DNA of 64,000 nucleotides from Patulibacter minatonensis DSM 18081 (lineage in GTDB: Bacteria > Actinomycetota > Thermoleophilia > Solirubrobacterales > Solirubrobacteraceae), in contig NZ_KI912613.1 of NCBI RefSeq assembly GCF_000519325.1, positions 792,935-856,934 of the forward strand, read 5' to 3'. The notes beneath the pieces were generated by a model, which saw only the letters and a list, made by a program, of their open reading frames with translations, was not told the DNA's origin and searched no databases. Numbering within the stretch: position 1 is the stretch's first letter; the number at the start of each line of letters is the position of its first letter. A program made the translations under genes and the position numbers. Shown one piece after another: positions 1 to 64,000 of the stretch.

Positions 1-665
1 CCGCACCGGACCCGGACCCCGCCCCGGGAGCGCCGGCGCGCGGGGACCGCCCGCCGGAGCCCGCCGCCCCGGACGCGCCGCCCGTCCCGCCGGGCCTCCC
101 GGACGCGGCCGCAGCGCCCGCCCCGGCCGGGCGTCCCGCCACGACCGATCGTCCCGGTCCGGCCGGCCACCGCGAGCGCCCCTCCCCGGGGGCGCTGGCC
201 GAGCACCTGCGCGAGCGCGTCTACGGGACCGTCGCGGTGCTCGCGTCGATCCTCACGCTGCTGGACCCGGGCCACGAGGGCGACGCCGTGGGCGCGGCCG
301 TGACGCTCGTGGTCACGGTGGTGGCGCTGTGGGCCGCGAGCCTCTTCGCGGACCTGACCGCCCACCTCGCCGTGCACCAGCGGCTGCCGGACCGCGGCGC
401 CACCCGGTCGCTCCTCTCGAGCCACCACCAGATCCTCGTCGTGGCCGTCGTGCCGGCGCTCCTCGTCCTCAGCACGGAGACGGGGTGGTGGGAGGCCCAC
501 ACCGCGCTCGGGTGGGCGGCGGCCGTCCAGGTCCTGACCCTCGCGCTCGTCGGCGGGCTCGCGGTGCGCGGGACCCGGATCCCGTTCTGGGGCCGGCTCG
601 TCGTCGTGGCGGGCGTCGTCGGCCTCGGGCTCCTGGTCGTCGGGATCAAGCTCCTGACGCACTGA
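1..665 (+). CDS. Membrane protein, C-terminal part (5' end outside window)
   Basis: The frame is open from the first base of the window and ends at TGA 663-665. The first ~65 visible residues are a low-complexity Ala/Pro-rich stretch. It is followed by an ALAEHLRERVYGTV segment and about four hydrophobic helices (around TVAVLASILTLL, AAVTLVVTVVALWAA, HQILVVAVVPALLVL and the C-terminal LVVVAGVVGLGLLVVGIKLL). There is no ATG in frame before the first helix and the GTG at 237 would cut into that helix, so the true start is probably upstream. I do not recognise a family; it looks like a small multi-pass inner-membrane protein with a cytoplasmic Pro-rich tail. It converges on ileS. Confidence 0.55.
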   Translation, partial: APDPDPAPGAPARGDRPPEPAAPDAPPVPPGLPDAAAAPAPAGRPATTDRPGPAGHRERPSPGALAEHLRERVYGTVAVLASILTLLDPGHEGDAVGAAVTLVVTVVALWAASLFADLTAHLAVHQRLPDRGATRSLLSSHHQILVVAVVPALLVLSTETGWWEAHTALGWAAAVQVLTLALVGGLAVRGTRIPFWGRLVVVAGVVGLGLLVVGIKLLTH

Positions 666-668
666 CCC

Positions 669-762
669 GCACCGGGCGGGGCCCGGCGCCATTCCGGGTG
701 CCCGGTGCCGCGCCGCAGTCCGACGCGCACCGGACCCGCGACGCACCGGGTGGGGCCCGGCG
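669..762. terminator. Convergent terminator region with a repeated GC hairpin
   Basis: Between two converging stop codons, a 20-bp segment beginning GCACCGGG occurs twice (669-688 and 743-762, one mismatch). In each copy CCGGGC or CCGGGT can pair with the GCCCGG that follows. This is plausible two-way termination, without a T-run. Confidence 0.4.
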
Positions 763-771
763 GTCTCCCCC

Positions 772-3700
772 TCAGACCCGCGTGACCTGCACCACGACGT
801 CGCGCCCGTCGACCTGCACCGGCGTGCCCGTCGCGCCCTCGTAGGCGACCGACGCGGCGAGGACCTCGCCCAGGAGGTGGTCCTCGTGCGCGCGGACGGC
901 GTCGAGCGCGCCCGCATCGCCGCCGAGCCGCAGCTCGATCCGGTCGGTGACCTCGAAGCCGGCGTCCTGGCGCGCGACCTGGACCTGGCGCAGCACGGCG
1001 CGGGCGAGGCCCTCGGCGCGGAGGGCGTCGTCGACCTCGAGGTCCAGGGCGACGGCGTGCTGGCCCTCGCGCTCGAGCTGGTAGCCGTCGGGCGTCTCGA
1101 GCGACATCAGGAGGTCGTCGGCGGTCAGCTCGTGCTCGGCGCCGTCGATCTGCACGACGACGGGCTCGCCCTCGCGCAGCGCGGCGGCCACGCGGGTGCC
1201 GTCGAGGCCCTCGATCGCGGCGCGGACGGTGCCCATCGCCTTGCCGAAGCGCGGTCCGAGCGAGCGGAGGTTCGGCTTCAGCGCGACGCGGCCGAGCTCG
1301 TCGGCCTCGGCGACGAACTCGAGCGCCTTGACGTTCAGCTCGTCGGTGATGACGCCGGTCAGGCGCTCGATGGCGGCGCGCTCGTCGCCGGTGGCGACGA
1401 CGACGGCCTTGCGCAGCGGCTGGCGGACGTTCAGCCCGGACGCCGCGCGGGCGGCGAGACCCAGGCGGACGGTCTCGCGGGCGGTCGCCATGTCGGCCTC
1501 GAGCGCCTCGTCGCGGCGCGCGGGGTCGACCGCCGGCCAGTCGGCGAGGTGCACGGAGTCGTGTGTGCCGCCGAGCTGCACGTAGAGCTCGTCGGAGACG
1601 AACGGTGCGAGCGGGGCGAGCAGCGTCGCGACGCGGACGAGGGCCTCGCGGAGCGTGCCGAGGGCGACGGGGTCGCCGTCCCAGAAGCGGCGGCGCGAGC
1701 GCCGGACGTACCAGTTGGAGAGCTCGTCGACGAACGCGCCGATCGCGCGGCCGGCGGTCGTCACGTCGTAGGCGTCGAGCGCCTCGGTGGCCACGGCGGT
1801 CGTGGCCTCCATGCGGCTGACGATCCAGCGGTCGAGCTCGGTCTCCTCGCCGGCGGGCGCCTCGGTGTCGGGGGTGGCGGCGGGAACCGCATCTGCGGCG
1901 ATCGCCGCGTACTGGGCGTAGAAGCTCGCGGTGTTCCAGAGCGGCAGGAGGAACAGCCGCACCCCGTCGCGGACGGCCTCGTCGGAGTAGCGGTAGCCCT
2001 CCCACGGCTGCTTGCTCGTGAAGAAGTACCAGCGCAGCGCGTCGGCCCCGAAGCGGTCGAGCGCCTCGAACGGGTCGACGACGTTGCCCTTCGACTTGCT
2101 CATCTTCTGGCCGTTCTCGTCCAGGATGAGCCCGAGGCAGAGGACGTTCTTGTACGGCGCCTCGTCGCGCAGCAGTACGCTCTCGGCGATCAGCGAGTAG
2201 AAGAACCCGCGGGTCTGGTCGAGGCCTTCGCAGACGTAGTCCGCGATCCGGTGCGCCTCGTAATGCTCGAGGCCCTCGGGGTCCTGCGGCGCCGCGTCCT
2301 GCGCGAACGGCATCGCGCCGGAGTCGAACCACACGTCGAGGACCTCCGGGATGCGTTCGAAGGTGAGGCCGTCCTCCTGGAACGTGACGTCGTCGACGAA
2401 CGGGCGGTGCGGGTCCTCGAGCGTCACGCCGGAACGCTCGGCGAGCTCCTCCAGCGAGCCGACGACGATGCGGCGGGGCAGGTCCTCGCCCTCCTGGACC
2501 GTCGTCGACTGCCAGATCGGCAGCGGCGTCCCCCAGTAGCGCGAGCGGCTGATCGCCCAGTCGACGTTGCCGCGGAGCCACTCGCCGAAGCGGCCCTCCT
2601 TGATGTGCGGCGGGTGCCACGTGACGGTGTCGTTCGCCGCCAGCAGGCCGTCGCGGACGGTCTCCGTCGCGAGGTACCACGAGGGGCGCGCGTAGTAGAT
2701 CAGCGGCGTGCCGCAGCGCCAGCAGTGCGGGTAGGAGTGCTCGTAGCGCTGCTTGCGCTGGAGCAGCCCGCGGTCGGCGAGCTCCGTCACGAGGTCGAGG
2801 TCGAGGTCCTTGACGAAGCGGTCGGCGTACTGCGGGGCGACGTCCGTGACCGTCTCGTCGTAGGTGCCGTCGTCGCGGACGGGGTTCAGCAGCGTCGCGG
2901 GGTCGCGGGCGTCGAACTTCGCCGCGGCCGTCCCGGCGGGGAAGCGGCGCTTCGCGGCGGCGTCGGCGACGGCCACGAAGTCGTCCTGGCCGAACGCGGG
3001 GGCGAGGTGGACGACGCCGGTGCCCGAGTCGGTCGACACGAAGTCGGCGGCGATCACGGCGCCGTAGCCGGCGTCGGTGCGCCCGGCGGCGACGAACGGG
3101 GCCTCGTACACCGTGCCCTCGAGCGCGGAACCGGGGAAGCCGTCGCCGAGGACCTCGGCGTCCTCGCCGAACGCGTGCTCGACGAGCTCCCGCGCGGCGA
3201 CGACCACGCGGCGCTCGCCGTCGCGGTCGGGCGTCGACACGCGGACGTACTCGACGTCCGGACCGACGGCGGCGGCGACGTTCGCCCAGAGGGTCCACGG
3301 CGTGGTCGTCCAGACGACGAGGCTGTCGCCCTTCCGCAGCGGGCTCGACAGCGGCAGGGCCTCCGCGACGACCGGGAACCGCACGTAGGCGGAGGTGTCC
3401 TTGATGTCCTCGTAGCCCTGCGCGACCTCGTGGCTCGAGAGCGCGGTGCCGCAGCGCGTGCAGAACGGGACGACCTTGTTGCCCTGGTACAGCAGGCCCT
3501 TCTCGTCCATCGTCTTCAGCGCCGACCAGATCGACGAGACGTACGAGGCGTCCATCGTGCGGTACGCCCGCTCGAGGTCGATCCACATGCCGACCCGGCG
3601 GGTCAGGCGGTCCCAGTCCCCGATGTAGGCGAAGACGGACTCGCGGCAGGCGGCGTTGAAGCGCTCGATCGACGCCCGGACGTCGCCGGGGACGATGTTC

Positions 3701-4041
3701 TCGATGTCGTGCTTGCTCGACAGCCCGAGCTGCTTCTCGACGGCGATCTCGACCGGCAGGCCGTGGCAGTCCCAGCCGCCGCGCCGCTCGACGTGGTGGC
3801 CGCGCATCGTCTGGAAGCGCGGGAAGACGTCCTTGAAGACGCGACCCAGGATGTGGTGCACGCCGGGACGGCCGTTGGCGGTCGGCGGGCCCTCCCAGAA
3901 GACCCACGGCTTCGCGCCCTCGCGCTGCTCCATCGACCGCTGGAACACGTCGCGGGCGGCCCAGCGCTCGGCGACCGTCTGCTCCAGCTCCGGGAACGAC
4001 TGGCGCGGATCGATCGACGCGCGGACGGGTGGAGCGGTCAC
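772..4041 (-). CDS. ileS: Isoleucyl-tRNA synthetase, IleRS type 2
   Basis: Charges tRNA-Ile with isoleucine in the cytoplasm. The 1089-residue class I synthetase has the HIGH-type motif as HHILG (62-66) and KMSKS at 646-650. Cys pairs in CTRCG and CWRCG in the central part probably bind zinc. The WEGPPTANGRPG lead-in and the overall length match the long eukaryote-like IleRS2 group rather than the shorter bacterial IleRS1. IleRS2 enzymes are generally insensitive to mupirocin (family knowledge). Start is GTG at 4041; a TACACT box lies 6 nt before it with no Shine-Dalgarno, so the mRNA is probably leaderless. It is a single-gene unit; the next gene, an acyl-CoA synthetase, is co-oriented upstream. 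Confidence 0.97.
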   Translation of the reverse strand: MTAPPVRASIDPRQSFPELEQTVAERWAARDVFQRSMEQREGAKPWVFWEGPPTANGRPGVHHILGRVFKDVFPRFQTMRGHHVERRGGWDCHGLPVEIAVEKQLGLSSKHDIENIVPGDVRASIERFNAACRESVFAYIGDWDRLTRRVGMWIDLERAYRTMDASYVSSIWSALKTMDEKGLLYQGNKVVPFCTRCGTALSSHEVAQGYEDIKDTSAYVRFPVVAEALPLSSPLRKGDSLVVWTTTPWTLWANVAAAVGPDVEYVRVSTPDRDGERRVVVAARELVEHAFGEDAEVLGDGFPGSALEGTVYEAPFVAAGRTDAGYGAVIAADFVSTDSGTGVVHLAPAFGQDDFVAVADAAAKRRFPAGTAAAKFDARDPATLLNPVRDDGTYDETVTDVAPQYADRFVKDLDLDLVTELADRGLLQRKQRYEHSYPHCWRCGTPLIYYARPSWYLATETVRDGLLAANDTVTWHPPHIKEGRFGEWLRGNVDWAISRSRYWGTPLPIWQSTTVQEGEDLPRRIVVGSLEELAERSGVTLEDPHRPFVDDVTFQEDGLTFERIPEVLDVWFDSGAMPFAQDAAPQDPEGLEHYEAHRIADYVCEGLDQTRGFFYSLIAESVLLRDEAPYKNVLCLGLILDENGQKMSKSKGNVVDPFEALDRFGADALRWYFFTSKQPWEGYRYSDEAVRDGVRLFLLPLWNTASFYAQYAAIAADAVPAATPDTEAPAGEETELDRWIVSRMEATTAVATEALDAYDVTTAGRAIGAFVDELSNWYVRRSRRRFWDGDPVALGTLREALVRVATLLAPLAPFVSDELYVQLGGTHDSVHLADWPAVDPARRDEALEADMATARETVRLGLAARAASGLNVRQPLRKAVVVATGDERAAIERLTGVITDELNVKALEFVAEADELGRVALKPNLRSLGPRFGKAMGTVRAAIEGLDGTRVAAALREGEPVVVQIDGAEHELTADDLLMSLETPDGYQLEREGQHAVALDLEVDDALRAEGLARAVLRQVQVARQDAGFEVTDRIELRLGGDAGALDAVRAHEDHLLGEVLAASVAYEGATGTPVQVDGRDVVVQVTRV

Positions 4042-4047
4042 GGATCA

Positions 4048-4053
4048 AGTGTA
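4048..4053 (-). promoter_or_regulatory. -10 box of leaderless ileS
   Basis: TACACT on the minus strand, 6 nt before the GTG start. This places transcription start at or next to the start codon. Confidence 0.5.
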
Positions 4054-4096
4054 GGAGACGGGGGTTCCGGGCCGATCGCCGCCCCGGGAGACCCGC

Positions 4097-5917
4097 TCAC
4101 CCCCGGTACAGCCCCTCGATCTCCTCCGCGTACCGCTCGTGGATCGGCGCCCGCCGGAGCTTCGACGTCGGCGTCAGCTCGTCGCCGCCCGGCGCCCACT
4201 GGTCGGCGAGCACGACGAACCGGCGGACGTGCTCGACGCGGGCCAGACGGGCGTTGCCGGCGTCGACGGCCTCCTGCAGCTCGGCGCGCAGCCCCGCGTC
4301 GGAGGCCAGGGCCTCGAGGTCGGGCTCCTCGCCCCGCTCCCGGGCCCGGGCGGCGACGGCGTCGGGGTCGAGCACGAGGAGCGCCGTGACGTAGGGCCGG
4401 CCGTCGCCGATCGCGACCGCCTGCCCGATCAACGGCGTCTGCGACTTCAGCGCCGACTCGATGTTCGCCGGCGACATGTTCTTGCCGGAGGAGTTGATGA
4501 TCAGCTCCTTCTTCCGGTCGACGATGAACAGGTAGCCGTCCTCGTCGATCCGACCGACGTCGCCGGTGCGGAAGTACCCGTCGTCCGTCATCGACTCGCG
4601 CGTCTTCTCCGACAGCCCGCGGTACCCGCGCATCAACGGCCGACCGCGCAGCAGGATCTCGCCGTCGTCCTCCAAGCGCAGCTCGATGCCCGGCAGCGGC
4701 CGTCCGACGCTGCCGATCCGGGTCGCGCCCGGCGCGTTCACCGTCCCGCAGGCGCAGGCCTCCGACATGCCCCAGATCTCCCCGACCGGCAGGCCGATCG
4801 CGTGGAAGAAGACCACGACGTCGCGCGGGATCGGGGCCGACCCGGCGTTGACGGCGTGGGCCGCGTCGAGCCCGAGCTTCGCGCGCAGTCCGGCGAAGAT
4901 CCGCTCGTCGTCCTCCGTGCAGGCCGCGCGCAGGTCGTCCGGGACCGGGTCGCCGGCCTGCTCCAGCTCGACCCGCTCCACGCCCCGGGCCACCGCGGCG
5001 CGCGCGGCGTCGCGGACCGCGTCGGGCTGCGACGCGAACCCGGCCTCGACCGCCGCCTTCAGCTTCTCCCAGATCCGCGGGACCGCGAAGAACCACGTCG
5101 GCCGCACGGCCGGGAGCACGTTCGCGATCGTCCGCGGATCGGCACAGGTCGTGACCTCGAGCCCCCACAGCAGCGGCGCGTAGTAGTGCGCCCCGCGCTC
5201 GGCGATGTGCGCCGCGGGCAGCCACGAGATGACGCGTCCGCCCTCGCGCAGCCCGACGACGCTCGACATCGCCCGCATCCCGCCGAGGAGGTTGTCGTGG
5301 GTGAGCTCGACGCCCTTCGGCGGACCGGTCGTCCCCGACGTGTAGATCATCGTCAACAGATCGTCCGGCGTGCTCCGCGCGGTCTCGGCGTCGAGGTCGA
5401 CGTCCGGCACCGTGCCGTCCTCCAGCGAGGCGAGCGTCGTCTCCCCCGCGGCCTCGTCCGCCTCGCCGTCGACCACGACGATGCGCCGTGGCGCGCCCGA
5501 GGACTCGCGCGACGCGCGCACCCGGGGCAGGGTCGCCGCGTCGCAGACGAGGACGTCGACGCCGGCGTCCCCGACGACGTGCGCGATCTGCTCGGGCGAC
5601 GCCGTGCCGTAGACCGAGACCGGGACGGCCCCGAGCCCGACGACCGCGAGGTCGCAGACGGAGAAGACCGGCGCGTTGGGGAGCATCAACGCGACGCGGT
5701 CGCCGCGGGCGACGCCGAGCCCCGCGAGCCCGGACGCGACCCGACGCATGCGCGCGTCCACCTGCGCCCAGGTCAGCTCCTCGCCGGTGCCGCCGTCGCG
5801 CACGAAGACGTCGTCGGGGTGCCGCGCGACCCGCGCGGCGAAGACCTCGTGGAGCGTGGCGCCCGCGATGCCGGTGTCGGCCGGGACGTCCGGACGGGCG
5901 ACGGCGGACGTGGTCAT
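4097..5917 (-). CDS. Long-chain acyl-CoA synthetase (FadD15-like)
   Basis: ATP-dependent activation of fatty acids to acyl-CoA through an acyl-adenylate. The 606-residue ANL-family enzyme carries the P-loop YTSGTTGPPKGVELTHDN, the FFAVPRIWEKLK motif of long-chain synthetases, a GMSEACACGTVN A5-type motif, the hinge DRKKELIINSSGKN, and a C-terminal TSKLRRAPI with the catalytic-type Lys. The start is the ATG at 5917 (MTTSAVARPD); an upstream in-frame start would lie in a promoter-operator. A 9-codon ORF overlaps this ATG (ATGA), so translation may be coupled. A large inverted repeat sits over the promoter. It resembles the synthetases at 35986 and 61572 but is not adjacent to other beta-oxidation genes. 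Confidence 0.9.
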   Translation of the reverse strand: MTTSAVARPDVPADTGIAGATLHEVFAARVARHPDDVFVRDGGTGEELTWAQVDARMRRVASGLAGLGVARGDRVALMLPNAPVFSVCDLAVVGLGAVPVSVYGTASPEQIAHVVGDAGVDVLVCDAATLPRVRASRESSGAPRRIVVVDGEADEAAGETTLASLEDGTVPDVDLDAETARSTPDDLLTMIYTSGTTGPPKGVELTHDNLLGGMRAMSSVVGLREGGRVISWLPAAHIAERGAHYYAPLLWGLEVTTCADPRTIANVLPAVRPTWFFAVPRIWEKLKAAVEAGFASQPDAVRDAARAAVARGVERVELEQAGDPVPDDLRAACTEDDERIFAGLRAKLGLDAAHAVNAGSAPIPRDVVVFFHAIGLPVGEIWGMSEACACGTVNAPGATRIGSVGRPLPGIELRLEDDGEILLRGRPLMRGYRGLSEKTRESMTDDGYFRTGDVGRIDEDGYLFIVDRKKELIINSSGKNMSPANIESALKSQTPLIGQAVAIGDGRPYVTALLVLDPDAVAARARERGEEPDLEALASDAGLRAELQEAVDAGNARLARVEHVRRFVVLADQWAPGGDELTPTSKLRRAPIHERYAEEIEGLYRG

Positions 5918-5943
5918 GCGGGGGCGACGGGGCGGAACACCAT
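5914..5943 (-). CDS. Possible 9-aa leader peptide of the acyl-CoA synthetase gene
   Basis: The ORF reads MVFRPVAPA and its TGA overlaps the downstream ATG as ATGA. Its own ATG at 5943 lies 6 nt after a TACCGT box, the spacing seen at other leaderless starts in this window. If the box is the promoter, ribosomes would load on this micro-ORF first and reach the synthetase by coupling. Codon evidence is too short to prove translation. Confidence 0.3.
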   Translation of the reverse strand: MVFRPVAPA

Positions 5944-5949
5944 GCACCC

Positions 5950-5955
5950 ACGGTA
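5950..5955 (-). promoter_or_regulatory. -10 box for leader ORF and acyl-CoA synthetase
   Basis: TACCGT on the minus strand, 6 nt before ATG 5943. It adjoins the inverted repeat at 5957-5978. Confidence 0.4.
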
Positions 5956-5956
5956 C

Positions 5957-5978
5957 TTGCTTGCGCACTGGCAAGCAA
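5957..5978. promoter_or_regulatory. Perfect 8-bp inverted repeat, putative TetR-type operator
   Basis: TTGCTTGC (5957-5964), six bases, then GCAAGCAA (5971-5978). It covers about -14 to -35 of the predicted promoter, where a repressor would block polymerase. No regulator gene is adjacent, so the binding protein is unknown. Confidence 0.55.
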
Positions 5979-6057
5979 ATATCAGCCCGTGCCCCGAGGG
6001 ACGTGCGGCGTAGCCCCTACGGGCGGCCCCCGGTCCTGCCGCCGCGGGCTCCGCCCG

Positions 6058-7017
6058 TCAGCCCTCGAGCCACTCCTCGATGAGCCGCCGCGCGATCGCG
6101 GAGCGGGGCGGGAGCAGCAGGCCGTCGCCCTCCGGCGGGTCGTCCCACGAGTCGTCCGCGGCGGCCTCGCGGACCTCGGCGCGCGAGAACCACCGGGCGT
6201 CCTGGAGCTCGTCGTCGGTGCCACCGATCTCGCCCTCCACGTACGGCACGTGGAAGCCGAGCATCAGCGAGCACGGGAACGGCCACGGCTGGGAGCTCCG
6301 GTAGCGCGGCGGCCCGACCAGCACGCCGACCTCCTCGAGCACCTCACGGGCGACGGCCTCCTCGAGGCTCTCCCCCGGGGAGACGAAGCCCGCGAGCGTG
6401 GAGTAGCGCCGTGGGGGCCAGACGGCCTGCCGGCCGAGGAGCACCCGGTCCCCCTCGTCGTCGACGACGAGCATGATCACCACCGGGTCGGTCCGCGGGT
6501 GGTGGTGCGTCCCGCAGACGCCGCAGACGCGCGTCATGCCGGCCTCGCGCGGAGCCGTCGCGCCGCCGCACACGCTGCAGAACCGATGGGCGCGGTGCCA
6601 GTTCAGGAGCGCCCCGGCGTACGCCACGAGTCCACCCTCGGCCTGCGACAGCGTCTGGGCCGCCGACCGCATCCCGAGCCGTTCCTCGGCCTCGGGCGCC
6701 GGCTCGCCCCGCATGCCGCCGGCGCCGACCAGCGGCGCGCGCTCCCCGTCGACCGGCGGGTCCTCGTCCACCACGAAGAGCGGCCCGCCGTCGTCCACGC
6801 CGAGCAGCACGAGCTCCTCGTCGGCGACGTCCGGCCGGACCTCCGTGAGCGGCACCCGCGCGAGCGCCGTGCCCACCACGCGGACCCCGGCGTCGCCGAG
6901 GACGAGCGCCCGGGCGTCCGGGTGTCCCGTCTGGGCCGCCAGCCATTCCGGGTCGCGGCGCCGGCTGTCGGCGACCCTGTCGATCTCGGCGCCGGTCAGC
7001 GCGTTGGGCTCGAGCAT
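6058..7017 (-). CDS. nudC: NAD(+) diphosphatase, NudC family Nudix hydrolase
   Basis: Cleaves NAD(H) to NMN(H) and AMP, and in characterised relatives removes NAD caps from RNA 5' ends. The 319-residue protein has a divergent N-terminal domain, a zinc ribbon with Cys147, Cys150, Cys165 and Cys168, and a Nudix box at about 210-232 (GFVSPGESLEEAVAREVLEEVGV, broken here only by being read in order). The diagnostic NudC motif SQPWPFPCS is at 242-250, with Cys where Gln is usual. Start is ATG 7017; a TAGGCT box lies 6 nt upstream without a Shine-Dalgarno, so it is probably leaderless. It stands alone. Confidence 0.92.
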   Translation of the reverse strand: MLEPNALTGAEIDRVADSRRRDPEWLAAQTGHPDARALVLGDAGVRVVGTALARVPLTEVRPDVADEELVLLGVDDGGPLFVVDEDPPVDGERAPLVGAGGMRGEPAPEAEERLGMRSAAQTLSQAEGGLVAYAGALLNWHRAHRFCSVCGGATAPREAGMTRVCGVCGTHHHPRTDPVVIMLVVDDEGDRVLLGRQAVWPPRRYSTLAGFVSPGESLEEAVAREVLEEVGVLVGPPRYRSSQPWPFPCSLMLGFHVPYVEGEIGGTDDELQDARWFSRAEVREAAADDSWDDPPEGDGLLLPPRSAIARRLIEEWLEG

Positions 7018-7332
7018 GCACCGAGCCTACCCGCGGGCGCTCGTTCCGACCGCCCGCGACCTCCCACCTGCCCGAAGGGGGATGCGCCTCCCCCCGACGT
7101 CGGGTGACGCTGTGAGCCTGCGGACGCCCGGTGGTCGCGAACGGCCGCGGCCCCGCCACCACGAGGGGCTTGCGACATCACCCCTCCGGCGTGTAGAACC
7201 GCTCGGCGACGGGATCCGCGACTCGTCGCGGTCGGGCCGCCCGGCGCGCCACCGCTCCGAGGACGAACCACTGATGAGATCCAGGACAGCACCAGGGTTC
7301 CCGCGACGCCGAGCACCGCGGCGCCCCCCGGC
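7018..7332. other. 315-bp divergent intergenic region
   Basis: Holds the nudC -10 box and a GC-rich run of G and C blocks at about 7075-7110 (CCCGAAGGGGG, then CCCCCCGACGTCGGG) like those found before lipid genes elsewhere in the window. I see no convincing coding sequence. Confidence 0.5.
7024..7029 (-). promoter_or_regulatory. -10 box of leaderless nudC
   Basis: TAGGCT on the minus strand, 6 nt before ATG 7017. Confidence 0.5.
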
Positions 7333-7671
7333 ATGACGGCCGCGGACCCCGACCCCCACGAACCCGCGCAGCAGGGCGCCCGTCGCGAGATCGAGCCCAC
7401 GGCCGACGCCGTCGTCGAACAGCTCCGTCGACTCGAGGCCGCGTGGCGGTTCGACATGACCCCCGCTGCGGCGGAGATCGACGCGGTCGCCCGGGCGGTC
7501 GACGGCCTGCGGGGCGCGATCGAGCGGGCGTCCCGATCGACGGACGAGTCCGACGACGTCGACCTCGACGAGCTGCTGCGCACGCGGGAGCAGCTCGCGG
7601 AGGCGATGGCCCTGGCGGAGCGCTTCCTGCGGATGCTCGCCGCCGACGGTCCGGTCGACCCGTCGGGGTGA
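7333..7671 (+). CDS. Small helical hypothetical protein
   Basis: 112 residues, acidic and Ala-rich, predicted mostly alpha-helical (AVVEQLRRLEAAW; LDELLRTREQLAEAMALAERFLRML). No signal peptide or membrane segment. Strong third-position GC supports a real gene, but there is no clear Shine-Dalgarno before ATG 7333. It converges on the peroxiredoxin gene. No family recognised; the N-terminal region could be an unrecognised short regulatory or coiled-coil protein. Confidence 0.55.
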   Translation: MTAADPDPHEPAQQGARREIEPTADAVVEQLRRLEAAWRFDMTPAAAEIDAVARAVDGLRGAIERASRSTDESDDVDLDELLRTREQLAEAMALAERFLRMLAADGPVDPSG

Positions 7672-7746
7672 CCGGGACCCCGGGCGGCGGGCCCGCCGCC
7701 CGGACCGGACGGCCGCGCCGGAGCGCGACCCGTCCGACGAGCGACC

Positions 7747-10594
<2,848 letters not shown>

Positions 10595-10647
10595 GGACGG
10601 GACCCTCCGACCGACCTCGGGCCACCCGGGAGGCGTCCGGCCTCTGG

Positions 10648-10653
10648 CACGAT
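10648..10653 (+). promoter_or_regulatory. Possible -10 box of the glycosyltransferase gene
   Basis: CACGAT, 6 nt before GTG 10660; a weak match but with the spacing seen at other leaderless genes here. Confidence 0.3.
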
Positions 10654-10659
10654 GGCCGG

Positions 10660-11583
10660 GTGCGCGTCCTCGTCGTCTCGAACATGGCCCCGGACGCCGC
10701 GCACCCCGAGCGCGGCGGCTTCGTCCGCGACCAGGTGGCGGCCCTGCGACGCATCGACGACCTCGACGTCGCCCTCGACGAGGTCCCGCCGGGCGCCTAC
10801 CGCGACGCCGCGCGCGACCTGCACCGCCGTCACCGCGGCGTCCGCTACGACGTCGTCCACGCGCACTTCGGCCTGACCGCGATCCCGGCGCTCGTCGTCC
10901 GCGCCCGGCACCGCGGCGTGACGCTCCACGGCCGCGACCTGCGCCACCGGACGACCCGGCCGGTGACCCTCGCCGCGCTCCCGACGCAGCGCCTGATCGG
11001 CCTCGCGTCGCCGGACCTGGCGTCGATGCTGCCGCGCGTGTTCCGCGGTCGCGCGCGCGACCTGCCGGTCGGTCTCGACCTCGCGCGGTTCGGGCCCACG
11101 CCGCGCGCCGAGGCCCGGGCCGCCCTGGGCCTCGACCCGGACGAGGCGTTCCTCCTCTTCCCCTACGGCCCGGACCGTCGCGTCAAGCGCGTCGACCGCG
11201 CCCGCGAGCTCGCCGCCGCCGCCGGCCTGCCGCTCCGCACCCTCGGCGGCGTCGCGCCCGACCGGATGCGCGCGTGGCTGAACGCCGCGACGGCCGTCGT
11301 CGTCCCCAGCGAGCACGAGGGGTTCGGCCTGGCCTCGGTCGAGGCGCTGGCCTGCGACGTCCCGGTGCTGGCGACCCCGACGGGTGCCCATCCGCAGACC
11401 GTCGGGACCGTCGATGGGTGCCTGTGCGCCCCCTGGGACCTCGCGGCGTGGCACGAGGCGCTGGCCCCGCACCTGCGGGAGGACGACCCGCGGGTGACCG
11501 GCCGCCGGGTCGCCGAGCAGCACGGGACGGACGTCTACGCCGCGCGGCTCGCGGACGCCTGGCGCGGCCTCGCGGGCGGCTGA
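10660..11583 (+). CDS. Glycosyltransferase family 4 (GT-B fold)
   Basis: Probably transfers a sugar from a nucleotide-sugar to a lipid or polysaccharide acceptor. 307 residues from GTG 10660 (VRVLVVSNMAPDAAHPERGGFVRDQ, the usual GT4 opening). The donor-binding motif PSEHEGFGLASVEALA is near residue 216-231, followed by TPTGAHPQTV. No membrane segment. The protein is shorter than most GT4 enzymes (350-400), with a compact N-terminal domain. No sugar-pathway neighbours identify its product. Confidence 0.85.
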   Translation: MRVLVVSNMAPDAAHPERGGFVRDQVAALRRIDDLDVALDEVPPGAYRDAARDLHRRHRGVRYDVVHAHFGLTAIPALVVRARHRGVTLHGRDLRHRTTRPVTLAALPTQRLIGLASPDLASMLPRVFRGRARDLPVGLDLARFGPTPRAEARAALGLDPDEAFLLFPYGPDRRVKRVDRARELAAAAGLPLRTLGGVAPDRMRAWLNAATAVVVPSEHEGFGLASVEALACDVPVLATPTGAHPQTVGTVDGCLCAPWDLAAWHEALAPHLREDDPRVTGRRVAEQHGTDVYAARLADAWRGLAGG

Positions 11584-11607
11584 CGGCCGACCGGGACGGC
11601 CGGACGC

Positions 11608-11952
11608 TCAGTCGTCGCGACCGCGACGGCCGGGCAGGCGGAACCGCGAGCGCTTCGGCGCCGGCGCGTCGTCCCCGGGCGCCCCGGACCGGATGGCGTC
11701 GAGCTCCCACTGCGACAGGCCCGCGGCCGACGAGAGCTCCTCGTCGGTGGGCGGGTCGGGGTGCTCCATCGCCGTGAGGACCAGGGCCTCGAGGGCGTCC
11801 TTGGCGCCGTACGCGCGCTGCCCGAGGTTGCCGCTCAGGAGCCAGGCCTCGGGCGGGTTCTCCGCCGCCGCGTAGGCGGCGTCGCGCATCTCCGCGAGAT
11901 CCGCGATCTCGGCCAGGAACCCCCGGACGTGCGACGGTCGCTCGGCGCCCAT
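11608..11952 (-). CDS. Conserved-looking small hypothetical protein
   Basis: 114 residues, with a helical N-terminus (MGAERPSHVRGFLAEIADLAEMRDAAYAAAE) and a basic C-terminal tail. No motif recognised. Start ATG 11952 lies 6 nt after a TAGCGT box (11959-11964), so probably leaderless. The box falls within the end of the upstream co-oriented ORF, 9 bp away. Confidence 0.55.
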   Translation of the reverse strand: MGAERPSHVRGFLAEIADLAEMRDAAYAAAENPPEAWLLSGNLGQRAYGAKDALEALVLTAMEHPDPPTDEELSSAAGLSQWELDAIRSGAPGDDAPAPKRSRFRLPGRRGRDD

Positions 11953-11958
11953 GCCCCG

Positions 11959-11964
11959 ACGCTA
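11959..11964 (-). promoter_or_regulatory. -10 box of a leaderless small gene
   Basis: TAGCGT on the minus strand, 6 nt before ATG 11952. Confidence 0.45.
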
Positions 11965-12291
11965 CCGGGCGGGACCGTCCGTCGGCGGGTCGTTCGTGAT
12001 CACGTGGTCCGCCAGCGACGCGGGGGGCACGGCGTGGCCGGTCGACGCCTCCCGGTCGAGCCCGCCCTCGGTCGCCGCGTCCGCGGCGCCGACGATCTGG
12101 TCGACGAAGGCGTCGAGCGTGCGCTGCGTGCGGGCCAGCTGCGTTCGCACGCGCTCGAGCGCCTGCACGGCATCGGCCATCCGGGCGTCCGCGTCGGCGG
12201 CGGTCTCCCCCGGACGGAGTCCGGGGACGCGCTTCTGCGGACCGGGATCCTGCCCCGGACCGGTCGGCCTGGAGCCGGAGGCCTGCGACAT
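11962..12291 (-). CDS. Small hypothetical protein
   Basis: About 109 residues beginning MSQASGSRPTGPGQDPG. The centre is helical (ADARMADAVQALERVRTQLARTQRTLDAFVDQIVGAAD) and may be a coiled coil. A second ATG lies directly before the chosen one. No Shine-Dalgarno is evident. Coding bias is fair; the product is unknown. The 218 bp upstream (12292-12509) show no gene. Confidence 0.45.
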   Translation of the reverse strand: MSQASGSRPTGPGQDPGPQKRVPGLRPGETAADADARMADAVQALERVRTQLARTQRTLDAFVDQIVGAADAATEGGLDREASTGHAVPPASLADHVITNDPPTDGPAR

Positions 12292-12509
12292 CATCGAGCC
12301 GGTCGGCGGGATGCGGTGCTCGTCAGGACCCGCGGCGCGTCGCGGCGGGTCCCGCACGCGGGTCGTCCGCCGGACCGGCGCACGGCGGGTGCTCGGAAGC
12401 TCATGCCCTCCTACACCCCGTGGAACGGCGTCCCAAACCGTGGACGTCGCACACCCGGACGGGGCCCGGGCCGCCGGGGCCGCCGGTCCGGGCGTCGACG
12501 GCTCCGGGC

Positions 12510-13688
12510 TCACTCGCCCCAGCCGTCGCGGAACCCCAGGTACTGCGCGACCACCTGCGACCGGTTGACGGCGCCGAGCTTCGCGAGGATGTGCTTGACG
12601 TGGGACTTCACCGTCCCGGCGCCGATGTCCAGCCGCTCCGCGATCTCGGCGTTCCGCGCTCCCTCGACGATCAGCTCGAGGACGTCGCGCTCCCGGGGCG
12701 TCAGCCCGTCGAGCCGGGCGCTCATCGACCGGGCCATGGAGATCGCGGGCTCCGCGTGCGGCGGATCGCGCTCCGGGTGGACCGCCAGGTCGAGCTCGGA
12801 CTCCGTCAGCTCCGCCATCGCGTCGTCCACGACCGACAGCAGTCCGCGGACCCTGGTGCGCTGGGCACGCATGCGCTCCAGGAGCGCCGTGCGCTCGTAC
12901 AGGCGCCCGAAGCCCTCGGAGAACCGCCACAGGACGTCGCGATCGGTCTCCGTGCAGCGCGGACCGGCGGACCCGTGGTCGGCGTGGAAGAACCCGACCG
13001 CGGCCCCGGTCGGCCCCACCGGGGCCGCGACGTAGGACCGGGAGCCCCCGTCCCGCACGATCGCCGGGACCTGGCTGCCGGAGGTGTCGAGCACGAGCTC
13101 CGGCCGGTGGTCGGCGACGAGCCGGGCCTCCAGCCACAGCTCGTCCAAGGGCATCGAGCGACGACTCCACGGCACGACCCACGGCTCCTCGGCGATCGCG
13201 CCGTTGACGAGCCACGGATACCACCGCCCGTCCTCCACCCGCGACAGGAGCACGCGCTCGAACCCGCACGAGCGGCTCGCCTCCTCGCACACGCTGCCGA
13301 GCAGCGACGCCGTGGTCGTGCACGACCGGAGCCGCCCGAGCGCGCGCTCGCAGTCGGCGAGGCGCAGGGTGCGGCTGACGAGCCGGTGGTCGTGGAGCTC
13401 GAGCCACAGCGCCTGGAGGTCGCAGACGAGACCCGCGAGCTCGTCCGACGCGTCGACGGGCAGCAGGGTGTCGTCGAGCCCCGCCAGGCACGCGCCCGTC
13501 AGCTCCTCCACGTGGTGCACCCAGTCCCGGACCGGACGGTCGGCGGCCGGCATCGCGTGGAGGCCGGAGCGCGCGAGCTGCGCACCGACGCGCACGTCGA
13601 GGTCGTCGACGCGCTCCCGGAGCACGCTCGACCGGCGGCGCCAGCCCGCCCGGCCGATGGTCGGGGTGAAGGACGGCGAGCCGTTCAC
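12510..13688 (-). CDS. GAF-domain LuxR-family regulator (second gene of pair A)
   Basis: 392-residue DNA-binding regulator. A helical N-terminus (about 1-110) is followed by a GAF-like sensor (SLLGSVCEEASRSCGFERVLLSRVEDG through YVAAPVGPTGAAVGFFHADH and LWRFSEGFGRLYERTALLERM) and a C-terminal LuxR helix-turn-helix (LTPRERDVLELIVEGARNAEIAERL, then TVKSHVKHILAKLGAVNRSQ). Start is GTG 13688, overlapping the stop of the upstream regulator as GTGA, so the two are translationally coupled. It is paralogous to the gene at 28138, sharing LRTRRLADC-type and GSRSYVAAP motifs. Ligand unknown. Confidence 0.85.
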   Translation of the reverse strand: MNGSPSFTPTIGRAGWRRRSSVLRERVDDLDVRVGAQLARSGLHAMPAADRPVRDWVHHVEELTGACLAGLDDTLLPVDASDELAGLVCDLQALWLELHDHRLVSRTLRLADCERALGRLRSCTTTASLLGSVCEEASRSCGFERVLLSRVEDGRWYPWLVNGAIAEEPWVVPWSRRSMPLDELWLEARLVADHRPELVLDTSGSQVPAIVRDGGSRSYVAAPVGPTGAAVGFFHADHGSAGPRCTETDRDVLWRFSEGFGRLYERTALLERMRAQRTRVRGLLSVVDDAMAELTESELDLAVHPERDPPHAEPAISMARSMSARLDGLTPRERDVLELIVEGARNAEIAERLDIGAGTVKSHVKHILAKLGAVNRSQVVAQYLGFRDGWGE

Positions 13689-14815
13689 GCCGGTCCCTCC
13701 GACGCGAGGCGCAGGTACCGCGCGACCGCGTCGGCGCGACTGGACGCGCCGAGCTTCCGCGCGATCGTCCGCACGTGCGACTTGACGGTCGCCTCGCCGA
13801 TCATCAGGCGCTCGGCGATCTCGCGGTTGCGGGCACCGGTCGCCATCTCGTCCACGACCTCCCGCTCCCGTGGCGTCAGCACCTGGCCCGCACGGTCCGC
13901 CGCCCGTCCGACGGCGCGCGCGCCCGCCATCGCCGCCGGCGCCTCGGACCGCGACAGCAGCAGCTCGTCCCGGCCGAGCTCCGCGAGCCCCTGCTCGGCC
14001 GCGGCGAAGGCCTCCCGGACCCGTGCGCGCTGCCCGTCCAGCCGCTCGAGCAGCGCGAGCCGCTCGAACACGAGCCCGAAGCCCTCCCCGAACGTCCACA
14101 GGTTGTCGCGGTCGATCTCGGTGACCACCCGCTCCTGCCCGAAGCGGTCGGCGTGGAGGAAGCCGACGACCCGGTCGCCCGACATCACGGGGGACGCCAC
14201 GTAGCGCCCGCCCGCGGAGTCGTCGACGAGCGCCCGGTCGACGTCGGGGTCGTCCGCGGACACGAGCGCCGCGCTGCGCCGCTGGACGAGGTGCGACTCG
14301 ACCGTGCCGGGGCGCAGCGGGATCCACTTCTGCGTCAGGTAGTCGCGGGTGGCCTGGGCGATCCCGGCGTCCGTGCCCGGCGCCAGCCACACGGCCTCGG
14401 CGTGCCAGCGGGAGCCGTGCCGGCGGGAGATCGCCGCGCGGTCGAACCCGCAGGAGCGGCCGAGCTCCGCCGCGGCGGCCGGGAGCAGCTCCGCGAGGGT
14501 CCCAGCGTCGCGCAGCCGCGAATGGCTCTCGTGGATCCTCGCGACCGTCCCGAAACGCGCGGCGACCACCTGGTCGCGCAGGTCGCCCTGGATCCGCGTG
14601 AGCTCGACGAGGAGCCCGCAGAGCCGCATCGTCGTCGCCGCGTCGCGCGTCCCCCGCTCACGGAGCGCGTCCTGCAGGTCGCTCGTGGCGTCGTACAGCG
14701 CGTCCGCGAGGTCCGACGCGGTCGCGACGCCGTCGCGGCCCGCGTCGTCCCGGACGCGCCGCGCACGCTCCAGGACGTGCTCCGCCCGTTCACCGAGCGT
14801 GCCCGCGTCGATCAC
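13685..14815 (-). CDS. GAF-domain LuxR-family regulator (first gene of pair A)
   Basis: 376-residue regulator: N-terminal helical region, GAF-like domain (LLPAAAAELGRSCGFDRAAISRRHG; GRYVASPVMSGDRVVGFLHAD; LWTFGEGFGLVFERLALLERL) and LuxR helix-turn-helix (LTPREREVVDEMATGARNREIAERL, TVKSHVRTIARKLGASSRADAVARYL). GTG 14815 is preferred because GGAG stands 8 nt upstream; a TTG at 14866 would start before the promoter. It is most like the regulator at 26972 and cotranscribed with the gene behind it. LuxR-type GAF proteins of this kind are usually activators (family knowledge). Confidence 0.85.
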   Translation of the reverse strand: MIDAGTLGERAEHVLERARRVRDDAGRDGVATASDLADALYDATSDLQDALRERGTRDAATTMRLCGLLVELTRIQGDLRDQVVAARFGTVARIHESHSRLRDAGTLAELLPAAAAELGRSCGFDRAAISRRHGSRWHAEAVWLAPGTDAGIAQATRDYLTQKWIPLRPGTVESHLVQRRSAALVSADDPDVDRALVDDSAGGRYVASPVMSGDRVVGFLHADRFGQERVVTEIDRDNLWTFGEGFGLVFERLALLERLDGQRARVREAFAAAEQGLAELGRDELLLSRSEAPAAMAGARAVGRAADRAGQVLTPREREVVDEMATGARNREIAERLMIGEATVKSHVRTIARKLGASSRADAVARYLRLASEGPA

Positions 14816-14841
14816 GCTGGTGCTCCTACGGGCATGCCCCG

Positions 14842-14870
14842 AGTCTAGTCGCGGGCTGCCATACAAGCAG
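14842..14870 (-). promoter_or_regulatory. Sigma70-like promoter of LuxR pair A
   Basis: On the minus strand CTGCTT (14865-14870), a 17-bp spacer, then TAGACT (14842-14847). Transcription start would fall about 20 nt before the GTG, leaving room for the GGAG site. Confidence 0.45.
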
Positions 14871-14925
14871 GGTTTTTCTCACCCGACCGGAGGCGGCGCC
14901 CCGGCCGCCCCGATGGCGCGGATCG

Positions 14926-15417
14926 TCAGCCGTGGGAGCGCAGCGGGACGGTCAGCACAGGCACGTCGGCGTGGCTCGTGACGTGGTGCGAGACGCTGCC
15001 CGCGAGCGCCGAGCGCACCCCGGTGAGCCCCCGGGTGCCCATCACGATCAGCCGGGGTCGCAGCTCCTCGGCGCGCTCGACGATCGTCTGCCACAGGGGG
15101 CCGCTCCCGCTGCGGGCGCCGCCGGTCACCGTGAAGCCGGCCGCGCGGGCGCGCTGCACCCCGGCCTCCGCGACGGCCGCGGCCTGCTCGCGCTCGCGCT
15201 CCAGCATCGCGCCGGTGTCGTCGTAGGCGATCGCGTAGATCGCGGACCGCGCCGCCGCGCTGGAGACGGGCTCCCACGCGTGGACGACCTCGGCCCGGCC
15301 GCCGCCGAGGATCGCGGCGGCGACGTCGATGGCGTGGTCGGCGTTCTCCGACCCGTCGTAGGCGATCAGGACGGTGCCGTCGGTGGGGTTCGACGGACGG
15401 GACTCGCTGGTGGCCAT
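14926..15417 (-). CDS. Universal stress protein (UspA family)
   Basis: 163-residue single-domain Usp. The N-terminus is VLIAYDGSENADHAIDVAAAIL; the ATP-binding signature G-x2-G-x9-G-S appears as GTRGLTGVRSALAGSV near residue 129-145, with VPVLTVP at the end, so it is probably an ATP-binding type. ATG 15417 lies one base after the stop of the MFS gene (TGA-c-ATG), so it is coupled to it and shares its TetR-controlled promoter. Its role is inferred as stress protection linked to exporter induction. Confidence 0.9.
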   Translation of the reverse strand: MATSESRPSNPTDGTVLIAYDGSENADHAIDVAAAILGGGRAEVVHAWEPVSSAAARSAIYAIAYDDTGAMLEREREQAAAVAEAGVQRARAAGFTVTGGARSGSGPLWQTIVERAEELRPRLIVMGTRGLTGVRSALAGSVSHHVTSHADVPVLTVPLRSHG

Positions 15418-15418
15418 G

Positions 15419-16843
15419 TCAGGCCTCCGTTCCGGTTGCCACGGCGCCGCGCACCCGTTCGGGGCGCGGGCGGCCGGGGATGATGAGACACGTCGCCAGT
15501 CCGACGAGGAGGGCGACGAAGCAGAAGGCGAAGGCGATCGTGAAGCCGTCCTCGCCGGGCAGCCCGCCGACGACCTCGGCGGCCAGGATGGCGGCGGCGA
15601 TCTGGCCGCCGATCGCGCCGCCGAGCGAGCGCATCACCGTGTTCATCCCGGTGGCGACCCCGGTCTGGTCCTGGCGGACGTTCTGCACGATGAGGTTCGC
15701 CAGCGCGGCGAAGGCGAGCCCGATGCCGATCCCCTGGATCGCGGAGCTCAGGTAGATCGCGAGCTCCTCGTCGGACGCGACGACGAGGAGCAGGAAGGAC
15801 GCGGCGGTGAACCCCGTGCCCGCCATCAGCGGGGGCTTGGAGCCGAACCGGGCCTCGAGGCGCCCGGCGAACGTGCCGGCCACGAGCATGAAGAGCGCCG
15901 ACGGCAGCATGAAGAGGCCGGCCTCGGTGACCGTCGACCCGAAGCCGTAGCCGGTCGACTCCGGCTGCTGCACGAGCTGCGGCACGAGGATGAACGACGA
16001 GTACATGCCGACCCCGAGGAGGAGGGCGACGAGGTTCGTGGTCCAGACGCCCCGGATCCGCATCATCCGCATGTCGACGAGCGGCACCGCGGAGCGGCTC
16101 TCGAGCCGGACCCAGGCGGCGAGCACCACGAGCCCCGTGGCGAACAGCGCGATCGTCCCCGGCGACGCCCATCCCCACGACTGGCCCTCGCTGACCGCGA
16201 GCAGCACGCCGCCCAGCCCGAGCGACATCAGCGCGGCCGCGGCCCAGCTGATCCGCCCGGGCGTCCGGATCGGCGACTCGGGGACGAAGAGGTGGGTCGT
16301 CACGGCCGCGAGCACGACCGCGACGAGCGGCAGCCAGAACAGCCAGTGGTAGCTGAGGTTGTCGACGATCACGCCGGCGAGGACGATGCCGAGCCCGCCG
16401 CCGATCCCGAGGAGGGCCGACATCAGGCCGATCGCCCCGGCGACCCGCTCGCGCGGGAACTCGTCGCGGATGATCCCGAAGGCGAGGGGGAAGATGCCGC
16501 CGCCGACGCCCTGGATCACGCGCGCGGCGATCAGCACGCCGATCGACGACGCGACCGCGGCCAGCGCCGTCCCCGCGGCCAGCACGACGAGCACGATCAT
16601 CAGGACGCGCTCCTTGCCGAACATGTCGCCGAGCCGCCCGACGATCGGGGTGGCGACCGACGCGCTCAGCAGGTAGCCGGTCAGGACCCAGGCGACCGCG
16701 GAGGGCGTGGTGTCGAGCTCCCGCTGGATGTCCGGGAGCGCCGGCGCGACCAGGGACTGCAGGAGCGCGAAGGCGACGCCCGCGAGGGCCAGGACGGCCA
16801 GGGTGACGGTGGGGCTCCGTCGGACGGTCGCTGGGTCGGTCAT
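15419..16843 (-). CDS. MFS drug/proton antiporter, DHA2-like
   Basis: 474-residue membrane exporter with about 14 hydrophobic helices. Motif A-like GRLGDMFGKERVLM follows helix 2 and motif C-like GIGGGLGIVLAG is in helix 5. Expected substrates are hydrophobic drugs or metabolites; the actual one is unknown. ATG 16843 gives the family-like start MTDPATVRRSPTVTLAVLALAG. It is divergent from a TetR gene with two operators between them, and is followed at once by a Usp gene. It is a clear paralog of the exporter at 50856-52298. Confidence 0.9.
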   Translation of the reverse strand: MTDPATVRRSPTVTLAVLALAGVAFALLQSLVAPALPDIQRELDTTPSAVAWVLTGYLLSASVATPIVGRLGDMFGKERVLMIVLVVLAAGTALAAVASSIGVLIAARVIQGVGGGIFPLAFGIIRDEFPRERVAGAIGLMSALLGIGGGLGIVLAGVIVDNLSYHWLFWLPLVAVVLAAVTTHLFVPESPIRTPGRISWAAAALMSLGLGGVLLAVSEGQSWGWASPGTIALFATGLVVLAAWVRLESRSAVPLVDMRMMRIRGVWTTNLVALLLGVGMYSSFILVPQLVQQPESTGYGFGSTVTEAGLFMLPSALFMLVAGTFAGRLEARFGSKPPLMAGTGFTAASFLLLVVASDEELAIYLSSAIQGIGIGLAFAALANLIVQNVRQDQTGVATGMNTVMRSLGGAIGGQIAAAILAAEVVGGLPGEDGFTIAFAFCFVALLVGLATCLIIPGRPRPERVRGAVATGTEA

Positions 16844-16879
16844 GGCGGGGCGTGGTCCGTGGTCGGGGGACGGCGGATG

Positions 16880-16895
16880 CGGAACGGTCGTTCCG
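16880..16895. promoter_or_regulatory. TetR operator 1, MFS/TetR divergent promoter
   Basis: CGGAACG-GT-CGTTCCG, perfect 7-bp arms, between the divergent genes and 36 bp before the MFS start. Confidence 0.7.
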
Positions 16896-16906
16896 GGCCG
16901 TGTCCC

Positions 16907-16912
16907 TACACT
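16907..16912 (+). promoter_or_regulatory. -10 box of leaderless tetR gene
   Basis: TACACT, 6 nt before ATG 16919, between the two operators. Confidence 0.5.
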
Positions 16913-16914
16913 AG

Positions 16915-16930
16915 CGGAATGAGCGTTCCG
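16915..16930. promoter_or_regulatory. TetR operator 2, overlapping the tetR start codon
   Basis: CGGAATG-AG-CGTTCCG, one mismatch from perfect arms and nearly identical to operator 1. It covers ATG 16919-16921, which suggests tight autorepression. Confidence 0.65.
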
Positions 16931-17497
16931 GCCGATTCCCGCGACGACTGGGCCGCGCTCGACGGTGCAGCGAAGCGCGCCAGGGTCCTCCGCGTCGCCG
17001 GGGAGCTGTTCGCCCGCGACGGCCTCGACGTGCCGATGCCGGTGCTGGCGGAGGCCATCGGCGTGGGCGTCGGCAGCATCTACCGTCAGATCGGCCGCAA
17101 GGAGGACATCGTCGCCGCGCTGATCGCCGAGCGGATCGCGGTCGTGGCCGGGATCTTCGAGCGGGCCGTCGACGAGCCCGACCCGTGGGCCGCGCTCCAC
17201 GGGGCGACGTTCGCGGTCGTCGCCGCGGCCGTCGACGATCGCGTGACCCACGAGTCGTGGGCGGCCAGCTCCGAGCACCCCGACGTCCTCGCGGCCCGCC
17301 CCCGTGCCGCGGCGGCGCTCGACGCCCTCGTCGACCGGGTTCGCGCGGCGGGGGTCCTCCGGGAGGACGCGACCGCCGACGACCTCCGGCTCGCCTTCCG
17401 CGCGATGAAGGACGTCGACGACCTCGGGCCCGGCGGGGCCCGCCGCCTCGCTGAGCTCGTGCTGCGGGGCATGCGGGCCCCGGTGCACTCGCGCTGA
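16919..17497 (+). CDS. TetR-family repressor of the adjacent MFS exporter
   Basis: 192-residue regulator with N-terminal helix-turn-helix (RVLRVAGELFARDGLDVPMPVLAEAIGVGVGSIYRQIGRKEDIVAALIAER, about 20-70; quoted in parts of the family pattern) and a helical ligand domain. ATG 16919 is fixed by the TACACT box 6 nt upstream, so the mRNA is probably leaderless. Divergence from the exporter and the paired operators make it the likely exporter repressor, released by an exported compound (inference). It converges on the ABC transporter gene with 15 bp between stops. Confidence 0.88.
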   Translation: MSVPADSRDDWAALDGAAKRARVLRVAGELFARDGLDVPMPVLAEAIGVGVGSIYRQIGRKEDIVAALIAERIAVVAGIFERAVDEPDPWAALHGATFAVVAAAVDDRVTHESWAASSEHPDVLAARPRAAAALDALVDRVRAAGVLREDATADDLRLAFRAMKDVDDLGPGGARRLAELVLRGMRAPVHSR

Positions 17498-17512
17498 GCG
17501 CGTGGGCGGCGG

Positions 17513-19279
17513 TCAGGCGGGGCTGGCGACGGGCCGCACGGCCTGTCCGCCGCCCGGTCCCTCGTCGAGCAGGTCGTACTCGTCGTAGATCGCGTTGATC
17601 ACGCGGCGGTCCAGGACGATCGCGGTGAAGATCAGCGTGACGGCCGTCAGGAGCGCGGCCATGAGGATCGGCAGGACCAGCCCCTGCCCGAAGAAGCTGG
17701 GCTGCAGCCCGGTGAAGTCCGTGATGCTGCCGCTGCTGCCGCTGTCGAGCGCGGTCTCGAGCTTGAACGAGTTGCCGATGCCCGACTCGACCCAGCGGGC
17801 GAGCGTGATGTCGGAGAGCGCCCGGACCGGGACGATCATCTTCGCGGTCGGGATCAGCGCGCCCGAGAGCAGCAGCTGCGGGATGACGACGAGCGGCAGG
17901 ACCGTCGTCGCCTGGCCGGCGTTCTGGACGAGCACGGAGACGAGCAGGCCGATCGCGGCCGCCCCCCAGGCGCCGACGATGGCCATCGCGAGCACCCCCG
18001 CGTACTGCGTGATGTCCCCGGCGGGCGGCTGCAGCACGGCGACCGGCACCACGAGGAGCACGGTCTGGAACGCGACCAGCGGGAAGATCACCACGCACTT
18101 CGACAGCAGGTACGCGTCGAGGCGGACGCCGACGGCGGCCTCGCGGAGCAGCGCGTCGCGCTCGCGGGCGACCTCGCGGCAGGCGGCGATCAGGCCGAGC
18201 CAGACCGCGCCGATGACGATCATGAAGGCGAGGAGGACGCCGTAGTAGCCGCCCGCGGTCGGGTCGGAGAGGATGTTCGCCGGCACCGTCAGGCCGATCG
18301 CGATGCCGATGACGGGCGCCTGGCCGATCATCAGGGCCAGCGACCGGGCGTCGCGGCGCATGCAGAGCGCGTAGCGCGACGACAAGGTGCGGATCTGGCG
18401 GCTGACCGGCGGCGCCTTGCGCCGTGCCTGGGACGCGTTGCTCGTGGTCGTCGCGCCGCCGGAGGCCGCGTGGCCGGTGGGGCCCGCGACGACGTCGCGT
18501 GAGTCGTCGGAGTCCTCGACCGCGGCGTAGACCTCGTCGATGGTGGTCGCGCCGAAGTGGGCGAGCGTCTCGTCGTGCGAGCCGACGAACGCGACGCGAC
18601 CGCCCGACGCCATCACGATGATGCGGTCGCAGAGGCGGAGGCTCCCGGTGGCGTGCGTCGTCACGAGGACGGCGCGCCCGCGGTCGGCGAGCTCGCGCAG
18701 GAGCAGCATCAGGCGCCGCTCGAGGCCGGGATCCAGGCCGGACGTCGGCTCGTCGAGCACGACCACGGAGGGATCGCCGACGAGCTCGGTGCCGCACGCG
18801 ACGCGGCGGCGCTCGCCGTCCGACAGCGACCGCACCTGCGCGTCGCCGCGGTGCGTCATGTGGAGCTCCTCGAGCACCGCCTCGACGCGGGCCTCGCGCT
18901 CGCGCGCCGGGACGTCGTGGGCGCGCAGCGCGGCGGCGTACCCGAGGGCCTCGCGGACCGTCAGCTGCGGGTGGACGAGGTCGCCGGTCGGGACGTAGCC
19001 GACGGAGTCGGTCGCGAAGTCGATGTGCTCGCCGTCGACCGTGATCTCGCCCGCGCTGGGGGCGTTGACCCCGGCGAGGACGCGGACCAGCGTCGACTTG
19101 CCGGCGCCGGACGCGCCGATGATCGCGCAGAGCTCGCCGGGCCGGACGTCGATGTCGACGCTGCGGACGAGCGTCTGCCCGCCCGCCTGGACGCGGACGC
19201 CACGGGCGGAGAGGCCACCGCGGCCGGCGCTGGTGCCCGGCTTCGCGGTCGTGTCGGTCGGAGGAGGCGACGTGGACAT
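17513..19279 (-). CDS. ABCG-type ABC transporter (ATPase fused to permease)
   Basis: 588-residue half-transporter, NBD first and membrane domain second as in ABCG/ABC-2 types. Walker A GASGAGKS is at 55-62, signature LSDGE near 152-156 and Walker B VVVLDEP at 172-178; the rest (about 300-580) holds some six helices. After the NBD comes a Ser/Thr/Gly-rich linker (VAGPTGHAASGGATTTSNAS). Substrate unknown; such proteins export lipids, drugs or polysaccharides. ATG 19279 gives MSTSPPPTDTTAK. It probably dimerises. It stands 101 bp after the wall hydrolase gene and may share its transcript. Confidence 0.88.
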   Translation of the reverse strand: MSTSPPPTDTTAKPGTSAGRGGLSARGVRVQAGGQTLVRSVDIDVRPGELCAIIGASGAGKSTLVRVLAGVNAPSAGEITVDGEHIDFATDSVGYVPTGDLVHPQLTVREALGYAAALRAHDVPAREREARVEAVLEELHMTHRGDAQVRSLSDGERRRVACGTELVGDPSVVVLDEPTSGLDPGLERRLMLLLRELADRGRAVLVTTHATGSLRLCDRIIVMASGGRVAFVGSHDETLAHFGATTIDEVYAAVEDSDDSRDVVAGPTGHAASGGATTTSNASQARRKAPPVSRQIRTLSSRYALCMRRDARSLALMIGQAPVIGIAIGLTVPANILSDPTAGGYYGVLLAFMIVIGAVWLGLIAACREVARERDALLREAAVGVRLDAYLLSKCVVIFPLVAFQTVLLVVPVAVLQPPAGDITQYAGVLAMAIVGAWGAAAIGLLVSVLVQNAGQATTVLPLVVIPQLLLSGALIPTAKMIVPVRALSDITLARWVESGIGNSFKLETALDSGSSGSITDFTGLQPSFFGQGLVLPILMAALLTAVTLIFTAIVLDRRVINAIYDEYDLLDEGPGGGQAVRPVASPA

Positions 19280-19380
19280 CGTCACGATCCTCGCACGACG
19301 CGGCGGTTCCGTGTCCCAGGTCCGGTGTGCCGGACGACGCCGCGGCGCCGGTCGCGCCGCGAGGCCGTGCGAACGACCAT

Positions 19381-21888
19381 CTAGTCGCCCTTGCCGGCCT
19401 TCTTGGTCTTGATGGCGGACTTCGAGACGCCGTCGGACACCTCGGGGTTCGTGATCTCGCCGATGCGGTCGATGAGCTTGATCCACTGGCCCGGCTCCAG
19501 CAGCTGCTGGACCTGCTTGCCGAGCTCGGCGCTGTTGGTGCCCTCCGGCTTGAAGCCGACGTGGATGTGGTCGTCGTGGTCGGGCAGCGACATCGTGTTG
19601 TCCGTGCCCGGGAAGGTCATCAGGGAGATGATCTGGTGCGGCTTCATCGTGCCCTGCAGTTGCAGCAGCTGCCGGATCGTGGAGTCCGTGATCGTGCCCT
19701 TGCCCTGCGTCTTCGGCGTGATCGTGATGCCGTTGACGGACGCGATGTCCATCGCGTTGCCGGTCGAGTGCTCCGACACGTTGCCCGAGGCGGTCATCTT
19801 GCCGTGGCCGGAGCGCAGCGACGAGATCGTCAGGCGCAGGCCCGACGTCGTCAGGTACTCCATCGTCGCGAGCACGCGACGGTCGATGGCGCCGGCGGCG
19901 ATGTCGCGGCGGCCCTCCTCGTAGATGCCGAGGTTGCGGTCCGACAGCACGCGCTGCTGGAGCTGCTCCTTGCTCATCAGCAGGACCTGGCCGGCGGTGG
20001 CGGAGCCCTCGCCGAACAGCGGGTTGGTGCCCTTGGCGCGGTAGACCGCCGTGGACTCCAGGAGCTTCCAGCCGTCGAGGATCGGCTTCGGGTCGACGCG
20101 GGGCGAGCCCTTGCCGGCGGGGTGCACCTCGAACTGCAGGTGCGGCGACTTCGTCGAGTCCTTCTGCTTGCCGATGCGGCCGAGGACGGTGCCGGCCATG
20201 ACCTTGGCGCCCTTCTTCAGGCGCTTGAGGTTCACGTCCTTCTTGTCCCAGCCGTTCAGCGCGATGTCGGACGTGCCGTCCTCGAGCTGCGCGTTGGCGA
20301 GCTGCTCCGCGCCGCCGTTCTTCTTCGCCAGCGGGCGCGCGGGGTTCGCGAACAGGGTGTCGCGGGCGGACTGGACCGTGTCGGCGATCCCGCCCTGGTC
20401 GACGACGGGCGCCTCGGGCGTCACCGGGTCGGGTGCCGCCTGCGGGGCGGCCTGCTGGCCGGCCGACGCGGCCTTCGTCGGCACGGGGTCCTTCGCCTTC
20501 GCGATGCGCTCCAGGCGGCGGGCCTCGGCCTTCTCGGCCTTCTTCATCGCGCCGCGCTTGGGCACGGGGTAGAAGTGCGCGACGGTCTTCAGGTTGCCGT
20601 ACGTGTACGTGTTGCCGTAGACGTCCCGCAGCATCACGAACCTGCCCAGGCGCGGGTTCTTGCCGACCTTGAGGATCCGGCCGTCCTGCGCGGCGACCGC
20701 ACCGGCCCCGGCGCGGGAGAAGATCGAGATCTGGCGCTGCGCACCGGAGTTGATGACCTTCGCGGCGTTGCCCTTCTTCGTCCGCGCGCGGGCCTTCTTC
20801 GACGTGTCGTCGCCGGCGTACCGCGACTTCGCGGCGACCGGGAACACGCCCTGCGTCAGACCGGTCAGCGAGCTCACGAGATCCGGCGGCAGACCACCGA
20901 TCAGGCGCGAGCGCAGCATCACCGAGTCGACGTACCAGTCGGCGTGGTTGTAGGCGAAGATCGCCTTCTTGATGTTCTTCTCCCCGCCGGCCGCGCGGAG
21001 GTACCGGGCGGCCGCGAAGATCGCGTCGACCGGGTTGTACGGGTCGGCGGAGCCGTCGTTGTTGGCGTCGACGCCGTAGCCCTTCCACGTGGCGGGCATG
21101 AACTGCATCCAGCCCTCGGCGCCCGCGGAGGACACCGACAGGTTGCGGCCGTAGTCGGTCTCGATCTCGTTGATCGCGGCCAGGGTCTCCCACGGGATCC
21201 CGTACTGGGCACCGGCGGCCTGGTAGATCGGCAGCAGGAACGGCGGGATCCGGAACTTGTCGATGAAGAAGTTCGGGACGCCGCGCGGTGCCGCGCCCGG
21301 CGTGGCGAGCGAGAACGTCGGATCCGCCGGGGTCGGCGCGCCGCCCGCGTCGCGGGTCGTCGTGCCGTCGGGGCCGGTCTCGGCGCCACCGCTGTCGACC
21401 GACGCCGCGGCGGCGGCGCGCGCGGCGCGACGCGCCTTGCGGGCCTTCGAGCCCTTCTTGCCCGACGTGCCGGTGACCTGGTCGACGACGTCCTCGATCG
21501 ACTTCGTCGACGGGGCCTTCTGCTTCTTGCGCTTCTTGCCGGGCGTCGCGGGCGCGGCGCCCGTCGTCGTCGCCGGCGCGGCGTCCGTCGTGCCCGCGGG
21601 TGCCGCGGGGGTCGACGGCGTCGGAGCGGCCTCCGTGGTCGACGGGGCGGGCGTCGTCGCCGGCCCCGGGCCCGTGACCTTCACCACGAGGCCGCCGAGG
21701 TCGGGCAGCGGAATCTGGTCGATGGGCGTGCCTGGGGGCACGTCCACGTTGATCTGCAGCACCGTCCCGCCCGCCAGGGTGACGGTGAGGGTCCGCGACT
21801 CCGCTGACGCGCTCGAGGCAGCGCCGAACCCGGCGGCCACCACCCCCGCGGTCGACAGGCCCACTGCGATCTTGGTCTTCCGACTCAC
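19381..21888 (-). CDS. Secreted three-domain cell-wall hydrolase (SLT + M23-like + M15-like)
   Basis: 835 residues from GTG 21888, with GGAGAG 5-10 nt upstream. Signal peptide about 1-29 (KIAVGLSTAGVVAAGFGAASSASA). Next come an N-terminal segment and a Pro/Thr/Ala-rich linker with Lys/Arg clusters. An MltB-like lytic transglycosylase domain (INEIETDYGRN near 239, GAEGWMQFMPATW, DPYNPVDAIFAAARYL) follows. Then an M23-like lysostaphin-fold domain has HLQFEVH near 584, lacking the usual second His of HxH. A C-terminal M15-like carboxypeptidase domain has HSTGNAMDI near 709 and HDDHIHVGF near 772. It probably remodels peptidoglycan outside the membrane; the M23 part may be inactive. Confidence 0.85.
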   Translation of the reverse strand: MSRKTKIAVGLSTAGVVAAGFGAASSASAESRTLTVTLAGGTVLQINVDVPPGTPIDQIPLPDLGGLVVKVTGPGPATTPAPSTTEAAPTPSTPAAPAGTTDAAPATTTGAAPATPGKKRKKQKAPSTKSIEDVVDQVTGTSGKKGSKARKARRAARAAAAASVDSGGAETGPDGTTTRDAGGAPTPADPTFSLATPGAAPRGVPNFFIDKFRIPPFLLPIYQAAGAQYGIPWETLAAINEIETDYGRNLSVSSAGAEGWMQFMPATWKGYGVDANNDGSADPYNPVDAIFAAARYLRAAGGEKNIKKAIFAYNHADWYVDSVMLRSRLIGGLPPDLVSSLTGLTQGVFPVAAKSRYAGDDTSKKARARTKKGNAAKVINSGAQRQISIFSRAGAGAVAAQDGRILKVGKNPRLGRFVMLRDVYGNTYTYGNLKTVAHFYPVPKRGAMKKAEKAEARRLERIAKAKDPVPTKAASAGQQAAPQAAPDPVTPEAPVVDQGGIADTVQSARDTLFANPARPLAKKNGGAEQLANAQLEDGTSDIALNGWDKKDVNLKRLKKGAKVMAGTVLGRIGKQKDSTKSPHLQFEVHPAGKGSPRVDPKPILDGWKLLESTAVYRAKGTNPLFGEGSATAGQVLLMSKEQLQQRVLSDRNLGIYEEGRRDIAAGAIDRRVLATMEYLTTSGLRLTISSLRSGHGKMTASGNVSEHSTGNAMDIASVNGITITPKTQGKGTITDSTIRQLLQLQGTMKPHQIISLMTFPGTDNTMSLPDHDDHIHVGFKPEGTNSAELGKQVQQLLEPGQWIKLIDRIGEITNPEVSDGVSKSAIKTKKAGKGD

Positions 21889-21941
21889 GTGACTCTCTCC
21901 AGAACCCTCAGGTGCGCGTTGCGACGTTCGTGCCTCCGGGA

Positions 21942-22048
21942 CGACTGGGCCCCGGTACTGCTCCGGACACGGGCGCCGCCCGCGTTGCTCCGATCCCGAC
22001 CTTCGCCGCACCCGCCGGAGCTCCTCCGGTCGCCGCGTCGCCCAGTCG
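21942..22048 (-). promoter_or_regulatory. Structured 5' leader of the wall hydrolase gene, possible riboswitch
   Basis: In the transcript a 9-bp closing stem (CGACTGGGC from 22040-22048 with GCCCAGTCG from 21942-21950) encloses 89 nt. Inside are a perfect CCGGAG/CTCCGG hairpin and an 8-bp hairpin ACGCGGGC/GCCCGTGT, plus two CGGAGCA repeats. The leader sits between the predicted promoter and the GTG. In many actinobacteria, wall hydrolase genes follow c-di-AMP (ydaO) riboswitches, but I do not see that motif's conserved GUGAAU or CCGUCAGCU blocks, so the class is unknown. Confidence 0.45.
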
Positions 22049-22066
22049 GGCCATGTTCACTGTGGC

Positions 22067-22096
22067 ACCGTACGGGATGTGCATCACACAAGGCAA
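22067..22096 (-). promoter_or_regulatory. Sigma70-like promoter of the wall hydrolase gene
   Basis: TTGCCT (22091-22096), 18-bp spacer, TACGGT (22067-22072) on the minus strand. Start of transcription would be near 22060, giving a leader of about 170 nt. Confidence 0.4.
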
Positions 22097-22179
22097 CCAC
22101 CCGGACGGAGCGTTGCTATCCCCCAAAGGGCGTAGTCCACCGGTCCGGATCCCCCTGGGACCTGCGTGGGGGCGCGCAT

Positions 22180-22884
22180 CTACGGCTCGAGCATCGAGGT
22201 GCACATCCAGAACGCCTCGTCGATGCGCATCTGCGTGACCGCGCGCGGCTTGATCGAGTAGAGGACGACGTCGGTCGTCTCCCGGCCGATCGCCCGGAGC
22301 GACCGCGGCTCGCGACACAGCTCGGCGACGATCCCGTGGTCGTCGGCGACCACCAGGTGGCCGACCGTGATGTCCGGGTCCATGCCCCGCGGGACGGGGA
22401 TCTCGCCGGCGAGGCTGCGCCGGATGCCGAGCTCCCCGGAGATCAGCCCCGCGTCGACCGCCCAGATCGGGATGCCGGTCTCCGCGAGCGTGATCGTGAG
22501 CGCGTCGGCGGGGATGCCGATGTGCTGGAAGCCACCGCGGAGGAGCCGTTCGAAGTACGCCTCCTCCATCGGGGGACGGTCGTCGTCCGGATTGCGCCCG
22601 ACGCTGCGGAACAGCTCGCGGTACGCCGCGGGCGCCTCGGAGTTGTTCGTGCGCAGGAGGTCGATGCCGCGGACGCTCGTGGAGAGGTGGCGCAGGCGCT
22701 GCTTCGCCCACTCCGGGCTGCGCGTCGTGACCGTGACCGGGCTGCGGAGGTGCACGAGCTCGAGCCCGGGCAGCCGTTCGGCGACGTCGGACGCGATCCA
22801 CCCCTTGTCGGGGCGCCGCCCGTGGCGGATGACCGTGTCGTCGAACTGCTGCGGGACGTCGTTGGGGTCGCGGTGGACGCCCAC
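22180..22884 (-). CDS. B3/B4 tRNA-binding (editing-like) domain protein
   Basis: 234 residues. The segment from about 85 on (AYRELFRSVGRNPDDDRPPMEEAYFERLLRG; ALTITLAETGIPIWAVDAG; GIRRSLAGEIPVPRG; VVADDHGIVAELC) matches the stand-alone B3/B4 fold of phenylalanyl-tRNA synthetase beta subunits. Such free-standing proteins are suspected aminoacyl-tRNA deacylases, unproved here. GTG 22884 has only a weak GGTGAG site. It has no signal peptide. The 118-bp gap to the ABC ATPase gene allows cotranscription. Confidence 0.65.
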   Translation of the reverse strand: MGVHRDPNDVPQQFDDTVIRHGRRPDKGWIASDVAERLPGLELVHLRSPVTVTTRSPEWAKQRLRHLSTSVRGIDLLRTNNSEAPAAYRELFRSVGRNPDDDRPPMEEAYFERLLRGGFQHIGIPADALTITLAETGIPIWAVDAGLISGELGIRRSLAGEIPVPRGMDPDITVGHLVVADDHGIVAELCREPRSLRAIGRETTDVVLYSIKPRAVTQMRIDEAFWMCTSMLEP

Positions 22885-23002
22885 GTCAGCTCACCGCGCC
22901 CGTCGACCGCCGCGCGCCTGGCCGCGTCGGTGTGCCCGGCCGGCGCGCCGCGTGCCGGCGGGGATCCCGCATCCGCGTGGAGACCGAGTGCCCGATCGGG
23001 AC

Positions 23003-23908
23003 TCAGTCCATCCCGAGCGGGCCCTCGAGGCGGCGGTTGATGAACTGCCGCACGAAGGGGTTGTCGGACTCGAACATGTCCTTGCGGGCACCCGCCTGGA
23101 CGATGCGGCCCTTCCACAGCACCGAGATGTACTGGCCGATCTGGTGCAGCGACGCGATGTCGTGGGTGACGACGACGTAGGTGCCGCCGTGCTGCGCGTG
23201 CATCTTCACGATGAGCTCGCAGAGGAGGGCGGTACGGACCGGGTCGAGTCCCGAGTCGGGCTCGTCGAAGATGACGATCTCGGGCTCGGTCACGAGCGCG
23301 CGGGCGAAGCCGGCGCGCTTGCGCATGCCGCCGGAGAGCTCGTTCGGCATCAGGACGCCGGCGTGTCCCATGCCGACCTCCTCGAGGCGCTGGTTGACGA
23401 CCTCGGCGATCTCGCCCTCCGGCATGTCGGTGTTCTGCCGGAGCGGGAACGCGACGTTGTCGAAGATGTTCATCGAGCCGAACAGCGCGCCGTCCTGGAA
23501 CAGGATCCCGAACTTCTGGCGCATCTGGAGCAGCTGCGACGTCGTCAGGTTCGGCACGGAGTCGCCATGCACGATGACGTCGCCGTAGTCGGGGAACAGC
23601 AGCCCGATGAGGTGCTTGATGACGACGGACTTGCCGGTACCGGACGGCCCGAGGATGACCGTGATCATGCCCTCCGGGATGCCGACGTTCAGGCCGTTGA
23701 GGATCGGGTTGCGCCCGAAGGACTTGTAGACGTCGACGCACTCGATCGACCAGAAGTCGCCCGGGTTCTTCTCCTGGAACGAGGGCTGGCCCTCGTGGAG
23801 GCTGTACTCGTGTGCCGCGTCGAGAAGCGCCTTCGTCTCGGCATCCGCACCGACACCGCTCTCGTCGTCGCCCATCTCCCGATGGAGCAGACCCCGTCCT
23901 GTGGTCAT
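23003..23908 (-). CDS. Mla/Mce-type lipid transport ATP-binding protein
   Basis: 301-residue ABC ATPase of the MlaF/Mkl family that powers phospholipid or sterol import. Walker A GPSGTGKS at 87-94, Q-loop in ILFQDGALFGSMN, signature LSGGM at 191-195, Walker B IVIFDEP at 211-217, and the family-typical ELSGGMRKRAGFARALVTEPE run. The first ~50 residues form an acidic extension beyond the usual family start. ATG 23908 is set by AAGGAG 9 nt upstream. No MlaE/YrbE permease or MCE protein is nearby, so its partners must be elsewhere. Confidence 0.9.
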   Translation of the reverse strand: MTTGRGLLHREMGDDESGVGADAETKALLDAAHEYSLHEGQPSFQEKNPGDFWSIECVDVYKSFGRNPILNGLNVGIPEGMITVILGPSGTGKSVVIKHLIGLLFPDYGDVIVHGDSVPNLTTSQLLQMRQKFGILFQDGALFGSMNIFDNVAFPLRQNTDMPEGEIAEVVNQRLEEVGMGHAGVLMPNELSGGMRKRAGFARALVTEPEIVIFDEPDSGLDPVRTALLCELIVKMHAQHGGTYVVVTHDIASLHQIGQYISVLWKGRIVQAGARKDMFESDNPFVRQFINRRLEGPLGMD

Positions 23909-24094
23909 CGCCCTGTCTCCTTCATCGCAGCACCCGTGATTTCGTCGGCGGGGCATCCGGATCCACCGGGCACCGCGCTGCCAAGCGATCGTACGGCGGC
24001 CGCATCGGCGGGGGGATATGTCGGGGGTGGGATATCCGTCCCCCGCTGGTGGGGGTGTCTGTGACTTTCGTCCTCTCCGACGGCCCCACCCGCA

Positions 24095-24100
24095 TAGAGT
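24095..24100 (+). promoter_or_regulatory. -10 box of a leaderless hypothetical gene
   Basis: TAGAGT, 6 nt before GTG 24107. G/C-block repeats lie just upstream (24008-24058). Confidence 0.5.
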
Positions 24101-24106
24101 CGCCGC

Positions 24107-25042
24107 GTGGCTCCGTTCTTTCTCTTCGTGCAGTTCGAGTTCACGCATGGCGTGGGCCCGGGCGCAGGCCGCTACGTCGTCGTGCCCGAACGTCGGCTCA
24201 GCCCGTCGCTCTCGAGCACCGGCGCACCGGGAGAGGAGCCGCTCGTGATCGGTGATCGCGACCGCGTGACCGGGACGGTCCTGGACGCCGGCGCGGCGGA
24301 CGTCCTCGTGATGGCGGTGCAGGGCGTCGCGAAGGGCCGCCGGCGGATCCGGCGCAAGGCTCGCCTCCTCGAGCCGGAGGACGGTCTGGACGACGTCCCG
24401 ATCCAGCTGGCGTCGTACGTCGAGGCCAGCGCGCCGATCCCGAAGGCCGACGAGGCCCGGGACCGCCTGGAGGAGATCGCCCAGATGGTCGACCTCCAGC
24501 AGCGCTGGGTCGACGAGGGCCTCGCGGTCCTCAACCGGGCGATCCGCGGACACCGCGCCGGGTCCGGCGATCCGTACCGCCTGGAGGTCGCGCGCCGCGA
24601 CGCGCGGAAGGTCCGCATCGGGTTCGGGACGTCGTCCGAGGTCGCCGAGGGCGGCTGGACCGACGCGCTCGACATCCCCGCGCCCCCGGGGCAGCGCGCC
24701 TCCCGGGCGTCGACGCTCGCCCCCGCCGAGGCCGTCGCCGACGCGCTCACCGGTCGGCTCGCGGTCCTCGAGTGCGAGGACCTCCTGATCCGGGTCTTCC
24801 TCGATCTCGACGCCGGTCGGACGTCCGCCGCCGCGCTGCAGGCCGCGGCGGGCCTGCGGCTCGTGCGCGCCGAGGTCGGCGCCGACGACGACCGCGTGGG
24901 GGACGCCGTCACGACCGCGGCGGAGCTCGCCGAGACCGGCCTGCAGCGCGCCCTGAACGAGGGCGAGGTCGAGCGCCTGATGCGCGCGGTCGAGGCCGGC
25001 ACCCGGATCCTCGAGACCCGCCGGCACGCCTTCCACCGCTAG
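24107..25042 (+). CDS. Hypothetical protein, 311 aa
   Basis: Begins MAPFFLFVQFEFTHGVGPGAGRYVVVPE from GTG 24107. The N-terminal third looks beta-rich, followed by a long helical region (ARDRLEEIAQMVDLQQRWVDEGLAVLNRAIRGH) and a helical C-terminus. No signal peptide or membrane helix is obvious and I recognise no family. TAGAGT 6 nt upstream suggests a leaderless transcript. It is divergent from the Mla-type ATPase gene (198 bp apart) and ends at a strong terminator. Confidence 0.7.
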   Translation: MAPFFLFVQFEFTHGVGPGAGRYVVVPERRLSPSLSSTGAPGEEPLVIGDRDRVTGTVLDAGAADVLVMAVQGVAKGRRRIRRKARLLEPEDGLDDVPIQLASYVEASAPIPKADEARDRLEEIAQMVDLQQRWVDEGLAVLNRAIRGHRAGSGDPYRLEVARRDARKVRIGFGTSSEVAEGGWTDALDIPAPPGQRASRASTLAPAEAVADALTGRLAVLECEDLLIRVFLDLDAGRTSAAALQAAAGLRLVRAEVGADDDRVGDAVTTAAELAETGLQRALNEGEVERLMRAVEAGTRILETRRHAFHR

Positions 25043-25141
25043 GCCACGCCCCGCACGGGGCGTGGCCCGGAACGACGAGGGCCCCGTCCGGCGGACGGGG
25101 CCCTCGTCGTTCCTGCGGTGACCGGCCGCCGGAGCGGCCGG
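25042..25141. terminator. Triple hairpin bidirectional terminator
   Basis: Three tandem perfect stem-loops lie between converging genes: 11-bp arms (25042-25052/25057-25067), 21-bp arms with a 3-nt loop (25069-25089/25093-25113), and 8-bp arms (25122-25129/25134-25141). The first begins on the last base of the stop codon of the gene before it. Confidence 0.8.
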
Positions 25142-25148
25142 CCGGGGA

Positions 25149-26678
25149 TCAGTCCTCGTCGGGACCGGCGCTCAGGACCAGGTCGTACGCCCGGTTCTCG
25201 AGCTTCTGCGAGAGGTCGATGTGGATGTGCTTGACCTCCGTGTACTCGTTGAGGGCGTCGGGGCCCAGCTCGCGGCCGAGACCGCTCTGCTTGTAGCCGC
25301 CGAACGGGAGCTCCGGGGTCACCATGTGCACGTCGTTGATCCAGACCGTGCCGGCCTGCAGCTTCTGCGCGACGTCGAGGCAGACCTCGTAGTCGTTGCT
25401 CCAGACCGCGCCGGACAGGCCGTAGATCGAGTCGTTGGCGATCGCGACGGCCTCGTCGACGTCACCGGAGTACTTGATCACCACGAGGACCGGCCCGAAG
25501 ACCTCCTCGCGGGCGATCCGCATGTCGTTGGTGACGTTCGTGAAGACCGTCGGCTCGATCCAGAAGCCCTTCTCGAACTCGGGGCCCTCCGGGGCCTTGC
25601 CGCCGCAGGCGGCGACGGCGCCCTCCTCCTCGGCGATCTTCAGGTACGAGAGCACGCGGTCGTGCTGGCGCTTGGAGACGACCGGTCCGACGTCGGTGTC
25701 GAAGTCGAAGGGATCGCCCATCTTCAGCGTGCCGATGCGCTTGACGATCTGCGCGACGAGCTCGTCGTGGATCGACTCCGGGACGATGAGGCGCGTGATC
25801 GACTCGCACATCTGCCCGCTGTAGAGGCAGCAGCCCATGATCGCGGCGTCCGCGACGGTCTTGATGTCGACGTCCTCCGTGATCACGGCGGCGCCCTTGC
25901 CGCCGAGCTCGAGGGAGACCTTCTTCACCGTCTGCGACGCGGCCTTCATGATCTCGCGGCCGACGGCCGTCGAGCCGGTGAAGGCGATCTTGCCGACGTC
26001 GGGGTGCGAGGACAGGCGGGCGCCGACCTCGGGACCGTCGCCGGTGATGATGTTCAGGACGCCGTCCGGCAGGCCGGCCTCCTTCGCGATGTCCGCGAAC
26101 ATCAGCGTGGAGAGCGGGGTCTTCTCGTCGGCCTTGATGACGATCGAGTTGCCGGCGGCGAGCGCCGGGCCGATCTTCCAGAGCGTCAGGACGAGCGGGA
26201 AGTTCCACGGCAGGATGCCGGCGCAGACGCCGATCGGCTCGCGGCGCAGGACGTTGCTCGAGAGCGTCGGGTACGGCGCCGTCGGGATGCCGACCTCGGC
26301 CTGGAACTTGCCGGCGAGCTCCGCGAAGTACGCGAAGTGGGGAGCGGCGAGGCCGATGTGGAAGCCGCCGGCCTGGCGGACCGTGGCGCCGTTCGCGGTG
26401 ATCTCGGCCTCGATCAGCTCCTCGACCTTCTCCGACAGGCCCTCCGAGATCCGCAGCATGACCTCGCGGCGCTCGTCCGGGCCGAGCGTCGCCCAGCTGC
26501 CGTTCTCGAAGGCCTTCTTCGCGGCGGCGACGGCGGCGTCGGCGTGCTCGACCGTGCCCTTCGCCACGGTCGCCACGAGCTCCTCGTTGGCGGGGTTGCG
26601 GATCTCGTAGGACTCGTCGGCGTCCTGGTGCTGTCCGCCGATGAACATCTTGTGGTGCTGCACGCCCACTGTGGCCAT
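25149..26678 (-). CDS. NAD(P)-dependent aldehyde dehydrogenase
   Basis: Oxidises aldehydes to acids. 509 residues from ATG 26678 (GGGAG 10 nt upstream). NAD-binding FTGSTAVG at 233-240, general-base Glu257 in SLELGGK, and catalytic Cys291 in GQMCESITR, where most family members have GQ-C followed by a different tripeptide. It resembles betaine/phenylacetaldehyde-type ALDH. Divergent from the second GAF-LuxR pair, with a shared GC-palindrome element in the 293-bp gap, so that pair may control it (inference). Confidence 0.9.
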   Translation of the reverse strand: MATVGVQHHKMFIGGQHQDADESYEIRNPANEELVATVAKGTVEHADAAVAAAKKAFENGSWATLGPDERREVMLRISEGLSEKVEELIEAEITANGATVRQAGGFHIGLAAPHFAYFAELAGKFQAEVGIPTAPYPTLSSNVLRREPIGVCAGILPWNFPLVLTLWKIGPALAAGNSIVIKADEKTPLSTLMFADIAKEAGLPDGVLNIITGDGPEVGARLSSHPDVGKIAFTGSTAVGREIMKAASQTVKKVSLELGGKGAAVITEDVDIKTVADAAIMGCCLYSGQMCESITRLIVPESIHDELVAQIVKRIGTLKMGDPFDFDTDVGPVVSKRQHDRVLSYLKIAEEEGAVAACGGKAPEGPEFEKGFWIEPTVFTNVTNDMRIAREEVFGPVLVVIKYSGDVDEAVAIANDSIYGLSGAVWSNDYEVCLDVAQKLQAGTVWINDVHMVTPELPFGGYKQSGLGRELGPDALNEYTEVKHIHIDLSQKLENRAYDLVLSAGPDED

Positions 26679-26758
26679 GAGTGCTCTCCCGAGGTCGGTG
26701 GTCCCGGCGGCGCCCGGATGGCGGCCGAAGGGTTTTGACGATCCTCTCCGACGATCCG

Positions 26759-26805
26759 CGTCCGCGCCATCCCACTCCGGGGGTATTGACACCCTCCGAA
26801 GGGAG
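26759..26805. promoter_or_regulatory. GC-palindrome regulatory element, ALDH/LuxR-B gap
   Basis: Contains GCGCCATCCCACTCC then GGGGG, and CCCTCCGAAGGGAG (26792-26805). Similar blocks stand before the GFA, SCP2-like and SnoaL-like genes (30495-30531, 38469-38496, 41555-41584). Confidence 0.45.
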
Positions 26806-26971
26806 CGCACTCCCGTCCGGTCCGTGCGGAAAGGTCGCGCGAGCGCCCGTACGCGCGGGCGTGCAACGGGGGTTCGCCAGCCCGTCCCCGGTGGCGACCC
26901 CGTGCGGCTAAGGTCTGACGAGGTGCGGCGTCGACCCGCGGTCGCGCCGCCCACGAGGATCACCGCACCGC

Positions 26972-28141
26972 ATGCCCACGACCCGCCCTCTCGGAGAGCT
27001 GACCGACATCGAGGCGCGTGTCCGCGACCTCGCCCGGACGACCCGGACGATGATCGAGGCCGAGCCGCCGGACCCGAACCCCGAGCCCGCCCGCCGCATC
27101 GTCGCGACGCTGACGGGCCTGTCGGCGGAGATCGGCGAACAGTTCACCGCGATCGACCTCGACCCCCCGCGGGCCGCCGACCTGTGCGAGCTGCTCGTCG
27201 AGGTCGGGGAGCTCCAGTCCGACCTGCGGGAGCACACGCTCGGGCTGCGGTTCCAGACCCTCGACCGCATCCACGGCGCGCTGGCCCGGATCCGGCAGGA
27301 GGAGTCGTCGGCCGCGCTGATCGACGCGGCCCCCGCCGAGCTCTGCGCCGCCTGCGGCTTCGACCGCGCGATGATCTCGCGCGTCCGCGGGTCCACCTGG
27401 GTGCCGCACACGCTGCACCTCGTCGCGGACGAGGAGCACGAGGTCAACGTCGCGCTGAAGGCGTTCCTCGCCGGGGCGGAGATCCCGCTCGTGACGTCGA
27501 TGCTCGAGGCCGAGCTCGTGCGTCGCCGCGCCCCGGCGCTGATCCACGACGCCCAGGAGGACGCCCGGACCTTCCGGCCGCTGATCGAGGTCGCCGAGAC
27601 CCGCGCCTACGTCGTCGCGCCGATCGTCACCACGGGTCCGGTCATCGGCTTCCTGCACGCGGACACCTTCTCCTCCGGCCGGCCCCTGACCAGTCACGAC
27701 CGCGACAACATCCAGACCTTCGCCGAGGGCTTCGGCCTGATCTTCGAGCGGGCCGTCCTCGTCGAGCGCCTCGCGCTCCAGCACGAGCGGATCGGCAAGG
27801 CGTTCGCCGACACCGAGAGCATGATCGGCGAGCTCTGCGCCGCGCAGGTCCAGCTCGCGCGCCAGGCGCCGGACGCCGCGACGACGTCCGCGACGCCCGC
27901 CTCGATGCTGACCGCGCCCGAGGCCCGCATCAACAGCGTCCTCACCCCCCGCGAGCGCGAGGTCCTGGGCCTGCTGGCCAGCGGCGCCACGAACGTGCAG
28001 ATCGCCAACCAGCTCGTGGTCTCCGAGAGCACGGTCAAGTCGCACGTCAAGCACATCCTGCGCAAGCTGCGGGCCTCGAACCGCGCCGAGGCCGTGTCCC
28101 GCTACCTCCGGCTGACCCGCAACCAGCACCGGCCCGCATGA
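26972..28141 (+). CDS. GAF-domain LuxR-family regulator (first gene of pair B)
   Basis: 389-residue regulator: helical N-terminus, GAF-like domain (ELCAACGFDRAMISRVRGSTW; AYVVAPIVTTGPVIGFLHAD; IQTFAEGFGLIFERAVLVERL) and LuxR helix-turn-helix (LTPREREVLGLLASGATNVQIANQL; TVKSHVKHILRKLRASNRAEAVSRYL). It pairs closely with the gene at 13685. A TAAGGT box at 26907-26912 may be its -10, giving a ~55-nt leader. The stop overlaps the next start as ATGA. Confidence 0.86.
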   Translation: MPTTRPLGELTDIEARVRDLARTTRTMIEAEPPDPNPEPARRIVATLTGLSAEIGEQFTAIDLDPPRAADLCELLVEVGELQSDLREHTLGLRFQTLDRIHGALARIRQEESSAALIDAAPAELCAACGFDRAMISRVRGSTWVPHTLHLVADEEHEVNVALKAFLAGAEIPLVTSMLEAELVRRRAPALIHDAQEDARTFRPLIEVAETRAYVVAPIVTTGPVIGFLHADTFSSGRPLTSHDRDNIQTFAEGFGLIFERAVLVERLALQHERIGKAFADTESMIGELCAAQVQLARQAPDAATTSATPASMLTAPEARINSVLTPREREVLGLLASGATNVQIANQLVVSESTVKSHVKHILRKLRASNRAEAVSRYLRLTRNQHRPA

Positions 28142-29361
28142 GCAGCACCTACGAGCCCGTCGACGCGGCGCCGCGGGCGTTCCCGGCGCCGACGCGCAGC
28201 CCGGGGTGGCGGCGTCGCGAGAGCGAGCTCATCGCGCGGGTGATGGCCGCGCACGCCGACGTCGCGAACGCGCTGGACCAGGAGCTCGCCGTCCCCGGCG
28301 TGGACCGCGATCGGCCCGGCCGCTCCGCCGACATCGTCTCGGCGCTGACGTGGTGCTGCATCGAGCGCCTCCGCCTCTCGAGCGAGTCGTCGGCGGCGGA
28401 CACCGCGCGGCTGTGCCGCCTCGTCGCCGACCTCCAGCAGCTCTCGTCGGAGCTCTACGAGCACGAGCTGAGCCTGCGCACCCGGCGCCTCGCCGACTGC
28501 TCGGCCGGCCTCGCGCGCCTGCGCTCGCTGCCGACGTCCGGCGACCTCGTCGACCAGGTCTGCCAGGAGCTCGTCTCCCGCTGCGGCTTCGGTCGCGTGG
28601 TCCTCTCGCGCGTGGACGAGGGGCTGTGGAAGCCGTGGAAGGGCCACTTCAGCGACGGCGCCGAGATGGACGGCTGGTTCACGCCCTGGATCGACCAGGG
28701 GATCCCGCTCGACGAGATGATGCTCGAGGCCAGCCTCGTCCGTGAGCGCCGCCCGGCGATCGTCTACGACACCGAGGCCCAGACCACCGAGATCCACCGG
28801 CCGATCATCGTCGAGGCCGGGCACTCCAAGTCGTACGTCGCCGCCCCGATCGTCCCGGGCGGCAACGTCGTCGGGTTCCTGCACGCCGACTACCACCCGT
28901 CGGCGCGCCGGGTCGACGACGTCGACCGCGACGTCCTCTGGGCGTTCGCGGAGGGCTTCGGCAAGATCTACGAGCGCACGGTGCTGCTCGAGCGCCTGCG
29001 CGCCCAGCGCGACCACGTGCGCGAGACCCTCGCCACCGCCGAGCGCATGATGGACGAGCTCTGCGACTCGGGCATCGACCTCGCCCGGCACCCTGACGCC
29101 GGCTCGATCGTCGCCCGCAGCGCGGTCTCGGCGCTCTCCGGCGGGTCGGCCGTCCTCGACGAGCTGACCGCGCGGGAGCGCGAGGTCCTCGAGCTCATGG
29201 TGGTCGGTGCGACGAACGGCGCGATCGCCGAGCAGCTCGTCATCACCGAGGGCACGGTCAAGTCCCACGTCAAGCACATCCTCCGCAAGCTCGGGGCCGT
29301 CAACCGGTCCCAGGCGATCGCCCGGTACCTGGGCATCGCCCAGGTCGACGCCGACGACTGA
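28138..29361 (+). CDS. GAF-domain LuxR-family regulator (second gene of pair B)
   Basis: 407-residue regulator, start ATG 28138 overlapping the previous stop (ATGA). Helical N-terminus, GAF-like domain (QELVSRCGFGRVVLSRVDEG; SKSYVAAPIVPGGNVVGFLHADY; LWAFAEGFGKIYERTVLLERL), LuxR helix-turn-helix (LTAREREVLELMVVGATNGAIAEQL; TVKSHVKHILRKLGAVNRSQAIARYLG). Closest in the window to the gene at 12510, giving a duplicated two-gene cassette in the same order. Coupled expression and similar sensors suggest a heteromeric or sequential regulator pair (inference). Confidence 0.86.
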   Translation: MSSTYEPVDAAPRAFPAPTRSPGWRRRESELIARVMAAHADVANALDQELAVPGVDRDRPGRSADIVSALTWCCIERLRLSSESSAADTARLCRLVADLQQLSSELYEHELSLRTRRLADCSAGLARLRSLPTSGDLVDQVCQELVSRCGFGRVVLSRVDEGLWKPWKGHFSDGAEMDGWFTPWIDQGIPLDEMMLEASLVRERRPAIVYDTEAQTTEIHRPIIVEAGHSKSYVAAPIVPGGNVVGFLHADYHPSARRVDDVDRDVLWAFAEGFGKIYERTVLLERLRAQRDHVRETLATAERMMDELCDSGIDLARHPDAGSIVARSAVSALSGGSAVLDELTAREREVLELMVVGATNGAIAEQLVITEGTVKSHVKHILRKLGAVNRSQAIARYLGIAQVDADD

Positions 29362-29434
29362 GAGGAGGCGCGGGCGCCGCCCGTAGCTCCCGGGACGGAC
29401 GGGACGTCGGCGAGGCCCGGCGCCCCCGCAGGCG

Positions 29435-29875
29435 CTACGCGTCGGGCCGGTTCTCGCGGGTCCAGCGCGCTCCGTCGGCGGCCGCCCGGAGGATCGGGAG
29501 CACGCGCAGGAGCTTCCGCACCGCCCCCTCGAAGACGACGTCGCCGGCCAGGATCGCCATCGGGAGGTGCGACCCCTCGGAGAGCATCGCGCCGAGGTCT
29601 CCGGAGCTGATCGACAGCCGCACGTTCGGGCGCTGGTCGGAGCGACCGACGACGACGGCCGGCGGGTCGCGATCGAGCAGCAGGAGGACCGAGACGTCCG
29701 CGTCGGTCACGTCGATCTGGACGCGGACCCGGGCGAGCGCGAGGCGCTTGGCCGCCTGCTCGTCCTCCAGCGCGCCCTCGACGTCCTCGACGAACCGGAC
29801 GACGCCTGCGGGGAGCCCGCGGTCGGACCCGTCCGCCTGGGGGGACGCGTCGGGCGGGTGCTCGGGGTCGAGCAT
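29435..29875 (-). CDS. SCP2-like lipid-binding protein
   Basis: 146 residues. The C-terminal half (NVRLSISSGDLGAML, LPMAILAGDVVFEGAVRKLLRVLPIL) matches the SCP2/sterol-carrier fold that binds acyl-CoA or sterols, and closely parallels the protein at 38754 (LPMAI, GDV, VRKFLRVAPILR). Role in shuttling hydrophobic substrates is inferred. ATG 29875 has no Shine-Dalgarno; GACAAT (29882-29887) is 6 nt upstream, a weak leaderless candidate. Confidence 0.7.
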   Translation of the reverse strand: MLDPEHPPDASPQADGSDRGLPAGVVRFVEDVEGALEDEQAAKRLALARVRVQIDVTDADVSVLLLLDRDPPAVVVGRSDQRPNVRLSISSGDLGAMLSEGSHLPMAILAGDVVFEGAVRKLLRVLPILRAAADGARWTRENRPDA

Positions 29876-29956
29876 CGTTCGATTGTCGCGCCTCGGTCGA
29901 CGGCGTGCGCTCGGACGTCAGCCGACCGGCCACGGACCACGCCCGGTGTGGGCGGC

Positions 29957-30388
29957 TCAGTCCGTGTCGAGCCCTCGCGGGAAGTACCCGCGGGTGTCGC
30001 GCTCCTCGGCCTCGCGCGCCCACGGCTGCGAGGAGGTCGTCCAGGCCTCGAGCTCGGGCTCGAGCCACGACGCGTCGTTCATCGTGCCGGCCTTGATCCA
30101 CACGATGTCGTCGGCGTCGCCGAGGATCGAGAACAGCGGCGAGCCGCAGTTCGAGCAGAAGTTCCGGTGCGCCGGCGCGCCGCGGTCCTCGCCCTGCGTG
30201 TCGAAGACCTTGAGCGAGTCGCCCTCGACGTGGAAGTCGGCCTTCTCGACCGCGGCGATGATCGAGTACGCCGAGCCGGAGGACCGCTGGCAGTCGCGGC
30301 AGTGGCAGATCCCGGTCATGATCGGGTCCTCGGTGTCGACCGTGTAGGTGACGTTGCCGCACAGGCAGTGCCCGTCGAGCCTCGACAT
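29957..30388 (-). CDS. GFA family protein (CENP-V/GFA zinc fold)
   Basis: 143 residues. Zinc-type cysteines appear as HCLCG near 7-11, CHCRDCQ near 28-34 and NFCSNCGSPL near 77-86, the arrangement of glutathione-dependent formaldehyde-activating enzyme homologs. Most actinobacteria lack glutathione, so the substrate may be another thiol adduct. ATG 30388 is preceded by GAGGAGGAG. A GC-palindrome region at 30495-30531 lies upstream. Confidence 0.85.
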   Translation of the reverse strand: MSRLDGHCLCGNVTYTVDTEDPIMTGICHCRDCQRSSGSAYSIIAAVEKADFHVEGDSLKVFDTQGEDRGAPAHRNFCSNCGSPLFSILGDADDIVWIKAGTMNDASWLEPELEAWTTSSQPWAREAEERDTRGYFPRGLDTD

Positions 30389-30494
30389 GGGTGCTCCTCC
30401 TCGATGTGGTGCGGCGGTGCGGGACGCGTCCGTCGCGGTCGTGTGACGCCTCGCGCCACGTTCATCTTCTACGCCGAGCCCCTGGACGGAGCAT

Positions 30495-30531
30495 CGCCCC
30501 GGGGCGTGATGTTGCCCCTCCGAAGGAGGGG
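30495..30531. promoter_or_regulatory. GC-palindrome element upstream of the GFA gene
   Basis: CGCCCCGGGGCG (30495-30506) and CCCCTCC-GAA-GGAGGGG (30515-30531), both perfect inverted repeats. The second matches CCCTCCGAAGGGAG at 26792. The surrounding 279-bp gap (30389-30667) holds no gene. Confidence 0.45.
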
Positions 30532-30667
30532 GCGGACGGCGTCCGCACGCTCCTGAGGTCCTGCTTGCAGCGTACTCCCCGCCGTCTGTGCCCCCCGGTC
30601 GTCCGGGGGACGGGCGGCGGCGGGTGCGCGCCGGCCGGGCCCGTAGCGGGCCGGCCGGCGCGGTCCG

Positions 30668-32254
30668 TCACATCCGGTAGACCGGCGTGCGGCGCTCGGC
30701 CAGCGGTGCGTTCGCGCACGCCGACAGCGCGAGGCCGAGGACGTCGCGCGTGGACTCCGGCGGGATGACGCCGTCGTCCCAGATGCGGGCGCTCGAGTAG
30801 TAGGGGTGACCCTGGTGCTCGAACTGCGCCCGGATCTCCTCCTTGCGGGCCTCGATCTTCGCCTCGTCGGTCTCCTTGCCGACCGTCGCGAGGACGTTGG
30901 CCGCCTGGTCGCCGCCCATCACCGAGATGCGGGCGTTCGGCCACATCCAGAGGAAGCGCGGGAAGTACGGCCGGCCCGACATGCCGTAGTTGCCGGCGCC
31001 GAACGAGCCGCCGACGATCACCGTCAGGCGCGGGACGCGCGTCGTCGAGACCGCCGCGATCAGCTTGGCGCCGTGCTTGGCGATGCCGCCGGCCTCGGCG
31101 TCCTTGCCGACCATGAAGCCCGTGATGTTCTGCAGGAAGATCAGCGGGATCTTCCGCTGGTCGCAGAGCTCGATGAAGTGCGCGCCCTTGAGCGCGGACT
31201 CGGAGAAGATCACGCCCTGGTTGGCGATGATCCCGACCTCGTGCCCGTGGAGCTTCGCGAAGCCGGTCACGAGCGTCGTCCCGTAGTTCGCCTTGAACTC
31301 GTGGAAGCGGCTGCCGTCGACGATGCGGGAGATGATCTCGCGCGGGTCGTACGGGGTCCGGAGGTCCGCCGGCACCGCGCCGGTCAGCCCTGCGGGGTCG
31401 ACGACGGGCTCCTCGACGGGCGAGATCTTCCAGGGCGACGGGCCCTTCTCGGGGTACGTCGCGACGATCGAGCGGACGATCGCCAGCGCGTCCGCGTCGT
31501 CGGCGGCGAGGTGGTCGGCGACGCCGGACTTCTTCGTGTGGAGGTCGCCGCCGCCGAGCTCCTCGGCCGAGACGACCTCGCCCGTGGCCGCCTTCACCAG
31601 CGGCGGGCCGCCGAGGAAGATCGTGCCCTGCTCCTTGACGATCACCGACTCGTCGCACATCGCCGGGATGTACGCGCCGCCGGCGGTGCAGGACCCGAGG
31701 ACCGCCGCGACCTGCGGGATGTTCTCGGCCGACAGGTTCGCCTGGTTGTAGAAGCTCTGGCCGAAGCCCGCGACGTCGGGGAAGAGCTCGTCCTGCAGCG
31801 GCAGGAATCCGCCGCCGGAGTCGACGAGGTAGATGCAGGGCAGGCGGTTCTGCAGCGCGATCAGCTGCGCCCGCGTCTGCTTCTTCGCCGTCATCGGGAA
31901 GTACGAACCGCCCTTGACGGTGGCGTCGTTGCAGATGATCACGCACTCGCGGCCGGAGACCCGGCCGATGCCGGTGATCATCCCCGCGCCGGGCGCCTGG
32001 TCGTCGTACATCCCGTGGGCGGCGAGCGTCGAGAGCTCGAGGAACGGCGAGCCGCGGTCGAGCAGCTTCTCGACCCGCTCGCGCGGCAGCAGCTTGCCCC
32101 GCGAGGTGTGCCGCTCCGCCGACTTCGGGCCGCCGCCGGCGCGCACGCGGACGATCTGCTCGCTCAGGTCCGCACGCAGCTCGGCGTGCGCCGCCTGGTT
32201 CTGCTGGAACTGCTCGCTGTTCGGATCCGCCTGGCTGCGGAGGACGACGCTCAT
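30668..32254 (-). CDS. accD1: Methylcrotonyl-CoA carboxylase carboxyltransferase (beta) subunit
   Basis: Transfers the carboxyl group from carboxybiotin to 3-methylcrotonyl-CoA in leucine breakdown. 528 residues with N- and C-terminal crotonase-type domains; the MCC-specific run [19 protein letters not shown] is present, along with [12 protein letters not shown] and an oxyanion glycine segment [14 protein letters not shown]. Start ATG overlaps the alpha-subunit stop as ATGA (32251-32254), the usual subunit coupling. Geranyl-CoA carboxylase beta is a close relative, so a terpenoid substrate is possible. Confidence 0.9.
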
Positions 32255-34242
32255 GCGGACGCCTCCAGCTCGACGAGGACCTGACCTTGGACGACGCTGT
32301 CCCCCACCCCGACGTGGACGTCGGCGACGGTCGCGTCGGCCGGCGCGGTCAACGTGATCTCCATCTTCATCGACTCGAGCACCACGAGCACCTGTCCCTC
32401 CTCGACCTCATCACCGGCCGCGGTCCTCACCGCGATGACCGTCCCCGGCATCGGCGCCTCGAGCGAGCCCTCGGCGGCCGCGGCGGCCGACTCGACGACC
32501 GGCTCGCGGAGCGTGAACGCGAAGGCGTCGCCGCCCGCGCCCAGCCAGCGGCGGCCTTCCACCGTCGCGTGGTCCCAGCGGCGCGCACGGCCGCCCGTGA
32601 CGACCGTCGTCCGTCCGTCGGGCGCCGACCGCGCGGACACGCCGACCCCGTCGTCCTCGCCCACCGTGACGACGGCGCCCGCGGAAGGCGCACCGTCGAC
32701 CGTGATCGCCAGGACGTCGCCCGCTGCGGTCTCGAGCTCCAGGTCGACGGGCGCGCGCCCGTCGATCCGCCACGAGACGAGGCGGTCCCAGGAGTCCGCC
32801 GCCGGGTCGGTGGGCTCGAGCGCCAGGGTCTCGGCGAGCGCCTGCGCGATCGCGGCCTCGACGAGGTCCTCCTGCGGCGGCAGCGACTCGGCCGCGCCGC
32901 GCTCGATCAGCCCCGTGTCGAAGTCGCCGGCGACGACGTCCGGCACGGCGAGCAGCCGCGTCAGGAAGCCGGCGTTCGTCGTCACGCCGAGGACGCGGAG
33001 GTTCTCGAGCGCGCCGGTCAGGCGGGCGAGGGCCTGCTCGCGGTCCTTGCCGTACGCGATGACCTTCGCGAGCAGCGAGTCGTAGTAGGGGGTGACCTCG
33101 GAGCCCGTCTCGAACCCGGTGTCGACGCGGATGCCCGGGCCGGTGGGCGCGCGGAACAGGCCGATCCTGCCGGTGGCCGGGAGGAACCCGTTGGCCGGGT
33201 CCTCGGCGCAGAGCCGGACCTCGATGGCCCAGCCGGTGAGCTCCACGTCCTCCTGCGCGATCGTCAGCTCGTGGCCGGCCGCGACGAGCAGCTGCTGCTC
33301 GACGAGGTCGATGTCGCCGTTGATCAGCTCGGTGACGGGGTGCTCGACCTGCAGGCGCGCGTTGACCTCGAGGAAGAAGAACTTGTCCGGCTCGTCGGAG
33401 GAGACGATGAACTCGGCGGTGCCGGCGCCGACGTAGCCGGCCTCGTGGGCCAGGCGCACGGCGGCCGCACCGAGCCGCTCGCGGACCTCGGGGGTGACCG
33501 TCGGGGACGGCGCCTCCTCGACGACCTTCTGGTGCCGGCGCTGGAGGCTGCACTCGCGCTCGCCGAGCGAGATCGCGTTGCCGTGGGCGTCGGCGAGGAG
33601 CTGCACCTCGATGTGCTTGGCCCGCTCGACGTAGCGCTCGACGAGCAGCGCGTCGTTGCCGAAGCCCGAGAGGGCCTCGCGGCGCGCGGCCTCGAGGGCG
33701 GCCGGGAGCTCGTCGCGCGTCGGGACGATCCGCATGCCGCGCCCGCCGCCGCCGGCCGACGCCTTGACCATCAGCGGGAAGGCGTCGGGGTGCTCGTCGG
33801 CGAAGCCGAGGATGTCCTCGTCGGTCAGCCCGTCGCGCTGCAGGCCCGGGAGCACCGGGACGTCGGCGGCCTCCGCCGCGAGCTTCGCGCGGACCTTGTC
33901 GCCGAGGGCGTCCATCGCCTCGGCCGGCGGACCGATGAAGACGATCCCGCGCTCCTCGCAGGCGCGCGCGAAGTCGGCGTTCTCCGACAGGAAGCCGTAG
34001 CCCGGGTGGATCGCGTCCGCACCCGACAGCACCGCGGCGTCGAGGACCTTGTCGATCGACAGGTACGACTCGCTCGCCACCGCCGGCCCGATGCGGACGG
34101 CCTCGTCGGCCTCCCGCACGTGCACGGCCTCGGCGTCGGCGTCCGAGTAGATCGCCACCGAGCGGATGCCGAGACGCCGCAGCGTCCGGATCACGCGAAC
34201 CGCGATCTCGCCGCGGTTGGCGATCAGCACGGTCGAGAACAT
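32251..34242 (-). CDS. accA1: Methylcrotonyl-CoA carboxylase biotin-containing (alpha) subunit
   Basis: 663 residues from ATG 34242 ([17 protein letters not shown]). Biotin carboxylase domain (about 1-450; ATP-grasp [22 protein letters not shown]), linker, and C-terminal biotin carrier with ESMKMEI near 625-631 where the Lys is biotinylated. ATP-dependent carboxylation of biotin feeds the beta subunit. The start region is unusual: three 15-bp repeats each with an AGGAGG-like site and an in-frame start (ATG, TTG, ATG). Upstream GTGs at 34296 and 34287 are also in frame. It follows isovaleryl-CoA dehydrogenase by 130 bp. Confidence 0.92.
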
Positions 34243-34284
34243 CGTTCCCTCCTGCAAGGTCCCCTCCTCCATGGTTCCCTCCTG
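34240..34284 (-). repeat. Triple 15-bp repeat of ribosome-binding site and start codon
   Basis: On the minus strand CAGGAGGGAACC-ATG, GAGGAGGGGACC-TTG, CAGGAGGGAACG-ATG follow each other without gaps. All starts are in frame with the carboxylase alpha subunit. Confidence 0.85.
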
Positions 34285-34292
34285 CACGGTGC

Positions 34293-34367
34293 TCACGACG
34301 CCGGGGCGCCGGTGCGCGGGCCGCCGCCGGCCGGCGCGGCCGGCGGAGCGACCAGCTGGTCCGTCAT
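34293..34367 (-). CDS. Possible 24-aa linking peptide in the isovalerate operon
   Basis: MTDQLVAPPAAPAGGGPRTGAPAS begins 5 nt after the isovaleryl-CoA dehydrogenase stop. Its TGA overlaps the GTG at 34296 as GTGA. It could carry ribosomes between the two genes. Proline/alanine-rich and probably not a functional protein. Confidence 0.25.
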   Translation of the reverse strand: MTDQLVAPPAAPAGGGPRTGAPAS

Positions 34368-34372
34368 CGGGC

Positions 34373-35563
34373 TCAGTTCCCGAGCAGCTCGCGGGCGATG
34401 ATGATCTTGCGGACCTCGTTCGTGCCGGCGCCGATCTGCAGCAGCTTGCCGGCGCGGTAGAGGCGGTTGATCTCCATCTCCCAGATGTAGCCGGCGCCGC
34501 CGTGGACCTGGACGGCGTTGTCGGCGACGCGCATGATCATCAGGCCGGCCTGCAGCACGAGCGCCGCGGAGCGCTTGTGGACGCGGCTGCGCGCGGAGCC
34601 GTGCTCGATCTCGGAGACCTCGTTGCCGACGTCGTAGCAGAAGCTCCTGAGCACCTCGACCTCGGTGTACATCTCGGCGAGCATGCCCTGGACGAGCTGG
34701 AACTCGCCGATGGCCTTGCCGAACTGCTTGCGGTCCTTGGCGTAGTCGACGGCGAGCTCGAGACAGCGCTCCGCCATGCCGAGGATCATGTAGCTCAGGC
34801 CGATGCGCTCGAGGTCGAGGCCGCTCATGACGACCTTGACGCCCTGGTCGACCTCGCCGACGACGTTCTCCACCGGCACGCGGCAGTTGTCGAACACGAT
34901 CTCGGCGGTCTGGGTGCCGCGCATGCCCATCTTCACGAGCTTCTGGGCGACGTTGAAGCCCTCGGTCTTCGTGTCGACGACGAAGGCGGTGATGCCCTTG
35001 GCGCCGAGCTCCGGGGAGGTCTTCGCGTAGACGAGCGAGACGTCGGCGACCGGGCCGTTCGTGATGTAGAGCTTCGTGCCGTTGAGGACGTAGTGGTCGC
35101 CGTCGAGCTTGGCCGTCGTGGCCATGCCGCCGAGGGCGTCCGAGCCGGCGCCGGGCTCCGTCAGCGACAGGCAGCCGACGATCGAGCCGTCGCACATCCC
35201 CGGCAGGTAGCGCTGCTTGATCTCGTCGTTGGCGTTGTGGAGGATGTTGTTCAGGCAGAGGTTCTCGTGCGCGAGGATGCCCAGCGACAGCGACGGGTTC
35301 CAGCGGGCGACGCCCTGCAGGACGAGGCCGGAGGCCGCGAAGTCGAGCCCCGCGCCGCCGAGCTCCGGCGGGACGGTCGCGCCGAGGAAGCCGGTCTGGC
35401 CGAGCTTGGGCAGCGCGTCGTCGGGCCACCACTCGTCGTTGTCCATCCGCTCCTGGAGCTCCCAGAAGTTGGCCTTCGAGAACTTGTCGACCTGCTCCAG
35501 GATCTCGCGGTGGTCGTCGTCCAGCCCGTAGGACTGGCGGCTCTCGGTGATGACTGCGGACAT
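34373..35563 (-). CDS. ivd: Isovaleryl-CoA dehydrogenase
   Basis: FAD enzyme converting isovaleryl-CoA to 3-methylcrotonyl-CoA, the step before the carboxylase encoded next. 396 residues from ATG 35563 (GAGGGG about 10 nt upstream; an ATG 8 codons earlier is poorer). The catalytic Glu is at 252 in MSGLDLERIG, the isovaleryl-type position, and the usual C-terminal acyl-CoA dehydrogenase Glu is replaced in LLQIGAGTNEVRK. Motifs SLTEPGAGSDALG and YITNG are present. Electrons would go to ETF. The operon lacks a methylglutaconyl-CoA hydratase and HMG-CoA lyase here. Confidence 0.9.
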   Translation of the reverse strand: MSAVITESRQSYGLDDDHREILEQVDKFSKANFWELQERMDNDEWWPDDALPKLGQTGFLGATVPPELGGAGLDFAASGLVLQGVARWNPSLSLGILAHENLCLNNILHNANDEIKQRYLPGMCDGSIVGCLSLTEPGAGSDALGGMATTAKLDGDHYVLNGTKLYITNGPVADVSLVYAKTSPELGAKGITAFVVDTKTEGFNVAQKLVKMGMRGTQTAEIVFDNCRVPVENVVGEVDQGVKVVMSGLDLERIGLSYMILGMAERCLELAVDYAKDRKQFGKAIGEFQLVQGMLAEMYTEVEVLRSFCYDVGNEVSEIEHGSARSRVHKRSAALVLQAGLMIMRVADNAVQVHGGAGYIWEMEINRLYRAGKLLQIGAGTNEVRKIIIARELLGN

Positions 35564-35985
35564 GTGCGGATCGCCCCTCTGGTGCACGTGCGGCGGCGCC
35601 GCACCTCGATAGCAGACACCCTATGGCTGGCCACGCGGCCAGTCCTCACCCTTTCGCAGGGTCCTGCTCGCTGATAGGGGGAGGGGTCCCCGGGCACCGC
35701 GGCGGGCGCTCCGCCGGGCCTGGGCGCCGCGGGCTCCGGGCACCCGGGGCGCGGCCGCCCGCCCCGGCCGACCGCGTCGCGGACGCGCCGCCACGGACCG
35801 AGCGTCGGTGCGCCACCGCACAGACCCCCGAAAGGGTGACCTTGATGCCCCGGAGGACGGAAGTTGGCGCGTTGACGCTCGCGGACCGTGGATGATCGCG
35901 CGGAGGGACACACCTGCGGCCGGGACGGCGCCGCCCTCGGCGTCCGCACCCCGGACGCCGGACCACCACGAGGGGAGAACCCAGC
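35564..35985. other. 422-bp divergent regulatory region
   Basis: Between ivd and an acyl-CoA synthetase gene. It holds an inverted repeat CTGGCC-ACGC-GGCCAG (35627-35642), a hairpin ACCCT-TTCGC-AGGGT (35648-35662), a G-run (GATAGGGGGAGGGG at about 35673) and a TTGACG at about 35872 that may be a -35. No coding sequence is convincing. It is long enough for separate control of both directions. Confidence 0.5.
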
Positions 35986-37767
35986 ATGAGCACCACCGCC
36001 ACCGCTGCCGGAACGACGATCGCGGACTTCGCGTTCCGCATCAAGGACGCCTACGGGGATCGGGTCGCCGGCCGGTACCAGGCGACCCCCGGCGAGTGGT
36101 CCGACCTGACCTACTCCCAGCTCGCGGACTCGGGCATCGAGATCGGACGCGGCATCCTCGCCCTCGGGATCGAGCGCGGCGACCGGATCGCCGTCCTCGC
36201 CGACACGCGGCCCCTGTGGTCGACCGCCCACTTCGGCCTGACGGCCACCGGCGCCGTCAACGTCTCGGTCTACCCGACGAACTCCCCCGAGGAGTGCGCC
36301 TGGGTCGTCGGCAACTCCGAGTGCCGCGGCATCGTCTGCGAGAACGCGGAGCAGGTCGCGAAGATCGTCAAGGTCCGTGACGAGCTCCCCGCGCTGGAGT
36401 GGATCATCGTGCTCGAGGGCGAGGTCGAGGGCGCGATCTCCCTCGGCGAGCTGAAGGAGCGGGCGAAGGACGTCGACGCCGACGCGCTGAAGGAGCGTGC
36501 CGGATCGGTGAGCGTCGACGACGCGTACATGATCATGTACACGTCCGGCACCACCGGGCCGCCGAAGGGCGTCGTGCTCTCGCACGGCAACTACCGCTTC
36601 ATCATGGAGGCCGCCCCCGCGCTGTCGGGGCTCGATCAGGACTCGGTCCTCTATCTCTTCCTGCCGCTGGCGCACGCGTTCGCGCTGCTGTTCCACCTGA
36701 TGGTGTTCGACGTCGGCGCGAAGCTCATCTACTGGGGCGGCGACACCGCGAAGCTCGTCCCCGAGCTCGCGCAGACCCAGCCGACCCACCTCCCGGCCGT
36801 CCCGCGCATCTTCGAGAAGATCTACAGCGCCGTCGTGGGCTCGAAGGACAAGGAGACCCAGGCGAAGCTCATCGGCGCCGGGCAGCTCGGCCTGAAGGTC
36901 CGCCGCCTGCGCGAGGCCGGAGAGGAGGTCCCCGCCGACCTGCAGGCGAAGTTCGACGGCGCCGAGGAGGCCGTGTTCTCCAAGGTCCGCGGCGTCTTCG
37001 GCGGCAACCTGAAGCGCGGGATCTCGGGCGGCGCCCCGGCCACGAAGGAGATCCTGGAGTTCTTCTACGGCGCCGGCGTCCCGATCACCGAGGGCTTCGG
37101 TATGACGGAGACCTCGACGGCCGCTGCCATGAACCCGGTCGACAAGATCAAGTTCGGCACCTGCGGCGTGTCGCTCCCGGGTCAGGAGGCGAAGATCGCG
37201 GAGGACGGCGAGCTCCTGCTGCGCGGGCCGAACATCTTCCAGGGCTACTACGGCATGGACGACTCGAAGAAGGACGTCGACGCCGACGGGTGGCTGCACA
37301 CCGGCGACCTCGGCCACATCGACGAGGACGGCTACATCTCGATCGTCGGCCGCAAGAAGGACATCATCATCACCGCGGGCGGCAAGAACATCGCGCCGGC
37401 GAACTTCGAGAACGACCTCAAGCAGAGCCGGTGGGTCAGCCAGGTCGTGATGCACGGCGACCGGCGCCCGTACCCGATCGCGCTCGTGACGCTCGACCCC
37501 GAGACCGTCGGGCCGTGGGCGAAGGAGCAGGGCATCGCCGAGGACGTCGCGTCCCTGTCGGGCAACGAGGACCTCCGCACGATGATCCAGGCCGAGATCG
37601 ACCAGGTCAACGAGAAGTACGCGCGCGTCGAGCAGGTGAAGAAGTTCGCGATCCTCGAGCGCGACCTCTCGCAGGAGACCGGTGAGCTGACGCCGACGAT
37701 GAAGATCAAGCGGCGCATCGTCGACGAGTCCTTCGCGGACGTCATCAAGGACCTGTACGGCGACTGA
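35986..37767 (+). CDS. Long-chain acyl-CoA synthetase (AMP-binding)
   Basis: 593-residue ANL ligase. P-loop YTSGTTGPPKGVVLSHGN, AVPRIFEKIYSAVVG, A5 GFGMTETSTAAAMN, hinge VGRKKDIIITAGGKNIAPAN and C-terminal TPTMKIKRR. It activates a fatty or branched acid; placement divergent from isovaleryl-CoA dehydrogenase suggests a branched or short-chain acid such as isovalerate, but length and motifs fit long-chain types. GGGGAG precedes ATG 35986 by about 9 nt. It ends at strong hairpins. Confidence 0.9.
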   Translation: MSTTATAAGTTIADFAFRIKDAYGDRVAGRYQATPGEWSDLTYSQLADSGIEIGRGILALGIERGDRIAVLADTRPLWSTAHFGLTATGAVNVSVYPTNSPEECAWVVGNSECRGIVCENAEQVAKIVKVRDELPALEWIIVLEGEVEGAISLGELKERAKDVDADALKERAGSVSVDDAYMIMYTSGTTGPPKGVVLSHGNYRFIMEAAPALSGLDQDSVLYLFLPLAHAFALLFHLMVFDVGAKLIYWGGDTAKLVPELAQTQPTHLPAVPRIFEKIYSAVVGSKDKETQAKLIGAGQLGLKVRRLREAGEEVPADLQAKFDGAEEAVFSKVRGVFGGNLKRGISGGAPATKEILEFFYGAGVPITEGFGMTETSTAAAMNPVDKIKFGTCGVSLPGQEAKIAEDGELLLRGPNIFQGYYGMDDSKKDVDADGWLHTGDLGHIDEDGYISIVGRKKDIIITAGGKNIAPANFENDLKQSRWVSQVVMHGDRRPYPIALVTLDPETVGPWAKEQGIAEDVASLSGNEDLRTMIQAEIDQVNEKYARVEQVKKFAILERDLSQETGELTPTMKIKRRIVDESFADVIKDLYGD

Positions 37768-37771
37768 GCCC

Positions 37772-37856
37772 GTGCGGTGCCGGCCGCGGGCCGGCACCGC
37801 ACGACAGGACGCCGACGGCCGGGCCGGGGACGCTCCCCCCGCCCGGCCATCGGCGT
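37772..37856. terminator. Bidirectional terminator hairpins
   Basis: Perfect 14-bp stem with 3-nt loop (37772-37785/37789-37802), then a 16-bp stem with one mismatch (37809-37824/37841-37856). More GC hairpins continue to 37974, filling the 207-bp gap between converging genes. Confidence 0.75.
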
Positions 37857-37974
37857 TCCGGCCCCGGACGACCGAGCGCCCCGGTGCCGGTCCCGGGGGA
37901 GCGGCGCCGGGGCGCTCGGGGTCGTGCTCCGCCCCGGACGGGGCGGTGTGCGGGGCCGCGGCGGCCCCGCGCGA

Positions 37975-38379
37975 TCAGGCGGTCGCCGCGTCCTTCTCGG
38001 CGACCAGGTCGCGGTACATCGGGAAGAGCGGCTTCGTCGCCGGGACGAGCTTCAGGATCTTGCTGGCGGGACCCTTGGCCTTGACCTTGCCCTTGGCCAG
38101 GCCGATGGCGAGGTTGTACTCGCCGCGCCAGAACTTGTCCGCCGTGTCGGCCGACATCCAGAGCTTGACGTCCGCGTTCTCGTCGTCGCCGCCGGGGATG
38201 ACCTCGACCTTCGGCTCCTTGAGGTGGATCGTCAGCTTCGACTCCGGGTCCGTGTAGTAGACCTGCATCGTCACGTTCGCGGCGGCGAGCTTCTTGCCGG
38301 ACTCCGGGTGCTCGGCCGCGGCGCGGAAGACCCCTCCGATGTACTCGTTGACCTCGTCCGCGTCCTTGAAAAAGGCCAT
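37975..38379 (-). CDS. SCP2 sterol-binding domain protein
   Basis: 134 residues starting MAFFKDADEVNEYIGGVF from ATG 38379. The single SCP2 fold includes VTMQVYYTDPESKLTIHL, DVKLWMSADTADKFWRGEYNLAIGLAKGKVKAKGPASKILKLVP. It binds acyl-CoAs, sterols or other lipids in the cytoplasm. Its own upstream element (38469-38496) resembles those of aldehyde dehydrogenase and SnoaL-like genes, hinting at joint control. Confidence 0.85.
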   Translation of the reverse strand: MAFFKDADEVNEYIGGVFRAAAEHPESGKKLAAANVTMQVYYTDPESKLTIHLKEPKVEVIPGGDDENADVKLWMSADTADKFWRGEYNLAIGLAKGKVKAKGPASKILKLVPATKPLFPMYRDLVAEKDAATA

Positions 38380-38753
38380 GGCCCTGCTCCCTGTGCTGGT
38401 GGTGGTCGGCGCCCCGTACCCGTGCGCGTGCGCACGTCCGAGGCTTCTTCCCAGCCTCTCCCCCCGACGCCGTGCGCGCCATCACCCCGCCGGGGGAGAT
38501 CCATCGTCCGATCGGCCGCAGATCGGCCCGACGTGGCACGGAAACCCGCGTCCGCACGGGCGATCTTCGCCCCGAGCGCGGCCGGCGTCATACCGGGCAG
38601 CCCCATCGAGGGGCCCTGATCACCCGTCAGGAGGAGGACCGATGTCGTACCGGCATGGGAGCCTCTTGGACGTCGGTGCCACTCGCATGCTCGATGTGCG
38701 AAGTTGGCCACACAGCGGAAGGCCGCCTCAGCGGCAGGGATGGAGGGTCGCCC
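38380..38753. other. 374-bp divergent gap with a small ORF
   Basis: Holds the GC-palindrome element (38469-38496) and a 46-codon ORF with a strong ribosome-binding site (38642-38782) that runs into the next gene. Nothing else is seen. Confidence 0.5.
38469..38496. promoter_or_regulatory. GC-palindrome element upstream of the SCP2 gene
   Basis: GCCGTGCGCGCCATCACCCC then GCCGGGGG. Nearly the same GTGCGCGCC-TCAC block is at 41555-41584 and a related one at 26759. Confidence 0.45.
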
Positions 38754-38782
38754 GTGAGCGGAGCCACAGTGTCGCCGGATGA
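38642..38782 (+). CDS. Possible 46-aa leader ORF ahead of an SCP2-like gene
   Basis: Starts MSYRHGSLLDVGATRMLDVR directly after GGAGGAGGACCG, one of the best Shine-Dalgarno sites in the window. It is Arg- and Ser-rich with no family match. It overlaps the start of the next gene (38754) in another frame, so it may couple or attenuate its translation. Confidence 0.35.
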   Translation: MSYRHGSLLDVGATRMLDVRSWPHSGRPPQRQGWRVARERSHSVAG

Positions 38783-39200
38783 ATTCGTGAGGCTTCTCGA
38801 GGAGTTCTTCGAGATGGCGTCGCAAGAACAGCAGCTCGCGAGCCGCATGGCGTTCGCGCGCACCACCGTTGCGATCCACCTGACGGACGCCCCCGAGGGC
38901 ACGGGCGTGACGCTGCACCTGACCAAGATGCCGATCCACGCGACGAGCGGCATCGAGGCGAACGCCGAGATCCACATGTACGCCCCCACCCCGCTGTGGC
39001 TGGACATGCTCGCCGACCGCATCCCGCTGCCGATGGCCATCCATCACGGCGACGTCGAGTACTCGGGTCCGGTCCGCAAGTTCCTGCGCGTCGCCCCGAT
39101 CCTCCGCGGCTTCGACTACGACGTGTGGCGCGGCAGGCTCGGCGAGAAGTCGAAGACCGACATCTCCAACCCCGGGATGGACGCCGCACTCGGCTCCTGA
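38754..39200 (+). CDS. SCP2-like lipid-binding protein
   Basis: 148 residues from GTG 38754 (GGAGGG 8 nt upstream), beginning VSGATVSPDEFVRLLEEFF. The C-terminal half (LWLDMLADRIPLPMAIHHGDVEYSGPVRKFLRVAPILRGFDYDVWRG, quoted as the matching region) parallels the protein at 29435. A longer in-frame start exists but would lie inside the upstream small ORF. Role in carrying hydrophobic CoA esters is inferred. Confidence 0.7.
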   Translation: MSGATVSPDEFVRLLEEFFEMASQEQQLASRMAFARTTVAIHLTDAPEGTGVTLHLTKMPIHATSGIEANAEIHMYAPTPLWLDMLADRIPLPMAIHHGDVEYSGPVRKFLRVAPILRGFDYDVWRGRLGEKSKTDISNPGMDAALGS

Positions 39201-39463
39201 CCCGGAACGCTCCCGATCGCTCTCCCGCCGCCGATCCGGCCGGGCCGACGCGCGGGAGCACCGAGGGCGGGCCGGCTCCGGTCCGCCTTCGCGCATCTCG
39301 GTCGCGGACGCGACCTCCAGAGGACTCCCGAGCCGTCGCGCCGCGTCGACGGCGCGGACGCGCGCGGACCCCACCCGGCCCCGCCGGCGTCGGCCTCCGC
39401 GCATCGATCCCGCTCCGGTCCCCGGGCGGTCGTCGGCGGACGACCCGCGCCCCGGGACCCGGG

Positions 39464-40267
39464 TCAGATCGCCTCGATCTCCTGCGGCTCCGTGCTGTCC
39501 CAGGCCAGGGGGCGCCCGCCGGGCCAGTACCCGAGGAACAGGACGCCCATGGAGCCGATCCAGCCGGCCATCATGGCGTCGCCGCCGGCACCGGGGAGGA
39601 TCGCGAGCGAGGCACCCGCGGCGACGCCCCAGTAGCCGAGGAAGCGGGTCAGGAGCCCGACCCGCATCGCGGCGGTCGCGATCAGCGCGAGCCAGATCGC
39701 CACGACGATGCGCGTGGCCCCGTCACCGAACTGCGTGATCCTGAGGCCGCTGGAGTCGTCGATGAGCTTGACGGCCTGGTCCGTCAGCGCCTTGCCGCTC
39801 AGGCCGTTGGCATCCTTCAGGGCGATCAGGTGGTCCGCGACGTCGCCGTACGAGATGAACCCGGCGATGGTCGAGATCGACATCAGCACCGGGCCGATGA
39901 ACGTCAGCCACACGAGGTAGGGCCTCGCCAGGCTCGAGTCCCGCGTCCGGACGAGACGGATGAGGAACAGCCCCACCACGATCATCAGCAGGAGACCGAG
40001 CACGCGAAGCCCGGTCGCGGTCGCGAGCTGCGCCTCGTTCGCGTTGAAGCGGATCAGCACCTTCGCCCGGTCGATGACCGCGTCGCCGCCGGCGACGGTG
40101 CCCTTCGGCAGGCCGGAGCCGCCCGCCGCCGAACTGGCCACCGCGAGGGTCGCCACCGTCGCCACGATGCTCGCCGCCGCCGCGGCGCCGACGAGACGCC
40201 CCGTCTTCCGCTCGGCGTCCAGGATCGCCGCGTCGGAGTCCCTCTTCGCGTCCTGCTTCTTGCTCAT
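39464..40267 (-). CDS. Hypothetical multi-pass membrane protein
   Basis: 267 residues from ATG 40267 (GGAG 9 nt upstream; an earlier ATG 40282 lacks a site). Short Lys-rich cytoplasmic N-terminus, then about five membrane helices (LVGAAAAASIVATVATLAVA; TGLRVLGLLLMIVVGLFLI; YLVWLTFIGPVLMSISTIAGFI; ATRIVVAIWLALIATAAM; VLFLGYWPGGRPLAW) with an extracytoplasmic loop after the first. No family recognised. Its neighbours are soluble lipid-binding proteins. Confidence 0.7.
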   Translation of the reverse strand: MSKKQDAKRDSDAAILDAERKTGRLVGAAAAASIVATVATLAVASSAAGGSGLPKGTVAGGDAVIDRAKVLIRFNANEAQLATATGLRVLGLLLMIVVGLFLIRLVRTRDSSLARPYLVWLTFIGPVLMSISTIAGFISYGDVADHLIALKDANGLSGKALTDQAVKLIDDSSGLRITQFGDGATRIVVAIWLALIATAAMRVGLLTRFLGYWGVAAGASLAILPGAGGDAMMAGWIGSMGVLFLGYWPGGRPLAWDSTEPQEIEAI

Positions 40268-40425
40268 GCGCTCAGTCTCCATGGTCCGCGGGGTTCCGCG
40301 GAGCTTGCTCTGTACAACGCGACGGCGCCCGGGACGGATCCGTGCCGGGCGGACGCCCACCGTTCTTCGGGTGTCCCGCGGCCCACGCCGGACATGGACG
40401 ACGACGGAGCCGGACCGGAACGCAC

Positions 40426-40499
40426 GACGGCCGGGGACGTCGGTCCCCGGCCGTCGAAGGCGCGTGCGACTGCGGTGCCCTTCCCGCGCGGGAAGGGCA
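40426..40499 (-). terminator. Terminator hairpins of the SnoaL-like operon
   Basis: A 13-bp perfect stem with a 4-nt loop (40426-40438/40443-40455) and a 24-bp perfect palindrome (40476-40499), just after the stop of the SnoaL-like gene. Confidence 0.7.
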
Positions 40500-40504
40500 G
40501 GGGC

Positions 40505-41002
40505 TCAGCCGGCGGTGAGGGAGGCCGGGTCGAAGCCCTCCTCCCAGTAGTGCGGGGTGATGATCGGCTGACCGAGCTGCTGGAAGATCGGGTTCTCGTT
40601 CAGGATCGTCGACTCGAGGACGATCTTGCCGGCGTCGTTGAACTGCAGGAACGTCGAGCCCTTCGACGTCAGCGTCTTGCCCTCGACGGGCAGGCCGCGG
40701 AACGTCGCCGCGCCCTCGACGGAGTAGTCCCAGTGGATCATCACGTGCCCGTTGCCCGGAAAGGCCTCGGTGACGGTGAGCGACTGGACGCCGAGGCCGT
40801 TGCCGGTGTCCTTGTTGACGTACTGGGCGAGCTCCTCGTTGAACTCGTCCGTCGTCGTGATGGTGTCGCCGAGGTGGTCGTCGACCATGCGGGCCTCGAG
40901 GGCGAACTCCTCCTCGCCGGCGTAGAGCTCGCGGTGGGCGGCGAGGTCGCTGGTTCGGGTGGCCGCCCAGTTCTTCGCGAAGTCGATGTCGATGTTCGTC
41001 AT
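40505..41002 (-). CDS. SnoaL/NTF2-like protein (second of pair)
   Basis: 165 residues from ATG 41002. Alpha+beta cone fold of the SnoaL/NTF2 superfamily (DFAKNWAATRTSDLAAHRELY; VTEAFPGNGHVMIHWDYSVEGAATFRGLPVEGKTLTSKGSTFLQFNDAGKIVLESTIL, matching the family's C-terminal sheet). Members include ketosteroid isomerase, limonene epoxide hydrolase and polyketide cyclases; catalytic residues cannot be assigned. It starts 11 nt after the first member, with which it may form a heterodimer (inference). Confidence 0.75.
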   Translation of the reverse strand: MTNIDIDFAKNWAATRTSDLAAHRELYAGEEEFALEARMVDDHLGDTITTTDEFNEELAQYVNKDTGNGLGVQSLTVTEAFPGNGHVMIHWDYSVEGAATFRGLPVEGKTLTSKGSTFLQFNDAGKIVLESTILNENPIFQQLGQPIITPHYWEEGFDPASLTAG

Positions 41003-41013
41003 CTCTGTACCCC

Positions 41014-41475
41014 TCAGGCGTTGACGGCGGACGTGGCCTTGAACCGGGCCTTCTCGACGCCCGGGTGCCCCACGGCGTTGAGGATGATCCCGGAGTCCCA
41101 CCACGACGACTCGCGGGTGATGCGGCCGTCCGCGTCGTACTGGTGGAACGTGTGCCCCTGGGTGAAGAACGGCTTGTTCGTCACGTCGATGCCGATGAAG
41201 TTCGCGCAGTCCTCCGGGGTCCACTCCCAGCGGATCAGGCCGGAGGAGCGGTCGCCCTCGTAGCCGCGGACCCGGAAGTTGTGCACGCCCAGGCCGTTGG
41301 TGCGGTCCTTGTTCGCGTACAGCACGAAGATGCGCCCCAGGTCGCCCTTGTCGCGGATCTGGTACTGGTCGAGGATCGGGTCCTCGAAGACGAAGTCGTC
41401 CGCGTACAGCTCGCAGATCGCCTCGGAGCTGTGGCGGAACGCCTTCAGCCACTTGATCGCAAACGCGTAATCCAT
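41014..41475 (-). CDS. SnoaL/NTF2-like protein (first of pair)
   Basis: 153 residues from ATG 41475 with AAGGAG 8 nt upstream. Begins MDYAFAIKWLKAFRHSSEAICELYADDFVFEDPIL, a strong NTF2/SnoaL opening, and ends with HTFHQYDADGRITRESSWWD. Asp/Glu residues in the early DDFVFEDP loop could serve as base. It is the first gene of a two-gene operon behind a GC-palindrome element (41555-41584). Function unknown; steroid or terpenoid isomerase-type work is plausible. Confidence 0.75.
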   Translation of the reverse strand: MDYAFAIKWLKAFRHSSEAICELYADDFVFEDPILDQYQIRDKGDLGRIFVLYANKDRTNGLGVHNFRVRGYEGDRSSGLIRWEWTPEDCANFIGIDVTNKPFFTQGHTFHQYDADGRITRESSWWDSGIILNAVGHPGVEKARFKATSAVNA

Positions 41476-41554
41476 GGGTCTCTCCTTCGGTGGGTCGGGA
41501 GGAGGTCCGCCGGCGCCCGAGCGCGACGGACCGCACAGGAACGACGCTATGGGT

Positions 41555-41584
41555 GACGCCCCGTGCGCGCCGTCACTCCCCGGG
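41555..41584. promoter_or_regulatory. GC-palindrome element upstream of the SnoaL-like operon
   Basis: GACGCCCCGTGCGCGCCGTC then ACTCCCCGGG, followed by GCCCATAGGGGGG. Shares GTGCGCGCC-TCAC with the element at 38469. The 204-bp gap holds nothing else. Confidence 0.45.
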
Positions 41585-41679
41585 ATGATCCGTACTGCCC
41601 ATAGGGGGGGCCAACGCGCCGACGGCCCCGTGGACACGGGCCCGACGCCCGGATCCGCCGGGCGACGGAGGCTCCCCGC

Positions 41680-43641
41680 TCAGGCCACGGCGGGGCGCTG
41701 AGCGACCCGCGAGACGGCCGCGATCTGGTCGAACGCCCCGGGGTTGACGGCCGTGGTCAGATCGCCCGGGCTCCCGCCCCCGGCGACCGACCGGATCGCC
41801 CGGCGCATGACCTTCCCGGTCCGCGTGCGGGGCAGCTCGTCGACCCGGATCACCCGGGCCGGCGCGAACGCCGGGCCGAGCTCGTGCTCCACGAGTGCGG
41901 CGAGGGCGTCCGACTCGTCCGGGGCCGCGGGGTCCACGGGGCTCCACCAGCACCAGATGGCCTCGCCGCGCCGCGCATCGGGGACCCCGATCACCGCGAC
42001 CTCCGCGACGGCCGCGTGCGAGAGGACGACGCCCTCGACCTCGGCGGGCCCGACGCGCTTGCCCTCCACGCCGATCGCCTCGTCGGAGCGTCCGAGCAGG
42101 TACCACTCGCCGTCGAGGTCGGCCTTCGCCCAGTCCCCCTGGCGCCAGACCTCCGGGTACATCGACCAGTACGTCGCCCGGTAGCCGTCCGGGTCGCCCC
42201 ACAGACCCCGCGGCATCGACGGCCACGGCTGCCGGCAGACGAGCTCCCCGAGCTGCCCGCGGACGGGGCGACCCTCGGCGTCGAAGACGTCGACCTCCAT
42301 CCCGAGCGACGGCCCGCCGAGCGAGCACGGGCGGATCCGCTCCACCACGTAGGGGGAGAGGAACGAGCCCCCGACCTCCGCACCGCCCGAGACGTTGATC
42401 ACCGGCGCGCGCAGCAGTCCGACGGTGCTGCTGAGCCACCGGTAGGAGTCCTCGTCCCACGGCTCGCCCGTCGAGCCCCAGACGCGGACCGACCCGAGGT
42501 CGTGCGCGGCGGGCGCGTCGTCGCCGTGGGCGCGCAGGGCGCGGGTCATCGCGGGCGAGACCCCGACGACCGCGACCTCGTGGTCCGCCACCAGGGCCCA
42601 GAGCCGGTCGGCCGAGGGCTCCGTGATCGAGCCCTCGTAGAGCAGCAGGGTGCCGCCTGCCGCGTGCGTCCCGACGGTGCTGAGCGGCCCCATCAGCGAC
42701 CCCGGGTCCGCGGCCCAGAGCACGACGTCGCCGGGCCGGACGTCGAAGCCGTAGGCGAGCTCCGACGCGGCCTTGACGAGGAACCCGGCGTGCGTGTGGA
42801 CGGCTCCCTTCGGAGGACCGGTGGCGCCGGCGGTGTAGGCGAGCATCAGACGGTCCTCCTCACCCATCCACTCGGCCTCCTGGGGACCGGCGGCGTGGTC
42901 GAGGACGGCGCTCCACGTGGTGTCGCGTGCGCGGCGGAGGGTCGGGATCGTGGTCTCGGGCCGCTCGACCACGACGACGGTCTCCACGACGTCGCACAGG
43001 ACCACCGCCTCGTCGAGGTCGGCCTTCAGCGGGACCTGGCGCCCGTGCCGCCAGCGCCAGTCCGTGGTGATCACGACCTCGGCCTGGGCGTCGTCGAGGC
43101 GGACGGCGAGCTGCGCGGCCGTGGCGCCGACGCGGAGCGGCACGAACAGCGCGCCGATCTTGGCGACGGCGTAGGCCGCGACCACGGCCTCGACGATCGC
43201 GGGGAGGTGGACCGCGACGGCGTCCCCGCGCTCGACGCCGCGCGCGCGGAGGCCGGCGGCGAGCGCGTCGACCTCGGCCGCGAGCTCGCGGAAGCTCAGG
43301 CGGCGCCGCGTGCCGTCCTCCCCCTCGTACTCGAGGGCGGACGTGTCGGCCCGCTCGGGGTCGCGCGCCCAGCGGTCGAGCGCCGCGTCGGTGACGTTCA
43401 GGCGGCCCCCGACGAACCACCTCGTCCAGGCGGCCCCGCCCGCGCTGTCGTGGACGGTGGAGTACGGCTCGTGGAAGGCGATCCCGAGGTCGGAGACGAC
43501 GAGGTCCCAGAACCAGTCGACGTCCGCGACCGACTGGCGGCGGAGCTCGTCGATCGACCCCGACCCGGCACGGGCCATCAGGCGCGTGACGTTGGCCTCG
43601 GCGATCCGCTTGGGTGTCGGGTCCCACGCGAACTCTTCCAT
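41680..43641 (-). CDS. Acyl-CoA synthetase, acetoacetyl/propionyl-CoA synthetase-like
   Basis: 653-residue ANL ligase with the N-terminal ACAS-type region (AWDPTPKRIAEANVTRLM; DVDWFWDLVVSDLGIAFHEPYSTVHD), which acetyl- and acetoacetyl-CoA synthetases share. C-terminal RTRTGKVMRR carries the conserved Lys. The P-loop reads YTAGATGPPKG instead of YTSGTTGxPKG, so two hydroxyl residues are lost and activity or nucleotide handling may differ. ATG 43641 lacks a clear Shine-Dalgarno. It follows the luciferase-like gene by 116 bp. Confidence 0.85.
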   Translation of the reverse strand: MEEFAWDPTPKRIAEANVTRLMARAGSGSIDELRRQSVADVDWFWDLVVSDLGIAFHEPYSTVHDSAGGAAWTRWFVGGRLNVTDAALDRWARDPERADTSALEYEGEDGTRRRLSFRELAAEVDALAAGLRARGVERGDAVAVHLPAIVEAVVAAYAVAKIGALFVPLRVGATAAQLAVRLDDAQAEVVITTDWRWRHGRQVPLKADLDEAVVLCDVVETVVVVERPETTIPTLRRARDTTWSAVLDHAAGPQEAEWMGEEDRLMLAYTAGATGPPKGAVHTHAGFLVKAASELAYGFDVRPGDVVLWAADPGSLMGPLSTVGTHAAGGTLLLYEGSITEPSADRLWALVADHEVAVVGVSPAMTRALRAHGDDAPAAHDLGSVRVWGSTGEPWDEDSYRWLSSTVGLLRAPVINVSGGAEVGGSFLSPYVVERIRPCSLGGPSLGMEVDVFDAEGRPVRGQLGELVCRQPWPSMPRGLWGDPDGYRATYWSMYPEVWRQGDWAKADLDGEWYLLGRSDEAIGVEGKRVGPAEVEGVVLSHAAVAEVAVIGVPDARRGEAIWCWWSPVDPAAPDESDALAALVEHELGPAFAPARVIRVDELPRTRTGKVMRRAIRSVAGGGSPGDLTTAVNPGAFDQIAAVSRVAQRPAVA

Positions 43642-43757
43642 GGCCGCATGCTGCTCCCCGGGCCCCCGACGGGCAACGCCCCGGGGGAGGACGGTGGTCC
43701 GCCGACCGGGGTACGTCCGGGGGACGGCCGGAGGAGCGGTGTCCCCCGGCCCCCGGT

Positions 43758-44804
43758 TCAGGCGACCGCGACGCCCGCCCGGGCCAGGTGGCGCAGCTGC
43801 TGCACGCGGTCCTCGACGGTGTCGCCGATCGGGTTGACGAGGAGCTGCTCGACGCCGGCGTCGGCGTAGGCGCGGAGGCGGTCCCCGATGGAGTCGGGGG
43901 TGCCGACGAGGCACACGGTGTCGATCAGCTCCGCGGGGAGGGCGGCCATGGCCTCCTCCTTCTTGCCGTCGAGGTAGAGGTCCTGGACCTCCTTCGCGGC
44001 GTCCTCGAACCCGTACTTCTGGACGAGCGTGTTGTAGAAGTTCTTCTCGCGCGAGCCCATGCCGCCGACGTACAGCGCCGTCATCGGCCGGACCGCGTCG
44101 CGGGCGTCGTCGATGTCGTCCATCACCGCCGAGTAGCAGATGGGTGCGATCGCGATGTCGTCGACGGAGCGCCCGGCCTTCTCGGCGCCCTTCTCGAGCA
44201 GGCCCTTCGTCGTGCCGACGTTCTCCGGCGAGAACAGGACCGGCAGCCAGCCGTCCGCGATCTCGCCGCAGAGGGTCGTGTTCTGCGGGCCCAGCGCGGC
44301 GAGGTAGATCGGGATCTGCCGGTCCTCGTGCGTGTGGATCGTCAGCTTCAGCGGCTTGCCGGGGCCGTCGGGGAGCGGCAGCTGGATCGTCTTGCCGTCG
44401 TACCGGACCTTCTCGCGACGCCACGCCATGCGCAGGACGTCGATGTACTCGCGGGTGCGGGTCAGCGGCCGGTCGAACCGCGCGCCGTGCCAGCCCTCGG
44501 CGACCTGCGGGCCGGAGGTGCCGAGACCGAGCCGGAAGCGCCCACCGGTCAGCTGGTCCAGCGTCGCGCCCGTCATCGCGGTCATCGCCGCCGAGCGGGC
44601 CGGCATCTGGAAGACGCCGGAGCAGACCTCGATCTTCGACGTGCGCGCAGCGATCCACGAGAGGATCGTCGGGGCGTCGGAGCCGTAGGCCTCCCCGACC
44701 CAGACGGACTGGAAGTCGAGGTCCTCGGCCTCTTTCACCAGACGCATCTGGTCGTCGGCGTCGAGGCCGAGACCCCAGTAGGCGATGTGGAGGCCGAGGC
44801 GCAT
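43758..44804 (-). CDS. LLM-class F420-dependent oxidoreductase
   Basis: 348-residue luciferase-like TIM-barrel enzyme (MRLGLHIAYWGLGLDADDQ; LTGGRFRLGLGTSGPQVAEGWHG; LVNPIGDTVEDRVQQLRHLA). Such actinobacterial proteins usually use F420H2 to reduce or hydroxylate C=C or carbonyl compounds; the substrate is unknown. ATG 44804 lies 7 nt after a TAGCGT box and has no Shine-Dalgarno. Presence of an F420:NADP oxidoreductase at 50112 supports F420 use. Confidence 0.82.
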   Translation of the reverse strand: MRLGLHIAYWGLGLDADDQMRLVKEAEDLDFQSVWVGEAYGSDAPTILSWIAARTSKIEVCSGVFQMPARSAAMTAMTGATLDQLTGGRFRLGLGTSGPQVAEGWHGARFDRPLTRTREYIDVLRMAWRREKVRYDGKTIQLPLPDGPGKPLKLTIHTHEDRQIPIYLAALGPQNTTLCGEIADGWLPVLFSPENVGTTKGLLEKGAEKAGRSVDDIAIAPICYSAVMDDIDDARDAVRPMTALYVGGMGSREKNFYNTLVQKYGFEDAAKEVQDLYLDGKKEEAMAALPAELIDTVCLVGTPDSIGDRLRAYADAGVEQLLVNPIGDTVEDRVQQLRHLARAGVAVA

Positions 44805-44811
44805 GTCGCGG

Positions 44812-44817
44812 ACGCTA
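44812..44817 (-). promoter_or_regulatory. -10 box of the leaderless LLM gene
   Basis: TAGCGT on the minus strand, 7 nt before ATG 44804. Confidence 0.5.
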
Positions 44818-44964
44818 TCCGCGGACGGCGATCCCGGACTCCCCTCGTTGGGGGCATCTTGGTCCTCCGGACGGCCAGCCGGGCGGCGCCGCGAGGCCGC
44901 GGCCGCGCACCGATCGGCGCGCGGCCCCGCGGCACGCACCGGAGCCCCGCGGTCGCCCCGGCTC

Positions 44965-44970
44965 TAGGCT
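44965..44970 (+). promoter_or_regulatory. -10 box of the leaderless lipoprotein gene
   Basis: TAGGCT, 7 nt before ATG 44978. Confidence 0.45.
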
Positions 44971-44977
44971 GACCCCG

Positions 44978-45553
44978 ATGCGCGCACCGACCCGCCCCTT
45001 CGCCCTCGCCGTCGCGTGCATCGTCGCCGCCGGCCTCGCGGGCTGCGGCGGGTCCGGCGACGACGACGGGAAGCCGCCCGCGACCACCACCGCCGCGTCG
45101 TCGCAGAAGGCCGTCGGCCTGAAGTTCACCGCGCAGGTCCCGGACCGCTGGGGCAACATCTCGGACCAGGTCGACAACGGCGGGACGCGCTACGACATCG
45201 CGGCCGCGGACACCTCCGCGACGGGCTACAAGAGCACCCTGCTCGTGCTCCGGAGCCGCGCGCCGACGTACGGGCCCCGCTCGATCGCGGACCTCGAGGC
45301 GCAGGCGTACGACGCGGCGAAGGACGACCCCGCGGTCGAGGTCACGCGCGGGCCGGTGCTGCGGCTCGACGGGACGGAGGCGCGCCAGGTGCTGATCCGT
45401 CGGACCCAGCAGGGCAAGCGGCTCCTCGGACGGCAGGTCATCGCCCTCCACGAGGGCGAGCTCTACTCGATCCAGCTCGTCACGACGGTGGACGACCCTC
45501 GGAGCGAGGAGCTGCTGCGGGACTTCGCCGCCTCGTGGCGCTGGACGGGCTGA
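44978..45553 (+). CDS. Lipoprotein of unknown function
   Basis: 191 residues with a lipoprotein signal (RPFALAVACIVAAGLAGC; Cys23 for lipidation) and a Thr/Ser-rich spacer, then one compact domain (VGLKFTAQVPDRWGNISDQ; RQVLIRRTQQGKRLLGRQVIALHEGELYSIQLVTT). This resembles the small extracellular PsbP/DUF-type fold, but I cannot name a family. Probably membrane-anchored outside the cell. Confidence 0.75.
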   Translation: MRAPTRPFALAVACIVAAGLAGCGGSGDDDGKPPATTTAASSQKAVGLKFTAQVPDRWGNISDQVDNGGTRYDIAAADTSATGYKSTLLVLRSRAPTYGPRSIADLEAQAYDAAKDDPAVEVTRGPVLRLDGTEARQVLIRRTQQGKRLLGRQVIALHEGELYSIQLVTTVDDPRSEELLRDFAASWRWTG

Positions 45554-45602
45554 GCGGTCCCGGGGCGCCGTCGGAACGCACAACGGCCCCGGAGGACGCA
45601 CG

Positions 45603-45616
45603 TGAACGATCGTTCA
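45603..45616. promoter_or_regulatory. TetR-type operator, acyl-CoA dehydrogenase 1
   Basis: TGAACGATCGTTCA, a perfect 14-bp palindrome covering the -35 area of the promoter before the GTG at 45638. Matches the sites at 48052, 48169 and (weaker) 63454. Confidence 0.7.
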
Positions 45617-45625
45617 TCCGCGTGG

Positions 45626-45631
45626 TAGCGT
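45626..45631 (+). promoter_or_regulatory. -10 box of leaderless acyl-CoA dehydrogenase 1
   Basis: TAGCGT, 6 nt before GTG 45638 and 9 nt after the operator. Confidence 0.55.
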
Positions 45632-45637
45632 GCCGCC

Positions 45638-46816
45638 GTGGACTTCCGTGACGATCCCGCCGACGCCGCCTTCCGCGAGGAGGTCCGCGCCTGGCTCCAG
45701 ACCGCGGTCGCCGACCAGCCGACGGACGCCCCGAACGCCTCGTTCGAGGAGCGGCTGCCGAACTTCCGGCGGTGGCAGCGCAAGCTCTACGACGCCGGCT
45801 ACGCGGGGATGTCGTGGCCGGAGGAGGCCGGGGGCCGCGGGGCGAGCCTGCAGCAGCAGGCGATCTTCCGCGAGGAGGCCGACCGCGCCGGCGCCCCGGA
45901 CCGCCTGAACACCGTCGGCGAGGACTTCGCCGGCCCGACGATCGTGGACTTCGGCACGCCCGAGCAGCGCTCGGAGATGCTCAAGGCGATCCTCACCGGC
46001 GACCAGATCTGGTGCCAGCTGTTCTCCGAGCCCGGCGCCGGATCGGACCTCGCGTCGCTGGAGACGAAGGCCGAGAAGCGCGGCGACGAGTGGGTGCTGA
46101 ACGGCCAGAAGGTCTGGACCAGCCGCGCGCAGATCGCCGACTACGGGATCTGCCTGGCGCGCACCGGCGGCGGGCCGCGCCACAAGGGCATCACGTACTT
46201 CCTGATCCCGATGGACCAGCCGGGCGTCGTCGTCCGGCCGCTGGAGCACATGCTCGGCGAGCCGGAGTTCAACGAGGTCTTCCTCGACGACGCGGTGGTC
46301 CCGGACACGCTGCGGATGGGCGACGTCGACGCCGGCTGGAAGGTCGCGATGGCGACCCTGGGGTACGAGCGCCTGACGCTCGCCACCGGCCGCGTGAACG
46401 TCGCGCGCCTCGTGCGGCAGCTGGTGGAGGAGATCAAGGAGGGCGAGGACCTCGACGGGAACCCGCTCGTCGACGACGTCGCCGTCCGCCGGAAGGCCGC
46501 CGCGCTCTACGGCCGCACCGCGATCCAGCGGATCAACGCCAAGCGGATGATCACGAAGCTCGCCGACGGCACCGCCGGCGCCGAGGCGTCGATCGCCAAG
46601 CTCTTCACCGGGCCCCTCGTCGAGGACATGGCCGACTTCGCGGTCGACCTCCACGGCCTGGCGGGCCAGCTCGACCCGTTCGTGCACGAGGACGGCGAGA
46701 CCGCCGCGTGGCAGCGCCTCTCCTACCAGGGCCGCGGCACCTCGATCGCGGGCGGCACGACGTTCATCCAGCGCAACATCGTCGCCGAGCGCGTGCTCGG
46801 ACTTCCGCGGGGCTGA
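45638..46816 (+). CDS. Acyl-CoA dehydrogenase (large-subunit type)
   Basis: 392 residues from GTG 45638. FAD-binding ACAD fold with SEPGAGSDLASLETKAEK, WTSRAQIADYG and the C-terminal IAGGTTFIQRNIVAERVLGLPRG. The usual catalytic Glu before the GGT is absent; a Glu in LGYERLTLAT occupies the isovaleryl-type site and may serve. This resembles the larger partner of the FadE26/FadE29-type heterotetramers in steroid side-chain oxidation. Its small partner may be the gene at 48193, which shares its operator (inference). Confidence 0.87.
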   Translation: MDFRDDPADAAFREEVRAWLQTAVADQPTDAPNASFEERLPNFRRWQRKLYDAGYAGMSWPEEAGGRGASLQQQAIFREEADRAGAPDRLNTVGEDFAGPTIVDFGTPEQRSEMLKAILTGDQIWCQLFSEPGAGSDLASLETKAEKRGDEWVLNGQKVWTSRAQIADYGICLARTGGGPRHKGITYFLIPMDQPGVVVRPLEHMLGEPEFNEVFLDDAVVPDTLRMGDVDAGWKVAMATLGYERLTLATGRVNVARLVRQLVEEIKEGEDLDGNPLVDDVAVRRKAAALYGRTAIQRINAKRMITKLADGTAGAEASIAKLFTGPLVEDMADFAVDLHGLAGQLDPFVHEDGETAAWQRLSYQGRGTSIAGGTTFIQRNIVAERVLGLPRG

Positions 46817-46905
46817 GGCGGGAGGCGCGCCGACGGCGGGCCGCACACCGTCGGCGGGCCGGGGTGCCGAGGCGAGCGGCCGTACCGACGGCGGCCGGGG
46901 TGTCT

Positions 46906-46950
46906 CCGGTTCTGCGTTCGCGTCGGGATGCGACGACAACGCAGAACCGG
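46906..46950. terminator. Large hairpin after acyl-CoA dehydrogenase 1
   Basis: 13-bp arms CCGGTTCTGCGTT (46906-46918) and AACGCAGAACCGG (46938-46950), with a nested CGTCG/CGACG pair. Confidence 0.65.
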
Positions 46951-46951
46951 A

Positions 46952-46987
46952 CGAAGAAGGGCCGGCGATCAGCCGGCCCTTCGTCGT
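46952..46987. terminator. Terminator hairpin
   Basis: AAGGGCCGGC-GATCA-GCCGGCCCTT, 10-bp perfect stem with outer ACGAAG/CGTCGT pairing, giving a short T-rich tail. Confidence 0.65.
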
Positions 46988-46996
46988 TCTCGTCCA

Positions 46997-47202
46997 CCTA
47001 CGCGGTGCGGGTGGATGTCAGGTGCTCGTGGCCCCAGATTCGAAGCGTCCACGGACGCCTGGCGCCGCCTACGCGGTGCGGGTGGATGCCAGGTGCACGT
47101 AGACCGAGAAGGTGGGGGCGCGTCGTGCGAGAGCTGTGCGCCAGCACTGCCGAGCTCGTCGCGGCCCCAGATTCGAAGCGTCTACGTGCGCCTGGCGCCG
47201 CC
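46997..47202. repeat. Two copies of an intergenic composite repeat
   Basis: Block A (CCTACGCGGTGCGGGTGGATG..., 34 bp) is at 46997-47030 and 47068-47101. Block B (GGCCCCAGATTCGAAGCGTC..., 40 bp) is at 47030-47069 and 47163-47202. Each A is partly the reverse complement of each B (GCCAGG-GCACGTAGAC), so each unit can fold back. The second copy has about 60 extra bases between A and B. Confidence 0.8.
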
Positions 47203-47205
47203 CGC

Positions 47206-48000
47206 TCAGTTGCCGCGGTAGGGCGAGAAGTCCGGCTTGCGCTTCTCGTTGAAGGCGTGGATGCCCTCCTTGGCCTCGTCCGACTCCGTGAACATCTTCA
47301 GGGTCGTGAACGCGGCCTGGCCGATGGCGGCGAACTGCTCGGTGTCCTGGTTGAAGGACTGCTTCAGGACCTTCAGGGCGGTCGGCGAGAGCGACACGAT
47401 CTCGTCCGCCCACTTGCGGACCTCGGCCTTCAGCTGGTCGGCCGGGACGACGGCGTTGACGAGGCCCCACTCCAGCGCCTGCTGCGCCGTGTACTGACGG
47501 CAGAGGAACCAGATCTCGCGGGCGCGCTTCTCGCCGACGACGCGGGCGAGGTAGCTGGAGCCGAAGCCGGCGTCGAAGGAGCCGACGCGCGGGCCGACCT
47601 GGCCGAACTTCGCGTGGTCCGCGGCGATCGTGAGGTCGCAGAGGACGTGCAGGACGTGGCCGCCGCCGATGGCGAAGCCGTTGACGGCCGCGATGACGGG
47701 CTTCGGGGTGTCGCGGATCGCGCGGTGGAGCGTGTCGATCTCGAACAGGCCGCTGTTGGAGGGGCCGTAGTCGCCGGTCTCCTCGCGCTGCTTCTGGTCG
47801 CCGCCGGTGCAGAACGACTTGTCACCCGCGCCGGTGAGGCACACGGCGCCGACGTCGCTGGAGGCCCACGCCTTCTTGAACGCGAGCGCCAGCTCGTCGA
47901 CCGTCTGGGCGCGGAACGAGTTCAACCGCTTGGGGCGGTTCATCGTGATGGTCGCGAGACCGTTCTCCACCTCGTAGGTGATGTCCTCGAAGTCCGTCAT
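47206..48000 (-). CDS. Crotonase-family MenB/BadI-like hydrolase or hydratase
   Basis: 264 residues from ATG 48000 (GAGGAGA 4-10 nt upstream). Very like MenB and BadI: CTGGDQKQRE, IAAVNGFAIGGGHVLHVLCDLTIAADHAKFGQVGPRVGSFDAGFG, REIWFLCRQYTAQQALEWGLVN, ending KRKPDFSPYRGN. FEDITYEVENG and SFNQDT are closer to BadI, which hydrolytically opens 2-ketocyclohexanecarboxyl-CoA. No menaquinone genes are nearby, and it is divergent from an acyl-CoA dehydrogenase sharing TetR sites, so ring cleavage of an alicyclic CoA ester is favoured (inference). Confidence 0.82.
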   Translation of the reverse strand: MTDFEDITYEVENGLATITMNRPKRLNSFRAQTVDELALAFKKAWASSDVGAVCLTGAGDKSFCTGGDQKQREETGDYGPSNSGLFEIDTLHRAIRDTPKPVIAAVNGFAIGGGHVLHVLCDLTIAADHAKFGQVGPRVGSFDAGFGSSYLARVVGEKRAREIWFLCRQYTAQQALEWGLVNAVVPADQLKAEVRKWADEIVSLSPTALKVLKQSFNQDTEQFAAIGQAAFTTLKMFTESDEAKEGIHAFNEKRKPDFSPYRGN

Positions 48001-48051
48001 GGCTCTCCTCTCGTCGGAAACTGCTCGGCTCCAGACCCTACACCGATCATG

Positions 48052-48065
48052 TGAACGATCGTTAG
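48052..48065. promoter_or_regulatory. TetR-type operator, crotonase side
   Basis: TGAACGATCGTTAG; AACGATCGTT core palindromic. It lies 52 bp before the crotonase start. Confidence 0.65.
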
Positions 48066-48168
48066 AACGGCGACCGCCCGCCGTGGAGAGCCACAATCGC
48101 GGAGCGGCCGGTGGGGACGCCTGCTGGATGGTCCGCCAACGGCCGGGGGAAAGACCCACCTCCGGGCG

Positions 48169-48182
48169 TGAACGATCGTTAT
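48169..48182. promoter_or_regulatory. TetR-type operator, acyl-CoA dehydrogenase 2 side
   Basis: TGAACGATCGTTAT, overlapping the TATGGT box (48180-48185) of the dehydrogenase promoter. Confidence 0.65.
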
Positions 48183-48185
48183 GGT
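48180..48185 (+). promoter_or_regulatory. -10 box of leaderless acyl-CoA dehydrogenase 2
   Basis: TATGGT, 7 nt before ATG 48193. Confidence 0.45.
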
Positions 48186-48192
48186 CCCGGGC

Positions 48193-49284
48193 ATGCGCGT
48201 CACGCTCACCGACGAACAGGCGTTCCTCAGGGAGGCGTTCCAGGGAACCATCGAGCGCCACGCGCCGATCGCCGCGATCCGCCGCTGGGCGCTCGACCGC
48301 GAGGGCGACGACCTGACGGGCCTCGTCGGCGAGCAGGGCTGGCTCGGGATCGGTGTCCCGGAGGAGGCCGGGGGCGAGGGCGGCGGCGTGTTCGAGCGCG
48401 CGCTCCTGGCCGAGCAGCTCGGCCACGACAGCGTGCCGGACGCCCCGCTGTGGTCCGCGACGCTCGCGGCCCTCGTGCTCGCCGGCGCCGGGGACGACGC
48501 GGGCGCCGAGGCCGCCCTCGATCCGGAGAACGGCGTCGCGCTGCTGGCGGACCTGCGCCGGCCGCTGGACCGGCCCGGGGGGGTGGAGGTCGACGGGGAC
48601 GTCGCGTCCGGCGAGCTCGGCCTCGTCGCCCTGCCCGGCGGGTCCGCGAAGACCTTCGTGGCGCTCGTCGCGGACGGCACCGACGGCGACCTCGCCGTGT
48701 GGCGCATCGAGGGCGACGACGCGACCGTCGAGCCCCGCACGCTCACCGACCACACCCGCCCGGTGTGGTCCGTCGCGCTGTCGGGGGCGGCCGCCACGGC
48801 GGTCGGCACCCTCTCCCGCGAGCGGGCGGAGCGCCTGACCGCAGAGGTCGCGGTCCTCGTCGCCGCCGACGCCCTCGGGGCGGCGCAGTGGTGCCTCGAC
48901 ACCACCGTCGAGTACGTCAAGGAGCGCAAGCAGTTCGGCGTCGCCGTCGGCTCGTTCCAGGCCGTCAAGCACTACGCCGCGCAGATGGCGGTGCCGATCG
49001 AGGCGACCCGTGCGGCCGTGAGCTACGCGGCCTGGGCGCTCGACGAGGGCGAGGACGACGCGCTGCTGCACGCCTGGGTCGCCAAGGCCTTCGCGGCCGA
49101 CAACCTCAACGACGTCGCCGACAAGGCGCTGTTCCTGCACGGGGCCATCGGCTACACGTGGGAGCACGACCTCCAGCTGCCGTTCAAGCGCATCAAGGCC
49201 GACGCCCGGATCGCCGGATCGGCCGCCGGCTACCACGACCGCGTGGCCGCGATCGCCGGGCTCACCGCCCCGGCCGCGGGCTGA
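48193..49284 (+). CDS. Acyl-CoA dehydrogenase (small-subunit type)
   Basis: 363 residues from ATG 48193 (MRVTLTDEQAFLREAF). An ATG at 48181 is in frame but lies inside the promoter and operator. Short ACAD with a reduced middle domain and C-terminus HGAIGYTWEHDLQLPFKRIKADARIAG, typical of FadE27/FadE28-type small subunits that lack some catalytic residues and pair with a larger ACAD. The likely partner is at 45638. Together they could desaturate steroid- or terpenoid-like CoA esters (inference). Confidence 0.85.
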   Translation: MRVTLTDEQAFLREAFQGTIERHAPIAAIRRWALDREGDDLTGLVGEQGWLGIGVPEEAGGEGGGVFERALLAEQLGHDSVPDAPLWSATLAALVLAGAGDDAGAEAALDPENGVALLADLRRPLDRPGGVEVDGDVASGELGLVALPGGSAKTFVALVADGTDGDLAVWRIEGDDATVEPRTLTDHTRPVWSVALSGAAATAVGTLSRERAERLTAEVAVLVAADALGAAQWCLDTTVEYVKERKQFGVAVGSFQAVKHYAAQMAVPIEATRAAVSYAAWALDEGEDDALLHAWVAKAFAADNLNDVADKALFLHGAIGYTWEHDLQLPFKRIKADARIAGSAAGYHDRVAAIAGLTAPAAG

Positions 49285-49292
49285 GCCGCCGG

Positions 49293-49298
49293 TACCCT
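49293..49298 (+). promoter_or_regulatory. -10 box of leaderless tetR gene 2
   Basis: TACCCT, 6 nt before GTG 49305, just after the stop of acyl-CoA dehydrogenase 2. Confidence 0.45.
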
Positions 49299-49304
49299 GT
49301 GCCC

Positions 49305-49898
49305 GTGTCCCGACAGCGCAAGATCCTCGACGTCGCGGCGGAGCTGTTCCACGAGCGGGGCTTCCACGGCGTCGGGATCGACGAGATCGGCCGGCGTGCC
49401 GGCGTCAGCGGCCCGGCGGTCTACCGGCACTTCAAGGGCAAGGACGAGATCCTCGCGACCGTGTTCGACGAGGCGATGGACCTCGTCACGGTGCGCCCGG
49501 CGACGCGCTTCGCGACCCCGCGCGACGAGCTCGACTTCCTGATCCGCGCCCACGCGAGCTTCGTCGTCGACCACCGCGCGCTCGTCTCGGTGTTCGCGCA
49601 CGAGCACCGCTTCCTCGTCGACCCCTGGCGCCGGCTGTTCACGCGCCGCATGCGCGACCACGCCGCGTACTGGGAGGAGACGATCGCCCGGTGCTACCCG
49701 GACGCGACGCCCGAGGCCGTGACCATCGGCTCGCAGGCCGCGATCGGCCTGCTGCACTCCGTGGTCTTCTGGCCCGCCCCGGCGCGGGCGGCGGACGACC
49801 TCGTCGAGTGGCTGTACCGCCTGGCGATCGACGGGCTCGACGCGCTGGACTCGCCGGCGCCGGTGGCCGTCGCGCCGAAGCGGCCCTCCGCCGCCTGA
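49305..49898 (+). CDS. TetR-family regulator, likely controller of the TGAACGATCGTTCA regulon
   Basis: 197 residues from GTG 49305. N-terminal helix-turn-helix (ILDVAAELFHERGFHGVGIDEIGRRAGVSGPAVYRHFKGKDEIL, the typical TetR span) and a helical ligand domain (VFDEAMDLVTVRPATRF; HASFVVDHRALVSVFAHEHRFLVD). It resembles FadR/KstR2-like TetR proteins of acyl-CoA metabolism, in which an acyl-CoA releases the repressor. It sits 20 bp after a gene that has a matching operator, the best clue to its target (inference). Confidence 0.88.
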   Translation: MSRQRKILDVAAELFHERGFHGVGIDEIGRRAGVSGPAVYRHFKGKDEILATVFDEAMDLVTVRPATRFATPRDELDFLIRAHASFVVDHRALVSVFAHEHRFLVDPWRRLFTRRMRDHAAYWEETIARCYPDATPEAVTIGSQAAIGLLHSVVFWPAPARAADDLVEWLYRLAIDGLDALDSPAPVAVAPKRPSAA

Positions 49899-50111
49899 GC
49901 CCGGCGTCGTCCGTCCCCCGCCCGGCCGGGGGGAACGCCGCCGCGCGGCGGGCAGCGGGCATAGGGGGATCCGACGGTGGCGCCCGTCGGCACGAGGACG
50001 ACGTCGCGGGCTCGTGACTATCGTTGCGAACGCTCCGCGCCGCGGGCCGGGGCGCACGGGGACGCGCCGCCCGCCGGCGTCGCTCCCCACGGCAACGACG
50101 TGGAGGACGAG

Positions 50112-50786
50112 ATGAGCAACGAGACGGTGGCGATCCTGGGCGGAACCGGCAACCTGGGCTTCGGCCTGGCGGTCCGGCTGGCGAAGGCCGGGGTGCCGAT
50201 CGTGATCGGCTCCCGCGACGCCGGTCGCGCGCAGGAGGCCGCCGAGCGCGCCCTGGCGCTCGTCCCCGGCGCCGACGTGACGGGCGACGAGAACGCCGCG
50301 GCGACCGCGGCCGCCGCGCGGATCGTCTTCATCGCCGTGCCGTTCGCGTCGTCCGCGAGCACGGTCAAGAGCGTCGCCGAGGCGCTCCGCGAGGACCAGA
50401 TCGTCGTCGACGTGACGGTCCCGATCGGCCCGGCCATCGGCGGCAAGCCGACCCAGCTCCTCGGCGTCTGGCAGGGCTCCGCCGCCCAGCAGACCCAGTC
50501 GCTCGTCCCCAAGGGCGTGCGCGTCGTCTCCGCCCTGCACACGATCTCCGGTGCGTCGCTCGAGGACCTCGACGCCGCGCTGGACCAGGACACCCTGGTC
50601 TGCGGCGACCGCAAGGCCGACAAGGAGCCCGTGATCGAGCTCATCGAGAAGATCGGCTCCGGCCTGCGCCCGGTCGACGCCGGGCGCCTCGAGATGTCCC
50701 GCATCGTCGAGGGCTTGACGCCGCTCCTGATCGGCATCAACATCCGCTACAAGACGCACTCCGGCGTCACGATCACCGGGGTCTGA
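50112..50786 (+). CDS. npdG: F420-dependent NADP oxidoreductase (NpdG/Fno)
   Basis: Transfers hydride between F420 and NADP. 224 residues from ATG 50112 (GGAGG 5-9 nt upstream). Rossmann fold with ILGGTGNLGFGLAVRLAKAG, NADP-phosphate-binding GSRDAGRAQ, and VPFASSASTVKSVAE; overall length equals NpdG. It provides reduced F420 to enzymes such as the luciferase-like oxidoreductase at 43758. Upstream is a TATCGT box near 50018 and a ~90-nt leader. Confidence 0.9.
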   Translation: MSNETVAILGGTGNLGFGLAVRLAKAGVPIVIGSRDAGRAQEAAERALALVPGADVTGDENAAATAAAARIVFIAVPFASSASTVKSVAEALREDQIVVDVTVPIGPAIGGKPTQLLGVWQGSAAQQTQSLVPKGVRVVSALHTISGASLEDLDAALDQDTLVCGDRKADKEPVIELIEKIGSGLRPVDAGRLEMSRIVEGLTPLLIGINIRYKTHSGVTITGV

Positions 50787-50855
50787 GCGACCCCGCGGGC
50801 GTCGACCGTCCGGTCGACCGGTGCCGGCGTCCCCGACCGCGGGACGCGACCGCCG

Positions 50856-52298
50856 TCAGTCGGCCGGTGCGGCCTGCCCCGTCCCCGTCACCCCGACCGC
50901 TGACCGCCTGCCGCGACCGGGGATCAGCGCGCACAGCGCGAGCGCCGCGGTCATCGCCACCAGGCCGACCGCGAACGCCCCCGCGTACCCGGCGCGCGTC
51001 GGGTCGCCGTCGCCGCCGCCGACGAGGAGCGCCGCGGCCACCTGGCCGCCGAGCGCCCCGCCGATCATCCGGGCCACGGTGTTGACGCCGGTGGCCTCCC
51101 CGGTCTCCGCCGGCGGGACGTGCTGCACGACCAGCGTCGGCAGGCAGGCGAAGGCCGCGCCGATCCCGAAGCCGACGAGGCCCGACGCGACGAGGACCCC
51201 GATCGCGTCGTCGCGGGCGACCACGAGCAGCAGGAACCCCGTGGCGGACGCGACGGCGCCCGCGGTCAGGAGCGGGCGCGCGCCGACCCGCCGCTCGATC
51301 CGCCCGGCCGCGACGCCGACCGCCATGTTCAGCGCGGTCCAGGGCAGCAGGTAGACCGTCGCGCCCAGCGGGCTGGTGCCGAACCCCAGCGGCCCGGGCT
51401 CCTGCGCGTACTGCGGGATCAGCGCGAAGGCGGTGTAGAGGCCGACACCGAACAGGAACGCCACGGCGTTCGCGGTCCAGAGCCCACGGCGACCCAGCGA
51501 CCGGACGTCGATCAGCGGCTCGTCGCGCCGGAGCGCGTCGCGGGCCCACACGACGAGGACGAGCGCCCCCGCCGCCGCGCAGCCCAGCGTGCGGAGCGAG
51601 GTCCACCCCCAGCGGTTCGCGAACGTCACCGCCAGGAGGACGACGACGAGCCCGACCCCCAGGAGCACCCCGCCGACGAGGTCGACCCGGCCCGTCGCCT
51701 GCGGCGGGATCCGCGGGATCGTCCACACGGCCGCCGCCCAGACGACGAGGTAGCACGGCAGGAGCAGCCAGAAGAGCGCCTGGTAGGAGAGGTGCTCGGT
51801 GAGGATCCCGGCGAGGACCACTCCCAGCGCGCCGCCCAGCCCGAGCAGGGCCGAGAGCGTGCCGAGCGCGCCGGCGACCTTCTTCGGCGGCAGCTGGTGG
51901 CGGACGATCGCGAAGCCCAGCGGGAAGACCGCGCCCCCGACGCCGTGCAGCGTGCGCCCGGCGATCAGCCCCGGCAGCGACGTCGAGACGGCGCACAGGA
52001 CCGTGCCGGCCGACAGGCACGCGAGGACGATCAGGAGCATCCGGCGGAGGCCGAGCAGGTCGCCCAGGCGGCCGAGCGTCGGGGTCGCCACCACCGACGC
52101 CAGGAGGAACGCGGTGATGAGCCACGCCGTGGCGTCCGGTGACGCGCCGATCTCCCGCTGGATCTGGGGCAGCGCCGGGATCACCAGCGACTGCATCATC
52201 GAGTAGGCGGTCGTCGCGGCCGCGAGGACCGCGAAGACGACGCGGGGCGACGCCGTGCGGCCGGCCGGGGTGTCGTGCGTGGCGGATGGACGGGGCAT
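50856..52298 (-). CDS. MFS drug/proton antiporter, DHA2-like (paralog)
   Basis: 480-residue membrane exporter of about 14 helices, start ATG 52298 (MPRPSATHDTPAGRTASPRVV). Motif A-like GRLGDLLGLRRMLL, motif C-like GLGGALGVVLAG. It matches the exporter at 15419 along its whole length (VIPALPQIQREIG; GVGGAVFPLGFAIVR; LSYQALFWLLL), so the two are paralogs. No adjacent TetR is found. It is divergent from the MaoC gene. Confidence 0.9.
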   Translation of the reverse strand: MPRPSATHDTPAGRTASPRVVFAVLAAATTAYSMMQSLVIPALPQIQREIGASPDATAWLITAFLLASVVATPTLGRLGDLLGLRRMLLIVLACLSAGTVLCAVSTSLPGLIAGRTLHGVGGAVFPLGFAIVRHQLPPKKVAGALGTLSALLGLGGALGVVLAGILTEHLSYQALFWLLLPCYLVVWAAAVWTIPRIPPQATGRVDLVGGVLLGVGLVVVLLAVTFANRWGWTSLRTLGCAAAGALVLVVWARDALRRDEPLIDVRSLGRRGLWTANAVAFLFGVGLYTAFALIPQYAQEPGPLGFGTSPLGATVYLLPWTALNMAVGVAAGRIERRVGARPLLTAGAVASATGFLLLVVARDDAIGVLVASGLVGFGIGAAFACLPTLVVQHVPPAETGEATGVNTVARMIGGALGGQVAAALLVGGGDGDPTRAGYAGAFAVGLVAMTAALALCALIPGRGRRSAVGVTGTGQAAPAD

Positions 52299-52605
52299 GC
52301 GACGGGCGCCTCGGGCGCCGCGCGGGCGCGTGCGGTGGGCGCACGACCGGTCGGCGCGCCCGGGCCGGCGTGCTCCCGGGAGGCGTGCGGCGAGCGTCGC
52401 ACCCCGCGGTCCTCCGGCGGAGGCATCCGCGCGCGCCCGCTGTCGACCCGCACCACGGGCGGATCTCCAGCCGTCCGCGTCGCGGCGTTGTCGGCCCCAC
52501 CAAGCGGCGGTGATCGCCCCGTCGTCGCCGGGTGTCCCCGGATCTAGCGTCGCAGCACGGCGACCCGGACCACGGGCGCGGAACCGGACCCAGGAGGAGG
52601 ACGAG

Positions 52606-53085
52606 ATGGTGGAGATCGACGGCGACGACGCCCTGCGGGCCCTCGCCGGACGCGACCTCGGCGTCAGCGCCTGGCACCGCGTCACGCAGGAGCGCATCGC
52701 CCTGTTCGCCGAGGCGACCGACGACGACGAGCCGATCCACCTCGACGGCGACCACGCCCGCGCGATGGGGCTCCCCGGCACGATCGGCCACGGGCTCTTC
52801 ACGCTCTCGCTCGGACCGAAGATGCTCTACGAGCTCTGGACCGTCCGGAACGTCGGGCTCGGCCTGAACTACGGCTTCGAGCGGGTCCGCTTCCTGCAGC
52901 CCGTGCCCGAGGGCGGCAGGGTGCGGATGCGGGCGCGCGTCACCGCCGTCACCGACACCGACGCCGGGATGCGCGTCGCCATCGAGCAGACCTTCGAGCT
53001 CGAGGGCTCCGATCGCCCCGCGTGCGTCGCCGACGCCGTCGTCCTCTTCCGTGGCGCAGCGGCACCGCCGCTCACGACCACCTGA
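52606..53085 (+). CDS. MaoC-like (R)-specific enoyl-CoA hydratase
   Basis: 159-residue hot-dog fold protein from ATG 52606, after AGGAGGAGG. The hydratase motif D-x-x-x-x-H appears in TDDDEPIHLD, then MGLPGTIGHGLF. Hydrates trans-2-enoyl-CoA to 3-hydroxyacyl-CoA. Its start is preceded by a TAGCGT box near 52552. It is followed after 16 bp by an acyl-CoA dehydrogenase that would supply its enoyl substrate. Confidence 0.88.
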   Translation: MVEIDGDDALRALAGRDLGVSAWHRVTQERIALFAEATDDDEPIHLDGDHARAMGLPGTIGHGLFTLSLGPKMLYELWTVRNVGLGLNYGFERVRFLQPVPEGGRVRMRARVTAVTDTDAGMRVAIEQTFELEGSDRPACVADAVVLFRGAAAPPLTTT

Positions 53086-53101
53086 TCCCGACCGGAACCG
53101 C

Positions 53102-54244
53102 ATGATCCTCGACACCGACCAGCAGGCGTTCGTCGACGCCGTCGCCGACTACTGCCGCCAGCGCGCCGGGACGCGCGAGCAGCGCGACGCCCTCACCCTC
53201 TGCGACACCCAGGCCAACAACCGGGAGATCCTCGACGAGCTCGGCGGGCTCGGCTGGCTCGGCGTGTCCCTGCCCGAGGCCTACGGCGGCGGCGGGATGG
53301 GGATGGTCGAGGAGTGCCTGTTCCTCGAGCACACGATCCACGGCCAGATCCCCGTCACCGGGTACTCCACGTCGCTGACCGCCGGGCAGAGCTACCTGCG
53401 CTGGGCGACCGAGGAGCAGAAGCACGAGACCCTCGGCGGCATCTGCCGCGGCCGGCTCGAGGCGATCTCGCTGTCGGAGCCCGGCGCCGGGTCCGACCTC
53501 GCCGGCGCCCGCTGCCGCGCGAGCCGCGACGGCGACGACTGGGTGATCGACGGCCAGAAGACCTGGTGCTCGATCGCGCACGTCTCCGACCACGTGCTCG
53601 TGCTCACCCGCACCGGCGGTGAGCGCCACCACGGGCTGACGCTGCTGCAGGTCCCGACCGATCACCCGGGACTCGAGGTCCGGGCGATCGAGACGATGGA
53701 GGCCCGCACCGTCAACGACCTGTTCTTCACCGACTGCCGGGTCCCCGGGGCCGCGCTCGTCGGCCGCGAGGGCGAGGCCTGGTCGCAGCTCATGCCGGGG
53801 CTCGCGGTCGAGCGGCTGATCATCGCCGCGATGTCCGTCGGCGCCGCCCAGCGCGCCCTCGACGACCTGATCTCGTACGTGTCCGAGCGGCAGCAGTTCA
53901 ACCGCACCATCGGCAGCTTCCAGGCCGTCCGCCACCGCATCGCGGACCTCGCCACCGAGGTCGAGTGCGCCCGCGCGCTGACCTACGACGTCGCCCAGCA
54001 CGTTGACCAGCACGACCACCTGAAGCTCCCCCGCGCCGTCAACCGGCAGGCGTCGATGGCGAAGCTCAAGGCCACCGAGGTCTCCAAGCACGCGGCGCTC
54101 GAGGGCATGCAGCTGATGGGCGGCTACGGCTACGCCAAGGAGTACGACATGGAGCGCCACGTCCGGATCGCGCTCGCGCCCCCGATCTACGGGGGCGCCA
54201 ACGAGGTCCAGCGGGAGATCATCGGGAAGAGCCTCGGGCTCTGA
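53102..54244 (+). CDS. Acyl-CoA dehydrogenase
   Basis: 380 residues from ATG 53102 (MILDTDQQAFVDAVADYCRQ). FAD/ACAD fold: SEPGAGSDLAGARCRASR, WCSIAHVSDH, IYGGANEVQREIIG at the C-terminus, where the usual Glu is Gly. A Glu in LAVERLIIAAM takes the isovaleryl-type site. Stands downstream of MaoC, a classic beta-oxidation pair. Substrate unknown; branched or bulky CoA esters are likely. Confidence 0.9.
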   Translation: MILDTDQQAFVDAVADYCRQRAGTREQRDALTLCDTQANNREILDELGGLGWLGVSLPEAYGGGGMGMVEECLFLEHTIHGQIPVTGYSTSLTAGQSYLRWATEEQKHETLGGICRGRLEAISLSEPGAGSDLAGARCRASRDGDDWVIDGQKTWCSIAHVSDHVLVLTRTGGERHHGLTLLQVPTDHPGLEVRAIETMEARTVNDLFFTDCRVPGAALVGREGEAWSQLMPGLAVERLIIAAMSVGAAQRALDDLISYVSERQQFNRTIGSFQAVRHRIADLATEVECARALTYDVAQHVDQHDHLKLPRAVNRQASMAKLKATEVSKHAALEGMQLMGGYGYAKEYDMERHVRIALAPPIYGGANEVQREIIGKSLGL

Positions 54245-54260
54245 CAGAGGGCCGGGCCCG

Positions 54261-54310
54261 CCCCGGGCGTCTCGGGTCCGGATCGCGCCGGACCGCGGCG
54301 AGGCCCGGGG
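54261..54310. terminator. Bidirectional terminator
   Basis: Nested stems: CCCCGGGC (54261-54268) with GCCCGGGG (54303-54310), inside them GGTCCGG-ATCGCG-CCGGACC (54275-54294). Lies between the converging acyl-CoA dehydrogenase and MocR genes. Confidence 0.7.
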
Positions 54311-54319
54311 CACCCGGGG

Positions 54320-55723
54320 TCAGCCGACCTCGGCGACCGCCTCGGCGAGGAGGGCGATCGCGCGGTCGATCGCCGGCGGGGTGGTCGCCGCGTAGCCCGC
54401 CAGGACGCCCGGCCGGCCGGCGCGGCCGTCGTGGCGGTGGAGGGCGAGGCCTTCCAGCCCGACACCGCGACGAGCCGCCGCGGCGAGGACCGCCGGCTCG
54501 TCCGTCCCGTCGGGCAGGAGCAGCAGCTCGTGGAGGCCCGCCGGGTCGTCGCCCGTCCGCACGCCCGGAAGGTGGTGCTCCACCGCGCGCAGGAGCCGGA
54601 CGCGCCGCTCCGCGTACCGCAGGCGCATGCGGCGCAGGTGCCGGTCCAGGTCGCCCGTGGACAGCAGGTCGGCGAACGCCAGCTGGCCCAGGACCTCCGA
54701 CCCCTGGTCCTCGATCGCCTTCGCGGTCACGAGCGGCCAGATCAGCCACGACGGGACGAGCATCCAGCCCAGTCGCAGCCCCGGCGCCAGGCGCTTGCCC
54801 GCCGAGCCGACGTGGAGGACCCGGTCGGGCGCCAGGCCCTGCAACGCGCCGACGGCGGTGCGGTCGTACCGGAGCTCCGAGTCGTAGTCGTCCTCGACGA
54901 TCAGCCCGTCGTGCGTCTCCGCCCACTCGACCAGCCGGCGACGGCGCTCCGGGGCGAGGACCGCGCCGGTCGGGAACTGGTGGGCCGGGGTCAGCACCAC
55001 GACCGTGGCACCCGAGTCCTCGAGCGCCGCGACGTCCACGCCGTCCTCGTCGACCGGGAGCCCCACGACCTGCAGGCCCGCCTGCTCGGCGACGAGCCGG
55101 TGCGGGTGCCAGCCCGGGTCCTCCGTCGCGATCCGGTCCACCCCGTACTCCCGGAGCCACCGGCAGACGAGCGACAGCCCCTGCGTGAACCCGGTGCAGA
55201 CGAGCATCAGCTCCGGGTCCGCGGACGTCCCCCGGGCGCGGTCGAGGTACGCGGCCAGGGCGTCGCGCAGCTGCGGCACGCCCCGCGGGTCGACCTCGCC
55301 CAGCGTCGCCGCCGGCGCGCCGGCCCACCCGCGAGCCAGCGCTCGCTGCCAGCGCTGCCGGGGGAAGCCGACGAGGTCCGGCAGCCCCGGCCGCAGGTCG
55401 TAGGCGAACGCCCGCGCGAGCGACCGGGCCGCCGGCCGCGCGGTGGTGCCGCGGATCGCGTCGGAGACCCGCGCCGGGGCGCCCTGCCGGAGCAGCAGGT
55501 ACCCCTCGGCCGCGAGCTGCGCGTAGGCCGCCGAGATCACGCCGCGCGAGAGCCCCAGCTCGGCGCCGAGCCCCCGCGTCGAAGGGAGCGCCTGGCCGGG
55601 CGCGAGCCGGCCGTCGCGCACCGCCGCGCGGATCCCCTGCTCGAGCTGCTCGTGCAGCGGCCGCGGGTCCTCCGGGTCGACCTCGACCGGCAGCCCCCCG
55701 ACTGGACCCCTCTGGTCGCCCAT
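54320..55723 (-). CDS. MocR/PdxR-type regulator (GntR HTH + aminotransferase fold)
   Basis: 467 residues from ATG 55723, whose TACAGT box is 7 nt upstream. N-terminal GntR winged helix (PLHEQLEQGIRAAVRDGRLAPGQALPSTRGLGAELGLSRGVISAAYAQL span) and a type I aminotransferase-like domain with PLP Lys in GSAGKRLAPGLRLGW. Binds PLP and a ligand to regulate a divergent gene, in family cases PdxST or aminotransferases. Here the divergent gene is an FAD oxidoreductase (55792), 68 bp away. Confidence 0.88.
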   Translation of the reverse strand: MGDQRGPVGGLPVEVDPEDPRPLHEQLEQGIRAAVRDGRLAPGQALPSTRGLGAELGLSRGVISAAYAQLAAEGYLLLRQGAPARVSDAIRGTTARPAARSLARAFAYDLRPGLPDLVGFPRQRWQRALARGWAGAPAATLGEVDPRGVPQLRDALAAYLDRARGTSADPELMLVCTGFTQGLSLVCRWLREYGVDRIATEDPGWHPHRLVAEQAGLQVVGLPVDEDGVDVAALEDSGATVVVLTPAHQFPTGAVLAPERRRRLVEWAETHDGLIVEDDYDSELRYDRTAVGALQGLAPDRVLHVGSAGKRLAPGLRLGWMLVPSWLIWPLVTAKAIEDQGSEVLGQLAFADLLSTGDLDRHLRRMRLRYAERRVRLLRAVEHHLPGVRTGDDPAGLHELLLLPDGTDEPAVLAAAARRGVGLEGLALHRHDGRAGRPGVLAGYAATTPPAIDRAIALLAEAVAEVG

Positions 55724-55730
55724 CACTGGC

Positions 55731-55736
55731 ACTGTA
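55731..55736 (-). promoter_or_regulatory. -10 box of leaderless mocR gene
   Basis: TACAGT on the minus strand, 7 nt before ATG 55723. TACGCC occurs twice, 14 bp apart (about 55735 and 55749), and CCGTACGG at about 55753, possible MocR contact sites. Confidence 0.4.
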
Positions 55737-55791
55737 CGCCGATCCAGCTACGCCGTACGGTCGGTCGCACACGACGGACGGAGGGGTTCCC

Positions 55792-56940
55792 ATGGCGGAC
55801 ATCACGGTGATCGGTGGCGGCATCGCCGGGCTCAGCGCGGCGATCACGGCGGCCGAGCGGGGCGCGGGCGTGGCGCTGCTCGAGGCGCACGAGGAGACCG
55901 GCGGCCGCGCGCGCAGCACCGACGGCCCGTACCGGGCGAACCTCGGCCCGCACGTGCTCTACAAGGACGGGCCGCTCTGGGCGTGGCTCGACGAGCGCGG
56001 CCTGCTGCCCGCGTGCGCCCGCCCGCCGTTCTCCGGGATGCGCGTGCGCTGGGAGGGCGAGCTGCGCCGCACCCCGCCCCTGGCCGCCGTCCCGACGGTC
56101 CTGCGGCTGCGGGGCCGCGATGCCCCGGTCGACCGGTCCTTCCGCGAGTGGGTCGCCGACCACTCCGACGAGAAGACCGCGGCGATGCTGAGCGCGGCGG
56201 CCGGCGTCTACACGTTCCACCACGACCCGGGGTCGCTGTCGGCGGCGTTCGTGTGGCCGCGGACGGTCCGGACGCTCCTGAGCCCGCCGCCGACGGTGCG
56301 GTACCCGATCGGCGGCTGGTCGGCGCTCGTCGCGACGATGGAGTCCCGGGCCCGGGAGCTCGGCGTCCACGTGCGGACCGGGGCCCGGGTGACCGAGCTG
56401 CCCGACGGTCCGGTCGTCGTCGCGACGGAGCTCCACGAGGCCGCCCGGCTGCTCGGCGACCCGTCGGTGACGTGGACGAGCGGCCGGACGCTCTGCCTCG
56501 ACCTCGGCCTCAGGACCCGCCGCGGCGACCCGTTCATCGTCTTCGACCTCGACGAGGCCGGGTGGGTCGAGCGCTTCACCGCCCCGGACCCGACGCTCGC
56601 GCCCGACGGCGAGGAGCTCTTCCAGGCGCAGATGCCGATGCGGCCCGACGAGGACGCCGACGCGGCCGCCGCGCGCCTGGAGCGCCTGCTCGACGCGTCG
56701 GTCGAGGGCTGGCGCGACCGCGTGACGTGGCGTCGTCGCCAGGTGATGGACGGGCGCTCCGGCGCGCTGGACCTGCCGGGGACGACGTGGCGCGACCGCC
56801 CGGCGGTCGACCGCGGCGACGGCGTCTTCCTGGCCGGCGACATGGTCGCCGCGCCCGGGCTCCTCAGCGAGGTCGCGTGGGCGAGCGGCGTGGAGGCCGC
56901 GACGCTCGCGACCGCGGCGGTGCCGGCGGGCGTCGGCTGA
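55792..56940 (+). CDS. FAD-dependent amine-oxidase/phytoene-desaturase-like oxidoreductase
   Basis: 382 residues from ATG 55792 (GGAGGGG 6-12 nt upstream). FAD motif ITVIGGGIAGLSAAITAAERG, then LLEAHEETGGRAR, and the C-terminal FAD-contact GVFLAGDMVAAPGLLSEVAWASGVEAA. No signal peptide. Resembles small phytoene-desaturase-like or protoporphyrinogen-oxidase-like enzymes; the substrate is unknown. Divergent from the MocR regulator. Confidence 0.82.
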   Translation: MADITVIGGGIAGLSAAITAAERGAGVALLEAHEETGGRARSTDGPYRANLGPHVLYKDGPLWAWLDERGLLPACARPPFSGMRVRWEGELRRTPPLAAVPTVLRLRGRDAPVDRSFREWVADHSDEKTAAMLSAAAGVYTFHHDPGSLSAAFVWPRTVRTLLSPPPTVRYPIGGWSALVATMESRARELGVHVRTGARVTELPDGPVVVATELHEAARLLGDPSVTWTSGRTLCLDLGLRTRRGDPFIVFDLDEAGWVERFTAPDPTLAPDGEELFQAQMPMRPDEDADAAAARLERLLDASVEGWRDRVTWRRRQVMDGRSGALDLPGTTWRDRPAVDRGDGVFLAGDMVAAPGLLSEVAWASGVEAATLATAAVPAGVG

Positions 56941-57049
56941 GGCCGGCGCGCGCCGTGGTCGTCCGCGGCGGCACGGATCGTCGGACCACCGGTCGCCGCG
57001 GCGGTCCGCGGGGGCGCGCATCGTCGGTCGCAGCGGCGACGCCCGGCCG

Positions 57050-58597
57050 TCAGGCGCCCCCCGCGCGCGCATCGGCGAACGCGGCCCGCGCGGCCGGGAC
57101 GTCGACCTTGCCGCCCGCCGCGCGCGGGACCTCGGCGACGATCCGGAGCTCCCGCGGGCGCGCCGCCGGCTGGGCGAGCTCCGCGCGGAGGTGCTCGCGG
57201 AGGTCCGCGACGAGGTCGCCCGCGTCGCCGTCGACCGGTCGGAGGATCGCGACCAGGCGCTCGCCCCACTCGTCGTCCGGCACGCCGAACGCCGTCGCGT
57301 CTGCGACCCGCGGGTGGGCCAGCAGGGCGTCCTCGGCGTGCTGCGGGTGGACGTTCACGCCACCGGTGACCACGACCTGCGACTCGCGCCCGTCGAGGTA
57401 GAGGAAGCCGTCCTCGTCGAGGTGGCCGAGGTCGCCGACGGTGCTCCAGCCGCGGGGGTCGCGGGCCGCCGCGGTCGCCGCGTCGTCGCCCTCGTAGGTG
57501 ACGTCCCGGCCGCCCCCGAACCAGACCCGGCCGATCGCGCCCGCGGCCAGCTCCGTCCCGTCCGGCCCGGTGACGTGGACGCTGCCCTTGACCGGACGGC
57601 CCACGGTGCCGGGGCGCGCGGCGGCGTCCGCGGGCCCGACGTAGGTCTGCCCGAGTCCCTCGCTGGCGCCGTAGTACTCGTGCACGATCGGCCCGAGGCG
57701 GTCCAGCGCCTCCGCCTTCAGCCCGGCCGCGCAGGCGCCGCCGCCCAGCACGATCCCGCGCAGGCCGCCGGACGCGCGGAGCCGGTCGACCGCCGACGGG
57801 TCGCGCAGGATCCGGTGGAGCATCGTCGGGACGAGCTGCAGGTGCGAGACCGCCTCGTCCTCCACCGCGCGGACGACGCCGTCGACGTCGAAGCGGCGCA
57901 TGGACAGCGCCGTCCCGCCGAGGCGCTGCACCGACGTCGTGAACCCGAACGGGGCCGAGTGGTAGGCGGGCCCCGGCGAGAGGACGACCGCGTCGCGGTC
58001 GATGCCGACGGCCGTCATCAGCGGTCCGAGCCGGAGCGGGGCGTCGCCGTCGGGCAGCTGCTCGCGGATCGCCTTCGGCGGTCCCGTGGTGCCCGACGTG
58101 TAGACGATGCGGGCCCCGGCGCGCTCCGGTGCGGGCGTCGCGGGCGCACCGGCGATCAGGTCCTCCAGCGGGAGGCCCGGTCCGCCGCCGACCGCGATCC
58201 GGAGCGGCACGCGGGGCCCGTCGCCGTCGCTCCGCGGCAGGCCGCCCGCCAGCGCCGCGTCCGCGAGCTCCGCGCAGCCGGCCGAGACGACGACCGCCGC
58301 GGGGTCCGCGATCGTCAGCACGCGCCGCAGGCCCTCGGGCGGCAGGTGGTGGCTCAGCGGCGCGACGAGCAGACCGCTGCGCAGGCCCGCCCAGACGACG
58401 TCCGCCCACTCGAGGACGTTCTCCAGGAGCACGGCGACGACGTCGCCGGGCCCGACCCCCAGGCCGGCGAGCGACGCGGCGAGCCGGCGCGAGCGCTCGT
58501 CGAGGTCGCCGAACGTGCGGCGCGGGGACGCCCCGGCGATCCCGAACGCGTCGTGGGCGGGCCGCAGGGCGGCGATGCGGGGCAGGTCGACGGCCAC
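57050..58597 (-). CDS. AMP-dependent ligase (acyl-CoA synthetase-like)
   Basis: 515 residues from GTG 58597 with a TAGCGT box 6 nt upstream. P-loop YTSGTTGPPKAIREQL, A5 YYGASEGLGQTYVG, hinge LDGRESQVVVTGGVNVHPQH, C-terminal GGKVDV Lys. Shorter than the long-chain synthetases here and of the CaiC/aromatic-acid type; the product is probably a CoA thioester of a small acid. Single gene, no clear operon partner. Confidence 0.85.
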   Translation of the reverse strand: MAVDLPRIAALRPAHDAFGIAGASPRRTFGDLDERSRRLAASLAGLGVGPGDVVAVLLENVLEWADVVWAGLRSGLLVAPLSHHLPPEGLRRVLTIADPAAVVVSAGCAELADAALAGGLPRSDGDGPRVPLRIAVGGGPGLPLEDLIAGAPATPAPERAGARIVYTSGTTGPPKAIREQLPDGDAPLRLGPLMTAVGIDRDAVVLSPGPAYHSAPFGFTTSVQRLGGTALSMRRFDVDGVVRAVEDEAVSHLQLVPTMLHRILRDPSAVDRLRASGGLRGIVLGGGACAAGLKAEALDRLGPIVHEYYGASEGLGQTYVGPADAAARPGTVGRPVKGSVHVTGPDGTELAAGAIGRVWFGGGRDVTYEGDDAATAAARDPRGWSTVGDLGHLDEDGFLYLDGRESQVVVTGGVNVHPQHAEDALLAHPRVADATAFGVPDDEWGERLVAILRPVDGDAGDLVADLREHLRAELAQPAARPRELRIVAEVPRAAGGKVDVPAARAAFADARAGGA

Positions 58598-58603
58598 GGA
58601 CCG

Positions 58604-58609
58604 ACGCTA
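58604..58609 (-). promoter_or_regulatory. -10 box of leaderless AMP-ligase gene
   Basis: TAGCGT on the minus strand, 6 nt before GTG 58597. Confidence 0.5.
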
Positions 58610-58624
58610 CCGCCGCCCGGGACG

Positions 58625-60544
58625 TCAGTCGTCGAACGTGAGGACCGTCGCCCCGGCGAGCCGGAGCGCCGACAGCGCGGCCCGGGCCATCAGCTGGTCG
58701 TCGACGTCGCCGGCGACGTCGAGGCCGGTCATCGTCCGGATCCGCCCGAAGCGGTGACGCACCGTGTTCTCGTGGACGTCGAGCTCGGTCGCCGTCCCGC
58801 GGATGCTGCTGGCGCAGGCGAAGAACGTCGTGAGCGTCCGCAGGAGATCCCGGACCGACGGATCGGGGTCCAGGAGCGGGCCGAGGAGCTCCTCGCCCAT
58901 CCGGCCCGCGTCGGAGGCGTCCGTGAGCAGCAGGCGCGCCGGGCCGAGCTCGTCGACGGTGAGTCCCGACGGCCCGTCGACGCCGCTCGGGCGGAGCTGC
59001 CCCGCGGACCGCAGCAGCGCCCGGACCTGGTCGAGCGCCCGCGGCAGCCCGTCGAGGTCGCGGCAGACCGACGAGACGCCGACGACCGTGTCGGCGCCCG
59101 CACCGAGGCTCCCGGCGACCCGGACGACCTCGTCGCGCGTGGCCGCCGCGGCGGCGCGGGACGCGACGTCGAGCGGGGCGTCGAGGACGAGCGCGACGCC
59201 GTCCGCGAGCTGGACGGCCGCGGCGCCGGACGGGCGGAGCGCGTCCTCGAGCGCCGCGGCGCCGCCGGCCGGCGTCGGCTCGACGGTGACGACGAGCCGC
59301 GGACCGTCGTGGACGCCGAGCCGGGCGGCCAGATCGGGGACGTCGCCCCCGTGCAGGCGCTCGCCGAGCAGCTGCGCGAACAGGAGCGCACGCGCGTCGT
59401 CGCGGGCCAGGTCGACCGTCCGCCGGCGACGACCGGCGGCGGTCAGCGCGGCCGCGGCCCGGACCGCGAGCAGCAGGTCGAACGAGCCGACGCGCGTCCC
59501 CTGCTCGACCAGCGCGACGAACCCGCGGGAGCCCCCGTCGACCGACAGCGGCGCGGCCATGCAGCGGTGCGTGAGCCCGATCGCGAGGTCCGGCTCGACG
59601 AGGCGGCCCTGGCCGTCCTCGACGTCCGCGATCCGCCGCAGCACGCCCCGCGAGCCCGTGGTGCCGAGGGTCGCGCCGTCCGTCGTCCCGGGGGCGCTGC
59701 GGGCGACCAGGTCGCCGGACCCGTCGACGACCTCGACCGGCCGGCCGGCGAGCTCCGCGACGACGGTGAGGATCTCGTCGACGGTGCCGTCCGCGACCTC
59801 CGCCAGGCGCCGCTCGACGAGGGTCGCGCGGCGCACGACGGTGCGCTCGCGCGCGAGCTCGTCGCGGGTGACGCCGAGCTGGGCGACCCGGAGCGAGCGG
59901 TCGATCCAGCGGGCGACGAGCGTGCAGAACGCCGCGGCGGCCGCCTGCTGCTCGGGCGTGAACTCGTGTCGGCGGCCCTCGTCGTCGACGTAGGCGAGGC
60001 CGAGCACCCGCCCGGCGTGGACCATCGGGACGCCGAGCACCGACCGGACGTGGTGGTCGCGCATCGCGCTGCGCGTGGCCCGGGGATCGCGGTCGACGTC
60101 GGCGACCGCGACCGGCGCCCCGGTGCGCAGGACGTCGGCGGTCAGGGCGTCGGACGGCCCGGCCATCGTCAGGCGCTTGACCGCGGGGTCCAGCGACCGC
60201 GGGTGTCCGAGGCGCCCCCGGAAGCGGCCGGTCCGGGCGTCGAGCAGGTAGAGGCTGCAGCGTCCGACGCCGGTCAGCCGGCAGAGCGCGACGGCGGCGG
60301 GCCGCAGCACGGCGTCGAGTCCCTCGCGATCGCCGGCCGCGGCGAGGACCTCGCCGAACGCGCGGGCGGCGCGGCGGGCGGGGTCGTCCGGCCAGGACCC
60401 GCCGAGGGTCGGCGGGACCGCGCCGGCCGGGTCCCCGTCGACCGCGGCCGGTGCGCCGAGCGGTGCCGACCGGAGCCGGCCCGCGCCGGAGCCGGCCGCC
60501 CCGTCGCCGGCGAGCGGGCGGACGGTCGTGTCGATGGTGGCCAT
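58625..60544 (-). CDS. GAF-domain PucR-family transcriptional regulator
   Basis: 639 residues from ATG 60544, which overlaps the stop of the upstream gene (TGATG). GAF domain about 70-225 (LCRLTGVGRCSLYLLDARTGRF; VRSVLGVPMVHAGRVLGLAYVDD), a middle helical/GGDEF-like region, and a C-terminal PucR helix-turn-helix (TELDVHENTVRHRFGRIRTMTGLDV near 595-620). Third member of a coupled operon with an acyl-CoA synthetase and a kinase-like protein; it may sense a pathway intermediate (inference). Confidence 0.85.
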   Translation of the reverse strand: MATIDTTVRPLAGDGAAGSGAGRLRSAPLGAPAAVDGDPAGAVPPTLGGSWPDDPARRAARAFGEVLAAAGDREGLDAVLRPAAVALCRLTGVGRCSLYLLDARTGRFRGRLGHPRSLDPAVKRLTMAGPSDALTADVLRTGAPVAVADVDRDPRATRSAMRDHHVRSVLGVPMVHAGRVLGLAYVDDEGRRHEFTPEQQAAAAAFCTLVARWIDRSLRVAQLGVTRDELARERTVVRRATLVERRLAEVADGTVDEILTVVAELAGRPVEVVDGSGDLVARSAPGTTDGATLGTTGSRGVLRRIADVEDGQGRLVEPDLAIGLTHRCMAAPLSVDGGSRGFVALVEQGTRVGSFDLLLAVRAAAALTAAGRRRRTVDLARDDARALLFAQLLGERLHGGDVPDLAARLGVHDGPRLVVTVEPTPAGGAAALEDALRPSGAAAVQLADGVALVLDAPLDVASRAAAAATRDEVVRVAGSLGAGADTVVGVSSVCRDLDGLPRALDQVRALLRSAGQLRPSGVDGPSGLTVDELGPARLLLTDASDAGRMGEELLGPLLDPDPSVRDLLRTLTTFFACASSIRGTATELDVHENTVRHRFGRIRTMTGLDVAGDVDDQLMARAALSALRLAGATVLTFDD

Positions 60545-61575
60545 CAGGCGTCGTCTCGCGATCCTGCGATCGTACGCCCGGCGGCGACGAATTCGGCGAC
60601 CATCGTCGGATCCGCGTAGTACGGGTCGCCGTCGCCGGAGGCGTGGCGGCGCCGGCCGTACTCGAAGAGGACCGCCAGGCGCCACAGGGCGAACGCCGCG
60701 TACCACGGGAGCTCCGCGACGTCGCGGCCCGTGCGCTCCGCGTAGCGCGCCGTCAGCTCGTCGGGCGACGGGTAGCCGTCCTCGGTCGTGACCATGCAGA
60801 GCCGGGTCAGCGGATGCTCGGGCGCGCCGGGGGACGCCCAGGTCGCGACGAGGTAGCCGAGGTCGGCGAGCGGGTCGCCGATCGTCGCGAGCTCCCAGTC
60901 GAGGATCGCCGCGATCGGCTGCGCGTCCTGCGGCCGCACCATGACGTTGCCGATCCGGTAGTCGCCGTGCACGATCGTCGCAGGGCCGCTCGCCGGCATG
61001 GTGTCCCGCAGCCACGCCCCGAGCTCCTCGAGCCCCTCGGGCTGCTCGCCGCCCTCGTTGAGCCTCCCGAGCCGGCGGAGCTGCCGCTCCAGGTAGCCGT
61101 CGGCCTTGCCGTAGCCCTCGAGGCCCTGCGCGCGCCAGTCGACGTCGTGCAGCGCCGCGAGCGCGTCGACGAGCCCCTCGGCCACGTGCCGGCGGGAGGT
61201 CGGGTCCGCGTGCGGGGCGGGGGTGTCGTCGGTCAGGACGATCCCGTCGACGTGGCCCATCACGTACATCGGGACGTCCGCGACCTCGGGGACGTCGTCG
61301 ACGCCGAGGACCCGCGCGACCGGGACGCCGGTGCCCTCCAGCGCCCGGAGGACCTGGGCCTCGCGCAGCACGTCGTGCGCGCCGGGCGGCAGCGGCGGCG
61401 GGGGCGGACGACGGACCACGACGCTGCGGGTCCCGTCGCCGACGAGCAGCGTGATGTTCGAGTGGCCGTCGCCGATCGGCCGCAGGTCGGTGATCCCGTC
61501 GAGCAGGTCGCGGTCGACCAGCCAGCGCTCCAGCGCGGCGCGGTCGACGGCGGGGGCGGTCTGCTCGGTGGTCAT
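60544..61575 (-). CDS. Aminoglycoside phosphotransferase-fold (APH/ACAD10-like) kinase
   Basis: 343 residues from ATG 61575, overlapping the synthetase stop as ATGA. Kinase motifs: catalytic loop IVHGDYRIGNVMV (Asp as base), metal-binding ILDWELATIGDPLADLGYL, N-lobe VVVRRPPPPPLPPGAHDVLREAQVL. It is of the ACAD10/11 N-terminal type that phosphorylates 4-hydroxyacyl-CoA in some lipid pathways (family knowledge), fitting its fadD neighbour better than antibiotic resistance. Confidence 0.83.
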   Translation of the reverse strand: MTTEQTAPAVDRAALERWLVDRDLLDGITDLRPIGDGHSNITLLVGDGTRSVVVRRPPPPPLPPGAHDVLREAQVLRALEGTGVPVARVLGVDDVPEVADVPMYVMGHVDGIVLTDDTPAPHADPTSRRHVAEGLVDALAALHDVDWRAQGLEGYGKADGYLERQLRRLGRLNEGGEQPEGLEELGAWLRDTMPASGPATIVHGDYRIGNVMVRPQDAQPIAAILDWELATIGDPLADLGYLVATWASPGAPEHPLTRLCMVTTEDGYPSPDELTARYAERTGRDVAELPWYAAFALWRLAVLFEYGRRRHASGDGDPYYADPTMVAEFVAAGRTIAGSRDDA

Positions 61576-63419
61576 CGGGCTGCTCCGGTGGCGGTGTGGG
61601 CGGGGGCGTACAGGGCGTCGATCCGGTCGGCGTAGAGCGTCGTCACGCTGCGACGCTTGAGCTTGCCCGTCGCGGTCAGCTCCTCGCCGCCGGGCGTCCA
61701 CTCGGCGGGGACGACCACGAACCGCTTGATCTGCTCGACCCGCGAGAGTCGGCCGTTGCCGGCCGCGACGATCCGCTCCAGCTCTGCGCGGACGACCGGG
61801 TCGTCGGCGAGCTCGGCGGGCGTCCGGCCCGGCAGGCCGTTCCGGTCGGCGAAGGTCCGCAGCACGTCGGAATCGAGGACGAGCAGCGCGACGTTGTACG
61901 GCCGGGCGTCGCCGACGCACACCACCTGCGCCACGAGCGGCGCGGCGAGCTTGATCGCGGACTCGATGTTCGTCGGCGACATGTTCTTGCCGGCCGAGTT
62001 GATGATGATGTCCTTCTTGCGGTCCACGATCTTCAGGTAGCCGTCCGCGTCGAGGACGCCGACGTCGCCCGTGTGCAGCCAGCCTTCGGGATCGAGCGCC
62101 TCGGCCGTCCGCTCCGGGTCCTTCAGGTAGCCCGGCGTGATGTTCGGACCGCGCAGCAGGACCTCGCCGTCGTCCGCCAGCCGCAGCTCGACCCCCGGGA
62201 AGGCGCGACCGGCGGTGCCCAGGCGCATGGCCTCCGGCGGGTTGGCGGTCGCCGAGATGTTCTCCGAGCCCCCGTAGAGCTCGTTGACGCGGATCCCCAG
62301 CGCGTGGAAGCGCAGCAGCAGCGGGGCGGGACAGGGCGCGCCGGACATGATCAGCCACTCCGCCCGATCCAGCCCGGTCTCCTCCCGCGCGGCGTCGAAC
62401 GCGGCCCGTGCGGCCTCGGGGACGCCGGCCTGCGGGTCCTCGAGCGGCCCGTCCTCCGCGATCCGCGGCATGCGCTCGTCGAGCAGCGCGTCGAGCGCCG
62501 CCACGCCGTCGGGGCCGGCCGCCCGCGCGGCGGAGGCCTCGGCGGCGACGAGGAGCTTCTCGTAGATCCGCGGGACGCCGAAGAACCGCGTCGGCCGGAC
62601 CTCGCGCAGGGCCTCCGGCAGCCGGGAGAGGTCGGGGAGCAGCGTCTGCGTCGCCCCGTAGGCCATGCCCATGTAGTACCCGAGGAGCCGCTCGGCGATG
62701 TGGGCCATCGGCAGGTACGGCACGACCCGGCCGTCCGGCGAGAGCCCGAGCCGCTCGCGGAACGCGCGCATCATGAACATCACGCCGGAGTGGCGGTACT
62801 GCACGCCCTTCGGCGGGCCGGTGGTGCCCGAGGTGTAGACGAGCGTCACGAGGTCGTCCTCGGCCACCGACGTCGCGCGTTCGCGGGCGTCGAAGTCGCC
62901 GGCCGCACGTCCGCGCCGCAGCAGCTCGTCGAGGCCGACCTCGCCCGGGACCGCCCCCGCGGGGTCGACCGCGACGCCCTCGGCGGGGACGATCACGAGC
63001 GTGCCGATGACCTGCGGGCGCAGCGACACGAGCTCCCGGGCGACCGACGCGTAGCGCGCGCCGGCGATCACGACCGGGGCCTCGGAGTTGTCGATGTTCT
63101 CCAGCAGCTGCTCGACCGGCGCGGTGTTGTAGAGCGAGAAGGGGACGGCCCCGAGCACCACGGACCCCATGTCGCAGACGGGGAAGTCCGCGTCGTTGTC
63201 GAGGAGCAGCGCGACCGGCTGCCCGGGACGGACGCCGACCGCGTGCAGGCCCGCGGCGACCTCGGAGGCCCCGGCCGCCCACTCCCGGAACGTCAGCGCC
63301 CGATCCGCGCCGTGCTCCCGCACCGCGGGACGGTCGCCGTAGGCGTCCGCCGCCGCGAAGAACGCCGCCGCCACCGTCGGCCGGCCGAGCACCTCGGTGA
63401 TCGCGTCATGTCCGCTCAT
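61572..63419 (-). CDS. Long-chain acyl-CoA synthetase, first gene of TetR-type operon
   Basis: 615 residues from ATG 63419 (GAAGGGA about 8 nt upstream). ANL motifs YTSGTTGPPKGVQYRHSG, GVPRIYEKLLVAAEASAA, ELYGGSENISATANPPEA, DRKKDIIINSAGKN and TATGKLKRR. It is the head of a coupled operon (ATGA and TGATG junctions) with the APH-like and PucR genes. Two near-palindromes of the TGAACGATCGTTCA type lie at 63454 and 63522 upstream, linking it to the acyl-CoA dehydrogenase regulon. Confidence 0.9.
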   Translation of the reverse strand: MSGHDAITEVLGRPTVAAAFFAAADAYGDRPAVREHGADRALTFREWAAGASEVAAGLHAVGVRPGQPVALLLDNDADFPVCDMGSVVLGAVPFSLYNTAPVEQLLENIDNSEAPVVIAGARYASVARELVSLRPQVIGTLVIVPAEGVAVDPAGAVPGEVGLDELLRRGRAAGDFDARERATSVAEDDLVTLVYTSGTTGPPKGVQYRHSGVMFMMRAFRERLGLSPDGRVVPYLPMAHIAERLLGYYMGMAYGATQTLLPDLSRLPEALREVRPTRFFGVPRIYEKLLVAAEASAARAAGPDGVAALDALLDERMPRIAEDGPLEDPQAGVPEAARAAFDAAREETGLDRAEWLIMSGAPCPAPLLLRFHALGIRVNELYGGSENISATANPPEAMRLGTAGRAFPGVELRLADDGEVLLRGPNITPGYLKDPERTAEALDPEGWLHTGDVGVLDADGYLKIVDRKKDIIINSAGKNMSPTNIESAIKLAAPLVAQVVCVGDARPYNVALLVLDSDVLRTFADRNGLPGRTPAELADDPVVRAELERIVAAGNGRLSRVEQIKRFVVVPAEWTPGGEELTATGKLKRRSVTTLYADRIDALYAPAHTATGAAR

Positions 63420-63453
63420 CCTGCGTCCCTTCTCCCGCGGGGCGTCGATCGCG

Positions 63454-63467
63454 TGAACGATGGTTCG
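63454..63467. promoter_or_regulatory. TetR-type operator, degenerate, synthetase operon
   Basis: TGAACGATGGTTCG within GCGTGAACGATGGTTCGCAC, one mismatch from palindrome in GTGAAC/GTTCGC. About 35 bp before the start. Confidence 0.5.
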
Positions 63468-63521
63468 CACGGCCCCCGCGTCCTGTGCTTCTCACGAGCG
63501 GTCGACTGGATCGACCACGTG

Positions 63522-63535
63522 TGAACGATGTCTCA
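63522..63535. promoter_or_regulatory. TetR-type half-site, synthetase operon
   Basis: TGAACGATGTCTCA: left arm TGAACGAT as at the other sites, right arm degenerate. Confidence 0.35.
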
Positions 63536-63662
63536 TTCTGGCGCGCAGATCGGGTGCCAGGGACCTCCGGGGGAGGATCGGGGTCCTCCGTTGTGGGGAT
63601 CGCCAGCGGTGGCCGGACGGGCCCCTTCCTCCCCCTCCCTCCTGCCGGGTAGGACTGGGTGC

Positions 63663-64000
63663 ATGCCGCCGGCCCACTCACCGACCGCGCCGTGCGCCCC
63701 GCGCTCAGCCGTCGGTCGGCGCCGTGCCGCGCTGCAGCGCCGCGGCATCCGGCTGCTGCGGGCCGCCGACGAGCTCCTCGACCCGGCCGACCGCGTCGGG
63801 GAGGACGACGACGCGGCGCTCGAGCTCGTCGCCGCCCGCGCGGACGTCGCGTCGTCCTCGGTCGTCGAGCGGCTCTCCGACGGGGTCGACGCCGATCCGG
63901 GCGCTCTGGGCATGCTCCTCGTCGACCTGCAGTCGTTCCGCTCCGACGTGCAGGACCAGGAGCGCGGCGAGCGCCGCGACCGCTTCGACGCGCTGGAGCA
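63663..64000 (+). CDS. N-terminus of a third GAF-LuxR-type regulator (cut by window end)
   Basis: Open from ATG 63663 through the window end, 112 codons. The visible protein is helical; LLVDLQSFRSDVQDQERGERRDRFDALE aligns with LLVELTRIQGDLRDQ and LLVEVGELQSDLREH of the first-type regulators at 13685 and 26972. A TAGGAC box stands 7 nt before the ATG. The sensor and helix-turn-helix would be beyond the window. Confidence 0.6.
   Translation, partial: MPPAHSPTAPCAPRSAVGRRRAALQRRGIRLLRAADELLDPADRVGEDDDAALELVAARADVASSSVVERLSDGVDADPGALGMLLVDLQSFRSDVQDQERGERRDRFDALE

What the first reader, a model, noticed from the sequence alone, without database searches (positions are those of the whole stretch)
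21942..22048. Structured leader RNA of the wall hydrolase gene without a known class
A 9-bp closing helix encloses two further perfect hairpins and repeated CGGAGCA blocks, right where c-di-AMP riboswitches often control wall hydrolases. The known consensus blocks are not visible.
Basis: partly seen in the sequence, partly recalled or inferred. Interest (0 to 1): 0.6.

Follow-up and report, generated by a model that had tools for sequence, protein, structure and literature searches.

The report
Two-hairpin leader before wall hydrolase
In front of a cell-wall-cutting enzyme gene of a Patulibacter-like bacterium lies a roughly 170-base untranslated leader that probably folds into two tandem hairpins also kept in three relatives; it matches no catalogued RNA family, shows no sign of being a metabolite sensor, and most likely tunes mRNA lifetime or translation.

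Summary
The inverted repeats reported at 21942-22048 are really there, on the minus strand, in the 5' leader of a lytic-transglycosylase/M23 wall hydrolase (GTG start 21888). The drawn fold is probably wrong. About 9.5% of 107-nt windows here contain a 9-bp inverted repeat that good. In the full leader the closing helix has pairing probability 0.002, and it breaks in relatives without covariation. The CGGAGCA repeat is not conserved. Rfam gives nothing, while the same genome carries six true c-di-AMP riboswitches elsewhere.

Three relatives carry the same promoter and a leader of the same length (166-167 nt from a conserved ATGGCCCG to the start codon) at 53-59% identity. The alignment supports two tandem hairpins instead: I at 22052-21992 and II at 21984-21915. 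Support is moderate: hairpin II has compensatory changes (p about 0.006 against refolded shuffles), hairpin I folds better than shuffles in every species (p about 0.01), but whole-leader tests are not significant. Loops are not conserved, no terminator is present, and the upstream ATG frame is not coding. Best reading: a small-clade structural leader acting on mRNA stability or ribosome access, beneath a more strongly conserved promoter/operator. A new riboswitch class is unlikely.

The parts
22093..22116 (-). dyad GCAAC-N14-GTTGC overlapping the -35 region; candidate operator
   Evidence: conserved in the window and 3 relatives; single good copy in the genome; operator role inferred
22067..22096 (-). 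probable promoter: TTGCCT (22096-22091), 18-nt spacer, TACGGT (22072-22067)
   Evidence: among the most conserved parts of the intergenic region (13-14 of 20 columns invariant); found in 3 of 8 genus genomes, one site each, at up to 3 mismatches; not a strict sigma-70 consensus; start site about 22060 inferred
22047..22054 (-). conserved ATGGCCCG at the 5' end of the leader; GGCCCG is the 5' strand of hairpin I; the ATG opens no conserved reading frame
   Evidence: invariant in 4 species; reading-frame tests negative
21992..22052 (-). hairpin I, GGCCCGACT...GGTCGGGATC, apical hairpin CCGGAG/CTCCGG
   Evidence: folds better than dinucleotide shuffles in all four species, z -2.5, -2.8, -4.5, -2.1; background p about 0.009; pairing probability about 0.76 in the full leader
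21915..21984 (-). hairpin II, CGCG...CGCG outer helix, directly upstream of the ribosome-binding site
   Evidence: 21 consensus pairs against 11.4 in column-shuffled refolded alignments, 11 compensated cells against 3.7, p 0.006; helix columns
21895..21900 (-). GGAGAG Shine-Dalgarno-like sequence
   Evidence: TGGAGAG invariant in 4 species; role inferred
19381..21888 (-). secreted wall hydrolase, lytic transglycosylase (SLT) + peptidase M23, GTG start at 21888
   Evidence: Pfam SLT, SLT_2, Peptidase_M23; translation; N-terminus conserved from VSRKTK onwards in relatives

Best explanation
The region is the untranslated leader of the wall hydrolase mRNA. Transcription starts near 22060, so hairpin I sits within about ten bases of the 5' end and hairpin II ends about fifteen bases before the Shine-Dalgarno sequence. 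The conserved thing is the folded shape and total length, not the loops, which points to a mechanical role: the 5' hairpin shields the transcript from 5'-end-dependent RNases and hairpin II sets ribosome access, giving this duplicated hydrolase gene a fixed, post-transcriptional setting. Switching on and off is probably done by a protein at the conserved promoter/operator upstream. Shown: conserved promoter block, conserved leader length, absence of an Rfam match. Moderately supported: the two hairpins. Inferred: transcription start, RNase protection, ribosome access, operator.
For: Leader of 166-167 nt in four species despite 53-59% identity between the window and the others. Hairpin I and II segments fold better than dinucleotide shuffles in every species, pooled z about -6 and -5; p about 0.009 for hairpin I against 5400 windows of this region, allowing for position. 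Hairpin II keeps pairing through double changes, p 0.006 after a refolding null. The window's own predicted fold, scored on relatives without refitting, keeps more pairs than a substitution-matched null, p 0.004, 0.027, 0.023. Two-hairpin consensus: 11 pairs with double changes, 0 of 500 shuffles. No terminator; the upstream promoter block is more conserved than the leader.
Against: Only four sequences, two of them close. The whole-leader alignment is not more stable than column-shuffled alignments (z about -0.25, energy p 0.34, double-changed cells p 0.05). Full leaders of the window and of L067 have no excess stability (z +0.7 and -0.5). Segment ends were taken from the consensus fold, which favours it. 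Reverse transfers from relatives are mostly not significant. Several tests were tried, so single p values near 0.01 are weaker than they look. No data on RNA levels or start sites.
Confidence: 0.45

Rival explanations
1. The leader is mainly a GC-rich spacer between a conserved promoter and the start codon; its folds are what any 75% GC RNA would show, and shared length and end blocks reflect recent common ancestry.
For: Whole-leader stability at chance in two of four species and whole-alignment energy at chance; parts of the interior with 3-5 invariant columns of 20, near the unconserved flank.
Against: Per-hairpin and compensatory tests; only single-base net length differences at 53-59% identity.
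Confidence: 0.35
2. It is an undescribed riboswitch class, sensing a wall- or osmosis-related metabolite and controlling translation of the hydrolase.
For: Long, probably structured leader before a wall hydrolase; in Actinobacteria such genes are typical c-di-AMP riboswitch targets (PMC9960051), and this genome has six of those before secreted wall-active-looking genes.
Against: No conserved loop or junction sequence even within one clade (about 8 of 46 interior columns of hairpin I invariant); one copy in the genome; found only with this gene in four species; no terminator and no consistent alternative pairing of the Shine-Dalgarno region.
Confidence: 0.06
3. A diverged c-di-AMP (ydaO-yuaA) riboswitch.
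For: Target gene type; c-di-AMP riboswitches are common in this genome.
Against: No hit to RF00379 or any other family up to E=10 on the region, nor a relevant hit in relatives' leaders, while true copies score 61-75 bits in the same genome.
Confidence: 0.01
4. A leader-peptide attenuator starting at the conserved ATG (22054).
For: ATGGCCCG invariant in four species, close to the predicted start site.
Against: Substitutions spread evenly over codon positions (5, 8, 5 between L068 and L069), the frame ends differently between species and no peptide is shared by all beyond the first residues; no terminator.
Confidence: 0.04
5. The relevant element is DNA, not RNA: the promoter and its GCAAC-N14-GTTGC dyad bind a regulator, and the leader is incidental.
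For: The promoter block is the most conserved stretch: 12-14 of 20 columns invariant against 3-9 in the leader interior.
Against: Does not account for hairpin II compensation; not exclusive of the best explanation.
Confidence: 0.09

Closest known systems
c-di-AMP riboswitch (ydaO-yuaA, RF00379) of actinobacterial wall hydrolase genes
   Same: Long leader without intrinsic terminator before a secreted wall hydrolase; one such actinobacterial switch is reported to act on translation in C. glutamicum (PMC9960051).
   Different: No sequence or structure match at E up to 10; two simple tandem hairpins rather than the ydaO fold; no conserved core.
Stabilising 5' stem-loop leaders (ompA type; from general knowledge, not tested)
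   Same: Hairpin near the 5' end, structure kept while sequence drifts, fixed distance to the ribosome-binding site.
   Different: About ten unpaired bases before hairpin I; effect on decay untested; no sequence relationship.
Paralogous SLT-M23 wall hydrolase genes of the same genus (e.g. G000 5292518, L049)
   Same: Same protein family and a similar TAxxGT-type promoter motif.
   Different: No ATGGCCCG block in their upstream regions and no convincing match to model R1.

Membership tests
c-di-AMP riboswitch RF00379 | match to the covariance model over its gathering score (38 bits) | tested here: not met
   no match up to E=10 in 21850-22200; six true copies elsewhere in the genome
GEMM-I c-di-GMP riboswitch RF01051 and other Rfam families | match to any of 4227 covariance models | tested here: not met
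   relatives' loci gave only two chance-level hits
Riboswitch (general) | conserved aptamer core in loops or junctions | tested here: not met
   loop columns near background conservation across four species
Riboswitch (general) | ligand binding | not testable with these tools
   needs in-line probing
Structured cis-regulatory leader | secondary structure conserved with compensatory changes | tested here: inconclusive
   hairpin II p 0.006 and hairpin I p about 0.01, whole leader not significant
Transcription attenuator | intrinsic terminator in the leader | tested here: not met
   none found
Leader peptide | conserved upstream reading frame | tested here: not met
   no codon-position bias, frame not kept
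Stabilising 5' stem-loop | longer mRNA half-life dependent on the hairpin | not testable with these tools
   needs decay measurement

The most novel reading that the evidence does not exclude
A previously undescribed translational riboswitch or protein-binding leader class, restricted to one Patulibacter clade, that controls a duplicated SLT-M23 wall hydrolase in parallel to the c-di-AMP riboswitches of the other wall-active genes.
Probability: 0.06. Interest if true: 0.6.

Novelty: new member of a known kind. Interest (0 to 1): 0.27.

Why it matters
If the hairpins are real, one genome would use two unrelated leader types for its wall hydrolases: c-di-AMP riboswitches for at least six genes and this structural leader for a duplicated SLT-M23 gene. 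That would be a modest example of how a gene copy acquires its own post-transcriptional control. It also shows that a striking 9-bp inverted repeat in 75% GC DNA is not evidence by itself.

Tried and rejected
Rfam at gathering score and at E<=10: nothing. BLAST matches of the leader elsewhere in the genome (L002, L003): short GC-rich matches, apparently in coding sequence, without the context. Upstream reading frame: rejected. N-terminal extension of the hydrolase through the leader (ORF listing start at 22011): the extension is not conserved, so the start at 21888 is kept. Promoter-dyad search for a regulon in the genome: only this site rises above the reversed control. Covariance model R1: only this leader in the genome at E<=1 and no convincing extra copies in fetched loci. 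Model searches over genus and family failed on the server. Literature: one paper holds both Patulibacter and riboswitch, and by its title and abstract it is not about this.

Full report
Setting. The window lies in a 5.52 Mb single-contig genome; the relatives that carry this gene include a Patulibacter metagenome genome and a Solirubrobacterales one. The feature is on the minus strand, between a B3/4-domain gene ending at 22180 and a gene starting with GTG at 21888 that encodes a protein with a signal-peptide-like N-terminus and SLT lytic transglycosylase and M23 peptidase domains. The genus carries paralogues of this hydrolase; this copy, starting VSRKTKIAVGLSTAG, was found in the window genome, G002 (= L068), G007 (= L069) and L067 only.

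The observation. Their folding energy is ordinary: z -1.64 on the transcribed strand and -1.87 on the other. In this 64 kb window, 9-bp inverted repeats within 107 nt occur 2.2 times per kb and 9.5% of 107-nt windows hold one. In the full leader the closing helix has pairing probability about 0.002, and forcing it costs 4.6 kcal/mol against the best fold. Across relatives it pairs no better than shuffled letters. It also shares bases with the helix that the comparison favours.

Known classes. No Rfam family reaches its cut-off anywhere in the window, and nothing reaches E=10 in 21850-22200. The c-di-AMP model finds six copies above cut-off and one below it elsewhere in the same genome. All seven stand before apparently secreted proteins that I read, from sequence and without a domain search, as M23-like, Rpf-like, NlpC/P60-like and RlpA-like wall-active proteins. 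In Actinobacteria these switches usually stand before wall genes, and one has been reported to act on translation (PMC9960051).

What is conserved. Four species share a promoter block: a GCAAC-N14-GTTGC dyad, TTGCCT-18-TACGGT in the window, then ATGGCCCG. It is followed by a leader of 166 or 167 nt (counted from that ATG) to the start codon. The promoter block has 12-14 invariant columns of 20, the leader interior 3-9, the flank further upstream 1-4. The dyad stands alone in the genome above the reversed control, and the promoter pattern occurs once each in three of eight genus genomes, at this gene. The window leader is 53-59% identical to the others; L068 and L069 are 82% identical to each other.

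Two hairpins. The alignment consensus is hairpin I (22052-21992) and hairpin II (21984-21915), with a weak third one over the bases before the Shine-Dalgarno sequence. Evidence for: 11 pairs with compensated double changes, 0 of 500 shuffles (this control is lenient because the fold was derived from the data). With refolding of column-shuffled alignments, hairpin II stays significant (21 pairs against 11.4, none of 500 shuffles reaching it; 11 compensated cells against 3.7, p 0.006), hairpin I alone does not. Each hairpin segment folds better on average than its dinucleotide shuffles in all four species, at p 0.05 or below for hairpin I in all and for hairpin II in two, with the other two at 0.054 and 0.072. 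The hairpin I result has p about 0.009 against background windows, allowing for position but not for segment length or shared ancestry. The window's own predicted fold, transferred without refitting, keeps more pairs in L067, L068 and L069 than expected (p 0.004, 0.027, 0.023). Evidence against: the whole-leader alignment energy is at chance, whole leaders of two species have no excess stability, the reverse transfers are mostly not significant, several tests were tried, and there are only four sequences. I put the hairpins' reality at about 0.6.

Mechanism. Nothing resembles an aptamer: loops vary even between these close relatives, there is one copy in the genome, and there is no terminator. 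The upstream ATG does not open a coding frame: substitutions fall evenly on codon positions and the frame ends differently between species. Shape and length are kept while sequence drifts, with one hairpin near the predicted 5' end and one just before the ribosome-binding site. That fits a role in transcript protection and ribosome access, with on/off control at the promoter. The start site, RNase protection and ribosome access are inferred, not shown. The main rival is that the leader is a GC-rich spacer and only the promoter matters.

Verdict. A probably real but modest structured leader of a small clade, not a known family, not the fold drawn, and not a good riboswitch candidate.

Noticed in passing
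genome loci L004-L009 (over cut-off), L010 (below cut-off): Seven c-di-AMP riboswitch matches in this genome, six over cut-off, each upstream of an apparently secreted protein that reads as wall-active (M23-like, Rpf-like, NlpC/P60-like, RlpA-like). A strikingly consistent set for one genome.
   Followed up: partly
22093-22116: Conserved GCAAC-N14-GTTGC dyad overlapping the -35 region, a likely operator of an unidentified regulator; single site in the genome.
   Followed up: partly
22119-22136: Conserved block CTACGCCCTTTGGGGGAT just upstream of the dyad, also kept in the relatives; no function assigned.
   Followed up: no
19381-21888 and G000:C1:5292518-5293072: SLT-M23 wall hydrolase paralogues in this genus; the window copy with its long leader was found in only some of the species.
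   Followed up: partly
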